Shown: positions 1-64,000 of the stretch, piece after piece | How positions within the stretch are numbered: position 1 is the first letter of the stretch | How the letters are laid out: every line of letters starts with the position of its first letter | From: Prosopocoilus inquinatus | Taxonomy: Eukaryota; Arthropoda; Insecta; Coleoptera; Lucanidae | Assembly: GCA_036172665.1 (NCBI GenBank) | Contig: CM069879.1 | Location: forward strand, 21,925,924-21,989,923 | DNA length: 64,000 nt | Reading direction: 5' to 3' | The notes under the pieces: model-generated | Databases searched by the model: none | What the model saw: only the letters and a program-made list of their open reading frames with translations | Told to the model about the DNA's origin: nothing | Made by a program: the position numbers and the translations under genes

Positions 1-400
1 AACGCCGGTTGTACACACGCAGGCATGCTCGTAGTCATGTAGTGGGTTTTGAATAAACTAATGTTGCAGTCTCACTCATCAATCGTATACACATCCTACT
101 TATTGATATGACACGTTCGTGTAGGCGCGGTATATTTCTTTGCACATCATTAGTTAATGATAACCTCATACCCATGTTGTGTTAATAAACTTACTTATAT
201 TTACTTAAAACTCAATATACATACCCTGAGATTGTTAATAAAACTGAACATAAACATTTATACATAAGTATTTATCAACACAGCGTGCGTCTGACAGCAT
301 CCTTAACCAATGACGTGAACGGAATGTAGCGCGTTTTCCCTGTAGTTGATATGCGCAATGAAACCACTCACACTGCACCTGTTGGCTCAAAATTTAAGCG
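1..400. other. Intergenic sequence, nothing recognised
   Basis: I see no coding frame with recognisable residues, no repeat and no RNA gene. The sequence is AT-rich with several polyadenylation-like AATAAA words, which are expected by chance at this composition. Confidence 0.6.
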
Positions 401-533
401 CTTGTACGATGCTTTCGAAAAGTATCCGTTCACTACAACATAGCGATGATGTTTAGGGGTTATTCAAATAAGGTTCACTTTCGGTCTATTTTATTGTGAT
501 GCGAAAGTATACTTTTCGAAAGCATTGTACACC
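401..533. repeat. Short inverted repeat, MITE-like
   Basis: The left arm at 401-425 (TTGTACGATGCTTTCGAAAA and following bases) is the near-perfect reverse complement of 509-533. The arms are about 22 bp and enclose about 84 bp. The shape fits a small foldback element, but I see no clear target duplication. Confidence 0.6.
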
Positions 534-941
534 AGGTATGTACATGATTGATCAATGGAACCTAACGCAACCTAGTGGAATTATTTTGACTTTCTTGAGA
601 TAGAAAGCAGCGATGGTATTCGGTGTGATAACTCGAAAGTGGATGAGATTATAATATTGTAACAGATAAGAAAATCTAACAAGTACGGACATTTAGTTAT
701 CATGTTAAATGTGCAAGTCCGATGCCGGAAAGGGGGTTTCAAATGTAAATTCACGGTAATTAGCGGAGGGGCACTAACTAGTTTTTCACTGGATAATATC
801 CTTGATCCTTGACCCTCTTAAGAAAAGCCCCACTAGTGCAGTTCAACACCATGTAAGTTTTACAATTGTATTAATAAATATGTTTTTATGTACTTTGTCT
901 TTAATGATCCCAAACCTACCGTAACATCTCTGACGGAGGCG

Positions 942-958
942 CCGGGCATCGATCCCGG
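942..958 (-). other. tRNA-like T-arm / B-box in repeat unit 1
   Basis: On the minus strand this reads CCGGG-ATCGATG-CCCGG. It is a perfect 5-bp stem with a 7-nt loop resembling a tRNA T-arm and an RNA polymerase III B box. It is preceded by GAGGTA and followed by CGCCTCC, as in the 3' half of a tRNA. The 5' half and an A box are not evident, so this is a tRNA-derived or tRNA-like motif, not a tRNA gene. Confidence 0.6.
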
Positions 959-1315
959 TACCTCTCGCACTTCTTTATATGTGCACTCTTCACATGAAGG
1001 TATGATGCAATTTTCTTTCGTGAAAGGGGAAAGTGCAACATTAGAAAATCTAGCAAGTACAGACATTTAGTTGTCATGTTAAATGTGCAAGTCCGATGCC
1101 GGAAATGGGGTTTCAAATGCAAATTCACTGTAATTAGCGGTGGGTCACTAACTAGTTTTTCACTGGATAACATCCTTGATCCTTGACCCTCTTAAGAAAA
1201 GCCCCACTAGTGTAGTTCAACACCGTGTAAGTTTTACAATTGTATTAATAAATATGTTTTTATGTACTTTGTCTTTAATGGTCACAAACCTACCGTAACA
1301 TCTATGGCGGAGGCG

Positions 1316-1332
1316 CCGGGCATCGATCCCGG
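1316..1332 (-). other. tRNA-like T-arm / B-box in repeat unit 2
   Basis: This is the same CCGGG-ATCGATG-CCCGG arm exactly 374 bp after the first. It is fully conserved although neighbouring bases differ (for example TCTGACGG against TATGGCGG just outside). Confidence 0.6.
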
Positions 1333-1578
1333 TACCTCTCGCACTTCTTTATATGTGCACTCTTCACATGAAGGTATGATGCAATTTTCTTTCGTGAAAG
1401 GGGAAAGTGTAACATAATAAAATCTAGCAAGTACAGATAAATATCTGTACAACTAAATAGTTGTCATGTTAAATGTGCGAGTCCGATGCCGGAAATGGGG
1501 TTTCAAATGCAAATTCACGATAGTTAGCAGTGGGGCACTTACTAGTTTTTCACTAGATAACATTCTTGGTCTTAACTG

Positions 1579-1900
1579 ATCGGTTCGTGATTATGATCTT
1601 CCCTCCTACGAAAACTAACACGTCATCATTCCTTTAAATGCCGATACACGCTTCCGGACAGACAGTTGCTAGTGTGAAAACTCTCTTAAGAAAGTGTATG
1701 TCTGAAGAAGTTTTAATGTTTCATGATGCAATTGTTAAACCAGAAGCTGTTTTGATTTGCTGGCGTTCCGTTTTGTTCCGCAGTTTATACTATCGTTTAT
1801 ACTTGATTATTTCTGTCATTCCTCAAACAATATAACAAGCAAGACGATGCGTTTATGGTAGCCTGAAAAGTTTCATGCAAACTAATTCGAAGAAGGGCAT
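1579..1900. other. Intergenic sequence, nothing recognised
   Basis: A 65-codon open frame at 1638-1835 (plus) has no recognisable motif and is probably a chance reading. Nothing else stands out. Confidence 0.5.
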
Positions 1901-2420
1901 AAAGTCAGGCGGAGTGTCGCGAACCGGAGAAGTTACGAACCGTGCTCGTTAATGTAGCTGCATTGCAAGCAAGAAGCATTTTATAATTATCTCATCCGCG
2001 AAAGAGCCTGATAACATAATTGGTAAACGGGTAACGCCGCCGCCGCTCCTCGGAGAGCGTAAATTCTTGACGAAAACTTGAATGGCGCCTCTCTTGAATC
2101 TAATTAGCAAACGAACTGCTTCATTCCGCCGCCGCCGCCGCTGCGCTGCTAGAAAAAATATTTGCGCCAAATAATTAATTTCCGGCCGAATCGATTACGC
2201 CGGCGATTAACGAATATAATTAAATCTGCCGCGCCTAATGAAATCAATCGAATTCAATCAATTTAATAAGTTTTCCGCCATCAACCGGCGGCGGCGCACA
2301 ATGGAATCGCTAAAATTAAATTCGTTTCCGGACGGCTTTTCCGGGTCGCTTACACCCGACCGGCCAGGAATGTTTTAAATATTCTATACGCAATTATTGC
2401 ACACGGAAATTGGCAAAAAT
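1901..2420. other. GC-enriched non-coding island, candidate conserved element
   Basis: The sequence changes from plain AT-rich to alternating GC-rich (GCCGCCGCCGCCGCTGCGC, CGGCGGCGGCGCAC) and homeodomain-like words (AATTAATT, CGATTAACG, TAATTAAATC, AATCAATCGAATTC). No frame reads as protein with motifs. This texture is typical of conserved non-coding sequence near developmental genes in insects. Function is inferred from texture alone. Confidence 0.4.
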
Positions 2421-3821
2421 TCAATGCAGTAAATCAAATCAAATAAATATTTGCTGACATGTGACGTTCTCCCCAACTTGCCTATAAATTACAATTCTAA
2501 AATAAATCAATTATGCAGTCTTAACAATGCGGTCAACTATGCAAGTTATTATGTATGTGCAAGTTGTTACGTATGGCAGACATTACTATTACACTATTGA
2601 ATTAAACAACTGGATTCTTATAGCTGATCGCCTCTCGTTTGAAATTGAGATGTGAGAATGTTAATTAGAAAATTCTTTTCTACAAGTCGTAACTTGTAAG
2701 TAAATCTTTTGGAAAGATGCAAGGAAAAGTTCTTTTTTGCTCATTTCTTCGGTCTTCTGGGTATTTTCCTCTCTATTGACGAACACATCATGCGCGAAAC
2801 CTTTAAGTATCTAGATATAAAACGATACTCCTATAATATTTCAAATCACGTCAAATTTTCTTGGCCTAAATGTGCCTCAAATACTGGATGTCTCATAACC
2901 TACGCAGGAGATTAAAAGGGTAGCTAGGAGAGATCAAATTAAAACTTTTTTCTTAATGAATTTTTGGTAAAAAATCAATAACTAAAAAGTTACAAGGGTT
3001 TAAAGTGAAATTAATGAACTCGCAAAAGTTACTGCCTGTAGTAATATTTTACGTTTTATATTCAAATTTGAGGCATTTATGAATTAATTAAACACTGCTT
3101 TACAATAAACAATTATTTTAAAAGATGTAGTCACGTTAAAGTTACGGCTATTTAATTTTTTCTTTTAATGCTCAAAAGCGGTTTTTCATTTCGTTGAGCG
3201 CCGCCTACTAATTAAAAACAAAAGTAGGAAATAGATTAACATAGACATTTTATGAATGGTGGTTTTGATAAATTTAGAGTTTATTTAGCAATAAAATTGC
3301 TTTTTGTGAAATAATTTTATTAATTAAGAAGCTGTAGGTGTAAATTAAAGAAGAAATTAAGAAAGTTAAACTGCTGTAACTTTCTTATTATTGGGTTCTG
3401 GTCAAAAGCGAATGAAAAAATAGGTTTATTTTGATGTCCTACAGCTGCCCTTTCAATCTCCTCCTTACGTTTTGAGACACGCAGTACAGAAGACAATTTT
3501 AACATCATTGTCGCAAATGCCAAAAATGGAGTGAAAGTCGCTGTCACTAAGAATTTTTCACCTTGATGCAATACATTTATTTATTTTTTCCTCTATACAA
3601 TAAAATAAAAAAGTGAAATAAAACTTCAAATAAATAAAATTAAAAAAACACAAACAAAAGAATCACAAAATCATTCATAAATCGCTTCAGGAGGACTGCA
3701 AAGACAACTAGAAGGTCTTAGGTCACAACTTTCTGCAGCCAGTATCGGACTGAGGCAGTTTATATTAAAACACATTTCTTTTGACATATTTTTTTTTCAA
3801 TGATAAGCTGCTCCTTGTACA
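2421..3821. other. AT-rich intergenic sequence, nothing recognised
   Basis: Small open frames at 2709-2915 (plus) and 3320-3571 (minus) show no family motif. The stretch around 3590-3670 is a low-complexity AAATAAA run. Confidence 0.5.
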
Positions 3822-4208
3822 TACAGTGAAACTTCTCTAATTCGAACTTTTTTAACTCTAAATATTCTCTAAATCGAATTTCTTGTCAACAATAAAGTTT
3901 TTCAACAGTTTCTCCCAGTAATTTTATCTCCGCAAGTCGAATTTCTATTACTCGAATATTTCTAATACTTGAACTGATATTTAACGTGAAGCCAAGCCTA
4001 ATTCGAATTTTTCGGGGATTTACCAATTTACATATGATGAAGACAAGTAGAAATTTGTTTTGGAAGCATAGTATCTTGGCACGTTTAGTGGAGTGAAGCT
4101 GATCGTGGTTAATTTCTAGCAATTGCACGAACGGTGGTGCAAATTCACATCGGATTTGTTCGTGTAAAAGTGAAAACGTCGAAGCTAAATTTAAAGTGTT
4201 TAATGCTT

Positions 4209-4340
4209 AAGGAAAAATTGAAATTAATTGCTGAGGCAGAAAAAGGCGAAAAGAAAAAGAAAGATATTGCAAAACAAATTGGGATTCCCACACACATTAT
4301 CGACCATTTTAAAAAGCAAGGACAAACTTTTAGGAAAAAG
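4209..4340 (+). pseudogene. Pogo/Tigger transposase N-terminal helix-turn-helix, frameshifted
   Basis: The reading LKEKLKLIAEAEKGEKKKKD followed by IAKQIGIP is the psq/CENP-B N-terminal helix-turn-helix that binds the terminal repeats in pogo-family transposases. Near 4288-4295 the frame changes. The next recognisable residues, HTLSTILKSKDKLLG, continue the recognition helix one frame over. After about 4383 the similarity is lost for roughly 190 bp, which suggests a further insertion. The upstream methionine at 4134 is not a trusted start. Confidence 0.75.
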
Positions 4341-4583
4341 TGATTGTGATTTTAACAGCAAACGAACAAGACTTACAACTTGTCTCAATAATGATATTGT
4401 TAAGACACGAATATGTATAATTATTCTAATAGTTAACTTAGAAAAAAAAAGTTTGCTGTTGTCAATTTCTGTGTCATACATATAAAAAGTTTATCATTCT
4501 TCTCCGAATAAAAAGAATTATTTTTTTGAAAGAATCTGAGTGATAACTGATCACGGGTAGTGATTAGCGTTATCAAAAGTGTG

Positions 4584-4700
4584 TGTTACACAAAAGATAT
4601 TGACGAAGCTATGCTTAAGTGGGTTATTACCGCACGTGATAAAAATCTTCCCCTTTCAGGAACCTTAATTAGAGAAAAAGCTAAAGAATTTGCTACTTGA
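4584..4700 (+). pseudogene. Tigger-like transposase CENP-B-type DNA-binding domain fragment
   Basis: The frame reads DIDEAMLKWVITARDKNLPL then SGTLIREKAKEFA and a stop at 4698-4700. The pattern (D/E)-A-(hydrophobic)-x-W and the P-L/I-S-G-x-L-I-x-E-K-A motif are hallmarks of the HTH_Tnp_Tc5/CENP-B domain of pogo and Tigger transposases. It should be followed by about 200 residues of DDE catalytic domain. Instead, the C-terminal tail starts at once in another frame, at an AAAGAATTTGCT junction. Confidence 0.8.
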
Positions 4701-5172
4701 TGCAATTAGGTACCTAAATAAAACATGGAATCCCAATGTAAAAGAACAAACAATTGCCAGTTGTTTCAAAAAGGCAGACTTTGCTAAGGAGGAATTGGTG
4801 CAGGATATTGTGAGTGGGATGAACATGGATGATGTTACATTTGAAAATTACGTTAACATTGATGATGGTGTGCATACAATGGGTTTACCATCAGACGAAG
4901 ACATTTTTGAAAGCGTCATTGAAAATATTGCCTCAAATCAAAGACACTCAGACGAGGATGAAAGTGAGGGTGAAATTACTGTCGCTATACCTATGTTTGA
5001 CCAAGCGTATTCTGCTATTGAAAACCTAAGATATTTTGTTTCGTTCAGAGAAAATGTTCCATATGCAATACACGGCTCCTTAAATGTAGCGGAAGATTTT
5101 ATAGACAAAGAGAAATGGCATAATTTGACACAAAAAAAATTACTGATTTTTTCAAATTGTAAAACTACGTAA
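4690..5172 (+). pseudogene. Tigger-like transposase C-terminal tail
   Basis: An open frame of about 160 codons starts LLDAIRYLNKTWNPNVKEQT and continues IASCFKKADF. This matches the conserved post-catalytic segment of Tigger transposases (a helix, then a W, then T-I-x-x-C-F-x-K-A-G-F). An acidic, low-conservation tail follows. There is no natural ATG at the 5' edge because this is the 3' remainder after the catalytic core was deleted. The frame is open to its end, so the deletion may be fairly recent or the tail may be under little mutation pressure. Confidence 0.75.
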
Positions 5173-5249
5173 TGCATATTTTTTTTTATTTGTTGATTTA
5201 TGTTGCATGTTTACATAATTTAATGTTATTTTCTAAATATAAATGATTT

Positions 5250-5480
5250 CTTTATAATTTTTATTATTTATTGGTTTTGTTATGTGTCCGTTGAGTTTTA
5301 GATATGTATCTATGTGCATATTTTTTAATACATCTAGAAATATAAATAAATTAGGATGAGTACAGTACAATGAATTAAATTTAAAATGCAACCATTTATC
5401 GTCATTTCGGTAGAAGCCGTGCAACATTCCCACATTTCTGGTAGAAATTGTCCGCCCTCTTGTATACACTGAGAATATTA
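5250..5480 (-). pseudogene. MULE transposase C-terminal fragment (minus strand)
   Basis: The minus-strand frame contains HFKFNSLYCTHPNLFIFLDV followed by LKNMHIDTYLKLNGHI. It aligns by eye with the tail of the FLYWCH-MULE transposase at 24.4-24.9 kb (FNASFYKAHPNILNFLEKLK, then FQIETYVKLQ). Upstream on the minus strand, PEMWECC and TEMTINGC in shifted frames echo the PPSLWAQ and RTTNACE motifs of that protein. This is a frameshifted 3' remnant that abuts the truncated Tigger element. Confidence 0.65.
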
Positions 5481-5582
5481 TAAGACTGCACATAGTAATT
5501 ATCAATGAAAGCTTTACAACATTATTATTTCCAATTACAAAGTTTTTTTAATCTCGAACCGGACAGAAATATGAAGGGAAAA

Positions 5583-5624
5583 CACTCGGCGTTTCACTAT
5601 AGATTTATAGCTTCGTCAGGAGTG
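5583..5624 (-). ncRNA. Decayed hammerhead ribozyme of Penelope-like type
   Basis: Read on the minus strand: CACUC (5620-5624), CUGACGA core (5613-5619), an unpaired A, stem II GCUAUA/UAUAGU with loop AAUC, GAAAC (5591-5595), GCC, then GAGUG (5583-5587), which pairs with CACUC as stem I. This is the layout of the minimal type I hammerheads known from Penelope-like retroelements, where the segment is GAAACGUC with almost no stem III. Here the U that should pair with the last A of GAAA is a C (GAAACGCC), so cleavage is probably lost. It lies about 145 nt downstream of the GIY-YIG reading frame, where a Penelope LTR-like end belongs. Confidence 0.65.
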
Positions 5625-5767
5625 AAAAAAAGTAAATAAACAAGTTGTCAAGAGAAACAAGTCGTCAAGGTAACATGATTTTAAACTAAAATACGAGTTG
5701 TCCGGAATAAAGAGAAAAGTAACTAGAACTAAATTAAAATTAATTTTTTTTTAATTAATTCACTGAT

Positions 5768-6156
5768 CTATACCCTGTTTAAAGAGTCCAGAAAACTACA
5801 AAATATGTCATTTAAATTTTCAAAGTTCGTACGTTTATTAATAGAATTTGGAGACATTTTAATTTTACACATTTCTATGAAACGTCTTTTAAAAATATTA
5901 GATTCACTGTACAAAATGTCAGTATTATCAAAATCAAAATTATGATTATTTACTAATGAATGCTCTACAAGCATTGAATATTTTTTTGAATATATTTATG
6001 TTGATCTAAACGTTTTTTTTTTTTTAAATTTTGGCTCATTTCACCTATATAAACAGAATTACAATTTGAACATTTGATTTTATAAACCGCGTTAGGTTGT
6101 TTTAATTTTGGTATTTTGGTTTTTAAATTCGAAAAAATTAAATTTAAATTATTCAC
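5768..6156 (-). pseudogene. Penelope-like element GIY-YIG endonuclease fragment
   Basis: The minus-strand reading VYKIKCSNCNSVYIGEMSQN is the start of a GIY-YIG endonuclease domain with the Cys pair typical of Penelope-like elements. A frame change near 5970 follows, then LVEHSLVNNHNFDFDN (the conserved E-H-S segment), FKRRFIEMCKIKMSPNSINK and a NLNDIFCSFLD tail. In an intact element this domain is C-terminal to a reverse transcriptase and nicks target DNA. No reverse transcriptase is present upstream, so this is a 5'-truncated, frameshifted copy, as is usual for target-primed insertion. Confidence 0.8.
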
Positions 6157-6166
6157 AGATTTACTG

Positions 6167-6190
6167 GCTAATTCTGTTTATATAGGTGAA
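6167..6190 (+). repeat. Inverted scrap of the same GIY-YIG coding segment
   Basis: AATTCTGTTTATATAGGTGA here is the reverse complement of the bases that encode NSVYIGE at about 6039-6060. The two face each other across about 105 bp. This is an inverted junction at the 5' edge of the Penelope-like fragment. Confidence 0.6.
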
Positions 6191-6196
6191 ACGATA

Positions 6197-7240
6197 TTAA
6201 TGATACAAACAGCATAAAGAAAAAAAATATATGATCAAAAACGAAGTATTCTTCCGCCTTTGCCAAAAAAATACTGCAGATGTTCACGAATTCGATCCCC
6301 TTAATAGCTAATCAATGAGAATGTTTTTGAAGAGACTTTGCACTGCATCTACAATATATTATTATGTAGACGGAACATTTAAATACTGCACAATTTTTTT
6401 TATCAATTATTTACCATATACAGGCTGTTTCAAATTCGACCCTCACCATGGGGTTCTCGTTTATTTGAAGAGATAGAGGGTAGGTTTAAATTTAGCAAAG
6501 TTGCAAAATTTGCTGGGCATTAATAATCCATAGAGAAAAAATTTCTATCTCAAAGAATTTTAATAACATATATTGCTATATTGCCGTAATCGGCATGAAG
6601 AGTAGATTATTTTCCGACTAAATTTCAATGTGACCACCATAAGAAAAATGAACTTGATGATGGTACCAATTTGACAAAACATGTTATAGAGAAATAGTGT
6701 TTACCGTTGTGTAGAAAATTGAAAAGTGCCTTAAGGAAGTATCTTTATTTTTTCGATATCTCTTCAAATAAAGAAGATAGAGGCAAAATAAGAAAATGAC
6801 AATTTTTCCTTTTTTACAATTATTTCGAATATGAGTTAAGATTTTTTTTTCTCTCTGGATTATTAATGCTCATCAAATTTCGCAACTTTACCAAATTTAA
6901 ACCTACCCTCTATCTCTTCAAATAAACGAGAACCCCATTGTGAGGGTCGAATTTGAAACAGCCTGTGTATGGTAAATAATTGATAAAAAAAATTGTGCGG
7001 TATTTAAATGTTCCGTCTACATAATAATATATTGTAGGTGCAATGCAAAGTTTCTTCAAGTTTGCAGTTGTAAAAAATGATTAAATTAGAATCTACTGAA
7101 TTTTCAAGTAAAAAACTTTCTCATTGATTAGCTATTACGGTAATCGAATTAAGAGCATCGCAGTATTTTTTTGGCAAAGGCGGAAATATACTTCGTTTTT
7201 GATCATACATTTTTTTCTTTATGCTGTTTGTGTCATTAAG
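6197..7240. repeat. Outer foldback, about 1.04 kb palindrome
   Basis: The left arm at 6197-6420 (from TTAATGATACAAACAGCATA to ATTATTTACCATA) is the reverse complement of the right arm at about 6966-7240. The arms are interrupted only by small indels; the right arm has about 60 extra bases near 7050-7110. No coding capacity is visible. The centre is occupied by a second foldback with its own terminal repeats. Confidence 0.8.
6421..6965. mobile_element. Inner TA-flanked foldback MITE
   Basis: The terminal inverted repeats read CAGGCTGTTTCAAATTCGAC at the left and the reverse complement at the right. They extend over about 70 bp (CTACCCTCTATCTCTTCAAA region). TA dinucleotides lie just outside both ends, as for mariner-superfamily MITEs. 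It has no coding capacity and sits exactly at the axis of the outer palindrome. Confidence 0.75.
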
Positions 7241-9060
7241 ATTTAACTGACCCGCATGCTCGTTGTTTTTGATTTACGTTGTATATCAGCTCTTGAGGTC
7301 GCTCAGATAAATCTTCTGTAGTTTTTTTCTTTTAACGCTGCAGGAGACAATTTGTCTATTCAAATATTTTGATACTGGATGGTTATGACATTCATCACTA
7401 TGTAATAAAACTTTTGAGTTCTTCATCGAAGCTCATTTGCCGTCATTTCCCTCTGGAGTTACTGCGATGTACTAAGTTGTAATATGTAATTTGGTGTAAG
7501 TAGTTCAAGAATTTGCTTTCAATATCTACGAAAAACCATCGCAGTCAATGCTTCCTCAACATTCAGATGTGGGTAGAAAGCAAATAAAAGAGTCTTTAAT
7601 TTTTCCGCGTGGGTTATACTATATTAATAACCCCAAAAACAAAATTACTATGCACCTGAGGACACTTCGTTACATCTACGATCCAAAGTGGGAATAGCTT
7701 TTTCAAAAATCGCAACCTTTTCTTTAGCATTGGACATAAAAGTCACTAGGTGTTGTATCACTGGACACTAGAAGTGGATAGAATATGGAGAACGTTAGAA
7801 GAAAAGTATCATCTGGTCATCATAGATAGCATTATGAACGGAGAGTTCTTTAAAACTGATTCAGAATCCAAGAAATTCTAAAATTACCTCTGGAAGTGAA
7901 AAAAATCACCAGAGACCAAAGGTCTATTGAGTATTGAGAATATCACCATTTGGTGGGTTATGTGAATAGATAAAAATTATCATAAGCAGACGTATATTCC
8001 ACATTTATTCTATTAGTTTAGAGTCACCGCTTTTAGTGAGTTAATTAACAAGTTAATCATCTCCTGACCTTTCCTATCCTAATTATCTGAATTGTTTCCA
8101 TTACTTCTTCTATTTCTAAACTATCTTCCTGGTCTGCCTCGTATTCTTCTGTTAGTTGTTCTTTACATCCCCTTATTATTAATTGTTCTTCCAATTTCTC
8201 GCTGTTCGTACACTCTCCAATCCTCAGCATTTCATTTATACTTCCTTCTTCTCATGCTCTCTTTCTTTCTATTAGTGCTGTTGTTTTAGAAGCTTCAATT
8301 GTTGTTCAACAGCTATTTTAATGATTCCAAAAGCTTCTCAGCCTCTGTGATTTTCCTCTTTTACTCTGTTTTCTCTTTTGGGTAAATCTCTTCTTCCTTT
8401 TCTCTTTCCAAGTTTCTGCGTCTTTCAGGCCACTTTCTTTCTCTTTCTTGCTTCTGTGTTTATAATTTATATTTCGGATACTCTGCTTTATCTTTTATCA
8501 ACTCCTTTAGATATTTTCAATTATCTTCCAATGTAATGACACTAATTATACTTGATGAGGCCCCAGTTAGAGCCGAGATGGATATCAAAAGGATGCTTGA
8601 GAGCTCCACTGCAATCTTAGTTGACTTGCTTTAGTACTCAATTCAGCTTCGGTTTAAGGTTTGACTTCTTTAATGTAACTTTCCGTTTCTTTCATGTATG
8701 GATACCATTTATGTATACTTTATACGTTTCGTGTCATTGTTTATGTGCCTCTTATCCTTTGATCTCAAAGTGTTTTGCCTATTAATGACCATAAATTTGG
8801 CAGAAGTCTGTTATTTATTCTCCGTTTCTGTTTATAACTTTTTTTTCGGATTCTACCAAGCATTCTTTATTTCTGTCTTGGACTCTGTATTCTGGAATTT
8901 CAACGTCCCATAATTGCTACATGAACACTCTGCTCTCTCGCCTCATTTAACGTTCTCATCAACAGAACTAATTCGTTGCTTCCATTTCAGTTTCCTCTAC
9001 GATTGTGTGATCACAGTTCCAGAACTAAATAGGTAAAATTCTTCAAAAAATCATACCTAA
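7241..9060. other. Intergenic; pyrimidine-rich tract at 8080-8930
   Basis: From 8080 to about 8930 the plus strand is strongly T/C-rich. In fragments, the minus strand reads as Lys/Glu-rich peptide with stops and no recognisable domain. This could be a decayed coiled-coil Gag-like sequence or simple low-complexity drift. The rest shows nothing I recognise. Confidence 0.4.
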
Positions 9061-9166
9061 AGAATAAGCCCTGAATTTGTAAAATGGTGGATATCTTCGT
9101 TTTTATCATTCTTACTTTGAAGGTAACACTCACTAAAATAGTAAAGGAGACTATGGTTTAAGAGAT

Positions 9167-9309
9167 AATTGAAATTAACCTCCGCCCACAATCTTTTAGA
9201 TCTTTTTAGTGCTTTCAAGTTGATAGCGTACCGAAGATGGCAGCTTAGCTGCCGAAATACGTATCTACGGATATAAAAATTATTTTGGGCGGAGGTTAAT
9301 TTCAATTAT
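9167..9309. repeat. Inverted repeat enclosing a GGCAGC stem-loop
   Basis: AATTGAAATTAACCTCCGCC near 9167-9186 is repeated in reverse complement near 9290-9309. Between the arms, 9239-9253 forms a perfect GGCAGC-TTA-GCTGCC hairpin, preceded by CCGAAGA and followed by GAAA. The arrangement resembles the stem II region of a hammerhead, but one core base differs (C for U) and no convincing cleavage site pairs up. Confidence 0.55.
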
Positions 9310-11667
9310 TGTAACACTCACGATCATCAGAATGATACAATTAAACTTGGAATGAAATGTGCCTTACATTTTAGTTAATTCCTGACATCTTCGCATTTTA
9401 ATGAGTAAGAAGTGAAGCGGAGTGTCATCTGTAACTGTCCAAGTGTCCGCGGCAGTATCTGCATGCCTTAATAAAACAACTCAAATTATGTTGTTACAAT
9501 ATGTAAATTATTTTTTGATTATTGAGAGCGCATGAATTTTATATTCATAGAATGAAAATTTAAATGCATTTAAGACTCCTTCGGCTGTAGTTCTGGTCCG
9601 TTTAGCGCGTTCACTCGTATTATGTAAAATAAACGTCGTGATCGATCACCACAATTAAATCTGTCCCCTTTGTCGGAAATAAATAATGGAACCGTGAATG
9701 GGGTCGCTGGTTCGTTCGACTTTCACGTAAAGCTGGCTGGCATTAAGCGTGCGTCTAAAACAATTAGTTTAATGCAGTAAACTAGAAGGCTCCAAACAGG
9801 AAATGCGCTCGTTGCGAGTGAATGATTATTCAATAGACGCAGCTGCCTGCGAACTGTAAATAGTTTTGCAGTTATTCCGTCAGAATAATCAACAGTTTAC
9901 TGCAGAAGTGTGTAAATGTCATTGTCGTTCAAGTGGACAAATCCAGGTCCGTCGTCAAATCGCTGAAACCAAAGTCAAGCTCGAAGGCACATTCGAGTAG
10001 GTACTGAAATTAAGCTGAAAACTTGCAAATTTGATGAAGGTTATAGTCGCCTGACAAAACGCTCTTAGAGAAACTCTCTTAAAATGTATCAGCTTGATTT
10101 ATCGCAAAAAAATTCAAATTCGTTGAAAATAGGGGTCTTTTTGAGTTAGTCCATGACCGGATCTACTTTACTAATTTTATTGACTTTTTCGCATATACAG
10201 GGACATCAGAAATGATTTCAACCCACGTGTCTGCCCCGTGAACGCATGAAACCCATCGAGACAAGCAAATCAAAATCCAATACTGTCACGAATTGATAAG
10301 AACGTACTTCATCCTGTCACGATCAAATAAGATATCAATTCGATAATTTAGACCATATTACATTGTAAGGAAGATATAGTTAACGTAGTTATGTTATAAG
10401 GGAGTCGCCACCACATTCCGTTTTCCCGTATATCCAGCACTCGCTTACAGGGCAGGACATTGACGAATGAAAAGTGATAGTTAATTTAAGGTTTACATTA
10501 CCTAGTCTTCCTGCACCGTACTCAACCAAAGGCCGCCCAATTCAGAAAATATATTATTGAATACTCTGAAATTAAAAATTAATCACTAACTGATTCACTG
10601 CTTGAATTTCGATAATAATAATAATAATAATGAATGCATTCCAGACTGAACGAATACTCTATGAATGATTTACAAAATACCGTCATTTGAAATGTTAATT
10701 TTGCCTGCGTTCCAAAGACCGAAAAGGACTTACCTGCAAGCAAATCAAACGTCGATTCATTTAAATATAATTCAATTAGATGTGACTGTCATTTACGCTG
10801 CGGAAACTTCCTTTCAAATGTAAATTAGAATATGATACAGTAAGTGAACGGTCAGTGTAAATAATGCGTTCAATTTACTCAATCACTGATTGGTCAGGTA
10901 GTTTAGTTTCTTAAGTAATTGGTTTATGTCGTAGGTCACGTGAGTACAGTATTAAATGAAGACCCGATACATGTTTGAAATTTTTTTCACTAAACTTACT
11001 CTCTGCTTTAGTTTTCGTTTCATTTTCCAGCAAGGTTAATTTAGGTAGTATTTAGTTGTTTAATTTTTCCATTTTTTCTTCAACCGTTCGTTTTATCTGT
11101 AATATAATTTTTGATTGAATGACTTTTTGCTTCTGCTTTCTTAATCAGCTTGATTATTTGTTTCATTTAATTTTATGTATGTTTTTATTTTATACTTTTT
11201 CTTTCGCGTGTTCTCTTTTATATTATTTTAAGTCTTTAGTATTTAAAAACTTTTTCATCTAACGATTTAAGCTTTCGCTATCTAATTGTTGCTTAAGTTT
11301 CGTTGTTTTCCATTTGTTTGGTGTTCTTATTGGTCTTTTTTAATGTTTCATTTTTTATCGTTTTTGATTATCTGCGAATTTAAGAAATTGCTGAATTAAA
11401 AAGTGGCATGTAAAATATTGCTCTTCCTTTTCTCAATCACTCTCTCGGCGTTAGATTGGACCTAAAACCGATGGATCTGTTACAGGGAGTATAAGGTATG
11501 CACTTAATGATTTAAATACAATAACACCCTGTATTTGATTGAGTTCTACAAAGTCGTGCATCAGAATACGCTCTCCCATTAATAAACGACTTTGTTATGT
11601 ATGGTATGTTAACATTAAAGTAACTAATAACTTGATTTTTATTTTGTAAATAAATAAATTACTAATT
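9310..11667. other. Intergenic sequence, nothing recognised
   Basis: 9560-9900 is mildly GC-enriched and mixed with AT-rich words, which could be a conserved non-coding island. 10980-11400 is a T-rich low-complexity stretch. No coding motif is visible on either strand. Confidence 0.45.
10608..10632. repeat. (AAT)n microsatellite
   Basis: A run of about eight AAT/ATA triplets. Confidence 0.85.
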
Positions 11668-11793
11668 CCCGATTTTTCCACCTCCTGATAAATTTATCTG
11701 TCAGGTATTATCCTTGGAAACCATTGTATCGATAATAGTTTTCTAGGATGTTACCTGCAGATAAATTTATCAAAAAGTGAAGAAATCTGGCAT
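11668..11793. repeat. Short palindromic element
   Basis: TGATAAATTTATCTG at about 11686 and its reverse complement at 11758-11772 form the core. Similarity extends outward to CCGATTTTTCCAC against GTGAAGAAATCTGG. Inner arms (AGGTATTATCCTTGGAAAC / TTTTCTAGGATGTTACCT) also pair. Confidence 0.65.
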
Positions 11794-11800
11794 AAGGCAT

Positions 11801-11935
11801 GATTTCATAATAGAACTAAAGTAGACTTTAAAATAAAAGTCACAGTCATATGTCCAGAAAGACGCGAAACGCAGTTATTTATACATCAGATTGTGACTTT
11901 TATTTTAAAGTCTCCTTTAGTTCTATTATGAAATC
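11801..11935. repeat. 135-bp hairpin-forming inverted repeat
   Basis: GATTTCATAATAGAACTAAA at 11801 pairs with its reverse complement ending at 11935. The match continues through GACTTTAAAATAAAAGTCAC, giving arms of about 47 bp with one indel. It directly abuts the preceding palindrome, so the two may be parts of one element. Confidence 0.75.
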
Positions 11936-12333
11936 GGCCATAAATACAACAACGACAAAGTAAAAGAATCTCAACTATTCATTGTACTGGAAGTGATTAT
12001 TATTATTAAGCATAACGTCCTCTATTAGTTTGAGGATTTCATGATGAATCGTGAATCCTCGCATTAGTTTAAACTTACACACGGAGAATACAAAAATAAT
12101 AAAAGAAATAAGCACACGGGCATTTTCTAAATGGATAAGTAAATACTGCAACGATAACAGGAGGAATCTTATTTATCCCAGGAAGGTATTATTAAATGAT
12201 TCAAGTACAGTCACACCCTGTATTAGATCGGGGTTTTTATGACGTGTTCAGTGCATTCGAAAGCTTTTCCTCGCTTCGGGTTACATTTATCAAATATTAA
12301 AATGTAAATTTTGTTTTGGCGTAATATCATTTT

Positions 12334-12360
12334 GTAAATAAATAAATAAATAAATAAATA
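12334..12360. repeat. (AAAT)n microsatellite
   Basis: A run of about six to seven AAAT units. Confidence 0.85.
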
Positions 12361-14930
12361 TCAGTTGCACTCCCTATCTGTTACATGACATTTTATGTTT
12401 ATTTTTCATGTGCTATCAGGCCTAATTTGTTGCAATCATAACATGTTTCGAACATTACATCTGAATTAAAAATATCGCATTTATTTAGTTAATTCGAATG
12501 CAACGGTGCGAGAGAGTAATGTAAACGGGACCCATCCGAATCCAGATAGATATTAATGTATTTTTAAGCGCTCCATCAAGCGCACATGATGAAAACGTGA
12601 TGACGTTTCCATTTAATTTATGCCCCGGATTATTTCAAAACGCCGCCACACTGCACTTCGGTAATTATTTCGCATTCGACTCCATTTTCCGGCCGAAAAC
12701 GGAGAAGTCCGCAAAAAGCGTCTTCTGCCATTGTTCCTTTGCCATGCTTTGACGACGCGAAATGTAATTGTTCAGGCTGAGCTTTTATAATATCATAAAC
12801 AGAAACGCACTTGCCAGGGAAGGGAGTATCTCATCTATTATTAATAACGCCAAATCGTATTCGAGAAAGTAAATTTTCCGACGGTTTTTATGCCCCTTTG
12901 ATGTCGTTTTTTTTTAATTGAGAAAATGTAAATAGAATGCTTTGTTAGTTCATACTTTGATCTCGAAAATAAAGAAGAAAAAAGTACCACAGCCTTGAGC
13001 GTTTTGACTCATTTTCCCACATAAATTTACAAGGGTAGTATAATTTTCTAATTGTGTCGGCATGGTTGTCTAAAACTAATTAGTACAAAGGAGAGTGTAA
13101 GCCAGTTATCAGTTTAATAGGAACCACTATTAGTATCAGCTAAATGTGTAAAGAAAAGGTAACAGTTTCTATTTAAAAGATTTAATTAAGTTTCTATTAT
13201 TAAATTCGAAGCTACTGTCGTTAGAAAGTTAGGCAACCAAGGTTACACTTTTATAACCCCTCCTATATTAAATAAAATGGAAAATTGAGCCAAAATGTCC
13301 GCAGCTTTCTAATGGTCGTTTTTTTTTTATTTTAATTCTAATGAAACGAAAATGTTAGAGCTATAATTTAAACGACTGTCGAATTATCCTGGATTCAAAA
13401 AAAGTTTCCCTTTCTCTTATATTTTTCTAAGTTTATTGAAAACTTGCTAGGTCTGTGGAATTTATGCTCCAAACTTTCTATTTTTTTTAAACATCCAAAT
13501 TGGATTGAAAAGTCTTTACAAAAAAAAACCTTCAAAAAAAATTAATTATCTTTACGTTCCTCGTTCAGCAACGGCAAGCGCTCCAACCTTTTTTTTTCTA
13601 AATAAAGTATTCCCTTCGGTTTTAATTTCAGTTAATAAAATTAAACTGACCGCAAGGCAAATATTCCGAAAGCAATTTATGTAAAAGTATCCGGGAATTC
13701 GGGCGCGCAGTTTTGCCAGCTTTCCAAAAAAATATTTGCTGCTTCTTTTGTGGGGAGATATAAGCGGCGGGAACGACTTCGTTTTTTTTACTCTTCGCCA
13801 AGTTATTTACCTCACCGCCGAGGATCTCTCTTTAATTTAGTTTTCCTTTCTAGTAAATTGGTTTAGCCCTTCCTTTTGTGTGTTTTAGCCTAATTATATT
13901 ATTATTTTATTTTTTTTTGAAGGGGCGTTTAGCGATAATTAAGCACGTTTTCTTTAAGCGACTAATTTCATTCTATATTTTTACGACTGCTTCTAATCCT
14001 ATCAGGTGCACTGACCCGGTTCAATTGTATAATGACTATTAGTTAATTAAACTGAGTGTAATAGCTATTAGGAGCACAGGTTGCATTTGCATAGGAAGCG
14101 ACGAGGGATCCGAAGTTATTAGCCCCAAGTAACGGCAGAGGTCACCACCGAAGGACTTCCTATATTTTCCGCTTGATTGATGTTTAATTAATTAATAACG
14201 TGTTTAACCGGCGCAATGTGTAAATATTTATTAAACATATTCCACCCTATTACAGCCGTATTTGCTCTTGCATAAATATTTATAGATGTCCACCCATCCA
14301 TAAGCATCACTCTCCCTCTCTCTTATTTCGTCTCTTGAGTTCTGAGTCTTGACTGTTATTATTTATCTTTGTAGACGTGAATGTTATAATACAAATATAA
14401 GTATTTAGGTGCTTTCGTTACATTTTTTTTCTTAAGATAGACACTCACTTAAGCGGGCGGAAGGCTACGAAGTACACACTTCAGCGAAATCCATTAGACT
14501 GCGGCACTTCCAATACTTTCGCGTTTTCCGATTTTCTCAATACTTGTAAAGTACACTGAGAAAAATGTTCATTGCTCTTTATGAAAATTTCCTTAAACAC
14601 TGTTAAAAAGTCCTATAAAATATGGGACAAAACAAGTGTTTTTTAATAGTAAACAAAAGTTTTCTTCTGAATTATTTATTTGGTATTATGGAAATGTATT
14701 TATATTCACAAGAAGACAAAGATTTGGAGAAATTGTTTGAATACCTTAATGCTTAAAAGATTTTTCATACACATTGATGAGCTTATTCATTGTGAATAAG
14801 AAATGTGTAATTTATACCGAGTATAAAAGTATCCAACCGAAGAAAATTGTAATTTGTGGTAAGTAGACGTAATGTCATCACGTATATAAGAGACTTATTA
14901 CTATGAAAAGTTAATACTCTGTAACTTACA

Positions 14931-15055
14931 GTTTGTTCGTTTATAGGTAATTATCAAATGTTTTATAGGTACGAAACGCGACAAACTGTAATTATAAGCC
15001 TGTTCTTTTATAGGTAATTATTGAATGCTTTGGTGGTATGAAACATGTGCATCTA
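14931..15055. repeat. Imperfect direct repeat, about 68-bp period
   Basis: Two copies of a block containing TTTATAGGTAATTAT, then AATG(T/C)TTT, GGTA and GAAAC lie near 14940-14980 and 15008-15050. They are about 70-75% similar. The origin is unknown. Confidence 0.55.
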
Positions 15056-15107
15056 CTATTAATTAGCTTCAATTTAGACGTATGCAGCTACTTCTGGGCT
15101 CTTCCAG

Positions 15108-15483
15108 GCGAAAAAATAGGGCAATTTGTGATTTTGTTTTCATAAATACCTCACATTAAGTATTCATATTATTTTATTGGAGCGTTTTCATCAATGTGAA
15201 AATACTATATACACTGAAGATACTTTTACCTGCGTACAAATTTAAAGTACACGTAAGAGATAGTAATTAAACACAATAATTTACATAAGAAACAGAACCA
15301 TTCCATCTGTTTTGTAAATGGTTGTTTTTAATTATTATTGTACTTTAAATTTTTACGCAAGTAAAAGTATTTTCTGTATACATAGTATTTTCACATTAAT
15401 GAAAATGCTCCAACAAAATAATATGAATACTTAATATGAGGTATTTATTAAAATAAATTCACAAATTGCCCATTTTTGGCACC
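15108..15483. repeat. Foldback element, 376 bp
   Basis: The left arm at about 15108-15255 (GGGCAATTTGTG, CACATTAAGTATTCATATTA, TTTTCATCAATGTGAAAATA) is mirrored by the right arm at about 15338-15483. The arms are about 140 bp and roughly 85% complementary. There is no coding capacity. The target duplication is unclear. Confidence 0.75.
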
Positions 15484-17160
15484 AATTGCTGTAAGACACA
15501 CATTGGTTTCCATATTATGTAAATAAACTGAAGAAGACACTAGTAAACAAACTATTTTAAACTTAAAAATCTCACCGTTACCTATTTATGTATGTAAAAG
15601 CCGTTCACTTAGCTTCTCAGCTGATAAATCAGTGCGACATATGAATATGATATTGTTGCAAATGATACTACAAAATAAACAGTATTTTTATATTTGACAG
15701 AAATTAATAACATAACAATAAATTCCTAACAATTCAATATAGATTCTTAACAAAGTTAATACAAATTCACAATAAATTTAACATAAATTGATAATAAATT
15801 TAACATAAATTCATATAGCGAACTTAGCAAAATCTAAAAATAAAAAAAAAACAATTCATAACAAACTTAACAAAAATTCATTCATTCAAGAATAAATATA
15901 CAGCCTGTAATCAAATAAGTTTCACATATTAAAACTGTAAGTTCTTTATCACTTAAGAAAGTGATTTCTGCAAATATGAATTTTATTGGTGAAAAATTAA
16001 AGAAATTAAAACCCCTCCAGAGCCCGGAAACATTTTGTTTGAAAACCTCTGACTGGCCGTGTATCAGTTTCTACAAGCGCATCATAAAACGTCGTAAAAC
16101 AATAAAGCGTCATCGAACTGAAGGGCACTGGGTTAAAATCATCGCTTATGTAATTCCATAACGGAATAGAATTATAAATATCCATCGCGTTGCTTATTAA
16201 ATTAATCAATTTTCTTAATTTTCACGTAATTGTTAATAGCTTTCTGCTTACAAAACTGTAAAAATAAATAAAAATTAGAAATTCCATTTTCTAAAATTAT
16301 TTTACTAATTCATACGTATTCATCGTGTACTTTACTTGCTAGTCGTCAATAAACTGCATTGTTATTTCTTTATTGCGCAAAATGTTTAAGAATGTCTTTT
16401 CTTTCTGCATTTCGGAAAATCATTATGGAATGTAGTCATCGCTTTGATCATTTTGTGGAACCAAAACAATAAAGCGTCATCGCACTCGAACTACGAAGAA
16501 ACGTATTCGTTAGTGGAAATAATTAACAAAGCGACAATCAATCAGAGCGACTAATAATTTTTTTAAATTACTTTCATACGCGAAATTAGCACTGTAAATC
16601 ATGTGTACTCTTGGTTTACAAAGACCAGGATGTCAACATCTAATTATTGTCGATTATCTAATGAAACAGATTTAATTCTGATCAATGCAAGCAGATTTAA
16701 ATTGTTCTGCTTTAATTATAATGCACACACGGGGCACGACCGAGAGGTTCTCAATTTGAACTGTCGTCTTTAATGGGTCGGTGATTCTATTTTATTGTGT
16801 TCCCATAAAGCTTTTAAAATGCGATCAAGCAATTGACCTTGAATTTTGCTGGAATTTTGTTTTATAACGTTGTGTTTGTCCACGGCCGACCAAAAGTTCT
16901 CAAACAAAAGAGTCAATACTCCTCCACTAGGTCATTTTTTTATTTTTGAGCTAGACTTTTGGTAGTTGCAGCATTAATTCTCTTACATGATGAGGAACTT
17001 ACGGTATTAATATGTGAAACTAATTTGATTACACCGTGTATAACAAGCTTAAGAAAAACTCAACTTAATTAACATAAATTTATAACAAGCTTAATATGAC
17101 CTTAGATTTTTGCATAATGTATCAAAAAGAAAATGAAATTCCAAAATAATGTATTTTCTA
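15484..17160. other. Intergenic sequence; AT-rich tract and a 22-bp direct repeat
   Basis: 15690-15900 is a low-complexity A-rich tract with repeated AACATAAATT/AATAAATTT words. AAAACAATAAAGCGTCATCG occurs at about 16098 and again at about 16465. The short overlapping frames near 15961-16209 show no motif. Confidence 0.45.
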
Positions 17161-17166
17161 CTGTTA

Positions 17167-17310
17167 AGGATCCAGCACACTGACGTGGAAATGTAGGAAC
17201 GGGACCGTTGCAGCAGGGTATGGACAAGCGGAACACGCGTTAATGTGCGCCCATATATTCAGCATACATTACCGCAACGCTCCCATTCCCGAATCAATGT
17301 GTTGGATGCT
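17167..17310. repeat. GC-richer imperfect palindrome, about 144 bp
   Basis: GATCCAGCACACTGA at the left mirrors TCAATGTGTTGGATGC at the right, and GGAACGGGACCGTTGC mirrors GCAACGCTCCCATTCC. The sequence is visibly more GC-rich than its surroundings, which suggests a small inserted element. Confidence 0.6.
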
Positions 17311-17385
17311 TAATAAACAAGAAGTTGATGTAATATAAAGTTTGCATTTTAGCATGAATAAATGTAATTGTTAATAGTACAGCAT

Positions 17386-18010
17386 TTAATAAAAAGTAAC
17401 ATATTTTTTATTGTGAAATAATGAATATAATAAAGGCTTATGACATTGGAGTTCAGATTGTAAAATACATCGTTTGATGTTCGTTTCTTTTATTTCGTAA
17501 GCATATAATTGAGATTTAAAATTCACAGTTTCTACTGTTTTATATGTAAAACAAACTTCCATTTTATTATTTAGCAAAATATGATCTATAATTCCAAAAA
17601 CTGGTTTATTGATAAATAGTTCATCGTTTAACGTATATGTGATATAATTATTAATATAGTATGTCAGACAACTTATAAGATGTTCCATGAAGGATGATTT
17701 TATTAGTGATCGAAATATTTGTTTTAAATGAAGCAAATTTTTCTTTTGCAGAGCAGATTTCGTCAAAATTTGGTAAAATCGAAAAAATACTAGAAACGTT
17801 ACTCTCTTTCCCGATATTTAAGTAACTATTAAGGTTTGAATGTTCAACGAATTTATAACATAATTTAAGCTGATGTCTGACTGTTAACGTATAACTTAGA
17901 TTGATTCTTGATGAAACACTATTTGCAAATAATTTTAATTCCCTGTGTTTCAAAAGTTTGATAGTAAGTTCCAATCCCCAATCTACGAGATTCTTGAAGT
18001 ATTCAAACAT
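17386..18010 (-). pseudogene. Unidentified broken ORF (minus strand)
   Basis: Two long overlapping minus-strand frames read as one protein of about 205 residues interrupted by a frame change near 17660-17690. The first starts MFEYFKNLVDWGLELTIKLL and reaches HGTSYKLSDILYY. The second continues through GIIDHILLNNKMEVCFTYKT and a YAYEI segment to HKPLLYSLF. The residue pattern is protein-like (alternating hydrophobics, G-T-x-Y-K, Y-x-Y-E), and I have an impression of similar uncharacterised insect proteins linked to repeats. I cannot name the family. It is more likely a remnant of a repeat-encoded protein than a host exon. Confidence 0.4.
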
Positions 18011-18466
18011 TTTTTAACTTGTAACTTAACTGCAATAATTAGAACACATTCTTGCCATGCTGCGTAGGAAACTGAACTTGTCGGAACATGTAAAGATGCA
18101 AATCGTAAAAAACGTTGACTGTTAAATTAAACGTAGATTTTAGCGAAAAGCTTCTTTATTAAAGTTGTATTAGCTACAAAAGAACTTGCATTTTGCTAAT
18201 ATAAGAGAAAAATTATGTACTTGTGCACGTAACACTTAATGTTTTTAATATTACTTATTATATTGGGAGTATTTTCTGTAAAATAACTATCTATTTATTT
18301 TAATGCATATTGTTCCTAGTGTAAACGTTTATTTGTTACAATGGAAACTTTGCTGTAGGTAAACATATTAGTATATAAACGATAAAGACTCCTACCAAAT
18401 TTAAGCATTTATCTGTGCAAGATACACAATTAATTGTCTGCAGTTTACTAGTAATTTATCTATTAA
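18011..18466. other. AT-rich intergenic sequence, nothing recognised
   Basis: No motif, repeat or coding signal is visible. Confidence 0.5.
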
Positions 18467-18507
18467 CTGAGACCAAATGAACAGATCATTTGGTTCATTT
18501 GTCTCAG
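18467..18507. repeat. Short hairpin
   Basis: CTGAGACCAAATGAAC pairs with GTTCATTTGTCTCAG across a loop of about 10 nt, with one bulged C. There is no T-tract or other sign of a terminator role. Confidence 0.6.
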
Positions 18508-18859
18508 TGTAATTGTAATATTGTAATGTTGTATTTTTCAATACTTGTTCTAGAGTAACCAAATTCCGGCGACTGCTATACAGTGTGAAAAAAAATTAAG
18601 GAACTAATTCGATAGCTTCAAAAATACTTTGTTCTCGGAAAAATGCTCGGACAGGTCGATTTTGAATTTTGAATGGGCACATTTTAGCCGCAATTGTTTT
18701 TTTACAGTGACCGATATCAAAGATGTGACAAAACAAATTGGGGTTGAATAACAAAATTTTCGAGAGAAATCAAATCAAAAGTAATAAATTTTGCAACCAA
18801 GAAATTTCTCAAAATTATAAAATCAGTAATGAAAAATGAAAGAAAATATTCAAAATCTT

Positions 18860-19001
18860 GCCCATTAGTCACCTGGCAATGATGTAAAGAAATAATAACG
18901 TCACGAATTACTTCTGGACTAATGAAGCGCATTTCAAGTCTAATACGGTCTCTTAACTCCTCTAAATTTACGGGTCTGTTCACATATACTTTGCTTTTCA
19001 A
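18860..19001 (-). pseudogene. Mariner-like transposase C-terminal tail
   Basis: The minus-strand frame reads VYVNRPVNLEELRDRIRLEM then RFISPEVIRDVIISLHHC and NGQDFE. The pattern R-P-x-(T/N)-L-x-E-L-x-x-x-I, a Pro, an R-x-V/I helix, a Cys and N-G-x-x-F/H-E/F is the usual C-terminus of insect mariner/Tc transposases. The methionine at 19001 is internal to the original protein, not a start. Confidence 0.7.
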
Positions 19002-19110
19002 GCAACCCCGTAGGAAATAATCTAATGAGGTTGACTGTGTACGAGTTTAATTTTTCCTTGTGAAAAATTTTTTGAACGCAACTATGGCTTATTGAATTAT
19101 CTAAAGCAAT

Positions 19111-19258
19111 CTATCGACCTATTGAATGGAGATTCTCTTGCAAAACCAATAAGACGTTCAATTCGGTTTTTAAGTGTAATTTTGAACGTCCAGGTCCGAC
19201 TCCAACGTTTCCAATTCCTCTGAATTTTTTCTCAATTTTACTCACTGTTGAACGTTTT
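19111..19258 (-). pseudogene. Mariner-like transposase N-terminal domain fragment
   Basis: The minus-strand reading KRSTVSKIEKKFRGIGNVG then GPGRSK and LNVLLVLQENLHS matches the second half of the mariner-type paired DNA-binding region. That region has S-T-V-x-x-I, a K-F-x-x-x-G-x-V turn, a Pro-Gly-Arg linker, and an L-N-V-L-L-x-L-Q-E-N-x-H helix. A stop follows at about 19111. Confidence 0.7.
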
Positions 19259-19671
19259 ATGGGTTGTCGATTTGTTTGTTTTGATTAAAAATCCCGTAAA
19301 CTGCTGTCTGAGTTCTTGTCCGATCTCCTTATCCTAATAATTTTTGAGTTTGAGAAATATCTTGGTTACTAAATTTTATTACTTTTGATTTAATTTTTCT
19401 CGAAAATTTTGTTATTCAACCCCATAATTGTTTTACTTTATGATGCGTAAAAAAGTATTGTCTATCGAATAATGTAATCAAACTGGTAGGTTTACATTAA
19501 AAAAACACAATCGATAGTATCACAACTCTGATATAGGTTACCATAAAAAAAAACAGTTGCGGCTAAAAGGTGTCCATTCAAAATCCTAAATCGACCTGTG
19601 CGAGCGTTTTTCTGATAATAAAGTATTTTTGAAGATATCGAATTAGTTCCTTAATTTTCTTTCACACTGTA

Positions 19672-21996
19672 TAAACAAAAAATTTTCTCACTGATCTTTT
19701 TGCTAGTTTTTCTGAAGAAGAAAGTTGCGCGAACACATGCTTGGATCTAAATGCTCTGCGGCAGGAAAGAAACAACACAGTAGAAATGTGATGAATAGAG
19801 ATGTTCAACTTGGAGATTTACGAAGCCCCCGGCCCAACAAAAATGCATCAATTGCACTCGTAAACAACGCGTCTGCATGGAGGCACCGGAATCACAATTT
19901 CGTGAGATGAACTCTAAAAAGAAGGAAATACGTCACGGAAAACCCTACGTAATTTCCGATACGTCAATAGAAAGTCATCGATAAATGTATTAATTTATTC
20001 ACGGGGTGCAGTCTTCAATGTACACTTCCGGTTTGTAAATTTAGTTTTTACTCCAGCCGCAAGAGTCATTAAGATCATTTCATGTAGTTCGTTGCCAAGC
20101 GACTCTTGTTGTGAAAATGTCAGAATCGGTGAAAATGTTATCATTAAAAAAAAGTTATTTGCGGAATTTCTTTATTTCGGTTTCTCACATTTATGGTTGT
20201 TGGATTTCATCCCAGATGTTAGTTATCGTTTGGTTTTGCTGTTACGCTTCACATTGCCTATCCAAAGAAGGTCAAATGCATAGATTCCCAAGTAAACAAG
20301 AGCAAGTTGTAAGAAGGTTGTAAATATGTCATTTTCTCAATTCAAATGATTATAAAATATGAAAATTTTTACAACTTTCATGCAATTCTTGGCTGAACAG
20401 AGGCGCTGAACTATTGTGGAAAGCTTATAGAATTTGCGACATACCTACATTCTGATAATTATGATACGAAAACTAGAAGATCCACATCTACATTAATTCC
20501 GAATTCTTGACCGACAGGAAGTTTACCAAACGTTAAAGCTAACTACTAGAAATAGCGTTTTAAGCAAATGGACGATTATTCTTTCCAAAATAGTAGTTTA
20601 TGTATCAAGTATGCAAAATAGGAGGTTTTAGGGGACGAGTCCTTAATGAGATGAGTCCCCTAAAACCATTTTACGTACGTGGTACATGCAATATTTTTTG
20701 ATACCAGCTCGCCAAATCACCAAGATTAATGTTAAGTTGCTCAAATTTCGAATTAGTAAGCCTAAATTGTTCCTCTCATCAGACATGGCAATGATCGGTA
20801 ATCATAGTTGTTGATACAACTACATTTGTGTGGGAAGTCACAAACAAAGTTGATTTATTTCATTGAAACTTGCTCAAAAAAGAATCCGCTAAAGTGTTGC
20901 CAAGGCAGCTTTAAGTACGAGGCCGCTAAAAATTTTTAGCAGACGTTAGTGTTGCCATGATGCTAAAGATACGTTTTTCGTTCTGAAAATAGTTCCCTAA
21001 GTGACCATTTTGCGGAGCCTGTTCCAAAAATGCAATTTTTTATACTTTTCTGGAATAATTGCAAATGTCAGTATTAGACATGTCTGTAAGTTCCTCATGT
21101 AATTATTTTTTTAATATATTTTTTTTAGAAATAACGAGTTTCTATTTGTTTATTGCGCTTATTTAGCTATGTTTTGTGAATATATACGTACTTTAAACAC
21201 TTTTACAATGTAAAAATTCAAAAATTAAATTAAATTAAATTGGAAAAAATATGAAGTATGAACAAGTAGTCATTTTTTACGTTGATTTTGACTCCAGTCG
21301 CAAGGCGGTGCTCCAACGCTTTGCTGACTTATTTTCCAACACTGCGACAAACTTTTTTCAAAACAAAATGTTTCAGGATTTCGAAATAAACACTTGTTAC
21401 AAGTTTCATTGACCAAGGTCCAGCGATTCGGCCTCTGCTGTAATGATTCTCATTAAGCCTTGCTTGTTTGTATGTGCACTAAACCGAGTTTATCACTAAG
21501 ATATTTTTCGCGACTAACCGGTTACGAATAGCATGGTTAATAGTAGTGACGTTACGGTCACGAGAATACGTCACGGTTAGTAAGATTCTCCAAAACGAAA
21601 CGTTTTAAAATTTAACAACAGTCCAACAATGAATTGTGTATATAACTATTAGAAAAAGAAGTTCTGATTGAATCAAGTTGAAGTTAGCACGCGGAACCAC
21701 GATTCTGTGTAGAATTCACGGAATAAGAGAGAGAAACCAACGTTAGACAACTCTCTGACCGGGTTAGGTAAATAGTAACCGCAGTAACATATGTGACGTC
21801 ATATCAACAATTACCGGTATTATTAGTATTAATTACGAAAATGCAGTGGTCACTTATTTCGTCTAACCACTAGTAACTGGTTAGTCGCGAAAAATTGCTT
21901 ATTATATGTTTTTACAAGCAAGATAAAACAAACACATCTCATACGAGCATTTTGAAGTTATGTACTTGACTTGTCATTTTCTAGAAATACCGTTGG
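19672..21996. other. Intergenic sequence, nothing recognised
   Basis: Short overlapping frames near 19725-20323 have no motif. 21120-21240 is AT-rich low complexity. 21480-21900 contains several near-palindromic GTGACG/CGTCAC words but no clear element. Confidence 0.45.
20624..20667. repeat. Perfect 13-bp stem hairpin
   Basis: GGTTTTAGGGGAC (20624-20636) pairs exactly with GTCCCCTAAAACC (20655-20667) across an 18-nt loop. The loop and right stem contain a near direct repeat GA(C/T)GAGTCC, so an alternative fold is possible. The role is unknown. Confidence 0.8.
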
Positions 21997-21998
21997 TA

Positions 21999-22555
21999 CC
22001 GTGCCTTTAATTGAATTCCTTATTAAAGTAAGCTGTGATTTTTTTATGAAATTGGCGACACAATTCTAGAGAAAACATTTGTCATTAACTGTCAGTACTG
22101 ATCATAACATCAAATAAATACACAACATTAAAGTTTAAAGTAGATACTCAAAATGCTTTCCTTCGGCTTGAATACATAAGCCTACTCTGCGTTTCATGCT
22201 TTCAAACCCGTTTGCTAAGTGTTCGGGGGTTATGTTAGCACACACATCTGTAATGCCCGCATAAAGTTCTGCGATTGTGTGACGCGTAGTTCTAAAAACT
22301 GTGTTTTTCATTGTCTTGCTGAAAAAACCCTTCTGTAAGTTCATCATCATGTAGTTGATTAATAAAAGGTTCTAATAACTCATTTCGGTATCTTTCAGCA
22401 GTTACTGAGTCGTTAAAAAATATTGGTCCGATGATACGCCTTCTTGACACTGCTAGCCAAACACCAGTTTTTAATGGATGTAATGGAGTTTCCACAAATT
22501 CATGGGGATTTTCTGCTGACCATCACTTTAATTAGAAATTCAATTGAAGGCACGG
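21999..22555 (-). mobile_element. Short deleted copy of the 33.1-kb mariner-like element
   Basis: The terminal repeats CCGTGCCTTTAATTGAATTC (left) and AATTGAAGGCACGG (right) are flanked by TA on both sides (21997-21998 and 22556-22557). The sequence is collinear with the element at 33107-34441 and visually over 90% identical where both exist. It lacks the first half of the transposase and about 80 bp in the middle. It is a 557-bp internally deleted derivative, the usual origin of MITEs. Confidence 0.9.
22135..22495 (-). pseudogene. Mariner-like transposase remnant (C-terminal half)
   Basis: The minus strand reads VWLAVSRRRIIGPIFFNDSV to GFFQQDN, which includes the second catalytic Asp in QQDN. 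It then jumps to KNTVFRTTRHTI and CIQAEGKHFEYLL. The segment with the third catalytic residue is deleted, and a frame change falls at the junction. Confidence 0.8.
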
Positions 22556-22557
22556 TA

Positions 22558-23067
22558 TTACTGATCTTCGTAATAAATTCTAGTTTTACTTACCGTTTTC
22601 ACATGATAAATAGTGGCACTGATTATTGAACTTTGCACAATTCGACTCCTTGTCAATTTTTGCAGCAAACAGTTCAGTCTCTTCCTTTGATGCTAGTGAC
22701 ATCTAACAACCGTATCTGTGTAGGAACCCCGTACAGTGTCGGTGACTGTCACACTACAAACATTTCAGGCATTGACATAGATTTCTATTTATTAAAATTA
22801 TCAAATTTATATTCCCTAACACAGCGGAGTGTTTAAACGAGAGGATGTTACAGAAAGACAGTCAAATTATATAGGGGGAATGACAAAATTGTGTCTTTTG
22901 TGTATTATCTCGAGATAACGTAAGGAAAAAAAGATAAGTAACATACCTTGGTACCCAGGCCAGTACGGGGTGAACCAAAATATTGAATTATATTAGAAGT
23001 AAAAGTCTTACTTTCTTGTATAAATCAATGCCATTAGCCAAGTGGTTGTTTACAAGAAGAAAATAAA
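22558..23067. other. Intergenic sequence, nothing recognised
   Basis: The open frame at 22633-22836 has no motif. Nothing else is evident. Confidence 0.5.
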
Positions 23068-23083
23068 TTTCTTTGGCGTGTTG

Positions 23084-23190
23084 GTAATTTGGTTCCCGGC
23101 AGGTAGTAGATTAGATATCAATTTAGGATGCCTGTTAATAATTGTAATTTGGTTCCCAGTCCCAAAAAGGTGATTGGTAATTTGGTTCCC
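23084..23190. repeat. Left array of three GTAATTTGGTTCCC motifs
   Basis: Identical 14-mers at 23084-23097, 23144-23157 and 23177-23190, spaced 60 and 33 bp apart. They are probably transposase binding sites. Confidence 0.85.
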
Positions 23191-23417
23191 GAGCATTGCA
23201 GGGTTAGAGGCACTTCCTGCGTAATCCCTTGTTTATTCAAGTACGAATACTGGAAAAATACTGGGAAAATGAAATATTAATTATATGTTACGAATGCTTG
23301 CTGTATGAATTTTACGTTTATTTAGAGTTGTACCTACTTCTGTGACGTTCAGTTGTTTTGAATTGTGCTTGCCCAGTGACATTCACTTTTCCTTTAAAGT
23401 TGTGTTAAATTCTCGCC

Positions 23418-24889
23418 ATGGATCCAGAAATAATTTTGAGTGGACGAGGAAAACATTTATTAAGTATTAATAACTATAAATATGGTTTTCAAAAGGCCCT
23501 GAAAAGTGGTGAGAAGCGATGGACTTGTACAAACAGAAAGTGCAAATCATTTGTTCTTACTTTGGGCGAATGTGATAAAAGTTTAACAGTTACAAAACAT
23601 ATACAAGAACATTTTCATGATGCAGTTCTTCGCAGGTTGAAAACCTGCGAAGATCATTCGCAGAATATTACATGAAAATCTACCATCAACATTTACTACA
23701 CATGACGTTGCTTGTGTCAGAAGAAACATCTATAACGCTCGTAGAAAAATTCAGCCAAGGTTACCGAAAAACATCGTGGAAACTTTTGACTTCCTGGACG
23801 AGGCAAACATCCAAACCTCTAGATGTGAACAATTTTTATTGAGTAATAGCAAAAGTAAACAGATAGTGATATTTTCGTGTAAATCTAATATTCAGATCTT
23901 GGAAAAAGTCACACAAATTTATTTAGATGGTACGTTTAATTATTGTGCGCAATTTTTTTGTCAATTTTTTACTTTACACGGTTATTGTAACGGGCATTAC
24001 ATTCCATTATTTTTTTCATATAAAATAGCGACATCTTACTATCGCTTTTTGACCTAACATTGCAGTAGGATAGACAAATTGAAGCGGGATTTGCTCCTAA
24101 TGAGTCCCCCATGCAAGGCGGCCATGCTTGCTGTCAAAGCAAAATTATTTTTTTCATTGTTACCTAATAAACGCTCAGAAACGTATAAAAACCTATTCAA
24201 ATCAACAATAAATATTTGTAACGATAATGGTTACATTCAAAATTTCTAAAATTGTTATCGATTTTGAGAAAGGTATCCACAAAGCAGTCGAACAAATTTT
24301 TCCTTCAGCAGAAATAACTGGCTGTCGGTTTCACCTTGCCCAATCGTGGTTCAGAAAAATTCAAGAATACGGCCTTACATCCGAATATAAAACCGAACAT
24401 TCTGAAGTTGGTAGATGACTACGAATGACTTTTGGTCTTACATTTTTAAGTCCTCGCGATGTTGGCGACTGCTTTGTTCTTGATTTGCTTGCGATAGCAC
24501 CAACTGACGAAAAAATTCAAAAGTATTCGGATTATTTAACAGATAATTATATAACAGACGAGTCTCTCTTTCCACCCTCTCTTTGGGCTCAGAATTCAGC
24601 TGAACTTACACGCACTACTAATGCCTGTGAATCTTTTCATAAACATTTTAATGCGTCTTTTTATAAAGCACATCCAAACATTTTAAATTTCTTAGAAAAA
24701 CTTAAAGAATTTCAAATTGAAACTTATGTTAAATTACAAAGCATCAACATTAAGGCTCAAATACATAATAGTAAAGTAAAAAACCGTCAAAAATTTATAG
24801 CAAAAATGATAGAATCTTATTCCAGAAATGAAATTAGTCGACTACATTTTATTAAATGTGTTTCTTTTCACTGTGCTGTAACTGTTTGA
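23418..24889 (+). pseudogene. FLYWCH-MULE transposase pseudogene
   Basis: ATG at 23418 follows a short leader. Residues about 10-72 form a FLYWCH zinc finger (GRGKHLLSINNYKYGF, then W-T-C, K-C and a final H-F-H). A frame change near 23640 coincides with a perfect hairpin CTTCGCAGGTT/AACCTGCGAAG. The MULE catalytic region then follows: IYLDGTFNYCAQFF with the first catalytic Asp, HGYCNGHYIPLFF, then after an insertion LLPNKRSETYKNLF. Next come another shift, VIDFEKGIHKAVEQIFPS, GCRFHLAQSW (second acidic and CxxH-like region) and the tail TRTTNACESFHKHFNASFY. At least three frame changes and one insertion disable it. In an active element the protein cuts and reinserts the transposon. Confidence 0.85.
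24020..24143 (-). mobile_element. 124-bp 5'-truncated insertion of the hammerhead-repeat family
   Basis: The segment is almost identical, in reverse complement, to about 56735-56860 (CTTTGACAGCAAGCATGGCC through GATAGTAAGATGTCGC). It is flanked by an exact 14-bp duplication, ATTATTTTTTTCAT, at 24006-24019 and 24144-24157. Removing it and one duplicate joins IPLFF to SLLPNKR in frame in the MULE transposase, so the site is a true insertion. A long, element-independent duplication with a 5'-truncated body indicates retroposition. Confidence 0.9.
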
Positions 24890-25117
24890 GATTATAAATT
24901 TATGTTAATTTTTGCATATAGTGTTTATCAAGTAAATAGATTGTAATAATTGTAATAGATTGTAAATAGATTTGAAATGTTGCACAAAATTTCTCTGACT
25001 GCCTCCCGATCTATACATGTTTCTTTCTGTGTTTTAGTTAATATTTTTTATGAAAACTTTATGTTGTAAATACTTTGTCTAAAATAAACATTTATAAACA
25101 TATTTGCTATCCTCTTC

Positions 25118-25257
25118 GGGAACCAAATTACACATACAGACCAAGTAAACTAAAAATGTCGGGAACCAAATTACACATAAAAATTAGGCAAACCTAAAAT
25201 ATTGGGAACCAAATTACACATTTTTTCTGACCCTTCTTAATCTGGGAACCAAATTAC
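25118..25257. repeat. Right array of four GGGAACCAAATTAC motifs
   Basis: Identical 14-mers start at 25118, 25161, 25204 and 25244, spaced 43, 43 and 40 bp. They are in inverted orientation relative to the left array. Confidence 0.9.
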
Positions 25258-25275
25258 ATGTTCCCTTTCTTTGCC

Positions 25276-27586
25276 TCGGGGTAGCGTTTATTTAAAACTA
25301 GCGCTATCAGATTTGCACATAGGCGATAAAGGCAATAAACATAAATTACTGCCGTGTGTTTGTTTGGTATCCGTTGTTTGCATTAATTTGCGGGTCATAA
25401 AATCTATTTCGCCAATCTATAAACGTTCACGTTTGTTTCGTTTCATAGGTTATTACTTTTCGCGTCGCACGTAATCGTGTGTGCATCTCCTAAAAAAAAT
25501 GTATATTATACCCCCGTGAAAATGTTTGAATTGCTTTAAACGTTTGATGTTTTGTTACAGGTGAGTTGAGCGGTGGTGCAACAGGGTGAGGTTTTATTGG
25601 AACGCGTCTGACAGGTAACTAATGGAAACATCAATCATAATTAATATCGAAATTTGAATTAATTGGGTCTATATCGGAAAGCCGGCACGTCCGTTGATTC
25701 AATTCAGCGCCGAGACGCCTTCGGAATATTAATGCGCTTTTTAAACGCATTCAAATTCTCTTATTAGCCGCGACATTGTTAGCTGGCGAAATTTATCGGT
25801 GATAAATTTTCATAGAGCGAAAAATGTAAAAATTTTATTCCGTCGTAAAACCAGACTTGAGAAATTTATTCTGAAGTTATTGCGCATGAAGTTCCCCATA
25901 GTTTCCAAGTCAGTTTGCAGTGCATATTTCGATATTATGACATTATCCCCCGGACAAGATAGGAAATGAATAAATCAAAAATAACTTTGACTTCGCCTTG
26001 GTCACGTCTTGTTGTTTCTTCCATTTTTCTGCTTCGAACTTTGCTGCGCCTTTTATTGAGATGTGTTCAAATGAAAATAAATTTCGTTTGCCAGCAATTT
26101 TTCAATCCAATGGAACCAAGATTTCTACTTAATTGGTCTTCAAGTTGAATCCCTAATTTAAACTACTCATAAAAGAAAAAAACAATTTTCTATTATTGTA
26201 ATGTAATATAATACATACAGTTTTCTGTTTTTTTCTTTTATTTTCCTCGTTTATAATGTCTTACTTGACGCGACAATAATTAATTAGACATTGTTGGAGG
26301 TAGCAACAATAGCTAGCGATGTACATTATTAACAATGACTGCGTTTCACTATCAATATTCTCGTAGACATGGAAGACAATGCACCCCAAGTGACGCGTGT
26401 GATTAAATTGTTCTGGCGAAGAGTCTTAACTAATCCTTGACTGACAGTTGGGCTTCAAGTTCTTGTCTGCTTCCAGAACACTGTCCTGGCGTTCCCGTCT
26501 CGCCCATTAATTTCGCATTTCGGTCATCTTTTTATAAGCGTTTCTTTCCGCGCTTAATTTCCGAAGAACAAGAACTGCAGCGAAATTAATCGCAGCTAGA
26601 GGGATTAAGCGTCATGATAGAGTATTGCAGTAAATAATTCCGAGTACGCGAATATACAAATTGGCGCTATAAATCAGGTGGGGTCGTGCGCTGCAGCGTT
26701 AAAGAGTAAATGTGTTGAATAATACATTTCTGCTTGCTTATGCATAATATATATTTCTTTCGGTGCACATTATCCGCGGGGCCCTAATGAACTCGGAGTT
26801 ATTTAAATTCGGAATAATCTTCGAGTTTAGTCTCGTCGTCACTGAATATTCAGCGCGGATAATTAAAGTTGACGAAAACACCAAGAATTCTATCGCAATT
26901 ACATTAGTGCGCATTTGCATGCCCCGTGTTTGTATTGGGCGTAATGTTGTTTTAGCGCAAATTTTAGTGTTTGCTTTGATGTTTAAACTTTTGCATATTC
27001 ATCGGAAAATTTAAATAAATTTCACTTTTTGAAATGCGGAAATGCCTTTTAAGTTCGTTCCTTTGGGGAACATAAAAATTAAATTTCAAGCAACCTTAAT
27101 AATTAATATAACGTAACAGAAAATTCGAATTTTGTTTGCAACTATAGGTAAAAATCTGTATCATCAACGGAGAAATGAACCGTAACGGAAACTGATCTTC
27201 CAGAACCTATTAAAGACCGGCTACAGTTTGGAGTGACGAGGTCCACAATCTCGAACGGACTCTGAGATTGAGGTGCTCCTCACCCCAAACCTTATCTATC
27301 TGTGTTTGTAATAGGCAAAGTTCGAACCGGAACATTTCCGGTTTCATTTTGCATCTCTGATCACAAATATTGAAGATCGAATCGTTCCACCTCTAAATAC
27401 CAGTTCTTGGAAGTGACCTCGCGCCGACGACGTCGAGACAGAGCAAGGGTACGAATTATGCAATCGCTTGGGGATTTTCCGTACGAAAGAAATGCAATCG
27501 GATGCTGCGCTCCTTAATGTTTAATGTTTTTTTTTTTTTTTTTAGGGGAGTTTGTCTTGAAACTAACACCTATTTACATAGGTATG
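25276..27586. other. Intergenic; conserved-element-like islands
   Basis: 25580-25830 and 26440-27020 alternate GC-rich and homeodomain-like words (GCGGATAATTAAAG, CGCATTTGCATGCC with a POU octamer ATTTGCAT at about 26914, CGCGGGGCCCTAATG). No frame has a protein motif. This is candidate conserved regulatory sequence by texture only. A 20-base T run ends near 27543. Confidence 0.4.
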
Positions 27587-27588
27587 TA

Positions 27589-28799
27589 CAGAGTGGACCA
27601 TTTTTGATAGTTTTACAAGGTTTCTTAGTTATTTACAGGAATAGAAGAAAACCGTTTTCGCGACCCACGCTACTTTCTCAAGAAAAACTCAATGGAGAAA
27701 ACAAAAGTTAGCTATTTCTATTCATTCGGGAAATATCGGCCGAAAACGAATTTTTCCGAAAAATTTTTTTTCGCAATATTTCAGTTGTTTGACTAGATAT
27801 TTTGAAAATTCAAAAACTGTTTTATTCAGAAATTAATGTAGATTTCGCTGACGTTATTGTCTTTTGTAAAAACTGCGCCAGTTCTCCGAAATAGACTATA
27901 ACTTTCTAATTTTAAATGGAAACTGTAGTTGGCTATGACACAAATAAATTGCTTCTATAATGAGGTTTTCAAAAATATAAAGTTTGATATAATTATTTTT
28001 ATAAATAATAAAGATACCAATTTTCATTACTTTGTTGTACCTATCAAGCTGTCTATGACGATAGAAACAAAGAAAATTCAGTTGTTTTCCTCATAAACTA
28101 TTATTAGAATAAATAATACAGGTAATTAAATTTAACAAAATAAATATCTAATGCTATTAGAAAACTCATAAAACTACAAGTAATGTAAATATGGGTTAAC
28201 TGTCAATGCAGTTTTGAAGAATTATATGTTGTACGTTCCTTTGAAATTTTTAAATCTTAAATTTATGTTTATCTCACTTCTATCCGCGATTACTTTTATT
28301 AATTGAACTATTTGTTTTATTTTTGATGTCATGGATGGCTTGTCAGCTACCGGAAAACAAAAAATAATTAGTATCTTTATTATTTGAAAAAATAATTATG
28401 TCAAAATTTACATTTTTGAAAACCTCATTAAGCAAGCAATTTTTTGGTGTCATAGCCAACTGCGGTTTCCATTGAAAATTAGAAAGTTACAGTCTGTTTC
28501 GCAGAATTGGTGCAATTTCTACAAAAGATAATACTGTCAGTAAAATCAGTGTTAATTTCTGAGTAAAACAGTTTTTAAATTTTCAAAATATCTTGTCAAA
28601 CAACTGAGATAATGTGAAAAATAATTTTTCGGAAAAACTCGTTTTCGGCCGATATTTCCCGAACGAATAGAGATAGCTAACTTTTGTTTTCTCCACTAAG
28701 TTTTCTCGAAAAAGTAGCATTAGGTCGCGAAAACGGTTTTCTTCTATTCCTATAAATAACTGAGAAACCCTGTAAAACCATAAAAAATGGACCACACTG
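27589..28799. mobile_element. TA-flanked foldback element, 1.2 kb
   Basis: The terminal repeats read CAGAGTGGACCATTTTTGAT at the left and the complement of CAGTGTGGTCCATTTTTTAT at the right, with TA at 27587-27588 and 28800-28801. The arms extend about 450 bp (GGCCGAAAACGA, TTCAGTTGTTTGAC, CTATGACACAAATAAATTGC) and are mirrored with about 85-90% identity around a roughly 300-bp unique centre. No coding capacity is present. Confidence 0.85.
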
Positions 28800-28801
28800 T
28801 A

Positions 28802-29329
28802 CGTACTTTACCATGTTAAAACTTTGACGCACACTTTTATCGTGTTAGTGATCACTCTGTAATTGGGTTGATCCTGTTGAGTGAATAAAGGATTATTATT
28901 GTGTACACAAAAAATGAAGCACTTGAGAAGGGGGTGTAACACGATGAAGAAGATGTCTGTCTGTTAACGCGTTTCTTATATTTAAGTTTTTTTTTTTTTT
29001 TATTAATTTTCCTTTGTAATTATTTTCGCGGCAATAAAGGCGTGATTAGGTGATGCAGCAACTATAGTAGCAATTGATCACGTAAAAGAAAATGGCAAAA
29101 TTTCATTAAAGGCCAGTTGTATGAAATTAATATTTTGACTGATTTTCAAATTTCTGATTGTTTCTTCCTTTATGGCTACGGTGAAATTTGTTTCCATAAT
29201 TTGAAGTGATATATCATTCTAACTTACAATTCCGAGCTGGCCTTGCAAGTAAACAGTCTTTAGTGTTAACTACATACATTTTTATACTTTGTTTTCGACT
29301 TCTATATATTACTGGGATGTCGAGTTTCC
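28802..29329. other. Intergenic sequence, nothing recognised
   Basis: Poly-T around 28988-29001. No other feature. Confidence 0.5.
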
Positions 29330-29960
29330 CAAAACTGTAATTTATATTTACTTCCTTGTCCTGGACCTACTAGTTCAGTATCTGCGTCTGCGCCAGTTTC
29401 TATTTTGAAGATAATAAGTTCATTACTTATTTTCAATTGTACCATCCATGGCTGTTCAATTTAATTCTTTCTGATTTTATTAATAATTTTAATTTCATAG
29501 CAATCTTCCTCTGACGCAGAAGTTGTTGAGCCTTCTTCAGAAGTTGCAGAGTCTTGAGTTGCTGCTTCACTAACCCTCTTCTGTTTTGTTGAAGAAAAGT
29601 TTTGATAATGTCCTTTGATGCCACACCTTTTGCATCTTTCTTTGACTGCTGGGCATTCTTTGAACGGATGATGACTTGGTTTGATACCACATCTTCTGCA
29701 CTGATTAAATACCGGCTGCTCTTGTTTTTTCTTTTTTATTTGAACACCTTTGTCTTCTTTCCAACAATGTTGCTTTTTCTTAATTCCATTAGTTATGATA
29801 TATTGGGGTTCATGTTATTTTCTTAGTTCTTCGTTTTGCTGTTTGATGGTTTCTGTTTGCTTAATCTTGTCATAGTCTTTCGATTTCTGAAGGAGAAGCA
29901 ATGATAGAAGTATTATAAATTTGTTGGGAAGTTTTTTCCCGTCATCTTCGATTAAAAAGG
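29330..29960 (-). pseudogene. LTR-retrotransposon Gag-protease fragment (minus strand)
   Basis: The minus strand reads a Lys/Glu-rich stretch (DYDKIKQTETIKQQNEELRK). After stops it gives two zinc knuckles, CRRCGIKPSHHPFKEC and CKRCGIKGHYQNF; the last Cys of the second is replaced by Ser. A Ser/Thr/Glu linker follows, a stop, and ISNELIIFKIETGADAD, which is close to the (I/V)D-T-G-A-D active site of retroviral-type aspartic proteases with the Asp changed to Glu. The order Gag knuckles then protease is that of Ty3/gypsy-like elements. Reverse transcriptase and LTRs are not found nearby. Confidence 0.75.
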
Positions 29961-29989
29961 CTCTAATTTTATAACTTATCATTCACCTG

Positions 29990-32900
29990 CTAACACGCCA
30001 AGTTTTATTAACATATTCGTTCACATTCAAGCGCTAATGAGATACTTATCGATGGTGTCAGGTCACAAACTCCTATCCAGAATTAATCTGTTTTCTATTT
30101 ATAAAGTCTGCGCCTTCTTTATCCCATCACTTCACACCACAACAACCACCACATCGCCGTTCCGTTCGCTTTGATTTATTACCCCGCATTATTTAATATA
30201 AACGCCGACGGTTTTATTTTTATTTTTTCTTCTTCTTCCTTCCGGGTCGTTCGTTTCACACTCAACGCACTCCGAAACTGCACGGGATCGATCGGCGTCA
30301 AAGATAATTCATTAATTCTCGCCCTAATTACCTTTTTGGAATTGCTAACATAATTAATCACGCGATTGCGTTGAGAAAATGCATCTGCGTGGGGGGCGTC
30401 CTTAATGGTGCCTACTTACTTTAATTATTAATTTATTTTCCGCTGTATTTTCGCAAAGTGCTTAAATGTCGCCGTGCTCGCGATAGGGTGCGAGAAAAAG
30501 TGGTTTAATTTACATAAGCTGTTGACAAAAAAGATTCATTTTATAAACCATCCCTTGCTTTGAGCTTGTCTGAGTAAATGAAGCAGAAACACAAAGAGTA
30601 ATCAATAAAACTAAAATTCCGGGTGTACAATTGTTTTTTTTTTTTTTAATATATCGTCTTCATTTATTCTTTCATCTCACGTGATCTAATCAATTTTCTG
30701 AGAGTCGGCTGTAATCAATTAGTTTCCGTAAGTAGAACGGCGTAGTCACAACTTATATCAGGAAGTATGATATATTTTTGAATTTGTGTTGGTGCAAATA
30801 AGTTTCGTATGTGCTTGGCGTGTGAGGTACAAGCATTTCTGAATGTGCTGTCTATAGAAGCAGAAGTTTTATTGATATAATTCAATTGAAATGAAAACTT
30901 ACGTCATATGTGTGCGTGGTCTTTTTATGTTAAGTTGTTTTAGAGTATGCTTTGAATCCTCGTCCTTTAAGATTGTGTGAAATTAATATTCATTTCAGGC
31001 CCTCATCAGAAATTCCTAACGTTCGTCCCACTGGGAGAAACTATAATACGTACTTCCTTTATAACTGTAGCGCGTTTCTGAATAAAGAAGCAAAAGTATA
31101 AAATAGAAAAGTATATCTAAGGGTATCGGAGATATACGTTCGACACATAACTCACATTATCTCGACGCCTTGGGAGAGAGAACATAACAAATATCGAGCA
31201 CATCTCGCCTCTTTCCACTTTCTCGTCACGAACAATATCATTATAGATATCAAATGCTAATATTCTCCCGTGGAAATATTGACGTTGTAGGTGATTATGT
31301 ATTCCAGTTGCATATAAAAGGGCAATCAATTTCGAGCGTCAATCAAGGCCGGCTCATAGGAACCCGTGTCACCTGGAATCGGAATGTGACTTTTCGCATT
31401 CTTAGGGCGCCTTTCGTCCTCACATTCTGCCAACAATGGAAGGCCCCGCTCAATTTCCCAATCGGCACAATGCAAGGAATCAAATTAGAATACCCTGAAA
31501 GGTTCTAGTGCCAAATAAAGCAGCGAGAAATGTCGAAGAAATCTGCAGATAATTGTCAGTCGTTATGTACGGAATCGGTATCGGTTAACAACACCACGGG
31601 TCGAGAGATAAAATATTCAACGTGGAGGAGTTTAACGACGTCCTGCTTCGGCACGCTCCCATCGATTGGTTCATTATAATATTGATTTTATTATTTCTAT
31701 GTGTGGAACATAAACTTTAATTAATTTAAATAATTCACAAGAATCACTATTATATCGGGTGTTTCGTAATTGCACGACACTAGATGTGATCTGTACCACG
31801 AAATAAACGAAAAGTTCATATCAATATTTGTCTCAAATTAATTTATTAGTGAGATATTGAAAGTTAAAGCTAAATAGGGGAAATGTCCGAGGCATGTATG
31901 CTGCTTCAGAAATGGTCAGTTTGGATTTTAATTTCTAATAGATTTGTAATATTTCCGAAGCAGTGGTTTTCATTTAAATTGGGCGCTAATATCATGTACT
32001 CTATTTTACCATCTGTTTAAACTAGTGAGACAGGGCGAGGAATGATATATCACGCTCTTGCCTTTAACTTTGTTGTATAATAATTACGTGGAAAATAACT
32101 TCGACATTAATACTTGATCCTGTGTAGTTTGGTAAATTTTCTTATTGTGTTTCAGGATGTACTGTAAATAATAAAATGTCGTGCTTTCCGTTAAATCTGA
32201 AGTCGAAAAAATAAATACTTCCCGGACTGGTTTTAATACGACGAATTACAGAGAGAAAATCAAGAATTCATAATAAAGTTTCCGGCCGAAGTTTTTCCTC
32301 CTTGGAAACTTCGGGAAAAAGTCCGCTGTTTACAAAGGAGCCTCTTGATAGCGAAGATACATTGCGCCGGAGATTTATAACGGAAGTTGAAAATAATTGT
32401 TTCTCGGAGATAAGTGATTAGCGCGCGAAATTTCTCCGGATTACTAGTAAAAATGCGGGCCGAATTTTAAAGCAGCTGCCTCCGCAGCTCCCGAAACGCC
32501 TTTAATATACTCTATTTAATTAGTTCGGCGATTTTAATTAAAACAAATGCATCTTTGAATCATAATAGATCTCCTGGAAATTTCATTATGGAATATCTTG
32601 TCACTCGAAATTTCTCTCCGCCCCAGCGGAACAAAGCCCGTTAAATTTCAAGTTAATAGGTGTATAAGCACGCCTGTCAGGTGCCGTTATTACTTTATTA
32701 CAACATCTTTTGTTGTTCCGAAAATAATAATTCAAAGTGAATTGACGATTTCTCTTGCAAACTCACCTAATGAAATTTTGCGTCATATTTCAAGAACGTC
32801 ATTGTTTTTTATTCATACGTATCTACATGTTCTCAGTAATTGTTACAGTTATGGTATATAAACCAAACGCATAAAATTAATAACACTTTGTTACAATTTT

Positions 32901-33104
32901 TAGCATCCTGCTTTGTGCTATCATCTACTACGCTAAAACAACGTATAGAACGTTGAACATCTGGTTGTGCATGAAACACCCTGTGTGATTCGATTATCTA
33001 ATGCAATTGCAAAGTTACCACCGAACGATTTTCGAAAAACATAGGAAGTAAGCATCATTTTAATGACTCGATTTACTCTCTTGACGTGGCGTAATAGAAG
33101 GAAA
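29990..33104. other. Intergenic; several conserved-element-like islands
   Basis: 30110-30500, 31540-31680 and 32220-32640 show the mixed GC/AT texture (CGCATTATTTAATATAAACG, GCGCCGGAGATTTATAACGG, GGCGATTTTAATTAAAAC). 31757-32196 may hold a weak element, since GCACGACA occurs near both ends in inverted orientation. Open frames at 30171-30361, 31254-31508 and 32598-32861 carry no motif. I see no exon. Confidence 0.4.
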
Positions 33105-33106
33105 TA

Positions 33107-34441
33107 CCGTGCCTTCAATTGGATTCCTCATTAAAGTAAGCTGTGATTTTTTTTATGAAGTTGGCGACGCAATTCTAGAGAAAACAGTTGTCATTAACAG
33201 TCAGTACTGATCATAACATCAAATAAAAACACAACATTAAAGTTTAAAGTAGATGCTCAAAGTGCTCTCCTTCAGCTTGAATACATAAGCGTACTCTGCG
33301 TTTCATGTTTTCAAACCCGTTTGCTAAGTGTTCGGGGGTTGGGTTATGTTAGCACACACATCTGTAATGCCCGCACGAAGTTCTTCGATTGTGTGACGCG
33401 TAGTTCTAAAAACTGTGTTTTTCATGTGCGGATAAATGAAGTAATCCATAATTGTGAGATCCGGAGACCTTGCCGGAAATTCACAATCCGATTATCGAAA
33501 AACTGCTGCAGGTAAGTCATTGTTTGATGAGCTGTGTGGGCAGTAGCATTATCTTGCTGAAAAAAAAACCCTTCTGTAAATTCATCATCATGTAGTTGAT
33601 TAATGAAAGGTTCTAGTAACTCATTTCGGTATCTTTCAGCAATTACTGAGTCGTTAAAAAATATTGGTCCGATGATACGCCTTCTTGACACTGCTAGCCA
33701 AACACCAATTTTTAATGGATGTAATGGAGTTTCCATAAATTCATGGGGATTTTCTGCTGACCATATTCTGTTTATTTAAATACACTGAGAGATGAAGCCA
33801 GGCCTCATCGGAAAAGAAGCACTTGTCAAGAATGTCGTCGTTGTTTAAGTTATCAAGAAACCACTGACAATATTCTGTTCTTCTGTGAAAATCTACTGGC
33901 CTGAGTTCGTGGACTGCTTGAATCTTATATGGATAAAGTTTTAAGTCTTTTTTAAGAATAGTGTGACATGTTCCCACTGATAACTTCTTCTGAATGTTTC
34001 GCAATAGATTTCTTGGGAGAGTGTTCCATTCGATCCCGAACATCTTCAGTGCAGGCTGCAGTTCTTTTCTTAGCTGCTCCGCGCCCTGTTTTGCGACCAA
34101 GTGATCCTGTTTCACGAAATTTAAGAACACAAGCATGAATATGTTTAACTAGCTGTTCATAAGTAATAGCAAAATTAGGAAACTGCTGTCGAAACTTCTG
34201 TACACACTGATTAATTGAATAAACTAACTGTCTATTTTCTATTCTACCCGTTTGAAAGTAACTTTCAACAATAAATATTTTCTGCTGTGATTCTAACATT
34301 TTGAATTAATTGAAAATACAAAGTGTCAATTTAACATTTGTTTAATTAAGTAATTGAACAACTATCAGTACTGCAAATCTTAGGAGAAAAAAACAGTGAA
34401 ATCATAGCCCACTTTAATGAGAAATTCAATTGAAGGCACGG
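33107..34441 (-). mobile_element. Mariner-superfamily transposon, near full length (1335 bp)
   Basis: The terminal inverted repeats (CCGTGCCTTCAATTGGATTC at the left; AATTGAAGGCACGG at the right) share about 40 bp. They are flanked by TA at 33105-33106 and 34442-34443. One transposase gene fills the interior on the minus strand. It carries at least two frame changes, so the copy is inactive but little eroded. It is the parent type of the deleted copy at 21999-22555. Confidence 0.92.
33244..34299 (-). pseudogene. Mariner-like transposase, frameshifted
   Basis: Start at 34299 (MLESQQKIFIVESYFQTG), the N-terminal helix-turn-helix; then KFRETGSLGRKTGRG, a frame change near 34100, RNLLRNIQKKLSVGTCHTIL (second helix-turn-helix), FFSDEAWLHLSVYLNKQN with the first catalytic Asp, VWLAVSRRRIIGPIFFN, and FFFQQDNATAHTA with the second Asp. 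A one-base loss near 33465 then shifts the frame. The other frame gives ARSPDLTIMDYF with the third acidic residue, an Asp about 35 residues after the second by my count. The tail RRVRLCIQAEGEHFEHLL ends at 33244. The length of about 350 codons is normal for mariner-like transposases, which cut and paste at TA. Confidence 0.88.
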
Positions 34442-34443
34442 TA

Positions 34444-35130
34444 TAAGAAGGATGCAATTGATAAGAGTTCAACTAAACTGTCTGAAATGATGCGGAACGC
34501 CATAAATGACAAAAATAACCGCCTCCAAATATTATAGGTATAATTTTCGGGGCAGTTCCTTTTGGAAGAGGGAACAGAGAATACATAATTTGTTGAAGCA
34601 ATCCCCGTCTATAAAAATTTACTAACAAATAGTAAACACTCAGGGTTAAAGCCGATATCTCATTGTCAATATCTCGATCAAAATTTCTTTCAAAATTTTA
34701 ATAAATATGGTTTTTAACAGTGGAAACATTTACGTGTTTATCAAATTGTTATAAACGTGTATCGATATTGATAGTGTGATATATTTTAGTTTGATATATG
34801 ATATATGATAAGTATTATGTATTATTTTGATCAAAATATTGACATCGGTTTCATATTTCGGATTTGACGCAAAAGTTGAGTGTGTGTATTGCGGTCTTGT
34901 CAACGTAATTTAGTATGGCGGTAAATTCAAACTATCCTCAGTCTTCCATCACAAATTACATCACACGTACATACATTCAGCACTGACAGAGAAAATTTAA
35001 TTTTAAAAATCAAACACAGGGTGCACCTTATATTTAAAATTTCTAGGATTAGGTTACTGCGAAACTTCCAATTGACTATCGTACAACTATCTCTATCTGG
35101 TCCGTAGTTTCACATTATTCAATAAACCCG
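34444..35130. other. Intergenic sequence with one hairpin
   Basis: Apart from the inverted repeat listed at 34642-34855, nothing is recognised. Confidence 0.45.
34642..34855. repeat. Imperfect inverted repeat
   Basis: GCCGATATCTCATTGTCAAT and ATCTCGATCAAAAT at the left mirror ATTTTGATCAAAATATTGAC and ATCGGTTT at the right. The interior is AT-rich, and part of it is a GATATATGATATATGAT run. Confidence 0.55.
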
Positions 35131-37450
35131 AACTTGAACTTTAGTTACGCGCATTGTTATTAAATCTTTTTCCTTAGCGTAATTATGATGTGCCCTGCTT
35201 CGGGTACCTCGTCATACACTCGACACCGTATAATTGACTCAGTAATTTCATGGGGTGTAATTAATGCGCGGCATCATCTGCCCGTGTGTTTGCGTAATGC
35301 ATGCCGCGCGTAATTCATGCAAATCGTGTCAACAGATTACAATAAACAGAAAAAATATGTCTATGTTTCCGCTACTGGGTCACACGAGCAGGTTTTTCCC
35401 CAGTCCAAAAAGTCTGTGCTCCCCCCCCCCTCCCCCCCAAAAAAAAAAACTTCTGCGCAAACTAATGGCGGATGATTCGTAAAATGCGTTTTTGTTCAAT
35501 CTTAGAAGAGTGGCAATGGGGTTTTGAAACTATTTCTCTATGCATACAGTGTCATATTGATTCTATAAATATATAAGTGTAGTTGTTAATTAATAGCTTC
35601 ACTCTTTCTGATTTGATTGTGTATGCATTTATTTTTTCTAACGGTATGATTTAAACTTTGAATAAGTTGAAACCACGTCTGCAAAAGTAAATAGCGAAAG
35701 CGTAATTTTCAGGAGTTCTCATTTCAAAAGCGACTGAAATCTAATAACAAAATGATATGTGCTGAACTGAAAATCTAGTTTAGAGATCTCGACTTTGTGA
35801 ATTACCAGGCGGTTTGAATGCATTCTACGTCGGACAATAGCCAGTGACCGTGCGCGAAAAGCTTCCACCTAGATGGCGCAAGTTTATTTTGCCCGGCGAA
35901 AATGTACTCGGGAAAACTTGTAAATGTGCGTGGTAATAAAGGCATGAATAATTAAGAGGGCCGGGATGAGTTTTGCTGCGTATTGTGCAAGTTTTTGATG
36001 TCCAAACTTTAGAAATTAGGCATTGTGTCCGCAGAACTCAAATAAGCCCGTTTAATTGTATCTACACGGAGCGGCGTTGTGTGTATGTATATTTCAACGT
36101 TAGCTAGCTGCAAGTTATACATAAACAAAAGAATGAATGAATGGACTGTGTACATTTTAATTCCGTTCGGAAGATGAAGTTGCGCAAAAATCCTTTCTTT
36201 TCGAAAATTAACAATTTTAACAAATTATGAACCACCTTACACGCATAGGTCTCCATTTTAATGTAAAATTGTTATAAGTTGTAAAGAAACAATATCGCGT
36301 ACACTCTCGCCCAAAATTAACGGACGGTTTTTCTACGATACATCGTATCTCACTTTAAATAAAGTTCATAATCGGTAGTGACGGTTCTACAATACAAAAT
36401 ACTCTCTTTTTCTTTAGAGATTAAGAACAAATAGAATATCACATACATACTCTTCAACTATAATCACGGGCATTTGTTCCATGTAAAGTTGACACTTGAT
36501 ATGGAATTCTCTTTTAATTCTAATTGAATTTCAGCTTTTTCATTACGACTAATCAGATGCATTAAACCTAACAATAAATAAGGACGAAAAACTGAGCGCA
36601 GTACGTTTTTCACTGTAATCTTTTTTTTTGTTTTGGAAGTGCCATTAGGGAGATTAAAAACCCGGACCCTAATACGTCCTGATGCGTTTATTTGTCAGTT
36701 GTAAAATAAATTGCCTCGGCGAGCGCGATATATAGGAAATGTTGAACTAAAACCCATCGGATCCACTATAATTAAATGACCTTTTCGCTTCAGTAAACTT
36801 AATTCTATACATTCGCCATATTATGGCGTCCCGGGGGCCTTGATTTATGCGGGAATCTGTTCGGAATGGTCCAGGTCGGCCGCGAATATGCACGAGGAGT
36901 TCCCTCTGTGTTTCTGGGTTACCGTCTTGTGGGGATTTTATGCGCGATTTTATGGTGTTCGGCGAACTAGAGCCTGACTTAATGCTTGTCTACGCACACT
37001 GACTTTCTAAACTTTAAGACCACACAAAGAACAACCCATACTAATTTATTGCTGTCTAACAACTGAAAACGGAAACACAAATAATGAACACCACTGATTT
37101 TGCTCAAGAACAATATTGTCCTTCTTGAAACACTGAACGTTCCTTGACATTCGTCTTGGTGGTCTTAAACATTTGAGCGGCAGTATACATGCTCACGAAT
37201 TAATATTCTCGAAAAATTCTCCTGTTTTGCTCGGCTGTATAATTTCAAAGTAATTTGCATGACCGTACTTCATTACGAACAGCAGCATGCTAACGACGCA
37301 TCGAGCGTTTAATTAATGCATGTAATTACGAGAGTAATTAATTTATTGATACGGAACGACGTCGACAAAACAAATACGCTGCTTAAATGTTGATCTTATC
37401 GTAGGCCGAACTAAAAGCTCAATATATCATCACCTTCGGCGAGCTTCTGC
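35131..37450. other. Intergenic; conserved-element-like islands
   Basis: 35200-35340 contains TAATTAATGCGCGGCATC and an exact POU octamer in TTCATGCAAATCG. 35860-36090, 36650-36960 and 37200-37370 show the same GC/AT alternation (CGAGCGTTTAATTAATGC, GAGTAATTAATTTATTGATA). No coding motif is visible. Confidence 0.4.
35420..35449. repeat. Poly-C / poly-A low-complexity run
   Basis: Ten or so C, a T, seven C, then about eleven A. The length is prone to assembly error. Confidence 0.9.
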
Positions 37451-37451
37451 C

Positions 37452-37720
37452 TTTGCAAATTGCCTGAAATCCAACGCAATAATTTTATATTGTTAACGAC
37501 GTGTGCCGAGCAAAAGCTAGAAACCGTTTCCTATCTTTTTTTTTCCTCCATTGAAAAATAGAAAGAGAAAGTGATACGAATATTGAACAGTGACAGTAAT
37601 TTTTGTAAATTGCCCGAAATCCAGTGCAGTGTCGTTACCCAAGCAAAAGCTAGAAAGTTTTCCTTGCTGTTTCATCTATTTAGATATAGGTCTTTGAACA
37701 GTGACAGTAATTTTTGGGAA
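37452..37720. repeat. Interleaved direct repeats
   Basis: AAATTGCC(T/C)GAAATCCA occurs near 37457 and 37606, AGCAAAAGCTAGAAA near 37508 and 37639, and GAACAGTGACAGTAATTTTT near 37583 and 37694. Two diverged copies of a 110-150 bp block with indels would explain this. Confidence 0.65.
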
Positions 37721-40700
37721 AATGAATCCACCATCAAATATGTACTTGCCTTGGACCTGAAGAAGGTCCTACCGATTTTTGATCGCCGAAATAAAAGGAA
37801 GCACCCTCCTCAAATGTAAGAATAACTCCGGCACGCTTAAATAATCATCAATAAACCATAGGCGGTTTACGACCTCGTAAACTGTGCGTCATTAAAATTG
37901 TACAAGGCCCTGATAGAGGATCTTGCGAACGCTCGCTCTAAGAAGGGTGTAGATGTAGTATTAATTGATGCGCTTGTTTTTTTTTTTCTCGGGGCCGTGT
38001 CAGATACTTTGCATTAAAATTTAAGTGCGCGCCTTTTAAACGCAAGAAGAAACGCGTGCGAAACCGAGGGAGAAGAGAATTTACACGTGAAGCACACTGA
38101 GACAAGGTTTCAGATTGCAACTTCTCTGTATTTTTTTCTTCGTCAATAACGAAATTCCAAGTTGTGAACTATAAAATAAATCAAATATGTATGGAGTAAC
38201 CATCCTTTACACCTCTACACGTCAGTATTATACAAAAAGGACATGCAATTCTTAAAAGGTATGACACAGACACGAGGATTGTTCAAGAGAAACACAAGAG
38301 AATACACCGAGTGTGACGCGTCTATCAAAAACATTTGTTGTTTCTGATTAAAAAGGAAAGGATGGGCGTTGATGCTGGAGAATCATCGAACGATTGAATT
38401 TCATACAAGAATCGAAGCAGTGTATGGTAACTAAGCCGGGGATTATAGTGCTCTTCTATTGCTTACGATTCACATTCGGTTGGTGTAGTACGATTGTTCA
38501 GCTATGCATCTAACTTTTGTACACAGGTCACAATGTAAGCACAGCGAAGCTCAGCGAACTTCCTCAGCTAAGTGAAAATTATTCAAACGCGATAGAGCAA
38601 CCCGATTGTCCTCAGTTTTAATAATTATTGTAGTTAGTGTCATATGATAGTGGTTGAATGAAATAAACTTCAGTAAAATACCAAAATCCATTAAAGATTT
38701 GATATATCCAGGGTATGCTCGAGTTTCAAGAACAGATGATAATGTAAGATAATTGGAAATTAGATGCATCACGGTCAGACAACTTTCTCAAATGTGAAAT
38801 CTTCCATTATCCATTCTTGGCTATCACAAAGTTGTTGCTGAGTGGATTTATTTTAGCCTGCGTTTAGGAAGTCGCACTTTATAAAGCAATTTAAGTGAGA
38901 AACTGCGACTGTGTAAAATGCAGGCTAATATACACAAGTGCTTGCTTATGAGCAAAAGAATTTGCGTTGGGCCTGCACAGCGTAGCATTTGATGCGGTAA
39001 CAACTATAATTTTTACATCAATTTGTTACCTGCGATGAATGTTGATTCCAAACGCCAAGGTATAGTGGTGGAGGCATAAAGAATTTGTCTAGGCGAAAAG
39101 ATGTTGAAACGTAATGGTATTTTTTGATTATCAACGTCTTCAAGACTAAACGTTCAGAAAAAATTACAATGTGTGTCATCCTTCTGCGTGGTATTGCTCG
39201 CCCGATTTAACCCGAATAGTTCAAGACGCTACTTGCTTGTGTTGTTGGGAAGACTACGAACATCCATCTTAGAGTTCCGATTTGTTCCATGTTTTTAGCC
39301 TATTAAACTGTTCGCTGTAAGTACGACAAGTTAGAATTTGCTACTAGAGTAAGTCTCTTCAAACAGCTGGGAATCCACAATGCACCTTTTAGGCTCGTAC
39401 GTTGAAGATTTCTTTTAAGTTAATTAAGTAAGGCCAGAAGGGATAGATTTGCTCAGTACCTGTATACTGAAGTGATCAGAGTTGCAAATATACAGATTTT
39501 TATATGTTTGAAGCAGACAATATTGTATCCAGCTTTTATCTTCACCATACATATTCAAACGTGTTTCCTTCCTAGTTATAACCATACACAGGCTACAGTT
39601 TGCTTCCAAACTCAAATTCAAAAAACTGTCTCTACCATTCTTTTGATGGTCTCCTGTTTCTGTTTTACTATATCACTGTTTGCATTACTGTACTTTTTAC
39701 ATACTGCTTTTTTACTTCTTTACTACTATACTTTTTTGCTTCTTTTCTAAGCTTGTCGAAAACGTTATTTGTTCACTTGGCGGAATCTTTTAATAAACGT
39801 TGCTTCGCTCCTTACCTGGATATCTGAGTTTCTGGTTAATCTATGAGTTAGTAAACAGCGACAAGTATGTCAACTTCTTGCTGCACATAAAGATAATATT
39901 TTTAGGCTTTTTTCTGGTTATTGTGTTGCTACCTCTGTCTATTAAAGCCTTCAAAAATGTGCTTTTTCATTTGTTTGGTGGTCTCGCTTTTCTTATTTTT
40001 GGTTTTGAGGTTCGTTTTACTAGTTTCTTTCGGCAGACTCTGCAGCAAATGTCCGCTTAAGTCTTTCTGATTCATGTAACCTGCATTCGCTTTTCTCGTT
40101 AAACCTGAAATACCACATCTTTTCCTGAGAAAGCTTTTAAACCTTTGCCGTTCTTTTTCTTGTTTTCTAAAGAGTCTGTTGTTTTTTGAGGGGTATTAGA
40201 AGTTCTCTCGAGAAGCCTGAGAGAGAGGGAAGGACTTGAGCTTTGAGATTTCCCACTTTTCATATCTCGGATTTTAAACTTTGCGTTTCTTAATTTTTTC
40301 TCCATTATTCTTGTCGTGAAATGCTTGCTGGTCGTCCTTTAGCATTATTGTATTGACATGTTTTGCACGTTTACTGCAGTTTAGTTTTCTTGTGGTAATT
40401 CAATTCATATCAAACTACCGTTTTGTTTTACACCCTCGTCCCTCTATTCACAGAACTGCTGTCTTATTTTGGATTTGCTTTTCACAAGAACAAGTTTCTT
40501 CTTTGCCTCTCCGATCTTCTTGTTTCATACCTCTTCTACTTTAGTTTTTACGCTTTCTTTCTTTTAATAACTCTCTCTCTCTCTTTCCTCTTCACATCCA
40601 TTTCGATATTCCAAAAATGAAAATATCGTTTCCTTTCTTCTTTTCTTTATCGTTTCAAATGATACTTAATTTAAGGTGATCTGGTTGAATTGCTTCGAAG

Positions 40701-41940
40701 AAACATTGGCAGGACAGATGTACGTCATTTTTAATCCTGTATATCACGAAAGAAAAAAGGAAATTTGGTATTTCTTTTGCAAATCTTCAAACAACTCAAT
40801 TACCAGGTGACGTCCAAGAAAGGTCTTCAGTTACGAGGACAATTTGAAAAGAAAAATAGATTGGATGATTTTTATGGTTCTGCAAACAACCCAATCATAA
40901 GCAGACGGCGTAACTTTGGGGACGAGATACAGTCGATCGATTAGGGAAAGGTCCTATAGTTCTGTCGTCTGATCATAAGGTAATGTCCAAAGGACTTCAG
41001 TTGTGAGGAAGAAAGAGTATCATTTTGGACCCTGTACGGAGCATGGATACAGTTTGAAAGGAAAAGTAGGTTGAATGATTTTTTTATAATTCTTCGAGCT
41101 TAACTATAATATAGTGTGCAAAGGTATTCAATTGGGAGGAAGGAATTGCCTTATTTTGAATCTGTATGGTAGGTCCAATTTGAAAGGACAAAAATGAGTT
41201 ATATTGTTCAAATAATTCAACTTCGAGGTGACGTCGTCAGTATAAGATTATGGTCTTTTAATTGGTAGATTACAATCAGTATAATTTTCTGTTAAGTGAC
41301 AAAGAAATACAGGCAACGTAATAAGATTTGATGTAAGTTAGGTTAGAATACAGTAAACTATTCGCTTTTGAAACCGTGTGCTTTATTTGTGTTTCCCTTG
41401 TTTGCACTTAAAATTTATTACTCTGTGTGAGTGGAAGCTGCGAGGAGGAATATTTAAGGACTTTACGTCCAAAATTGTACACAAACCTCTTAAATATAAA
41501 TTTCTGGTAGAGTGAATATGAATGGGGGAATATCCCTAAACAGAAAATACTTAATCCGGGGTAGTCTAGTATGAAAAATTCTCCCTTGCATTCAAACGGG
41601 TGTATATACGGTTATGTTTGCGCTCGTGGAACGACGTGGGGCGACGGGGATTGCATGTTCTGCACTGTGTAAATATATCGTTCTCTATGATGATAAGGCA
41701 ATGTTTATAGCGTCGTTGCAGAGACATCCCAATTGTGTTTTAATATCGTTAGCTACGACTCTCCAAGTGGACAATATTATTAGGTACTTGAACTAGGAGC
41801 TACGCGCATAAATTCACTTTATGACAGTGCTGCACATGTGCTTAATTAATTAATTTTTGTATTTGGTTTTACTATACAGAGACCCATTAACTTCCCACTC
41901 TTTATAAATCGGCCTCCTTTGTGCCAGTTGCCTTTTGATT
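37721..41940. other. Intergenic; pyrimidine-rich tract at 39430-40620
   Basis: The plus strand at 39430-40620 is T/C-rich and gives several hydrophobic chance frames. On the minus strand parts read as Lys/Ser-rich peptide without a domain. 37755-37800 contains CTGAAGAAGGTCC followed later by CGAAAT, reminiscent of a degenerate hammerhead-like motif. 40780-41300 repeats phrases such as TTGAAAGGAAAA and AGGTGACGTC loosely. Nothing can be assigned. Confidence 0.35.
38853..38928. repeat. 76-bp hairpin
   Basis: TTAGCCTGCGTTTAGGAAGTCGCA pairs with TGCGACTGTGTAAAATGCAGGCTAA; about 20 of 24 positions are complementary, around a loop of about 27 nt. Confidence 0.7.
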
Positions 41941-42560
41941 TCGTAAAACAAAAATGAATTTGCAATGTCATTATATTTCTATTCGCGCGGCTTCCTTCCC
42001 TCCCCTTCTCCGCCTTTCAGACACAATTATAATTCGAATGGGAATCGATTAGGGCATAGAATCCGTGCCATTTATTCCTTTCATCCTCTTTTTCGGTCGG
42101 TCGGTTTAAAAATGAATGAGGAGAATTATCGGGGGCTTTGTCTCCAATTTATACGAATCAAAGCGGCAACAATCGATAACCATTAAAGTAATTAGATAGT
42201 GGAGTAGTTCATTAAACTTGGAGAATATTTCAGTTGGCGGAACGAACGAAATCCGGGCGTTCGCAGATTTAATTTCCGCCGTATGATGGAATGCCCGCTA
42301 AACAAGTCCGCATAAATACGTTCGCGCTCTATATAAGATATAACTTCCTTTTTCTCTCCTTCGCGCGATACCGTAAATCTATTGTTACAACTCAATGCTT
42401 TTAAACTGGAAAGTTTGTTTAAATCTTCTTTGGGCAAACTTTTCAAGTCGGGCGCACTTGATACTCGCGACATCTTTCGTTTTTATTTTGCTTCGACGGC
42501 GACGGCGGCTGCGGCGACGACGGCGAATTAAAAGTACAACACTTTACTACTTACACCGCT
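41941..42560. other. GC-enriched non-coding island, candidate conserved element
   Basis: The block has dense alternation of GGGAATCGATTAGGGC, GAATTATCGGGGGC, GGCAACAATCGATAACC and a CGACGGCGACGGCGGC triplet-like run at 42494-42527. Frames on both strands are open but lack motifs. Texture suggests regulatory sequence. Confidence 0.4.
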
Positions 42561-43358
42561 ACTTTTAATGTTACGTCTGAAACCTTGCTGATCCCGAAGA
42601 AATTTCAGTGCAAACTGTACACACACTTAATCCCCAATCCCTGTGAAAAGATTTTTGCAAACGATGTTCAACTTTGCCTTCTTAAAGTTCTGATAATTAT
42701 GGGACTTAGAAGATAATTATCCCGTTGGCGTTCGTAAGAATAAAGACTGCACGAGGTTAGTTGAAACCAACTTCTTGCGAAACTATAATAAACTTTCGGT
42801 TATTGAAAGCAACGAACAATGGAAGTCTTTCGAACTAAAAGCTTTTAGTTACTGTGCCGTGAATTTACCTTGAATTCATTAAAAAGCTAGCGCTTTTTAG
42901 TTTTAGTTTGACTAAAGAGAACGCGAACTTTTTGTAATGCATTTCAGATTTGAAAATAAATAGAGAACCTCAACGGTTCACAAAATCAACGCTGCCAAAA
43001 CCCAAGGAGGAAAAGGTCGAGATAGAAGGTAGAAGTCAGTAAATCAAGAAGTAATAAAGTCGAAGAGAATTTGGAACCCTTAGGAGAACCACTACTGTAA
43101 TTTTAACCGTTGTGGTCCAAATTATTACAAGTAAATAAACAAAAACCTTGAATTGTTGACGTCACCGAGGGACACGGCGTGATACCAACGGCAGCTTTTT
43201 ATAGTTGAAGAGGGCGTGGAGTAAAAGAGGAAATTCACAAAAACTACATTTAAAAATAAATAACCAAGAGGCGCCAACTCCAGTTTTAAAATGTCTCCAA
43301 GACAACAATTCACTGACGGAATAAAAAAAAATTGCGGCAAAAGAGCAACAAATAAAAC
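42561..43358. other. Intergenic sequence, nothing recognised
   Basis: AT-rich; the minus-strand frame 43125-43397 is hydrophobic without motif. Confidence 0.45.
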
Positions 43359-43370
43359 GTTAACGTTAAA

Positions 43371-43505
43371 AAACTTTGTTGCTTTGAAAGCAAGCATGGC
43401 CGCCTTGCATGGGGTAGCTTATTATGTAGCAAATCTGCTTCAATTTGTTATCCTACTGCACAATGTCAGGTCAAAAAGCGATCGTAGGATGTCGCTGTTT
43501 TATCT
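43371..43505 (+). mobile_element. 135-bp 5'-truncated insertion of the hammerhead-repeat family
   Basis: The interior (GCTTTGAAAGCAAGCATGGC through AAGCGATCGTAGGATGTCGC) is the plus-strand counterpart of about 56419-56545. It ends TCGCTGTTTTATCT. An exact 12-bp duplication, GTTAACGTTAAA, flanks it at 43359-43370 and 43506-43517. The 5' end lies a few bases further upstream in the element than that of the 24.0-kb copy, while the 3' end is nearly the same, as expected for target-primed reverse transcription. Confidence 0.88.
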
Positions 43506-43599
43506 GTTAACGTTAAAGTTTGGCACTAAGTACTTCATCAAGTGATCTTAAATATCTGAAAATTCAAAATGGTGTGTACCTTAGGAAATTTCCTTTTGC

Positions 43600-45560
43600 C
43601 TCACAATAATCAAGGTAACAAGAAAAATCTAGTAACTGAATGGACTCAACGTTAACAAAAGAAGTACAGTTACCATTGATAATTGTTATCAAGCACAATT
43701 ATTTAGTGACTTTAATAAAAGAAAAATCGAATTGATTGAATTAAATTGTCTGGCGCAAAGGTGAGAAATAAACTAGGCAACCAAAGTTGCACGGGCGTAA
43801 GTTAAAAGGACAAAAGGTATCCCCCAAGACGACGAGTCCGGATGTAAGTTGCGACAATCAACCCAAGTGACGAGACGGAAGATGCAAACGGTTAGCTTAT
43901 ACGACAGAACCTATGGTGGTAGTCGATGGTTAAATCTCGAAGCTTCTTCGAGAGTCCTCTTCGAAATACGACACCAGCATTCCGAAGGAGACACGAGGCG
44001 TGAACGGTGTTCGAGATTCAGTTTCGAGTAAATAAACTTCCTTGTCGAGACGACCGTTTGATACCCAGTGATTTATCAGATCAGGAAGTGTAATAGTACT
44101 GGCGTAACCTGAAACGGGATGCGACTTGTTTACAAGAACATCAAAAATTTGCTACGAAATTTTCAAAAATTTTAAGTAATATTTCCAAAAAGGAAGAGAA
44201 TGAACTCACCGAGGCAGCCTAAGGAAAATCCAAACAAATTTGTAAACAAATGACTGATATTGACATCAAAGAAGTGTTTCTCAAGCGTCGCCCTTGGGGA
44301 AAGAAGGTTACATCAATCAAAATAGGTTAAAACCTGTTAGCTTCTGAACGAGCAAACTCGAATGGACGTGTACCCCTTAACAGAGAAAGTTTTACACTGA
44401 AACGAAGGCCAAATGGACGATGGATTCGAGAGGAATTCAGGGCTGCCAATTATTCAACAGAAATATTTACTACAAATACAAGCAGCTTCGATGGTAACAG
44501 AGTTGAAAATTGGTGGCAAAACTGAAGATGAAGCATGGCCACGCGTTAAACAAAAAATTTCAAGAGACGTTTTGGTCGAAAATTCGATGACGCGGGTAAA
44601 ATGGAAAGTGAAACTCGCTTAGTAGAAACAGCAAATAAGTTAGAAGCTAATCTAAGTAATCAAAGAGCGACATTTTTCCAAAAGGCAAAATTTCTGGTCG
44701 ACTGTAGCCCAAATGCATGTATGCAAAGAAATGGACGAGTTTAGGTGACAAAGCCTGACTAGTGTCATGCAGCTGAGGCGTTCTGGGCCTGTAACAATAA
44801 ATAACCTCCGATTACAAACAAGAATGTGAAGAAGAATGGTAGAATAGTAGTTTGATTTAGAAGACGCCCAGAAGTGACAGATTTATAATTTGAAATAAGA
44901 AAGAGATGGGTTTGAAGCTAACATTAATAGCATCGAATATTGCCGAGCTAAATCAAGACGATAGAATTACAGTATGCCTTAACCTTAATCAAACGATATG
45001 GCATAATAGGTATAAATGCAGAAGTCAAGGCCAGAAGGCCATCCAACCGTTAATTACTTGTGCAGTGGAAACTGGACGAGATGTAGTTAAGAGTACTAAA
45101 TCTAATGAAGGTTAATAAAAGCAGGAGGAAAGATCAGGAAAGACAGATTACTAGCCGTATAAAATAATACGTAATGAACAATGAAACGTGAAGAACAGAA
45201 GTAACAGAATCTGGATTGAATGTATGGCGACAGAATGGTGAAGAAAGCAAGAAACAATAGGCCAACGGGAAGCAGAGGAAGAAAATGTCTTAGAAAGATT
45301 AGGAATTTCTAGTTTCACTTTGCAAGAAAGGCTGCTGGCTTTTGTAAGAAGGAGGAAGAAGAAGAAGAGAATTTACTTTAAAATAGACTGTAAACGATGG
45401 GGAGCATCAGTACATATTTACTTCTGAAAAAGAAAATAAATTCGTCGCGCACAAACAGATAAAAGCGGATAGTAGACAAACAATGCTTTTTGCTGACGGA
45501 GTTTCCAGTAACAAGACTTACATGCCGAGAGGCGGAACAAGAGTCAATGGACCTTAGTTT
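43600..45560. other. Purine-rich region, possible decayed retroelement
   Basis: From about 43000 the plus strand becomes A/G-rich with a different codon-like texture. Around 44030-44120 there is AATAAAC followed by TACTGGCGTAACC, reminiscent of an LTR end and primer site. 44400-44700 reads in fragments as charged peptide (ESETRLVETANKLEANLSNQ). I cannot assign a family, and the LTR idea is weak. Confidence 0.3.
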
Positions 45561-47456
45561 CAAGTTTAAGTACTAATGATTTGCTTCCATTCTTCTCAAT
45601 CCAGTATTTCAATAGCCAATTCTGTACATCGATCTCTCTTAGATCTTTCTACATTATTTCCAATCATTTCTTTGTGGATCCTTGTCTTCTTCTTATAACT
45701 TCACCTTCAAGCAAGGCTCTTTTCACCCATGTCTTCGTGTGTTCTAAAGTAACATATTCGGCATTCAGTCTCCTCTTCCAAATTCTAAAATCAAAACACG
45801 TATATTTTAGAACATAACGTAATAACTTCAGAGTTATTTGCATCCCTTTATGTAAAAAAATATTTATTACAAAATGTATCTATCCGTCATTAATTAATTC
45901 AATATGAAAATTTGAAATTATTAACGAGCAAATATGAATATAATTCGTTACACAGATATTTTAGATGGTAGGGAATAATTTCTGTTAAACGTTGACCTAC
46001 TCAATTAATGTTTGCTTATTAAAAATTCCCGCTTTTAATATTAAAATAATTAAATTAAAGATGCAACCTATAATATTTAATAAATTATCTATCTAATTAT
46101 TAGAAACTGAAATTAGCTTAAGATTTTGAGGAGAACACAAGTTCATGTGAGGAAAAATGTTATGCTGCGAGCAAGAAAATGGGAGCACTTTTTTGTGGCA
46201 GAGTTAACAAAAAAAATTGCTGGGTGGCGGTAATTACGAACTTACGGATGAGCGACAAATGATTTTTTTAAGGATAAATATATTTTCCATTCTTGCTTTA
46301 TCTGTACGGCTAACAAGAGCTAATATTCTTCAAAATCAAATAACGACTGACTTTCGTTAATTATTGTCTGTCGTCCGTAAATGTCAGTTGAAAATCACAG
46401 CCACCCAACAAAATTCTTAGCCTTATTAAATTTACGCCAAAAAAGTGTCCACTATTTTTGGCCACGACAATACTTCCTTTTGTTTTCGTGAAATAACTTT
46501 GTCGTTTGCAGCTGGAGGTCATTCTTAACTCAGACTGATCCGAATATAATAAGAAAACTTATCTGTATATTTTTAATGCTTGTCCGAAATAACAGGACAC
46601 ATAGGAGTAAATTCGAACACCTTTAGTTAATATAAGCCCACACGCTTTAAAACTACATGGTAATTTCAACTAGGTATAATTTGTTTTGTTGTATTGTTCA
46701 TACTATCGTAACTTATTTTTAGTCAGAAAACTTGACGCCTATAGTTATAAAAGTCATTTTACAAATTCCATTGTGCTTGTGACAAATAAGACAAATTAGT
46801 TGTCGGTGTTTTAGTTGCATAAAATAAAAATTTAGTTATTTCTGCCTTTTATAAGCTGTCATTACTTTTTTCATTGTTAAGAAATATCAAAATTAGTTTT
46901 TGCAACTTTTATTTTGTTGCTAAAAACAAAAATATCACGAACATTACACTGTTTCCACAATTAACACATCATCACTAAAAAATTAGTTGTGACATCAAAA
47001 ATTTAGTTGGGATTTTTAGCGTGCAATTTTCACTCATTTGTCAATTTCTTCGATTTTGTGTCTTTGGTATTTGATTTAAAATTGAAACTGGAGATTTTGT
47101 TTAACAACCACGTTACCAGAGAGATTAAATTTATCCTACTGGCAGGTAGCAAACAGTTTAACAGACTATTGAAAAACTGGGCCTTAAACCTTAATATTAA
47201 CATCAATGTTGCATTTCTTGTAACTAAATTCAATAAACAAGATACCACGTTACATGTGTAATTTTCTTTTAATTTCTATTTTACTTTTAAGAACGATAAT
47301 CACCAAAAACCTTAAAAATGTGTTCGAAGTAACCCCTTGTTACGGTAGATATCCAGACATGTCTTGCATTTTCAAATTTCACAGTATTTGCTACTGTAAA
47401 ATTATTTAATATTAATAATATTTACTGTCGCTTATAAACAGATGTGAATATTGTTA
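45561..47456. other. Intergenic sequence with one foldback
   Basis: AT-rich; apart from the inverted repeat at 46160-46472 no feature is recognised. The complementary frames near 47007-47261 have no motif. Confidence 0.45.
46160..46472. repeat. Imperfect foldback element
   Basis: The left arm (GGGAGCACTTTTTTGTGGCA, ATTGCTGGGTGGCGGTAATT, ACTTACGGATGAGCGACAAA) is mirrored by the right arm (GTCTGTCGTCCGTAAATGTC, CACAGCCACCCAACAAAATT, AAAAAAGTGTCC). The arms are about 100 bp and 75-80% complementary. Ends are approximate. Confidence 0.65.
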
Positions 47457-47458
47457 TA

Positions 47459-48625
47459 CAGGGTGAGTCTTTTATCTTGAGATAACGCAATATCTCGAAA
47501 ACTAGGCATCGGATCAAAAAGCGTTGTGAATACAATTTGTTCGACCCGAAGGAGCCTATCTAATTTTACCAATCGCGACCTCCCACCCCAACTCCCAATG
47601 AGTCGGGCTGGGGGCAACTTTTAAATCACAAATAGGAACCACCATTTCTTATTGCAGATTCTAATTCTATGCCTCAAACTACGTAAGGTTTGTCGGAATC
47701 TTTGTTTTGGATTCCTTGTCGATGGCGTTGAATTTTTGCAAAACCTACTTTTAGCGTTACCCAAGAACGAGTAGGTTTCTGTTCCCATCGGGGTGCTTGT
47801 TTTAGGTAAGTCCCCTCGCCTCTCACCACCGGGTGTTTATTTGTAATATTACTTTAGTGAGTGCACCACGTCGTTGTTCCTGGATAAGGCTAACGATAGA
47901 TTTTTATCTTGAGACAAGGCAATATCGTGGAAACTATGCATAAGATCAAAAAACTTTGTGAATGTAATTTGTTCGATCCGAGGGGTCCTATCTAATCATG
48001 CCAATCGCGACTCCTCACACCCACTCCCATTGGGTGGGGCTGGGGGCAACTTTCATATTGCAAATAGGAATCACCATTTTTTATTGCAGATTCGAATTTT
48101 ACGCCTCAAACTACGTAAGGTTTGTCCGAATTTCTGTTTTGGATTACTGGCCGATGGCGTTGAATTTTTGCAAAACCTATCTTTAGCCTTACCCAGGAAC
48201 AACGACGTGGTGCACTTACTGAAATAATATTACAAATAAACACCCCGGTGGTGAGAGGCGAGGGGACTTATCTAAAACAAGCACCCCGATGGAAACAGAA
48301 ACCTACTACGTCGTTGTTCTTGGGTAACGGTAACAGTAGGTTTTGCAAAAATTCAACGCCTTCAGTGAGGAATTCAAAACAAAGATTCGAACAAACCTTA
48401 CGTACTTTGAGTCGTAGAATCCGAATCTGCAATAAAAAATGGTGGTTCCTATTTACTACTTAAAAGTTGCCCCCAGCTCCACCCACTGGGGGTGGGTATC
48501 GTGAGTCACGATTGGTATAATTAGATAGGCCCCTTCGGATCGAACAAATTACATTCACAACATTTTTTGATCCGATGGATAGTTTTCAAGATATTGCGTT
48601 GTCTCAAGATATAAAACTCACCCTG
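47459..48625. mobile_element. TA-flanked foldback with three arms
   Basis: The terminal repeat CAGGGTGAGTCTTTTATCTT at 47459 is matched by the complement AACTCACCCTG at the right end, with TA outside each end (47457-47458, 48626-48627). Inside are two direct copies of the arm (about 47475-47770 and 47895-48197) and one inverted copy (about 48318-48615). The central spacer with CCATCGGGGTGCTTG occurs once forward (about 47785) and once inverted (about 48280). No protein is encoded. Confidence 0.85.
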
Positions 48626-48627
48626 TA

Positions 48628-48900
48628 TATACACAGTAAAATATTATATAAATATAACAGGTATAAGAAAGTTAGTATAATAATAAAATAAATATCAAAT
48701 TACGCAAGAAGCATTACATTGTCAGTAATGTAAGAAAATAGCTTGAAATATGACTGCAGATACATATAAAACAAAAGAAAATTATATTTAAAACGAAGAT
48801 AAAGAAGGTGTGTACCTATGTCACTATTACAGAAATGTACATTCTCACTTTATCAGCTGAGAATGTAAAAGTTAGTCAGCGAAACAGAAGTTATGCAATT
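48628..48900. other. AT-rich intergenic sequence
   Basis: Likely includes the decayed 3' untranslated end of the non-LTR element that follows on the minus strand; no boundary is visible. Confidence 0.35.
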
Positions 48901-49114
48901 TCATATGGTAATAAATTCATTTACATGATAAAAGAGCTTAGAAAGCAAATAGGTTTTAATTAAAGTTTTGAATTGCTTTAAACTAGTATTTTTAATGGCG
49001 GAAGGTAGTGCATTAAATACTTTTATGGCTCTGTAATGAGCACCACGTTGATATAGCGATGATTTGTGGCTGAGAGTGCAGAAATCGTTACAATATCTAG
49101 TGCTCATGTTCATG

Positions 49115-49229
49115 TACTACGATGCTCAACTTAAATGATACCATTTGACTGTTTCGTAGCTCTTCCGCTAAATGTCCTTAAGGATGTGGTTCGCATGCAG
49201 GAGTATCATTTAGGTTAAGCATTGTAGTA
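49115..49229. mobile_element. 115-bp palindromic MITE, copy A
   Basis: TACTACGATGCTCAACTTAA at the left pairs with the complement TTAGGTTAAGCATTGTAGTA at the right. The interior includes TTTCGTAGCTCTTCCGC and CCTTAAGGATGTGGTTCGC. It lies within the non-LTR element. A second copy, in opposite orientation, is at 57726-57836. Confidence 0.85.
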
Positions 49230-49329
49230 TATATCAGAATTCCGAGTATACAAGTGCCATTTTGTTTACGAAGACAGCTACTTCTAAAATATATAAGCTA
49301 GCTAATGGTAGTATCCTTAATCTTTTATA

Positions 49330-50530
49330 CAGGGAAGGGCAAAAGTATGGAATCGGCTTAATATTCCTAAAACTGTTTGACGTAATTATTTGAAATTTGC
49401 TGTGTGATTCACAGTCAATAGGACCTACAGTACCAATTTGTTTCAATTGTTTATCTGCTCTTATTTCTGAGATCCAATGCCTACTTGATTTTTTTTTAAA
49501 TAACAACCTGTTGATTTTTTTCCTCTATTTAATAGTTCGTTTAATTCTTTAAAAGACCACATAAAAATATTTATCTATTGCATAAGAAAATTTTCGAGAA
49601 AATAATGTTTGAAGGAAAAAGTTAGAAAAAATGGTTTACGCTGATATTTGGTATTTGTTTTCATGTTTTTAAGGCAATTTTTATTAAAAGTTTCTTTAGC
49701 GCTGTTTTAAAAACAGCCCCTAATCTTGTGGTCTTCCAGTTTTTTTGTTAAAACTAGAATTTTTGTCGAATATCAGACAATAAACCATTTTTCCTAACTT
49801 TTTCATTCAAACGCTTTTTTCCCGAAAATTTTCTTATGTAATAGATAAATATTTTTATGTGGTCGTTTAAAGAATTAAACAAGCTATTAAATAAAGGAAA
49901 AAAATCAGCAGGTTGTCATTAAGAAAAATCAAGTAGGCGTTGTATTTCAGAGACAAGAGCAGATAAACAATTGAAATAAATTGGTAATGTAGGTCCAATA
50001 GACTCTGAATCACACACCTAATTTCAAATAGATACGTCAAACAGTTTTCGAAATATTAAGCCGGTTCCATGCTTTTGTCCTTCCCCATATCTGTTTTCAT
50101 ATTTTTAAAATAACTTTTATTGAAGTTTGCATTAGTTCTATCTTAAAAGCAACCCATAATTTTGTGGCCTTCTAGTTTTTTTTTCTTTTGCTAAAACAAA
50201 TATTTTTGTCAAATATCAAACATTAGACAATTTTTCTTAACTTTTTCATCAAACGTTATTTTCTCGAAAATTTTCTTATGTAATAGATTAATATTTTTAT
50301 GTGGTCGTTTAGAGAATTGAACGAACTATTAAATAAAGGAAAGAAATCAGCAGGTTGTCATTTAAAAAAAATCATGTAGGCATTGGATCTCAGAAACAAG
50401 AGCAGATAAACAATTGAGAGAAATTGGTAAAATAGGTCTTATTGACTCTAAATGATATACCAAATTTCAAACAGATACGTCAAACAGTTTTCGAAATATT
50501 AAGCAGGTTCCATACTTTTGCCCTACCCTG
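49330..50530. mobile_element. TA-flanked foldback with three arms, inside a non-LTR element
   Basis: The ends read CAGGGAAGGGCAAAAGTATG (left) and the complement TACTTTTGCCCTACCCTG (right), with TA at 49328-49329 and 50531-50532. One left arm (49330-49700) faces two direct copies of the right arm (about 49740-50090 and 50160-50530). A copy of the centre (TTTTCATATTTTTAAAATAA) lies between the two right arms. It encodes no protein. It splits the reverse transcriptase remnant, which resumes in matching order on each side. Confidence 0.88.
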
Positions 50531-51195
50531 TATAATGATCTGCATAGAACTCTAACAATACTTTTTTGCAGCACAAATAGATACGTAAAGTGACTGGATG
50601 AGCCCCAGAATATTAAACCGTACCGTAGCCTCGATTTGACATAGGCAAAATAAAATGTTTTTAGTCAGAATGTTCCCACAGAAGTTTTCGATTATTTAAA
50701 GCATAAAATGCAGAACATAATTTCTTGCTTAATTTATAACAGTGTAGTTCCCAATCGAGCCTGGAGTCAACCTGAAGACCTAAAAATTCAACGTTATTTG
50801 TTAGTGGCAAAGATTTGCTATCATGTTTAAAAGATTGCTGTAATCAGTTGCATGATTTTTGAAATTTACTAAATTCATTTTTTTCAGATTGAGTAGAAAA
50901 TTATTGTCCATGCATCATTTATTCATGTTATATACAACTTCAGTATGGATATTGTGATATTGGAAATTTCAGCAATTTATTTTATTTATCGGTAATTATT
51001 ACATTAGTCTCATCCGCATATGACCTGAAGTTAATGATGCTTGTAAATCATTGACATAAATCAAAAGCAACGTAGGGCCTAGAATGGATCCATGTGGGAC
51101 TTCTCTATAAATAGGTAATTTTGAGGACTGATGATGACCATTGCGTTCTGACGTTAAAGAAACAACTTGACTGCGGTTGCTGAGGTACGAGTGAA

Positions 51196-52893
51196 ATTTT
51201 GGTTATTTGTTATTGCCTATTTTTTATTTTATTTTCATCTTTATCCTGCGTTATCACGACCTTATCGTCAGCGAATTATTCAAGTTAGTTCCCGTTGAAA
51301 TTCAACGAAGTGATTGTACACTGTCGAGTTGACCAATTCGGACATATTATTGTGTGTTCACCCAAATATCACTTCAATTACCCGATTTAAATATAACCAT
51401 TTCAGCGTGATAATGGATGTTTTTTGCATCTGCGGTTATTTGTACTGGAAAATGTTTTTGACATAAACTGAAATTACTCATGGATAAAAATAATGACGGC
51501 CTATACATCATGTAATAAACGCACATTTCGCTGACGAAGTTATGTGTTCAGTGGATCGGATCGTTTCGGGATGCTATAGTACGGGTTAGCGCGATGGGTG
51601 TCCCAATTTTTTTTTTTTTTGATGATTAAGGTCTACATAAGTCTGGAGAAACATGCGTGATGGAAAAAATTCCGGTACATACATCAAATCTTTATCTGGC
51701 GAAATGAATTAAAAGAGCATGCATATTCATTCACTCGCGGAATAATTTGCTTTATTTCTGCAATTCCGTTCCGTTCCATAAATATATTAAACTGGACGGC
51801 TCTAGATGTCCAATATGCATTTACCGTATACATGAATTACAATTAGAATATCCAATACCCCCATGTTTATGCAGATAATTAAAATGTGTATGCGCAACCG
51901 TCGTTGTTTTACATAACTTTAATCAATAACAGCGGGGAACGTATAGAATTCGTGCGGATTCGTCTCTCCAGCACAATGGGATGTATTCCGACCGCCGTTA
52001 CATTATCTTTAGCTCGTTGCTTCTGTTATTTCAATTAATTATCGTCGGGGTTGGAGAGGTAAAACAATTTGTTAGTTTCGGTTTAATATCAACTATTCTC
52101 GCTCCCCGCTATTTACTTGAATTCCTTCCGAGCAATTACATCGTTCGGAAAAATTATGTCGGCACGAACGCCTGATTTATCTCTTCCATTTAAAATACAA
52201 CTTGGCATTGTCGAGATGGCTCTGAATAATTTCGTTGCCGAGGAAATCTTCGCCGCGTCTTTCATTCAGCCGACTCAAATAATGTATCCGTGATGTGCAC
52301 TCATCCACGTAATAATGGAATTACGGAAGGATTCGTTTAGTAAATGAGAAAAACAATTAACACGAATTCCAGAGGTTGCTTAACATTTCAGAAAGCATTT
52401 TACGACCAATTTAGATGTGACCTTAACCAACACAACTCTGGTTGGATTTTCATGGAACAACGAAACTGAGAGAAAACGAAAACAAAAAATCTAATACACC
52501 AAAAAGAGTTTCTGCTAGAAGTGCTAAATACAAAGGCGAAACTATGGTTCACACAACAAGTCTAGCACTAAAAGAAGAACTGAAAAGAAATTTGCGTCGA
52601 TGTTTCAACACGCTCTGTGAAAAATAGGATTGATCTTGATGATATTAAAGGTGTCAGAGTGAACATGACCCCACCGAACTGAATTAAACCTCGACGGAGT
52701 TACCAATATGTTTTAGTCTCTCAAATATCAGCCATACTCATTACAAGAGATTTTATAATAAAGTAATACTCAACAGTACGTACAGGATAGAGGTTCGTTC
52801 AATAAGAATATATATACAGTTGATTGTTCTTTAATGAAACACTAGAGTTTACTTAACAAAATAAAATTTACTGAACGCAGTAAGATGAAATGG
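51196..52893. other. Intergenic; conserved-element-like island at 51700-52370
   Basis: 51700-52370 has the mixed texture (CATATTAAACTGGACGGC, CAGATAATTAAAATGTG, TTTCAATTAATTATCGTCGG, CGTAATAATGGAATTACGG). The open frame at 51981-52175 lies inside it and has no motif. The remainder is plain AT-rich sequence. Confidence 0.4.
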
Positions 52894-53106
52894 TGTGGTA
52901 GGCACGCTCAACCTAAATTCCAAATGATAACCTCTATAAATCACTTATTAATTACGTACTGGGTGGGACTAGGCGCCGATCCTATTAGAATCAATTAAAT
53001 ATAAGAATAAAATAAACGATAATTCTCTACCTCGTGCCAGCTGATTATCTCCGTCACCTGTCGTAAAGGCACGTTCTGTCCTCTGCAAGGGGTGTGCAGA
53101 TACACA
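52894..53106 (+). repeat. Possible decayed 5' LTR
   Basis: The segment begins TGTGGTAGGC and ends GATACACA. It contains CTATAAATC (TATA-like) near 52935 and AATAAAATAAA (poly(A)-like) near 53003. It is followed by AG-TGGCGACTCTAATC, which has the TGG start of a tRNA primer-binding site. No second LTR is visible in the window, so this is tentative. Confidence 0.35.
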
Positions 53107-54870
53107 AGTGGCGACTCTAATCTCGTAGTCGCCTAACTTCTAGGACTCCTAGAAGTCGATGATCCGTTCGAGAAAATTCCGTTACAGCTGATCCCGTTGC
53201 AATACGAGACGAAAACGTTAGTACCTTATCTAAAGAACAACGTCCGATAGTACTGTTGGCCCAGAAGAAGAATGAAGAGAAAGAAGAGAAGCCTACGTGA
53301 TTTCACCTCTGTCTCGTTCGTCAACTCGAAACGAGAGTTCGGCGCGTTTGATACGCTCTGGATGGCCTGTGCCAATTCTGCAACTTACGTTGGCCCAGAA
53401 ATCAGGTCGGTCGTCCTTTCGAAAACGAGATGAGAAATCAGAGTTTGCGTAACGGTGCCCACTCAGTGGAGACGGTGTGGGATAGCTCTAGAGATGTTAC
53501 GCAAAAGGGTGCCACCTAGCCGTAGCTACGCAACCAAAGGTGTCAGAAACACACGGCTGAGAAGGTGTGTTCTTAGTCGTTCTCCTCAAGGGAAACCACC
53601 TTGGACCCGGTTCATCGACAGCATACCCCAAAAGACGATGAAGGAACCTCCTTCCCCAAAAGTAGACCAACCCAAAATTGTTGAAAAGATGCCCAATAAA
53701 TGAACAAAGTTTGTTACAGCTAAAAAGCAATTTATTCAAACAGGCAAACGTCATATACGGTATGCGAAGGGGTTTCGGCCGACAACCAATGAGCAGTAAA
53801 ACGAATAATGCCCAAAATAGGGCAACCCTTGCATCCGCTAAAGTACTTTGGCGTCTGCACACAAAAGCATAACATAAAACAAACGGTAAGGGAATTTTCG
53901 CAAAAGCTCAAGTAAGTAGAAAAAACGTTCAAAATGAAACGCTAAATACACTTCTGCTCTGAAGGAGTCTCAAATTAAACAAGTAAAACAGTACAAAATA
54001 AATAACAAATGGAAAAGGGACTTTAACGCCGATAAACTACACGGAAAATCCCAAAAAAATATCTAAACAAACGGTAGTGCCCAAAACACATTGAGGTTAT
54101 CGCCACAAAAGAGTAAATTCGAGGATTCAAAAGCCGCGCCGCTTGAGTCAACGAACGTTCCACACAACGCTGGGCCGGGAGTGGAGTTGGCCGGTGAGAG
54201 GAAAGAAAAAAATACGTTGTCAAAAAAAAAAAGATTCCACTCGATCCAACCTTATCCCGCCTACGATGTACCCAGGTCGGCCGTAATCTTTTGGGCGTTG
54301 GCTGCGTCGACGTCGCAAAAGGAATAAAAAGAAGAGAACCAAAAAAGGTTGAGGTACGACGTCGGATTCGCCAGCTTGTTTCAACAGGCTTCCTCATAAA
54401 CAGGTGGGGGTGGGGTAATAGGTAGGCCCCATATAAGTTGCTATAGAAAGGGGAAACAACATCATATTAATAGAACGCCACGAACAAAACGAAAACGTGG
54501 CTGGCAAATGACGCTCGTACAAATAGACGGAGAAGGGCAAAAACACAAAACTCACTTCACTGAAGGATCAATGAGCCTCAAAGGAGCCCACCTCGGCAGA
54601 TCCGCAACAGTGGCCCCAAAAGCAAACGGAGAAAGCTCCCTCGAGGTGACAAAATCCGAACAAACGGAGTTTTGCTTGAGCTTCAAGCACAGCAGCCAAA
54701 ATTGACTAACCACCGCAAGTCGATGTGACGTCAAGCAAGGTTCCGCCGCGCGCACAACCAGCACAATGCAACCTTGCCCTAAAACGGAACATCATGCGCG
54801 ATCACACTGTAAAAGGCCGAAATCGCATCAAAGATTGGAAACTCACTGCTTCTTCACAAAAAAAAACCGT
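53107..54870 (+). other. T-poor, A/C/G-rich region, possible retroelement interior
   Basis: The plus strand is strikingly poor in T for about 1.7 kb, unlike either flank. Plus-strand frames read as Lys/Pro/Gln/Ser-rich peptide in pieces (PPWTRFIDSIPQKTMKEPPS, then PKVDQPKIVEK), as in a decayed Gag or untranslated leader. The two minus-strand frames of about 120 codons at 53497-53862 and 54023-54397 are probably shadows of this skew. No catalytic motif is seen. Confidence 0.35.
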
Positions 54871-55404
54871 AATAGTCAAATAAATAAGATTTTCTTTTAA
54901 ACCAGGTTTCGACTGAAGCGCAGAGTGCTTCAACGAACGTTCCAAACTAATTCCAACAATGTTGTAATGAATCTCTCCTGTTCAAACAACGATATATGTC
55001 CCATGCACGGATAATGCGCGGACTCAATCTAGGAAGGAACACTTTGGCGTGAAGCCTTTGTTGCAGGCTCATTTCAATTTAAAACAATGCATCGCCCGCC
55101 CACGGAAATGTATTTCTGCAGATCTGCAGATCCCGCTTTGGTCTTGAGTCCGCCTCCGCCTGTCTTTTTTACCGTCTTCTGACGAAATTTTCGATTTTTC
55201 TGAAGCAATCTCTTGCATTCGATTCCGCAAAGTTTCCAGATTTCGTAAAATGCCTAACAAGTCTCATTTCAACGGATTCCTGGAGTTTTTACGAAATAAT
55301 CTTTGTTTTCTTTTAAGGGTCATCACGCCGTTTGTGATCCTTCCGACAGCACTAATTTATTTTGGGGTTTTAACATGCCTTCATAAGCAACCTTTGTTTA
55401 CATT
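54871..55404. other. Intergenic sequence, nothing recognised
   Basis: A small palindrome GCAGATCTGCAGATC lies at about 55117. No other feature. Confidence 0.45.
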
Positions 55405-56216
55405 ATTTTGATTTATCCTTAGATAACATTATAGCCGATTTTGATGTTAGGGTTATGAAATATGCGGATGACACTACAATAACCATATCTGATGCGAATT
55501 TTGAAGAATATGTACAAAAAGCAAATTCTATTGCCAGTTTAATAAATAGTTGGTGCTTAGCCAGCAAACTTGTACTTAATAACTCTAAGACGGGTTTCAT
55601 GGTCTCTGAAAATGTTCATTGAACAAGCTACAATACCAACCCACTAATCAAAATCTGTGCAGTAAGTTAGGACGGTAGAGAAAGAAACACTAGTAGGTCT
55701 TAGAGTGGAAGAGAATTTACATTGGGAAAATGGAGTGGACCATATCTGCAGCACACTGAGAAGTGCAAGTTATGCTATCCTTATGATATGAGACTGTGTT
55801 AGCACTAGTACATTACTTACTTTTATGCCTGTGTACAATCCTATATGCAGTACGGATTACTTTTCTGTAGTATGTCGCTAGAGTGTCAGCGTATACTGTT
55901 GCTCCAAAAAATAATTATCAGACGCATAAATTTTGTAAATTACTGTGAGCATTCCAGACCTCTTCTGAAGAAACTAAAGATAATAACGATCTTCTCTTTA
56001 TATACGTATTGTAGTGTGTTATTCTCTACTCAAAATGATGAAAAATTTGAGGACACCGTAACGTTTATAATATAACATCCCTCTACGAGGAAGTACCAAA
56101 ATATATGGGACTTAAGATTTTTAATAAGTTGTCAAGTTGCATCAAAGCACTCAAATCTACAAGAAGTTTTAAACTTGAATTGAAAGAGTATTTTACGGAA
56201 AAGCCATTTTAGTCTT
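55405..56216 (+). pseudogene. Non-LTR retrotransposon reverse transcriptase remnant (plus strand)
   Basis: The frame reads RVMKYADDTTITIS, with the catalytic YADD at 55461-55472. The typical thumb-side segment follows (SIASLINSWCLASKLVLNNS, KTGFM). After stops and shifts come YMQYGLLFCS, LLKKLKIITIFSLYTYCSVL and YMGLKIFNKLSSCIKALKST with LKEYFTEKPF. This is the same C-terminal half as in the element at 48.9-51.2 kb, probably a related Jockey/CR1-like family. The fingers, palm start, endonuclease and ORF1 are absent. Confidence 0.85.
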
Positions 56217-56346
56217 TGAACGAATTTATATTCATAATTAATAATGATATTTTATCAATAAGTTTAATAAAAAAATTTGTCGCTGTTTTATCTTTTCATC
56301 ACTCTTACATCGCAATTGCGAATAAATTGGACAAGTCGTTCTTGTT

Positions 56347-56403
56347 TGCAGTGGGAATGTCGAGCTACGTCTCTGCTGACGAAGCCCCAAGCAGGGCTGA
56401 AAC
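56347..56403 (+). ncRNA. Hammerhead ribozyme, 3' part deleted
   Basis: The unit 1 copy has the outer stem I strand, UACG, UCUCUG, core CUGACGA (56376-56382), stem II AGCCC/GGGCU and GAAAC (56399-56403). It then jumps to AUGCAAAA. The 3' strand of stem III, the cleavage site and the 3' strand of stem I are gone, so it cannot cleave. Confidence 0.8.
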
Positions 56404-56603
56404 ATGCAAAATTTTTTTTAAAACTTTCGTTATGCTTTGACAGCAAGCATGGCCGCCTTGCATGGGGGACTTATTAAATCCGCTTCAATTTGTCTATCCT
56501 ACTGCAATATTAGGTCAAAAAGCGATAGTAAGATGTCGCTATTTTATATATTCATCATTCTTACATCGCATTTGCGAATAAATTGGGCAAGTCGTTTTTG
56601 GTC

Positions 56604-56694
56604 TGCAGTGGGAATGTCGAGCTACGTTTCTGCTGAAGAAGCCCCAAGCAGGGCTGAAACAGCTGTCCAGAGGCTGCTCGAGGTTCTCACTGCA
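56604..56694 (+). ncRNA. Hammerhead ribozyme, type I, core intact
   Basis: Outer stem I: 56604-56622 pairs with 56676-56694 over 19 nt (16 Watson-Crick pairs, two G-U, one mismatch). An internal loop UACG/CU follows, then inner stem I UUUCUG/CAGAGG (56627-56632, 56668-56673). Core CUGAAGA is at 56633-56639. Stem II is AGCCC/GGGCU with loop CAAGCA (56640-56655). GAAA is at 56656-56659. Stem III is ACAG/CUGU with no loop. The cleavage triplet GUC ends at 56667. Every nucleotide required by the hammerhead consensus is present. A loopless stem III suggests activity mainly as a dimer or in tandem transcripts, as described for Penelope-type hammerheads. Confidence 0.88.
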
Positions 56695-56866
56695 ATCAAA
56701 AACGATTTACACAAAATTTTTCTAAAATCTTTCATTATGCTTTGACAGCAAGCATGGCCGCCTTGCATGGGGGACTCATTAGGAGCAAATCCCGCTTCAA
56801 TTTGTCTATCCTACTGCAATGTTAGGTCAAAAAGCGATAGTAAGATGTCGCTATTTTATATGTTTA

Positions 56867-57584
56867 TATATTTAATGTTTTTTTTTTTAACATGACTTGT
56901 GTAATGATAACGCCTGAAGGCTGCCTTCCCGAAGACAGTTCTGCTTCGCACGCAAACTTTGCCATTGCGGCAGTGTCTTTTTCGCTATTGTCCAGTTTGT
57001 CTTTGATGGCCTTCATTGGAGCAGCAGCTGTTTAACCTTATTATTTTTTTTTGTGAGTGTGTGGACCCAGTCGAAATATTTGTTTTCTTTACTACAAGCG
57101 TACATACTCCCATGTTTTCTTTCCGATTAATCGATACAACTTCCGTATTTGTTATATTTTTTTTTTTGTACAGCTTGTTTGGTACGTTAGTTTTTCTTTT
57201 TATACGCAAATTTAGGCAATTGTTCGCTCATTTTTTAACCGTTCTGATCATCTTATATGGTGCTTTTTGCCACTCGTTCATTTTACGGAGAGTCAACAAA
57301 GGACCATCAGCTGTTGGTTATTGTCAGCGTACTTGTAACGAAAGTCGATCACTTCCTTAACACATTTCGCAGTGGTGTACTGCTCTTGCGGGCACGTTTC
57401 CGAGCGTTTGCGGACGAGAATATTTTTTTCTTGTTGGGGAACTCATCTTATGACTCGCTCCTGACTTCACATTTTCTATAAACTAACCATAACTACTACG
57501 CCGGGTCCATTGGTAATGATAACCGTACTTCTCGGAGAACTCGGTGTACGCAGGTAAGGTCTTCTAATTATACAATCTTAATAT
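56867..57584. other. Unassigned region downstream of the hammerhead repeat
   Basis: Part of the minus strand (about 57025-56900) reads AAPMKAIKDKLDNSEKDTAA then MAKFACEAELSSGRQPSG, which looks protein-like but matches nothing I know. At 57390-57310 the minus strand gives CVKEVIDFRYKYADNNQQ. Plus-strand frames here are T-rich and hydrophobic, probably shadows. It may belong to the same unknown element as its neighbours. Confidence 0.3.
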
Positions 57585-58100
57585 ATCGCAAAGAGTTGTG
57601 GTAGAAAACAGGGCTTCTTTCGAGAACTATATTTCAAAGGGCGTTCCTCAGGGCAATATATTGGACCCATTATTATTGATTCTATGTACGTTTGATTTTA
57701 ATTCAGTTCTATATCATTATAAATGTACTACGACGTTCAACTTAACTGATACTCCTGCACGCAAACCACATCCTTAAGAACATTCAGCGTAAGAGCTACG
57801 AAATTTTCAAATGGTATCGTTTAAGTTGAGTGTTATATGCTGATGATACTTAAATTTACAAACAGTTCTCATTTGATGGCGCTGCTGCAGATTTTGACTC
57901 AATTAATGAAGTCTTGAATAATTTGTTTTATAAAACACAAATCCATATTTTATGTATTAATACTTCAAAATCATGTCTTTTAATTTTTGGGAGCAAGAAA
58001 TGTATAGTGAGTTTGTTTGTTTTGAATGCAATAAGGTTGAATTTTGCAGTTTCATTGCTTTGGGTTTGGTATAAGGAATCCATGAGTGTACGTATGTAAA
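57585..58100 (+). pseudogene. Non-LTR retrotransposon reverse transcriptase remnant, third copy
   Basis: QRVVVENRASFENYISKGVP then QGNILDPLLLI gives the reverse transcriptase block (G-V-P-Q-G at 57640-57654). After the 111-bp palindromic insertion comes YADDT (57836-57850), a stop, and FDGAAADFDSINEVLNNLFY with SKSCLLIFGSKK. The order and spacing are those of a reverse transcriptase palm. Both ends are truncated. Confidence 0.8.
57726..57836. mobile_element. Palindromic MITE, copy B
   Basis: This is the reverse complement of copy A at 49115-49229 (TACTACGACGTTCAACTTAA through GTTTAAGTTGAGTG), with about 85% identity. It lies immediately before the YADD active-site codons of a reverse transcriptase remnant. 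The right end is eroded. Confidence 0.8.
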
Positions 58101-58980
58101 CATAATATAAACCACAGTAACCATAGCGCATAAAATCGACTACATGTTTCATAAATTTATGGGGGAGCATTAGCGGGTGCAGAATTGGGAACGTGAAACT
58201 CAAAACGCCGGAAACTATTCCCGATACACGCGCGCTAAATTAAGTTTATTGTCAGGTCTTAAATCTTGATCAGAAACTGAAATTTCAGCAAGCTCAACGT
58301 GCGTCGAACGAAACCGATCGAAACACAAAAACTAATTATGTACCTCATTAGAGCTTCGTACGGAACGGCCATTAAGTCAATAGGAAACGCAAGTTAAATT
58401 ATAGTAATTGTCTATTATGTCGTAATACTATCTGATCCGTTATTCGCACCGCGTCACAACAAATAAATTACATAGGTGTGTCCGGTGTTCGTTGGCTTTT
58501 GCGGTGCGGTGCTCGCACGGCGTAGTAAAACAAACAAAAATTAATTACACGTAATATTTATTATGAACGTCCACGTAATAAAGGTAATTTAATAATTGAG
58601 TCAGTCGCTTTAACCGTTCTCTCTAAACAACAAGCATTACGACTCCTAATACTTTCTTCCAATCAAATTGAAAGCATCGTATAAAAAGTGTTTTATGAAA
58701 ACAGTGGGTAGTAAGTGCATTTTTCTTCGCTTTAACGCGGAATTAAATAATCGCATTATTGTGTTATTCCACATATAGGGAACGTGGGCGTAAACATTGC
58801 GGCGAGTTTATCTAAAGTTGTAAAAGCACTTAAAAGAGTATTTTTCTTGTTTTAAAGCCATTATCCATCTTGACAGGAACGTTCAAAGCTTAGTTATAGT
58901 CAGAACTATATTTTAAGTTTCGGTTTTCTATCAAGCAGTTGCGTTTAACAAAGTTGACAGCCCTTGTAAACTAAACATAC
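58101..58980. other. Intergenic; mild conserved-element texture at 58200-58600
   Basis: 58200-58600 has ACGCGCGCTAAATTAAG and TTAATTACACGTAATAT-type words. No gene signal is present. Confidence 0.4.
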
Positions 58981-59532
58981 TGTTACGGTTTAAAAGTTCG
59001 TTATTTCCGATTTCTGCCCACCGATTACCTAGAAAACTCTTTTAGCGAATAAAAACGCAACTCCATCTGTTCCCGCTGCATATCTCATCTAGTCACCACG
59101 ACAACCACCGGAACAAACACAAGAAGGACATCCCCTCAACGACTACGACTTGCCTATGTTTAACACCGATTTGAATAGCGGACAAATCATTAATATAGAA
59201 TTATCATTTCCCCACCAAAATGAGATGGGTATAAAACGGAACCTCGCAAGCCATCAAAACCAGTTTTTTTCAGTGCTGCCGTAGAGTCTGGCAGTTACTC
59301 AAACACAAGCCAGTGCTGCTACAGTCTTTGCTCACACACAAACTAATGCTGCCACATCACACGTAGTCTAGTATCATATATGTATACAAACTAGTGCTAC
59401 CACACAGACGATACTCCATCTAACGAGTCTATCGACTGCTGTTTTTCTAGGTTTGAGGCCTCATTAAATAAAGAGATACAATCGACCACAACACCAAGAT
59501 TTGCTACCCCCGACTGAACATCTGCCGTTACA
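58981..59532 (+). repeat. Candidate solo LTR
   Basis: It starts TGTTACGGTTTAAAAG and ends CTGCCGTTACA, the TGTTACGG...CCGTTACA form common for Ty3/gypsy LTRs. Inside it has a TATA box in the promoter context GGGTATAAAACGG (about 59230) and a poly(A) signal AATAAAG (about 59465). It is 552 bp and non-coding. The four to five bases on each side (CATAC, CTTGT) do not match, so no target duplication supports it. Confidence 0.5.
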
Positions 59533-60718
59533 CTTGTTTAGGCAACAGTTATAAAATCCATCTAAGGAAGAATTGAATCAGAATCGGCGGAGCTAGTCTC
59601 AAACAAAAGAAATTAACATATACAAGCAGTTTACTAAAATTAATGAAATTTGAAGACCTTGCCAGTTGCATCAAGAGAAATGTAATTTAATATCCATGAA
59701 ATATGGAACGTTTTCGGACGCGAGATAAGGTTCCATGCCGTTCGTATTGGGGGATTATCTTTCGGCGTCGTCGTCGGCGTCTTAATTCCCGTGTTCGCCA
59801 TCCGTAACAAATTTGCATTTGCGTTTCTTTGTTTGCTGCAGAAATGTGCTCGCGCCTCTGTTTACGCCTAGCCAGGCTAACTGCTTCATTTGCCTGTGAA
59901 ATTGATATATGCGTTTAATTTATATGTGGGGGGCAGGCATTGGATTACGAATGTACCTTCTCCCCCGAGCTCGGCCGGGGCTAATAACATCAAAGCTATT
60001 AATCAATGCTTCGTTTGATATCTAACTGTGGCAATCCTGGCCTAATTGTGAAACGATAATCCGGCCGGTGTGATAGTATTTAATTCGCTAGTTAATAAGG
60101 TTAATGTTTCGATGGGGAGAGGTTAATTCATTCATTTAACACAGAAAAGGTCAGCGTTTCAAGAACAAAGTGGAGAAAGGCACTGGACAAGGAGATCAAC
60201 AGTGCTTGGTTACATATCACATGTTTTATACAAGCTGTCCTCTGCGCCTATCTGCTTATAACACCTAGCCAAGAGTGGGCAATTAAGGGTACAAATATGC
60301 AGAAGATGCCTCGCTGATCACTAAGAATAGGATTGGAATAAGTACACGCCATCGTTTCAGTAGCGCCTTAAAAATGCATCTAACAGGCACATCGTGTAAT
60401 GGGACGGTGAAAATAATTTACGGTGTTCTTACTGTATGATGCAATGTGGCGATATACTCCGGAGATCGAAGTACAACTGGTCAACTAATTACCCTAAAAA
60501 TCTGTAGACATTGAAACAAGAAGAGTTGATTGCATGACTGTAATGTATTGCGGCAACATTGCTCTTTTTTTGTTATTCTGAGTAACACCATTTCTGTAAC
60601 GGCGTTAATTGTCACCGCAGCCCGCGCGCTTGTTTACACGCTACGGTCTAGTATCTTATATTGTCCGCTTCATTAGAATTTGAACCGCACAAAATGTATT
60701 TCCCCGACCCATACTGAT
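59533..60718. other. Intergenic; conserved-element-like island at 59700-60120
   Basis: 59700-60120 mixes CGGCGTCGTCGTCGGCGTC, AACAAATTTGCATTTGCG (octamer), GAGCTCGGCCGGGGCTAA and TTAATTCGCTAGTTAATAAG. No frame has a motif. Confidence 0.4.
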
Positions 60719-60914
60719 CACCCTCGATGTTTAGGTCGCGCTCGGTATCGCGATATCACTTCGATGTAAAACAAGTGTGTAGTTTTAAATGTAATCGTGC
60801 ATGTCGAAGATTCGCGCTGATTTCATCATCTTCGATATGCACGGTTAAAAGTGTACATTTGCTTTACATCGAGGTGATGTCAGAGAATCGAGCGCGACCT
60901 AAATATCGAGGGTG
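60719..60914. repeat. GC-rich palindrome, 196 bp
   Basis: CACCCTCGATGTTTAGGTCG at the left pairs with CGACCTAAATATCGAGGGTG at the right. The pairing continues through GCGCTCGGTATCGCGATATC, TTCGATGTAAA and GTGCATGTCGAAGA to near the centre. The arms are about 85 bp and about 80% complementary. It is much more GC- and CpG-rich than the surroundings. Confidence 0.85.
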
Positions 60915-62366
60915 AACAGCGAGGCATCTTCGGCATGTTAGTACCATTAGAGAAGCTCCAAAAGCTAACATACTATTGCTAGGGGTTAGCCTACTGTGCC
61001 GAATTTCCAGTACACGTTTGCAAGTGTGTACTGGGCTTAAAGTTTTCCACATTTTTAATTTTACCAATTATGATTACGAATTACAGGATTCTCATTAAAA
61101 GCTAAATATTTTGTACATTTATTGACGTTTGTAGATACTATAAATTCTTATATGTATGTATGTACAAAACTGCCTTAGTCATGCAAAATGAATTTGTGTT
61201 GAAATAAACTTCGTATGGAAAAGCTGCTTTGTGAATCATACAACCAGTTCTGTGGAGGTAACGTATAGCTTTCACCTCTCATATAAAATAAAAGATTTTA
61301 ATTAAAAGATACTGTACACATTCGAATAATTCTGCAACATTCCGAATTGCATTCGGCGAAAATTCTCGATGTAATAACAAAAAAAAAACGTGAAGGGCAC
61401 GCGGCTAGTAGATGGAACGCATATTTACTTTATGAATCGGCATAAATTTGTCGAACAGGAAACTCGAAAATGCGAGATCGCGCAGATAAAAATTTGAATT
61501 GCAAATCGAGCGTTGCAATATTTCACCGGGTGACTAATATTCTCAAAACTACAAATCACAAAGCTTCAATGAGCAAGAAAGAAAGAAGGAAAAAAAGAAA
61601 AAAAAAATAGGGGAGAGTGTGCGTGAAAAATTAATCCGCCCCGGTCCTTATCGTCCTTGGAAACAAATCGCCTCCGATTTTTATGACTTATCGAAGGAAG
61701 AAAAAATTTAATTCCGAAAATAAAACTTCCTCCGGAATATATAAAGCAATTAAGAGTTTCTCCTGATTGAAGTTTGGGTATAATCAATTAGGGATTTTCG
61801 TGGATGAAAACATAAATTAAGGGGGGCAGGATTCTTTCTCGACTCGGCTGAAATCATTAAATTAACAAAAAAAAGGGGCCCAGATTATTCATCGGAGGCC
61901 CACGAAACCGAACGCAATCAAATAAATCGTTGTCCCATTGCATTTTAATTCGGGCTGGAAACCCCGCTGGTGTCTTTCTTGGTCAGGAGCGAGGGATTTT
62001 GGCGAAGCGGAAGTTGTCTGATGGACCGGAAGTAATCCTGGAGCCGTGTTTATGCCAGGCATAGATATGCGTAATCGGATTGCGGACTCCACGCACTTCG
62101 TCTTCATTTTATTCAAATTCATTCAATTTCACTGCGCGCAAACGTTCATTATTTAAATGCGAGATAGGTTACAGATACAACGGACTCTCTCCGCGCTGGC
62201 TGTTATGTGAGAGAGAAGAATACTAATGAGAGCCGAATTTTGCTTTTATTTCATTCTGCCGAACAAACTTACCTAGCATATTTACAAAAATCTCATCGTA
62301 AGTTGAACCAATCTAGATTTCTTTTTTTTACTTTCATTTCTAGATTTAAGACATTTTATTTACAAG
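60915..62366. other. Intergenic; conserved-element-like island at 61370-62160
   Basis: 61370-62160 alternates GC-rich blocks (CCGCCCCGGTCC, GAAACCCCGCTGGTG) with TAATTAAA-like words, as in the other islands. Both strands are open over 60-80 codons, with no motif. Confidence 0.4.
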
Positions 62367-63150
62367 CTCTGGTGGAATATCTTCCCACACGCTTTCGTTA
62401 TCACGCAAAGAATCCATACTAACAGACCAATTATATTAGATAATGAAGTCATACGTTCCAGAACTTATTGATTTTTATTCTTGCAATACAGTTCCAATGT
62501 AGATAAAACGAATACGTAGGTAATAAATTTTTATATAGACAAAATACTCAAAGATGCAAATGAAGTTAAAGATATCGAAAATTACGATTGGTTGAAATTA
62601 ATTTAGAAAAGGAGTAAAGTGGCTGTTAGTCTTTAACATTATACTCTCAGGCAGTATCTCGAAGGGACAGAAACCACCAGAAATTCCAAGTTTAATTTTT
62701 CACGTCGGTTATATTAATTAGCTCTCGCTTAAATGAGTGGCTCTAGTGGAAAATCTTCCCACATGTTTCCGTTGTCAGGCATAGAATCCATACTAACAGA
62801 CCAAATATATTAGATAATGAAGTCATACGTTCTAAAACTTATTGATTTTTACTCTCGCAACACAATTCCGAATATAGATAAAACGAATACGTAGGTAATA
62901 AATTTTATACAGACAATGATGTCTGAAATACCAAAAGGTGCCGATGAAGTTAAAGACATCGAAAACTACGATTGTTGAAATTAATTTAGAAGAGGAGCAA
63001 TGTGGCTGTTAGTATTCAACATTATATTCTTGGGCAAAATCTTGAAGGGATAGAAACCACCAGAAATTCCACAGTTCTTATATATACAGTCTTTTTTCCA
63101 GGTTTAATTTTTCACGTCGGTTATACTAATTAGCTCTCGCTTAAATGAGT
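62367..63150. repeat. Tandem duplication, 374-bp offset
   Basis: CTCTGGTGGAATATCTTCCC at 62367 and CTCTAGTGGAAAATCTTCCC at 62741 start two copies that run collinearly through CCATACTAACAGACCA, GATAAAACGAATACGTAGGT, GGGACAGAAACCACCAGAAA and TTTAATTTTTCACGTCGGTT to GCTCTCGCTTAAATGAGT. The copies are about 88-90% alike. The second has about 38 extra bases, including a TATATATACAGTCTTTTTTC insertion. The sequence is not seen elsewhere in the window and codes for nothing evident. Confidence 0.88.
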
Positions 63151-64000
63151 ATTTTTAATATCCGTAAGTTTTCCTCGCCTTCATTGCGGCACATTAAGAA
63201 AATTAACTTTTCATGTTCAATTATTCAGGGCGGTATTAATCCACGAGCACCGCTCATGAATTCCCCGGTAATTACAGCATTACATTGTAATGTTTGTATT
63301 CCCGAATTAACTCGCCGCTAATTCTAACGTTCGCCGCCCAATTTACTTTTAAACATCATATCGCATTAAAACACAGTCGAAATTAATTAGGCATCGAATC
63401 CCACGCCGCGGCGCCGCGCCGTCTTCTTTGAATATGCATGTGGGGGATAAGTTAATTAAGAAACGACTCTGTGAAAGTAATTACGCCGTGCCAGATACGA
63501 GTTCCATTCTAATAAATTCCACATTTTTCTTCTCTTAATCCTCGTCTAACCCCATTGTGTGCAGAGCTAGTGCAGACTTACGTACTCCGGCGCTTCGCTG
63601 CGAAACGCGAATCACCGGGAATAATTAGGAATAATTTCGTCGACTCCGTAATTACATTTAAACTCCCTGAAAGTTCTCGATTAACCATCCCTCCCCTGAC
63701 TTCCCCCGTACCTGACTATTTTTCAGGTTCGCGGTCCGGTAAACATGATTTATGCCTGCCACGTACTTCGTTTGCTTCTGCACATTTTTGCCAACTTTAT
63801 TGTTCTACGTAAATTTTCAACGGAAAGAGGTAAATGTAATTGGATTTTTTTTTGGTAAATATACTAAATCATCACCATCACATAGAGTACTATCCAATAA
63901 TATTGAAATCTCAACTCAAGATTTCGAAATAAGAGAGAAGTTTCAGAGGAGTTACGAGCCCATTCCAAAATTAAAGATGATTACAATAATTTCTTTCAAT
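63151..64000. other. Conserved-element-like island and unremarkable 3' edge
   Basis: 63200-63720 shows the dense GC/AT alternation (CCCCGGTAATTACAGC, CGAATTAACTCGCCGC, GAAATTAATTAGGCATCG, GCCGCGGCGCCGCGCC). The frame 63555-63812 is open over 85 codons without a motif. 63840-64000 shows nothing. Confidence 0.4.

Follow-up and report, generated by a model that had tools for sequence, protein, structure and literature searches.

Organization of the array and its surroundings

The window, i.e. the whole 64,000-nt stretch of Prosopocoilus inquinatus DNA that was analyzed, contains a short array of a hammerhead-bearing repeat, directly preceded by a decayed reverse transcriptase (RT) relic, as well as two solo copies of the same element (Table 1). 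The original prediction described tandem units of about 314 bp each; the annotated units measure 256 bp and 312 bp, and they are followed by only about 17-22 bp of a third. In the family numbering used below, q1 corresponds to position 56534 and the cleavage site to q134. Unit 1 lacks approximately 48 nt, a stretch that takes in most of stem III, the GUC triplet at which cleavage would occur and stem I's 3′ strand, and differs from unit 2 by 20 substitutions over 272 aligned positions. Because unit 1 has lost the cleavage half, the window array carries one ribozyme only, and this locus alone should therefore release no unit-length monomer.

Table 1. Features of the element and of the adjoining RT relic in the window (TSD, target-site duplication)
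Feature	Position	Strand	Remarks
Solo copy, 128 bp, X to T, no ribozyme	24018..24145	-	Flanking 14-bp TSD 24006-24019 / 24144-24157
Solo copy, X to T, 88% identity	43380..43503	+	12-bp TSD GTTAACGTTAAA 43359-43370 / 43506-43517
Decayed RT relic, KYADD motif	55380..56212	+	Directly upstream of the array; frame end judged by eye
Unit 1, 256 bp, broken ribozyme	56278..56533	+	
Unit 2, 312 bp, complete type I hammerhead	56534..56845	+	
Long rod (extended stem I, hammerhead at tip)	56583..56714	+	Minimum-energy fold
Hammerhead core	56627..56673	+	Descriptor, fold, RF00163 (23.8 bits; gathering 34)
Inner stem I	56627-56632/56668-56673	+	
CUGAAGA; GAAA	56633-56639; 56656-56659	+	
Stem II, AGCCC/GGGCU	56640-56655	+	Loop CAAGCA
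Stem III, ACAGCUGU	56659-56666	+	
Triplet GUC	last base 56667	+	Predicted cleavage 3′ of C56667, 5′-OH product from 56668
Site X region	56715..56738	+	Just past the rod, about q183-q205; second outer 3′-end class elsewhere
Site T region	56833..56861	+	Hairpin AGCGA..UCGCU, then AUUUUAUAU; first outer 3′-end class
Third-unit start	56846..56867	+	Runs to site T (GUCGCUAUUUUAUAU), where the insertion has its outer 3′ end

No frame of at least 110 aa was found inside the array, no target-site duplication (TSD) of 9 bp or more around it, and no tRNA-like part in the window (ARAGORN, bacterial settings). Site X also lies near the 5′ ends of both solo copies. Chance truncation at the foot of the rod, where three break points fall within 28 nt (chance of about 0.025 per interval of that size), was considered and has been superseded by the recognition of site X.

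The TSDs of both solo copies are perfect (14 and 12 bp, respectively). The minus-strand copy matches unit 2 at all 125 aligned positions, whereas 20 of 272 differ between the two units of the array, so the family has moved recently, and the window array would join an older and a younger unit. This solo copy is located at the edge of an open frame (23641-24057, plus strand) that has no Pfam match; a second frame lies at 24419-24889.

The relic upstream of the array matches RVT_1 over 55380-55622 (E 6.6e-5; 23.2 bits, which is less than the Pfam cut-off of 29.6) and is taken as an older neighbor outside the element. The array was also considered as the 3′ UTR of this relic. That reading was ruled out because the relic is decayed but the 3′ part of the array is identical to another copy, and because the solo copies in the window occur without an RT relic.

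Other repeats were distinguished in the window. A 374-bp tandem repeat (666-1568; 2.4 copies, 91% matches) was examined as a candidate second retrozyme and rejected, as no hammerhead was found there. Long inverted repeats or palindromes at 47455-50535, 15112-15477 and 11662-11935 are probably other mobile elements, and one of the window frames gives a DUF4817 match slightly below the cut-off, which would point to an arthropod.

The hammerhead ribozyme and its genomic copies

Unit 2 contains a complete type I hammerhead placed on a 130-nt rod. The core, the stems and the cleavage position named in the original prediction were confirmed by descriptor and fold, and the 5′ product start claimed there, 56668, agrees with a GUC triplet ending at 56667. 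Inner stem I is 6-7 bp long. Stem III had been called loopless, and it is modeled in this way by RF00163; an alternative drawing gives it 2 bp capped by a palindromic AGCU tetraloop. With both strands of the 64-kb window scanned, the hammerhead descriptor matched a single place, while 500 dinucleotide shuffles of the window gave no match to the strict and three to the loose descriptor.

The covariance models supported this assignment in part. In a 101-base scan RF00163 (Hammerhead_1) was matched over its full length (1-45/45) with 23.8 bits and an E value of 4e-4 over all families, which is significant in such a focused scan but lower than the curated gathering score of 34; a score under threshold was one of the refuting conditions named in the original prediction. 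The HH9 model reached 14.5 bits in a 1.1-kb Rfam scan. At the gathering threshold there was no Rfam match anywhere in the window, and a permissive scan across the window gave nothing hammerhead-like.

When 56580-56715 is folded to minimum energy, 51 pairs make up the rod (z -8.3). Constraining the fold to the ribozyme makes it 6 kcal/mol less stable (-61.5 versus -67.5). The circular fold of unit 2 reaches -105.4, compared with a mean of -72.5 in 100 shuffles. Covariation in the rod was uninformative, with 97.2% of cells paired and no double changes, no better than in shuffles. The RNA of this element probably cuts itself.

A search of the host assembly (650 Mb, 173 contigs) with the 312-bp query gave 105 matches from the 40 scored of 551 candidates. 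Further copies, for which the original prediction had suggested looking, thus exist: 43 matches among those scored cover the whole unit (q1-312) at 97-100% identity. A 138-nt query spanning X to T gave no candidates, possibly on account of over-frequent words in it. Twelve element clusters were found in 8 of twenty random 10-kb regions, which, if this small and clustered sample from nine contigs is representative, would roughly correspond to tens of thousands of loci in the genome. Relatives were found neither in viral and prokaryote contigs by exact pattern nor in plasmids by blastn.

Hammerhead segments of at least 125 nt numbered 156, of which 50 are distinct, and the core is intact in 46 of the latter. 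Variation amounts to 0.016 in the core, 0.008-0.020 in the stems and loop II, and 0.044 in the remaining rod; only this contrast within segments can be used, because copies picked by similarity to unit 2 dominate the set. The ribozyme therefore varies less than its flanks, as the original prediction had required of genomic copies.

At unit alignment column 177, within the rod, single G/A differences recur across many arrays. The pattern is partly due to best-match selection, since the query has A; alternatively, the rod RNA might be edited. Two pairs of loci (L008/L009 and L024/L025) have different contig positions and the same flanks, and represent duplicated regions or retained haplotypes.

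Some long arrays are present, as would be expected of ordinary satellite DNA carrying a hammerhead by chance. This explanation is contradicted by the dispersed copies with TSDs and by the strict descriptor results in shuffled sequence, and we consider it scarcely credible.

Two-armed insertions, their ends and their source

The architecture of the copies was analyzed in 46 locus rows, some of which are overlapping pieces of one locus. Six rows were dropped for flanks already seen (L009, L018, L025, L026, L027 and the window array, repeated as L001); the flank match of L018 arose only because both of its ends fall outside the piece. The remaining 40 rows comprise 14 closed two-armed insertions, 14 closed one-armed insertions and 12 open ones. 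In the two-armed form, which thus accounts for 14 of the 28 closed insertions, multi-unit arms are arranged head to head (<-<-|->->). The tandem arrangement originally described accordingly holds for the one-armed copies, including the window array, but not for this half of the closed insertions, which are head to head with two fixed ends.

In all 14 two-armed insertions both outer ends are 3′ ends, and each insertion pairs one T end with one X end (14/14; 5/5 in the random sample alone). For three of these insertions (L014, L017 and L020) the T end was read from the bases next to the blast match, which itself extends only to q312. Given 14 T and 14 X ends, the chance of all-mixed pairing is 2^14/C(28,14) = 4e-4. 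The X ends fall at q183-199 in every case, and no outer 3′ end of these copies, 28 in total, lies at the cleavage site, q134. The absence of ends at q134 does not fit copying from the ends of cut linear monomers, whereas two fixed outer ends fit an internal start on closed or multimeric RNA.

Each of the 14 two-armed insertions is flanked as a whole by a TSD of 9-17 bp; among 182 mismatched flank pairs used as a control, nine reach 9 bp and none reaches 11 bp. The G+C content of the TSDs (19 TSDs of at least 9 bp) is 0.19, versus 0.355 in the sample. The T arms are 50-1680 nt and the X arms 66-880 nt long. One-armed copies end at T in 12 of 14 cases and at X in two; a TSD of at least 9 bp was found in five of them and is absent in nine, the window array included.

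Diverged copies (83-90% mean identity, three of them in L032) are also two-armed in form. One array of about 10 kb (L005-L007; C7:14477186-14487356) apparently has T at both ends, against the T-X rule, and the sequences on its two sides form an inverted repeat for 59 nt or more. It never closed in one piece and was left out of the counts; it may be an exception, a palindromic duplication or an assembly error. This array is possibly a case in which DNA inversion, recombination or an assembly error produced the head-to-head form only after the element had inserted. As an account of the family such an origin is very unlikely, since it is opposed by the TSDs around whole insertions, by the T and X ends of all 14 and by the recurrence of the form in the diverged copies.

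At the junction the arms overlap by 2-4 nt in 8 of the 14 insertions; the others range from a 14-nt gap to an overlap of 20 nt. Extra strand switches were observed in L020 and L041. Head-to-head arms would likewise result from self-priming fold-back on an antisense transcript, as proposed for rotifer Penelope palindromes in the available text of PMC3846280, and in L020, L034 and L041 the inner ends of the arms are indeed no more than 13 nt apart. Fold-back joins near-equal positions, however, and in 11 of the 14 insertions the inner ends lie at least 63 nt apart in unit position, so most of these insertions are not of this kind. Fold-back also predicts no two different outer ends, and as a general explanation it is highly doubtful.

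LINEs are known for inverted 5′ segments and for TSDs of the 9-17 bp kind, and in twin priming of the L1 type the second priming site is variable. Twin priming by a LINE (an L1-like 5′ inversion) instead of a Penelope-type enzyme would match the inverted segments and the TSD lengths reported here, and an RT relic of LINE type (family assigned by eye) adjoins the window array. Moreover, hammerhead repeats of Nematostella have 15-bp LINE-like TSDs, according to the accessible part of PMC4918200. Against this, the second site is fixed at X throughout the two-armed insertions, and we regard the involvement of a LINE as improbable.

The source of the arms was addressed with a variant set of 118 full units, in which overlapping loci were counted more than once. 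Units from the two opposite arms of an array differ on average at 1.59 of 312 positions (78 pairs); the mean is 2.73 for units of a single arm (186 pairs) and 5.42 for those of separate arrays (6249 pairs). Variants were listed for 11 arrays, seven of which have full units in both arms. Non-consensus variants common to both arms were identified in four of these seven, i.e. L013, L014, L018 and L030, of which L013 and L018 have the same variants and may be duplicates. In L030 a deletion at alignment column 237 is present in 6/6 units, and in L014 T25C is present in 4/4. In the other three arrays no variant runs fully through both arms (none is shared in L002 and L023, and L006 is mixed). T38A, present in several arrays, is a subfamily variant. 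The single-armed L029 has A168G in 5/5 units.

The variants common to both arms indicate a single RNA as the source of at least some insertions. The simplest source of this kind is a circle, because the arms continue uninterrupted past the cleavage site as well as past T and X. In L011 variants also recur every three units, in L029 every two and in L006 every four, which would fit repeated rounds of copying on multimeric circles or on templates of several units.

Two-end priming on a long, uncut, multi-unit linear transcript of a tandem array, with no circle, would explain these periodic patterns directly, and the three arrays that give no sign of a single-unit source are in its favor. The same patterns also fit multimeric circles, and L013, L014, L018 and L030 carry their variants throughout both arms, in every unit or almost every one, which argues against a linear template. 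In addition, the hammerhead is better kept than its surroundings, and a purely linear route would not need that. We therefore consider a linear template possible but rather unlikely.

Candidate partner, proposed mechanism and known systems

A genome search for GIY-YIG domains, in which 150 of 2232 candidates were scored, gave matches above the curated cut-off; the longest uninterrupted frames among those scored reach 788 aa. Insertions of this kind lie, for example, at C1:419154-423235 and C2:41411689-41418268. Many of the matches occur as minus-then-plus pairs a few kb apart, head to head (by eye, uncounted). Neither in the array nor among the searched frames of the window was an ORF combining RT and GIY-YIG found. 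The original statement that the repeat lacks an obvious protein partner is thus valid for those window frames, but the genome has many GIY-YIG frames.

One end of a GIY-YIG element, in L051, was placed at C1:423495 via a related host repeat. It reads ..TCACTATTTATAT, compared with ..TCGCTATTTTATAT at site T. The likeness is weak: the free alignment was equalled by 245 of 2000 shuffles, and the anchored alignment by 159 of 60000 background 18-mers and by 165 of 28057 AT-rich ones. A 21-base pattern running one base into the flank has three occurrences in the genome, which says little. We regard this likeness as suggestive only. Near the same end (L051:264-310) a minimal hammerhead-like core, CUGAAGA / hairpin / GAAAUA, similar to the minimal hammerhead of Penelope, was noted by eye; Rfam gave no hammerhead match on the 601-base end.

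The unit itself was considered as a Penelope pLTR and rejected: it has no long ORF, and its best blastn match to one 601-base Penelope-type end had an E value of 1.1. The kinship originally proposed, to Penelope LTR ends or to animal retrozymes, therefore stands on the side of the retrozymes; the unit is not a pLTR as far as that one end shows. By its hammerhead type, unit size, dispersed copies, lack of a protein and TSD length, the element is assigned to the metazoan non-LTR retrozymes, a known kind. Its unit of 312 nt is within the range of this class (about 170-400 nt), and its TSDs exceed in length the 4-bp TSD of plant retrozymes.

The available text of Cervera and de la Pena 2020 (PMC7229834) describes metazoan non-LTR retrozymes that are like the present element in their type I hammerhead with weak stem III, tandem units of about 300 bp, low G+C content, lack of a protein, long TSDs and highly paired monomer. 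Unlike the retrozymes described there, the element forms head-to-head two-armed insertions with two fixed outer ends. Hammerhead repeats of newt and axolotl, treated in the same text, have similar units (330-350 bp) and a stem III of 1-2 bp with a tetraloop that is palindromic in one family, like the AGCU loop observed here; the head-to-head form found here is unmentioned in the accessible sections of that paper. Plant LTR retrozymes, as presented in the available parts of PMC4918200 and PMC7761336, are likewise non-autonomous, carry a hammerhead and have a circle as presumed template. Their hammerhead is of type III and they possess LTRs, a PBS, a PPT and a 4-bp TSD, whereas the element has a type I hammerhead and TSDs of 9-17 bp.

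The closest parallels in insertion form come from Penelope-like elements encoding GIY-YIG. In the portion of PMC11167929 available, the Penelope protein is reported to cut and extend both strands at AT-rich targets, and its RT to start internally at two adjacent sites, with no strand difference in vitro. According to the accessible text of PMC3846280, Penelope inverted repeats are mostly head to head, with TSDs of 8-10 bp in the cases cited there and an optional tail on one inverted end. As far as these two sources (PMC11167929, PMC3846280) describe them, such elements share with the present one the head-to-head form with TSDs, the AT-rich targets, the two internal starts and the proposed cutting and extension of both strands, as well as a hammerhead motif, located in their pLTR region. 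They differ from it in that the unit described here has no ORF and its hammerhead has a stem III and a long stem I. Furthermore, T and X are about 140 nt apart, in comparison with a tail of 30-40 bp in Penelope. The unit appears to work like a Penelope insertion, yet it is no Penelope element.

Taken as a whole, movement of this retrozyme via an RNA circle and a Penelope-type RT starting from two fixed sites appears to us probable. Multi-unit transcripts would be cut by the hammerhead, and the 312-nt monomer would be ligated to a circle. A Penelope-type RT/endonuclease would then cut AT-rich DNA with a stagger of 9-17 bp, and both exposed 3′ ends would prime on one plus-sense circle, one at T and the other at X. 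Each RT may round the circle several times, which would yield arms of up to 1680 nt. Joining of the two cDNAs, 5′ end to 5′ end, would produce a head-to-head array with T and X as its outer ends. Copying of a single strand would leave a one-armed copy, usually ending at T, and the window array and the two solo copies would be of this type. That precisely one circle was copied from both sides of the staggered break by a Penelope-type enzyme, and that multimeric cDNAs were sealed head to head, is a reading towards which we lean only slightly.

What is new here is a two-armed insertion with two types of ends, in several cases derived from one source. The head-to-head two-armed form is not described in the available sections of the retrozyme texts PMC7229834, PMC7761336 and PMC4918200. 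A limited search of the open-licence literature, in the parts accessible to it, gave no text joining 'retrozyme' with 'twin priming' or 'head-to-head'.

The accessible text of PMC7761336 describes retrozyme repeats as having no conserved motif from which the helper element could be deduced. The insertions analyzed here would record the route back from RNA to DNA, through two fixed starts for RT, the use of both strands and, for several arrays, a single origin of the two arms. Should the proposed mechanism hold, one purified protein and one circular RNA would be enough to test directly which helper acts, where RT starts and whether a circle is used. The same reading may account for the head-to-head form long known in Penelope elements and, if true, would give a reason for the coexistence of Penelope elements with metazoan retrozymes and for the hammerheads retained in both.
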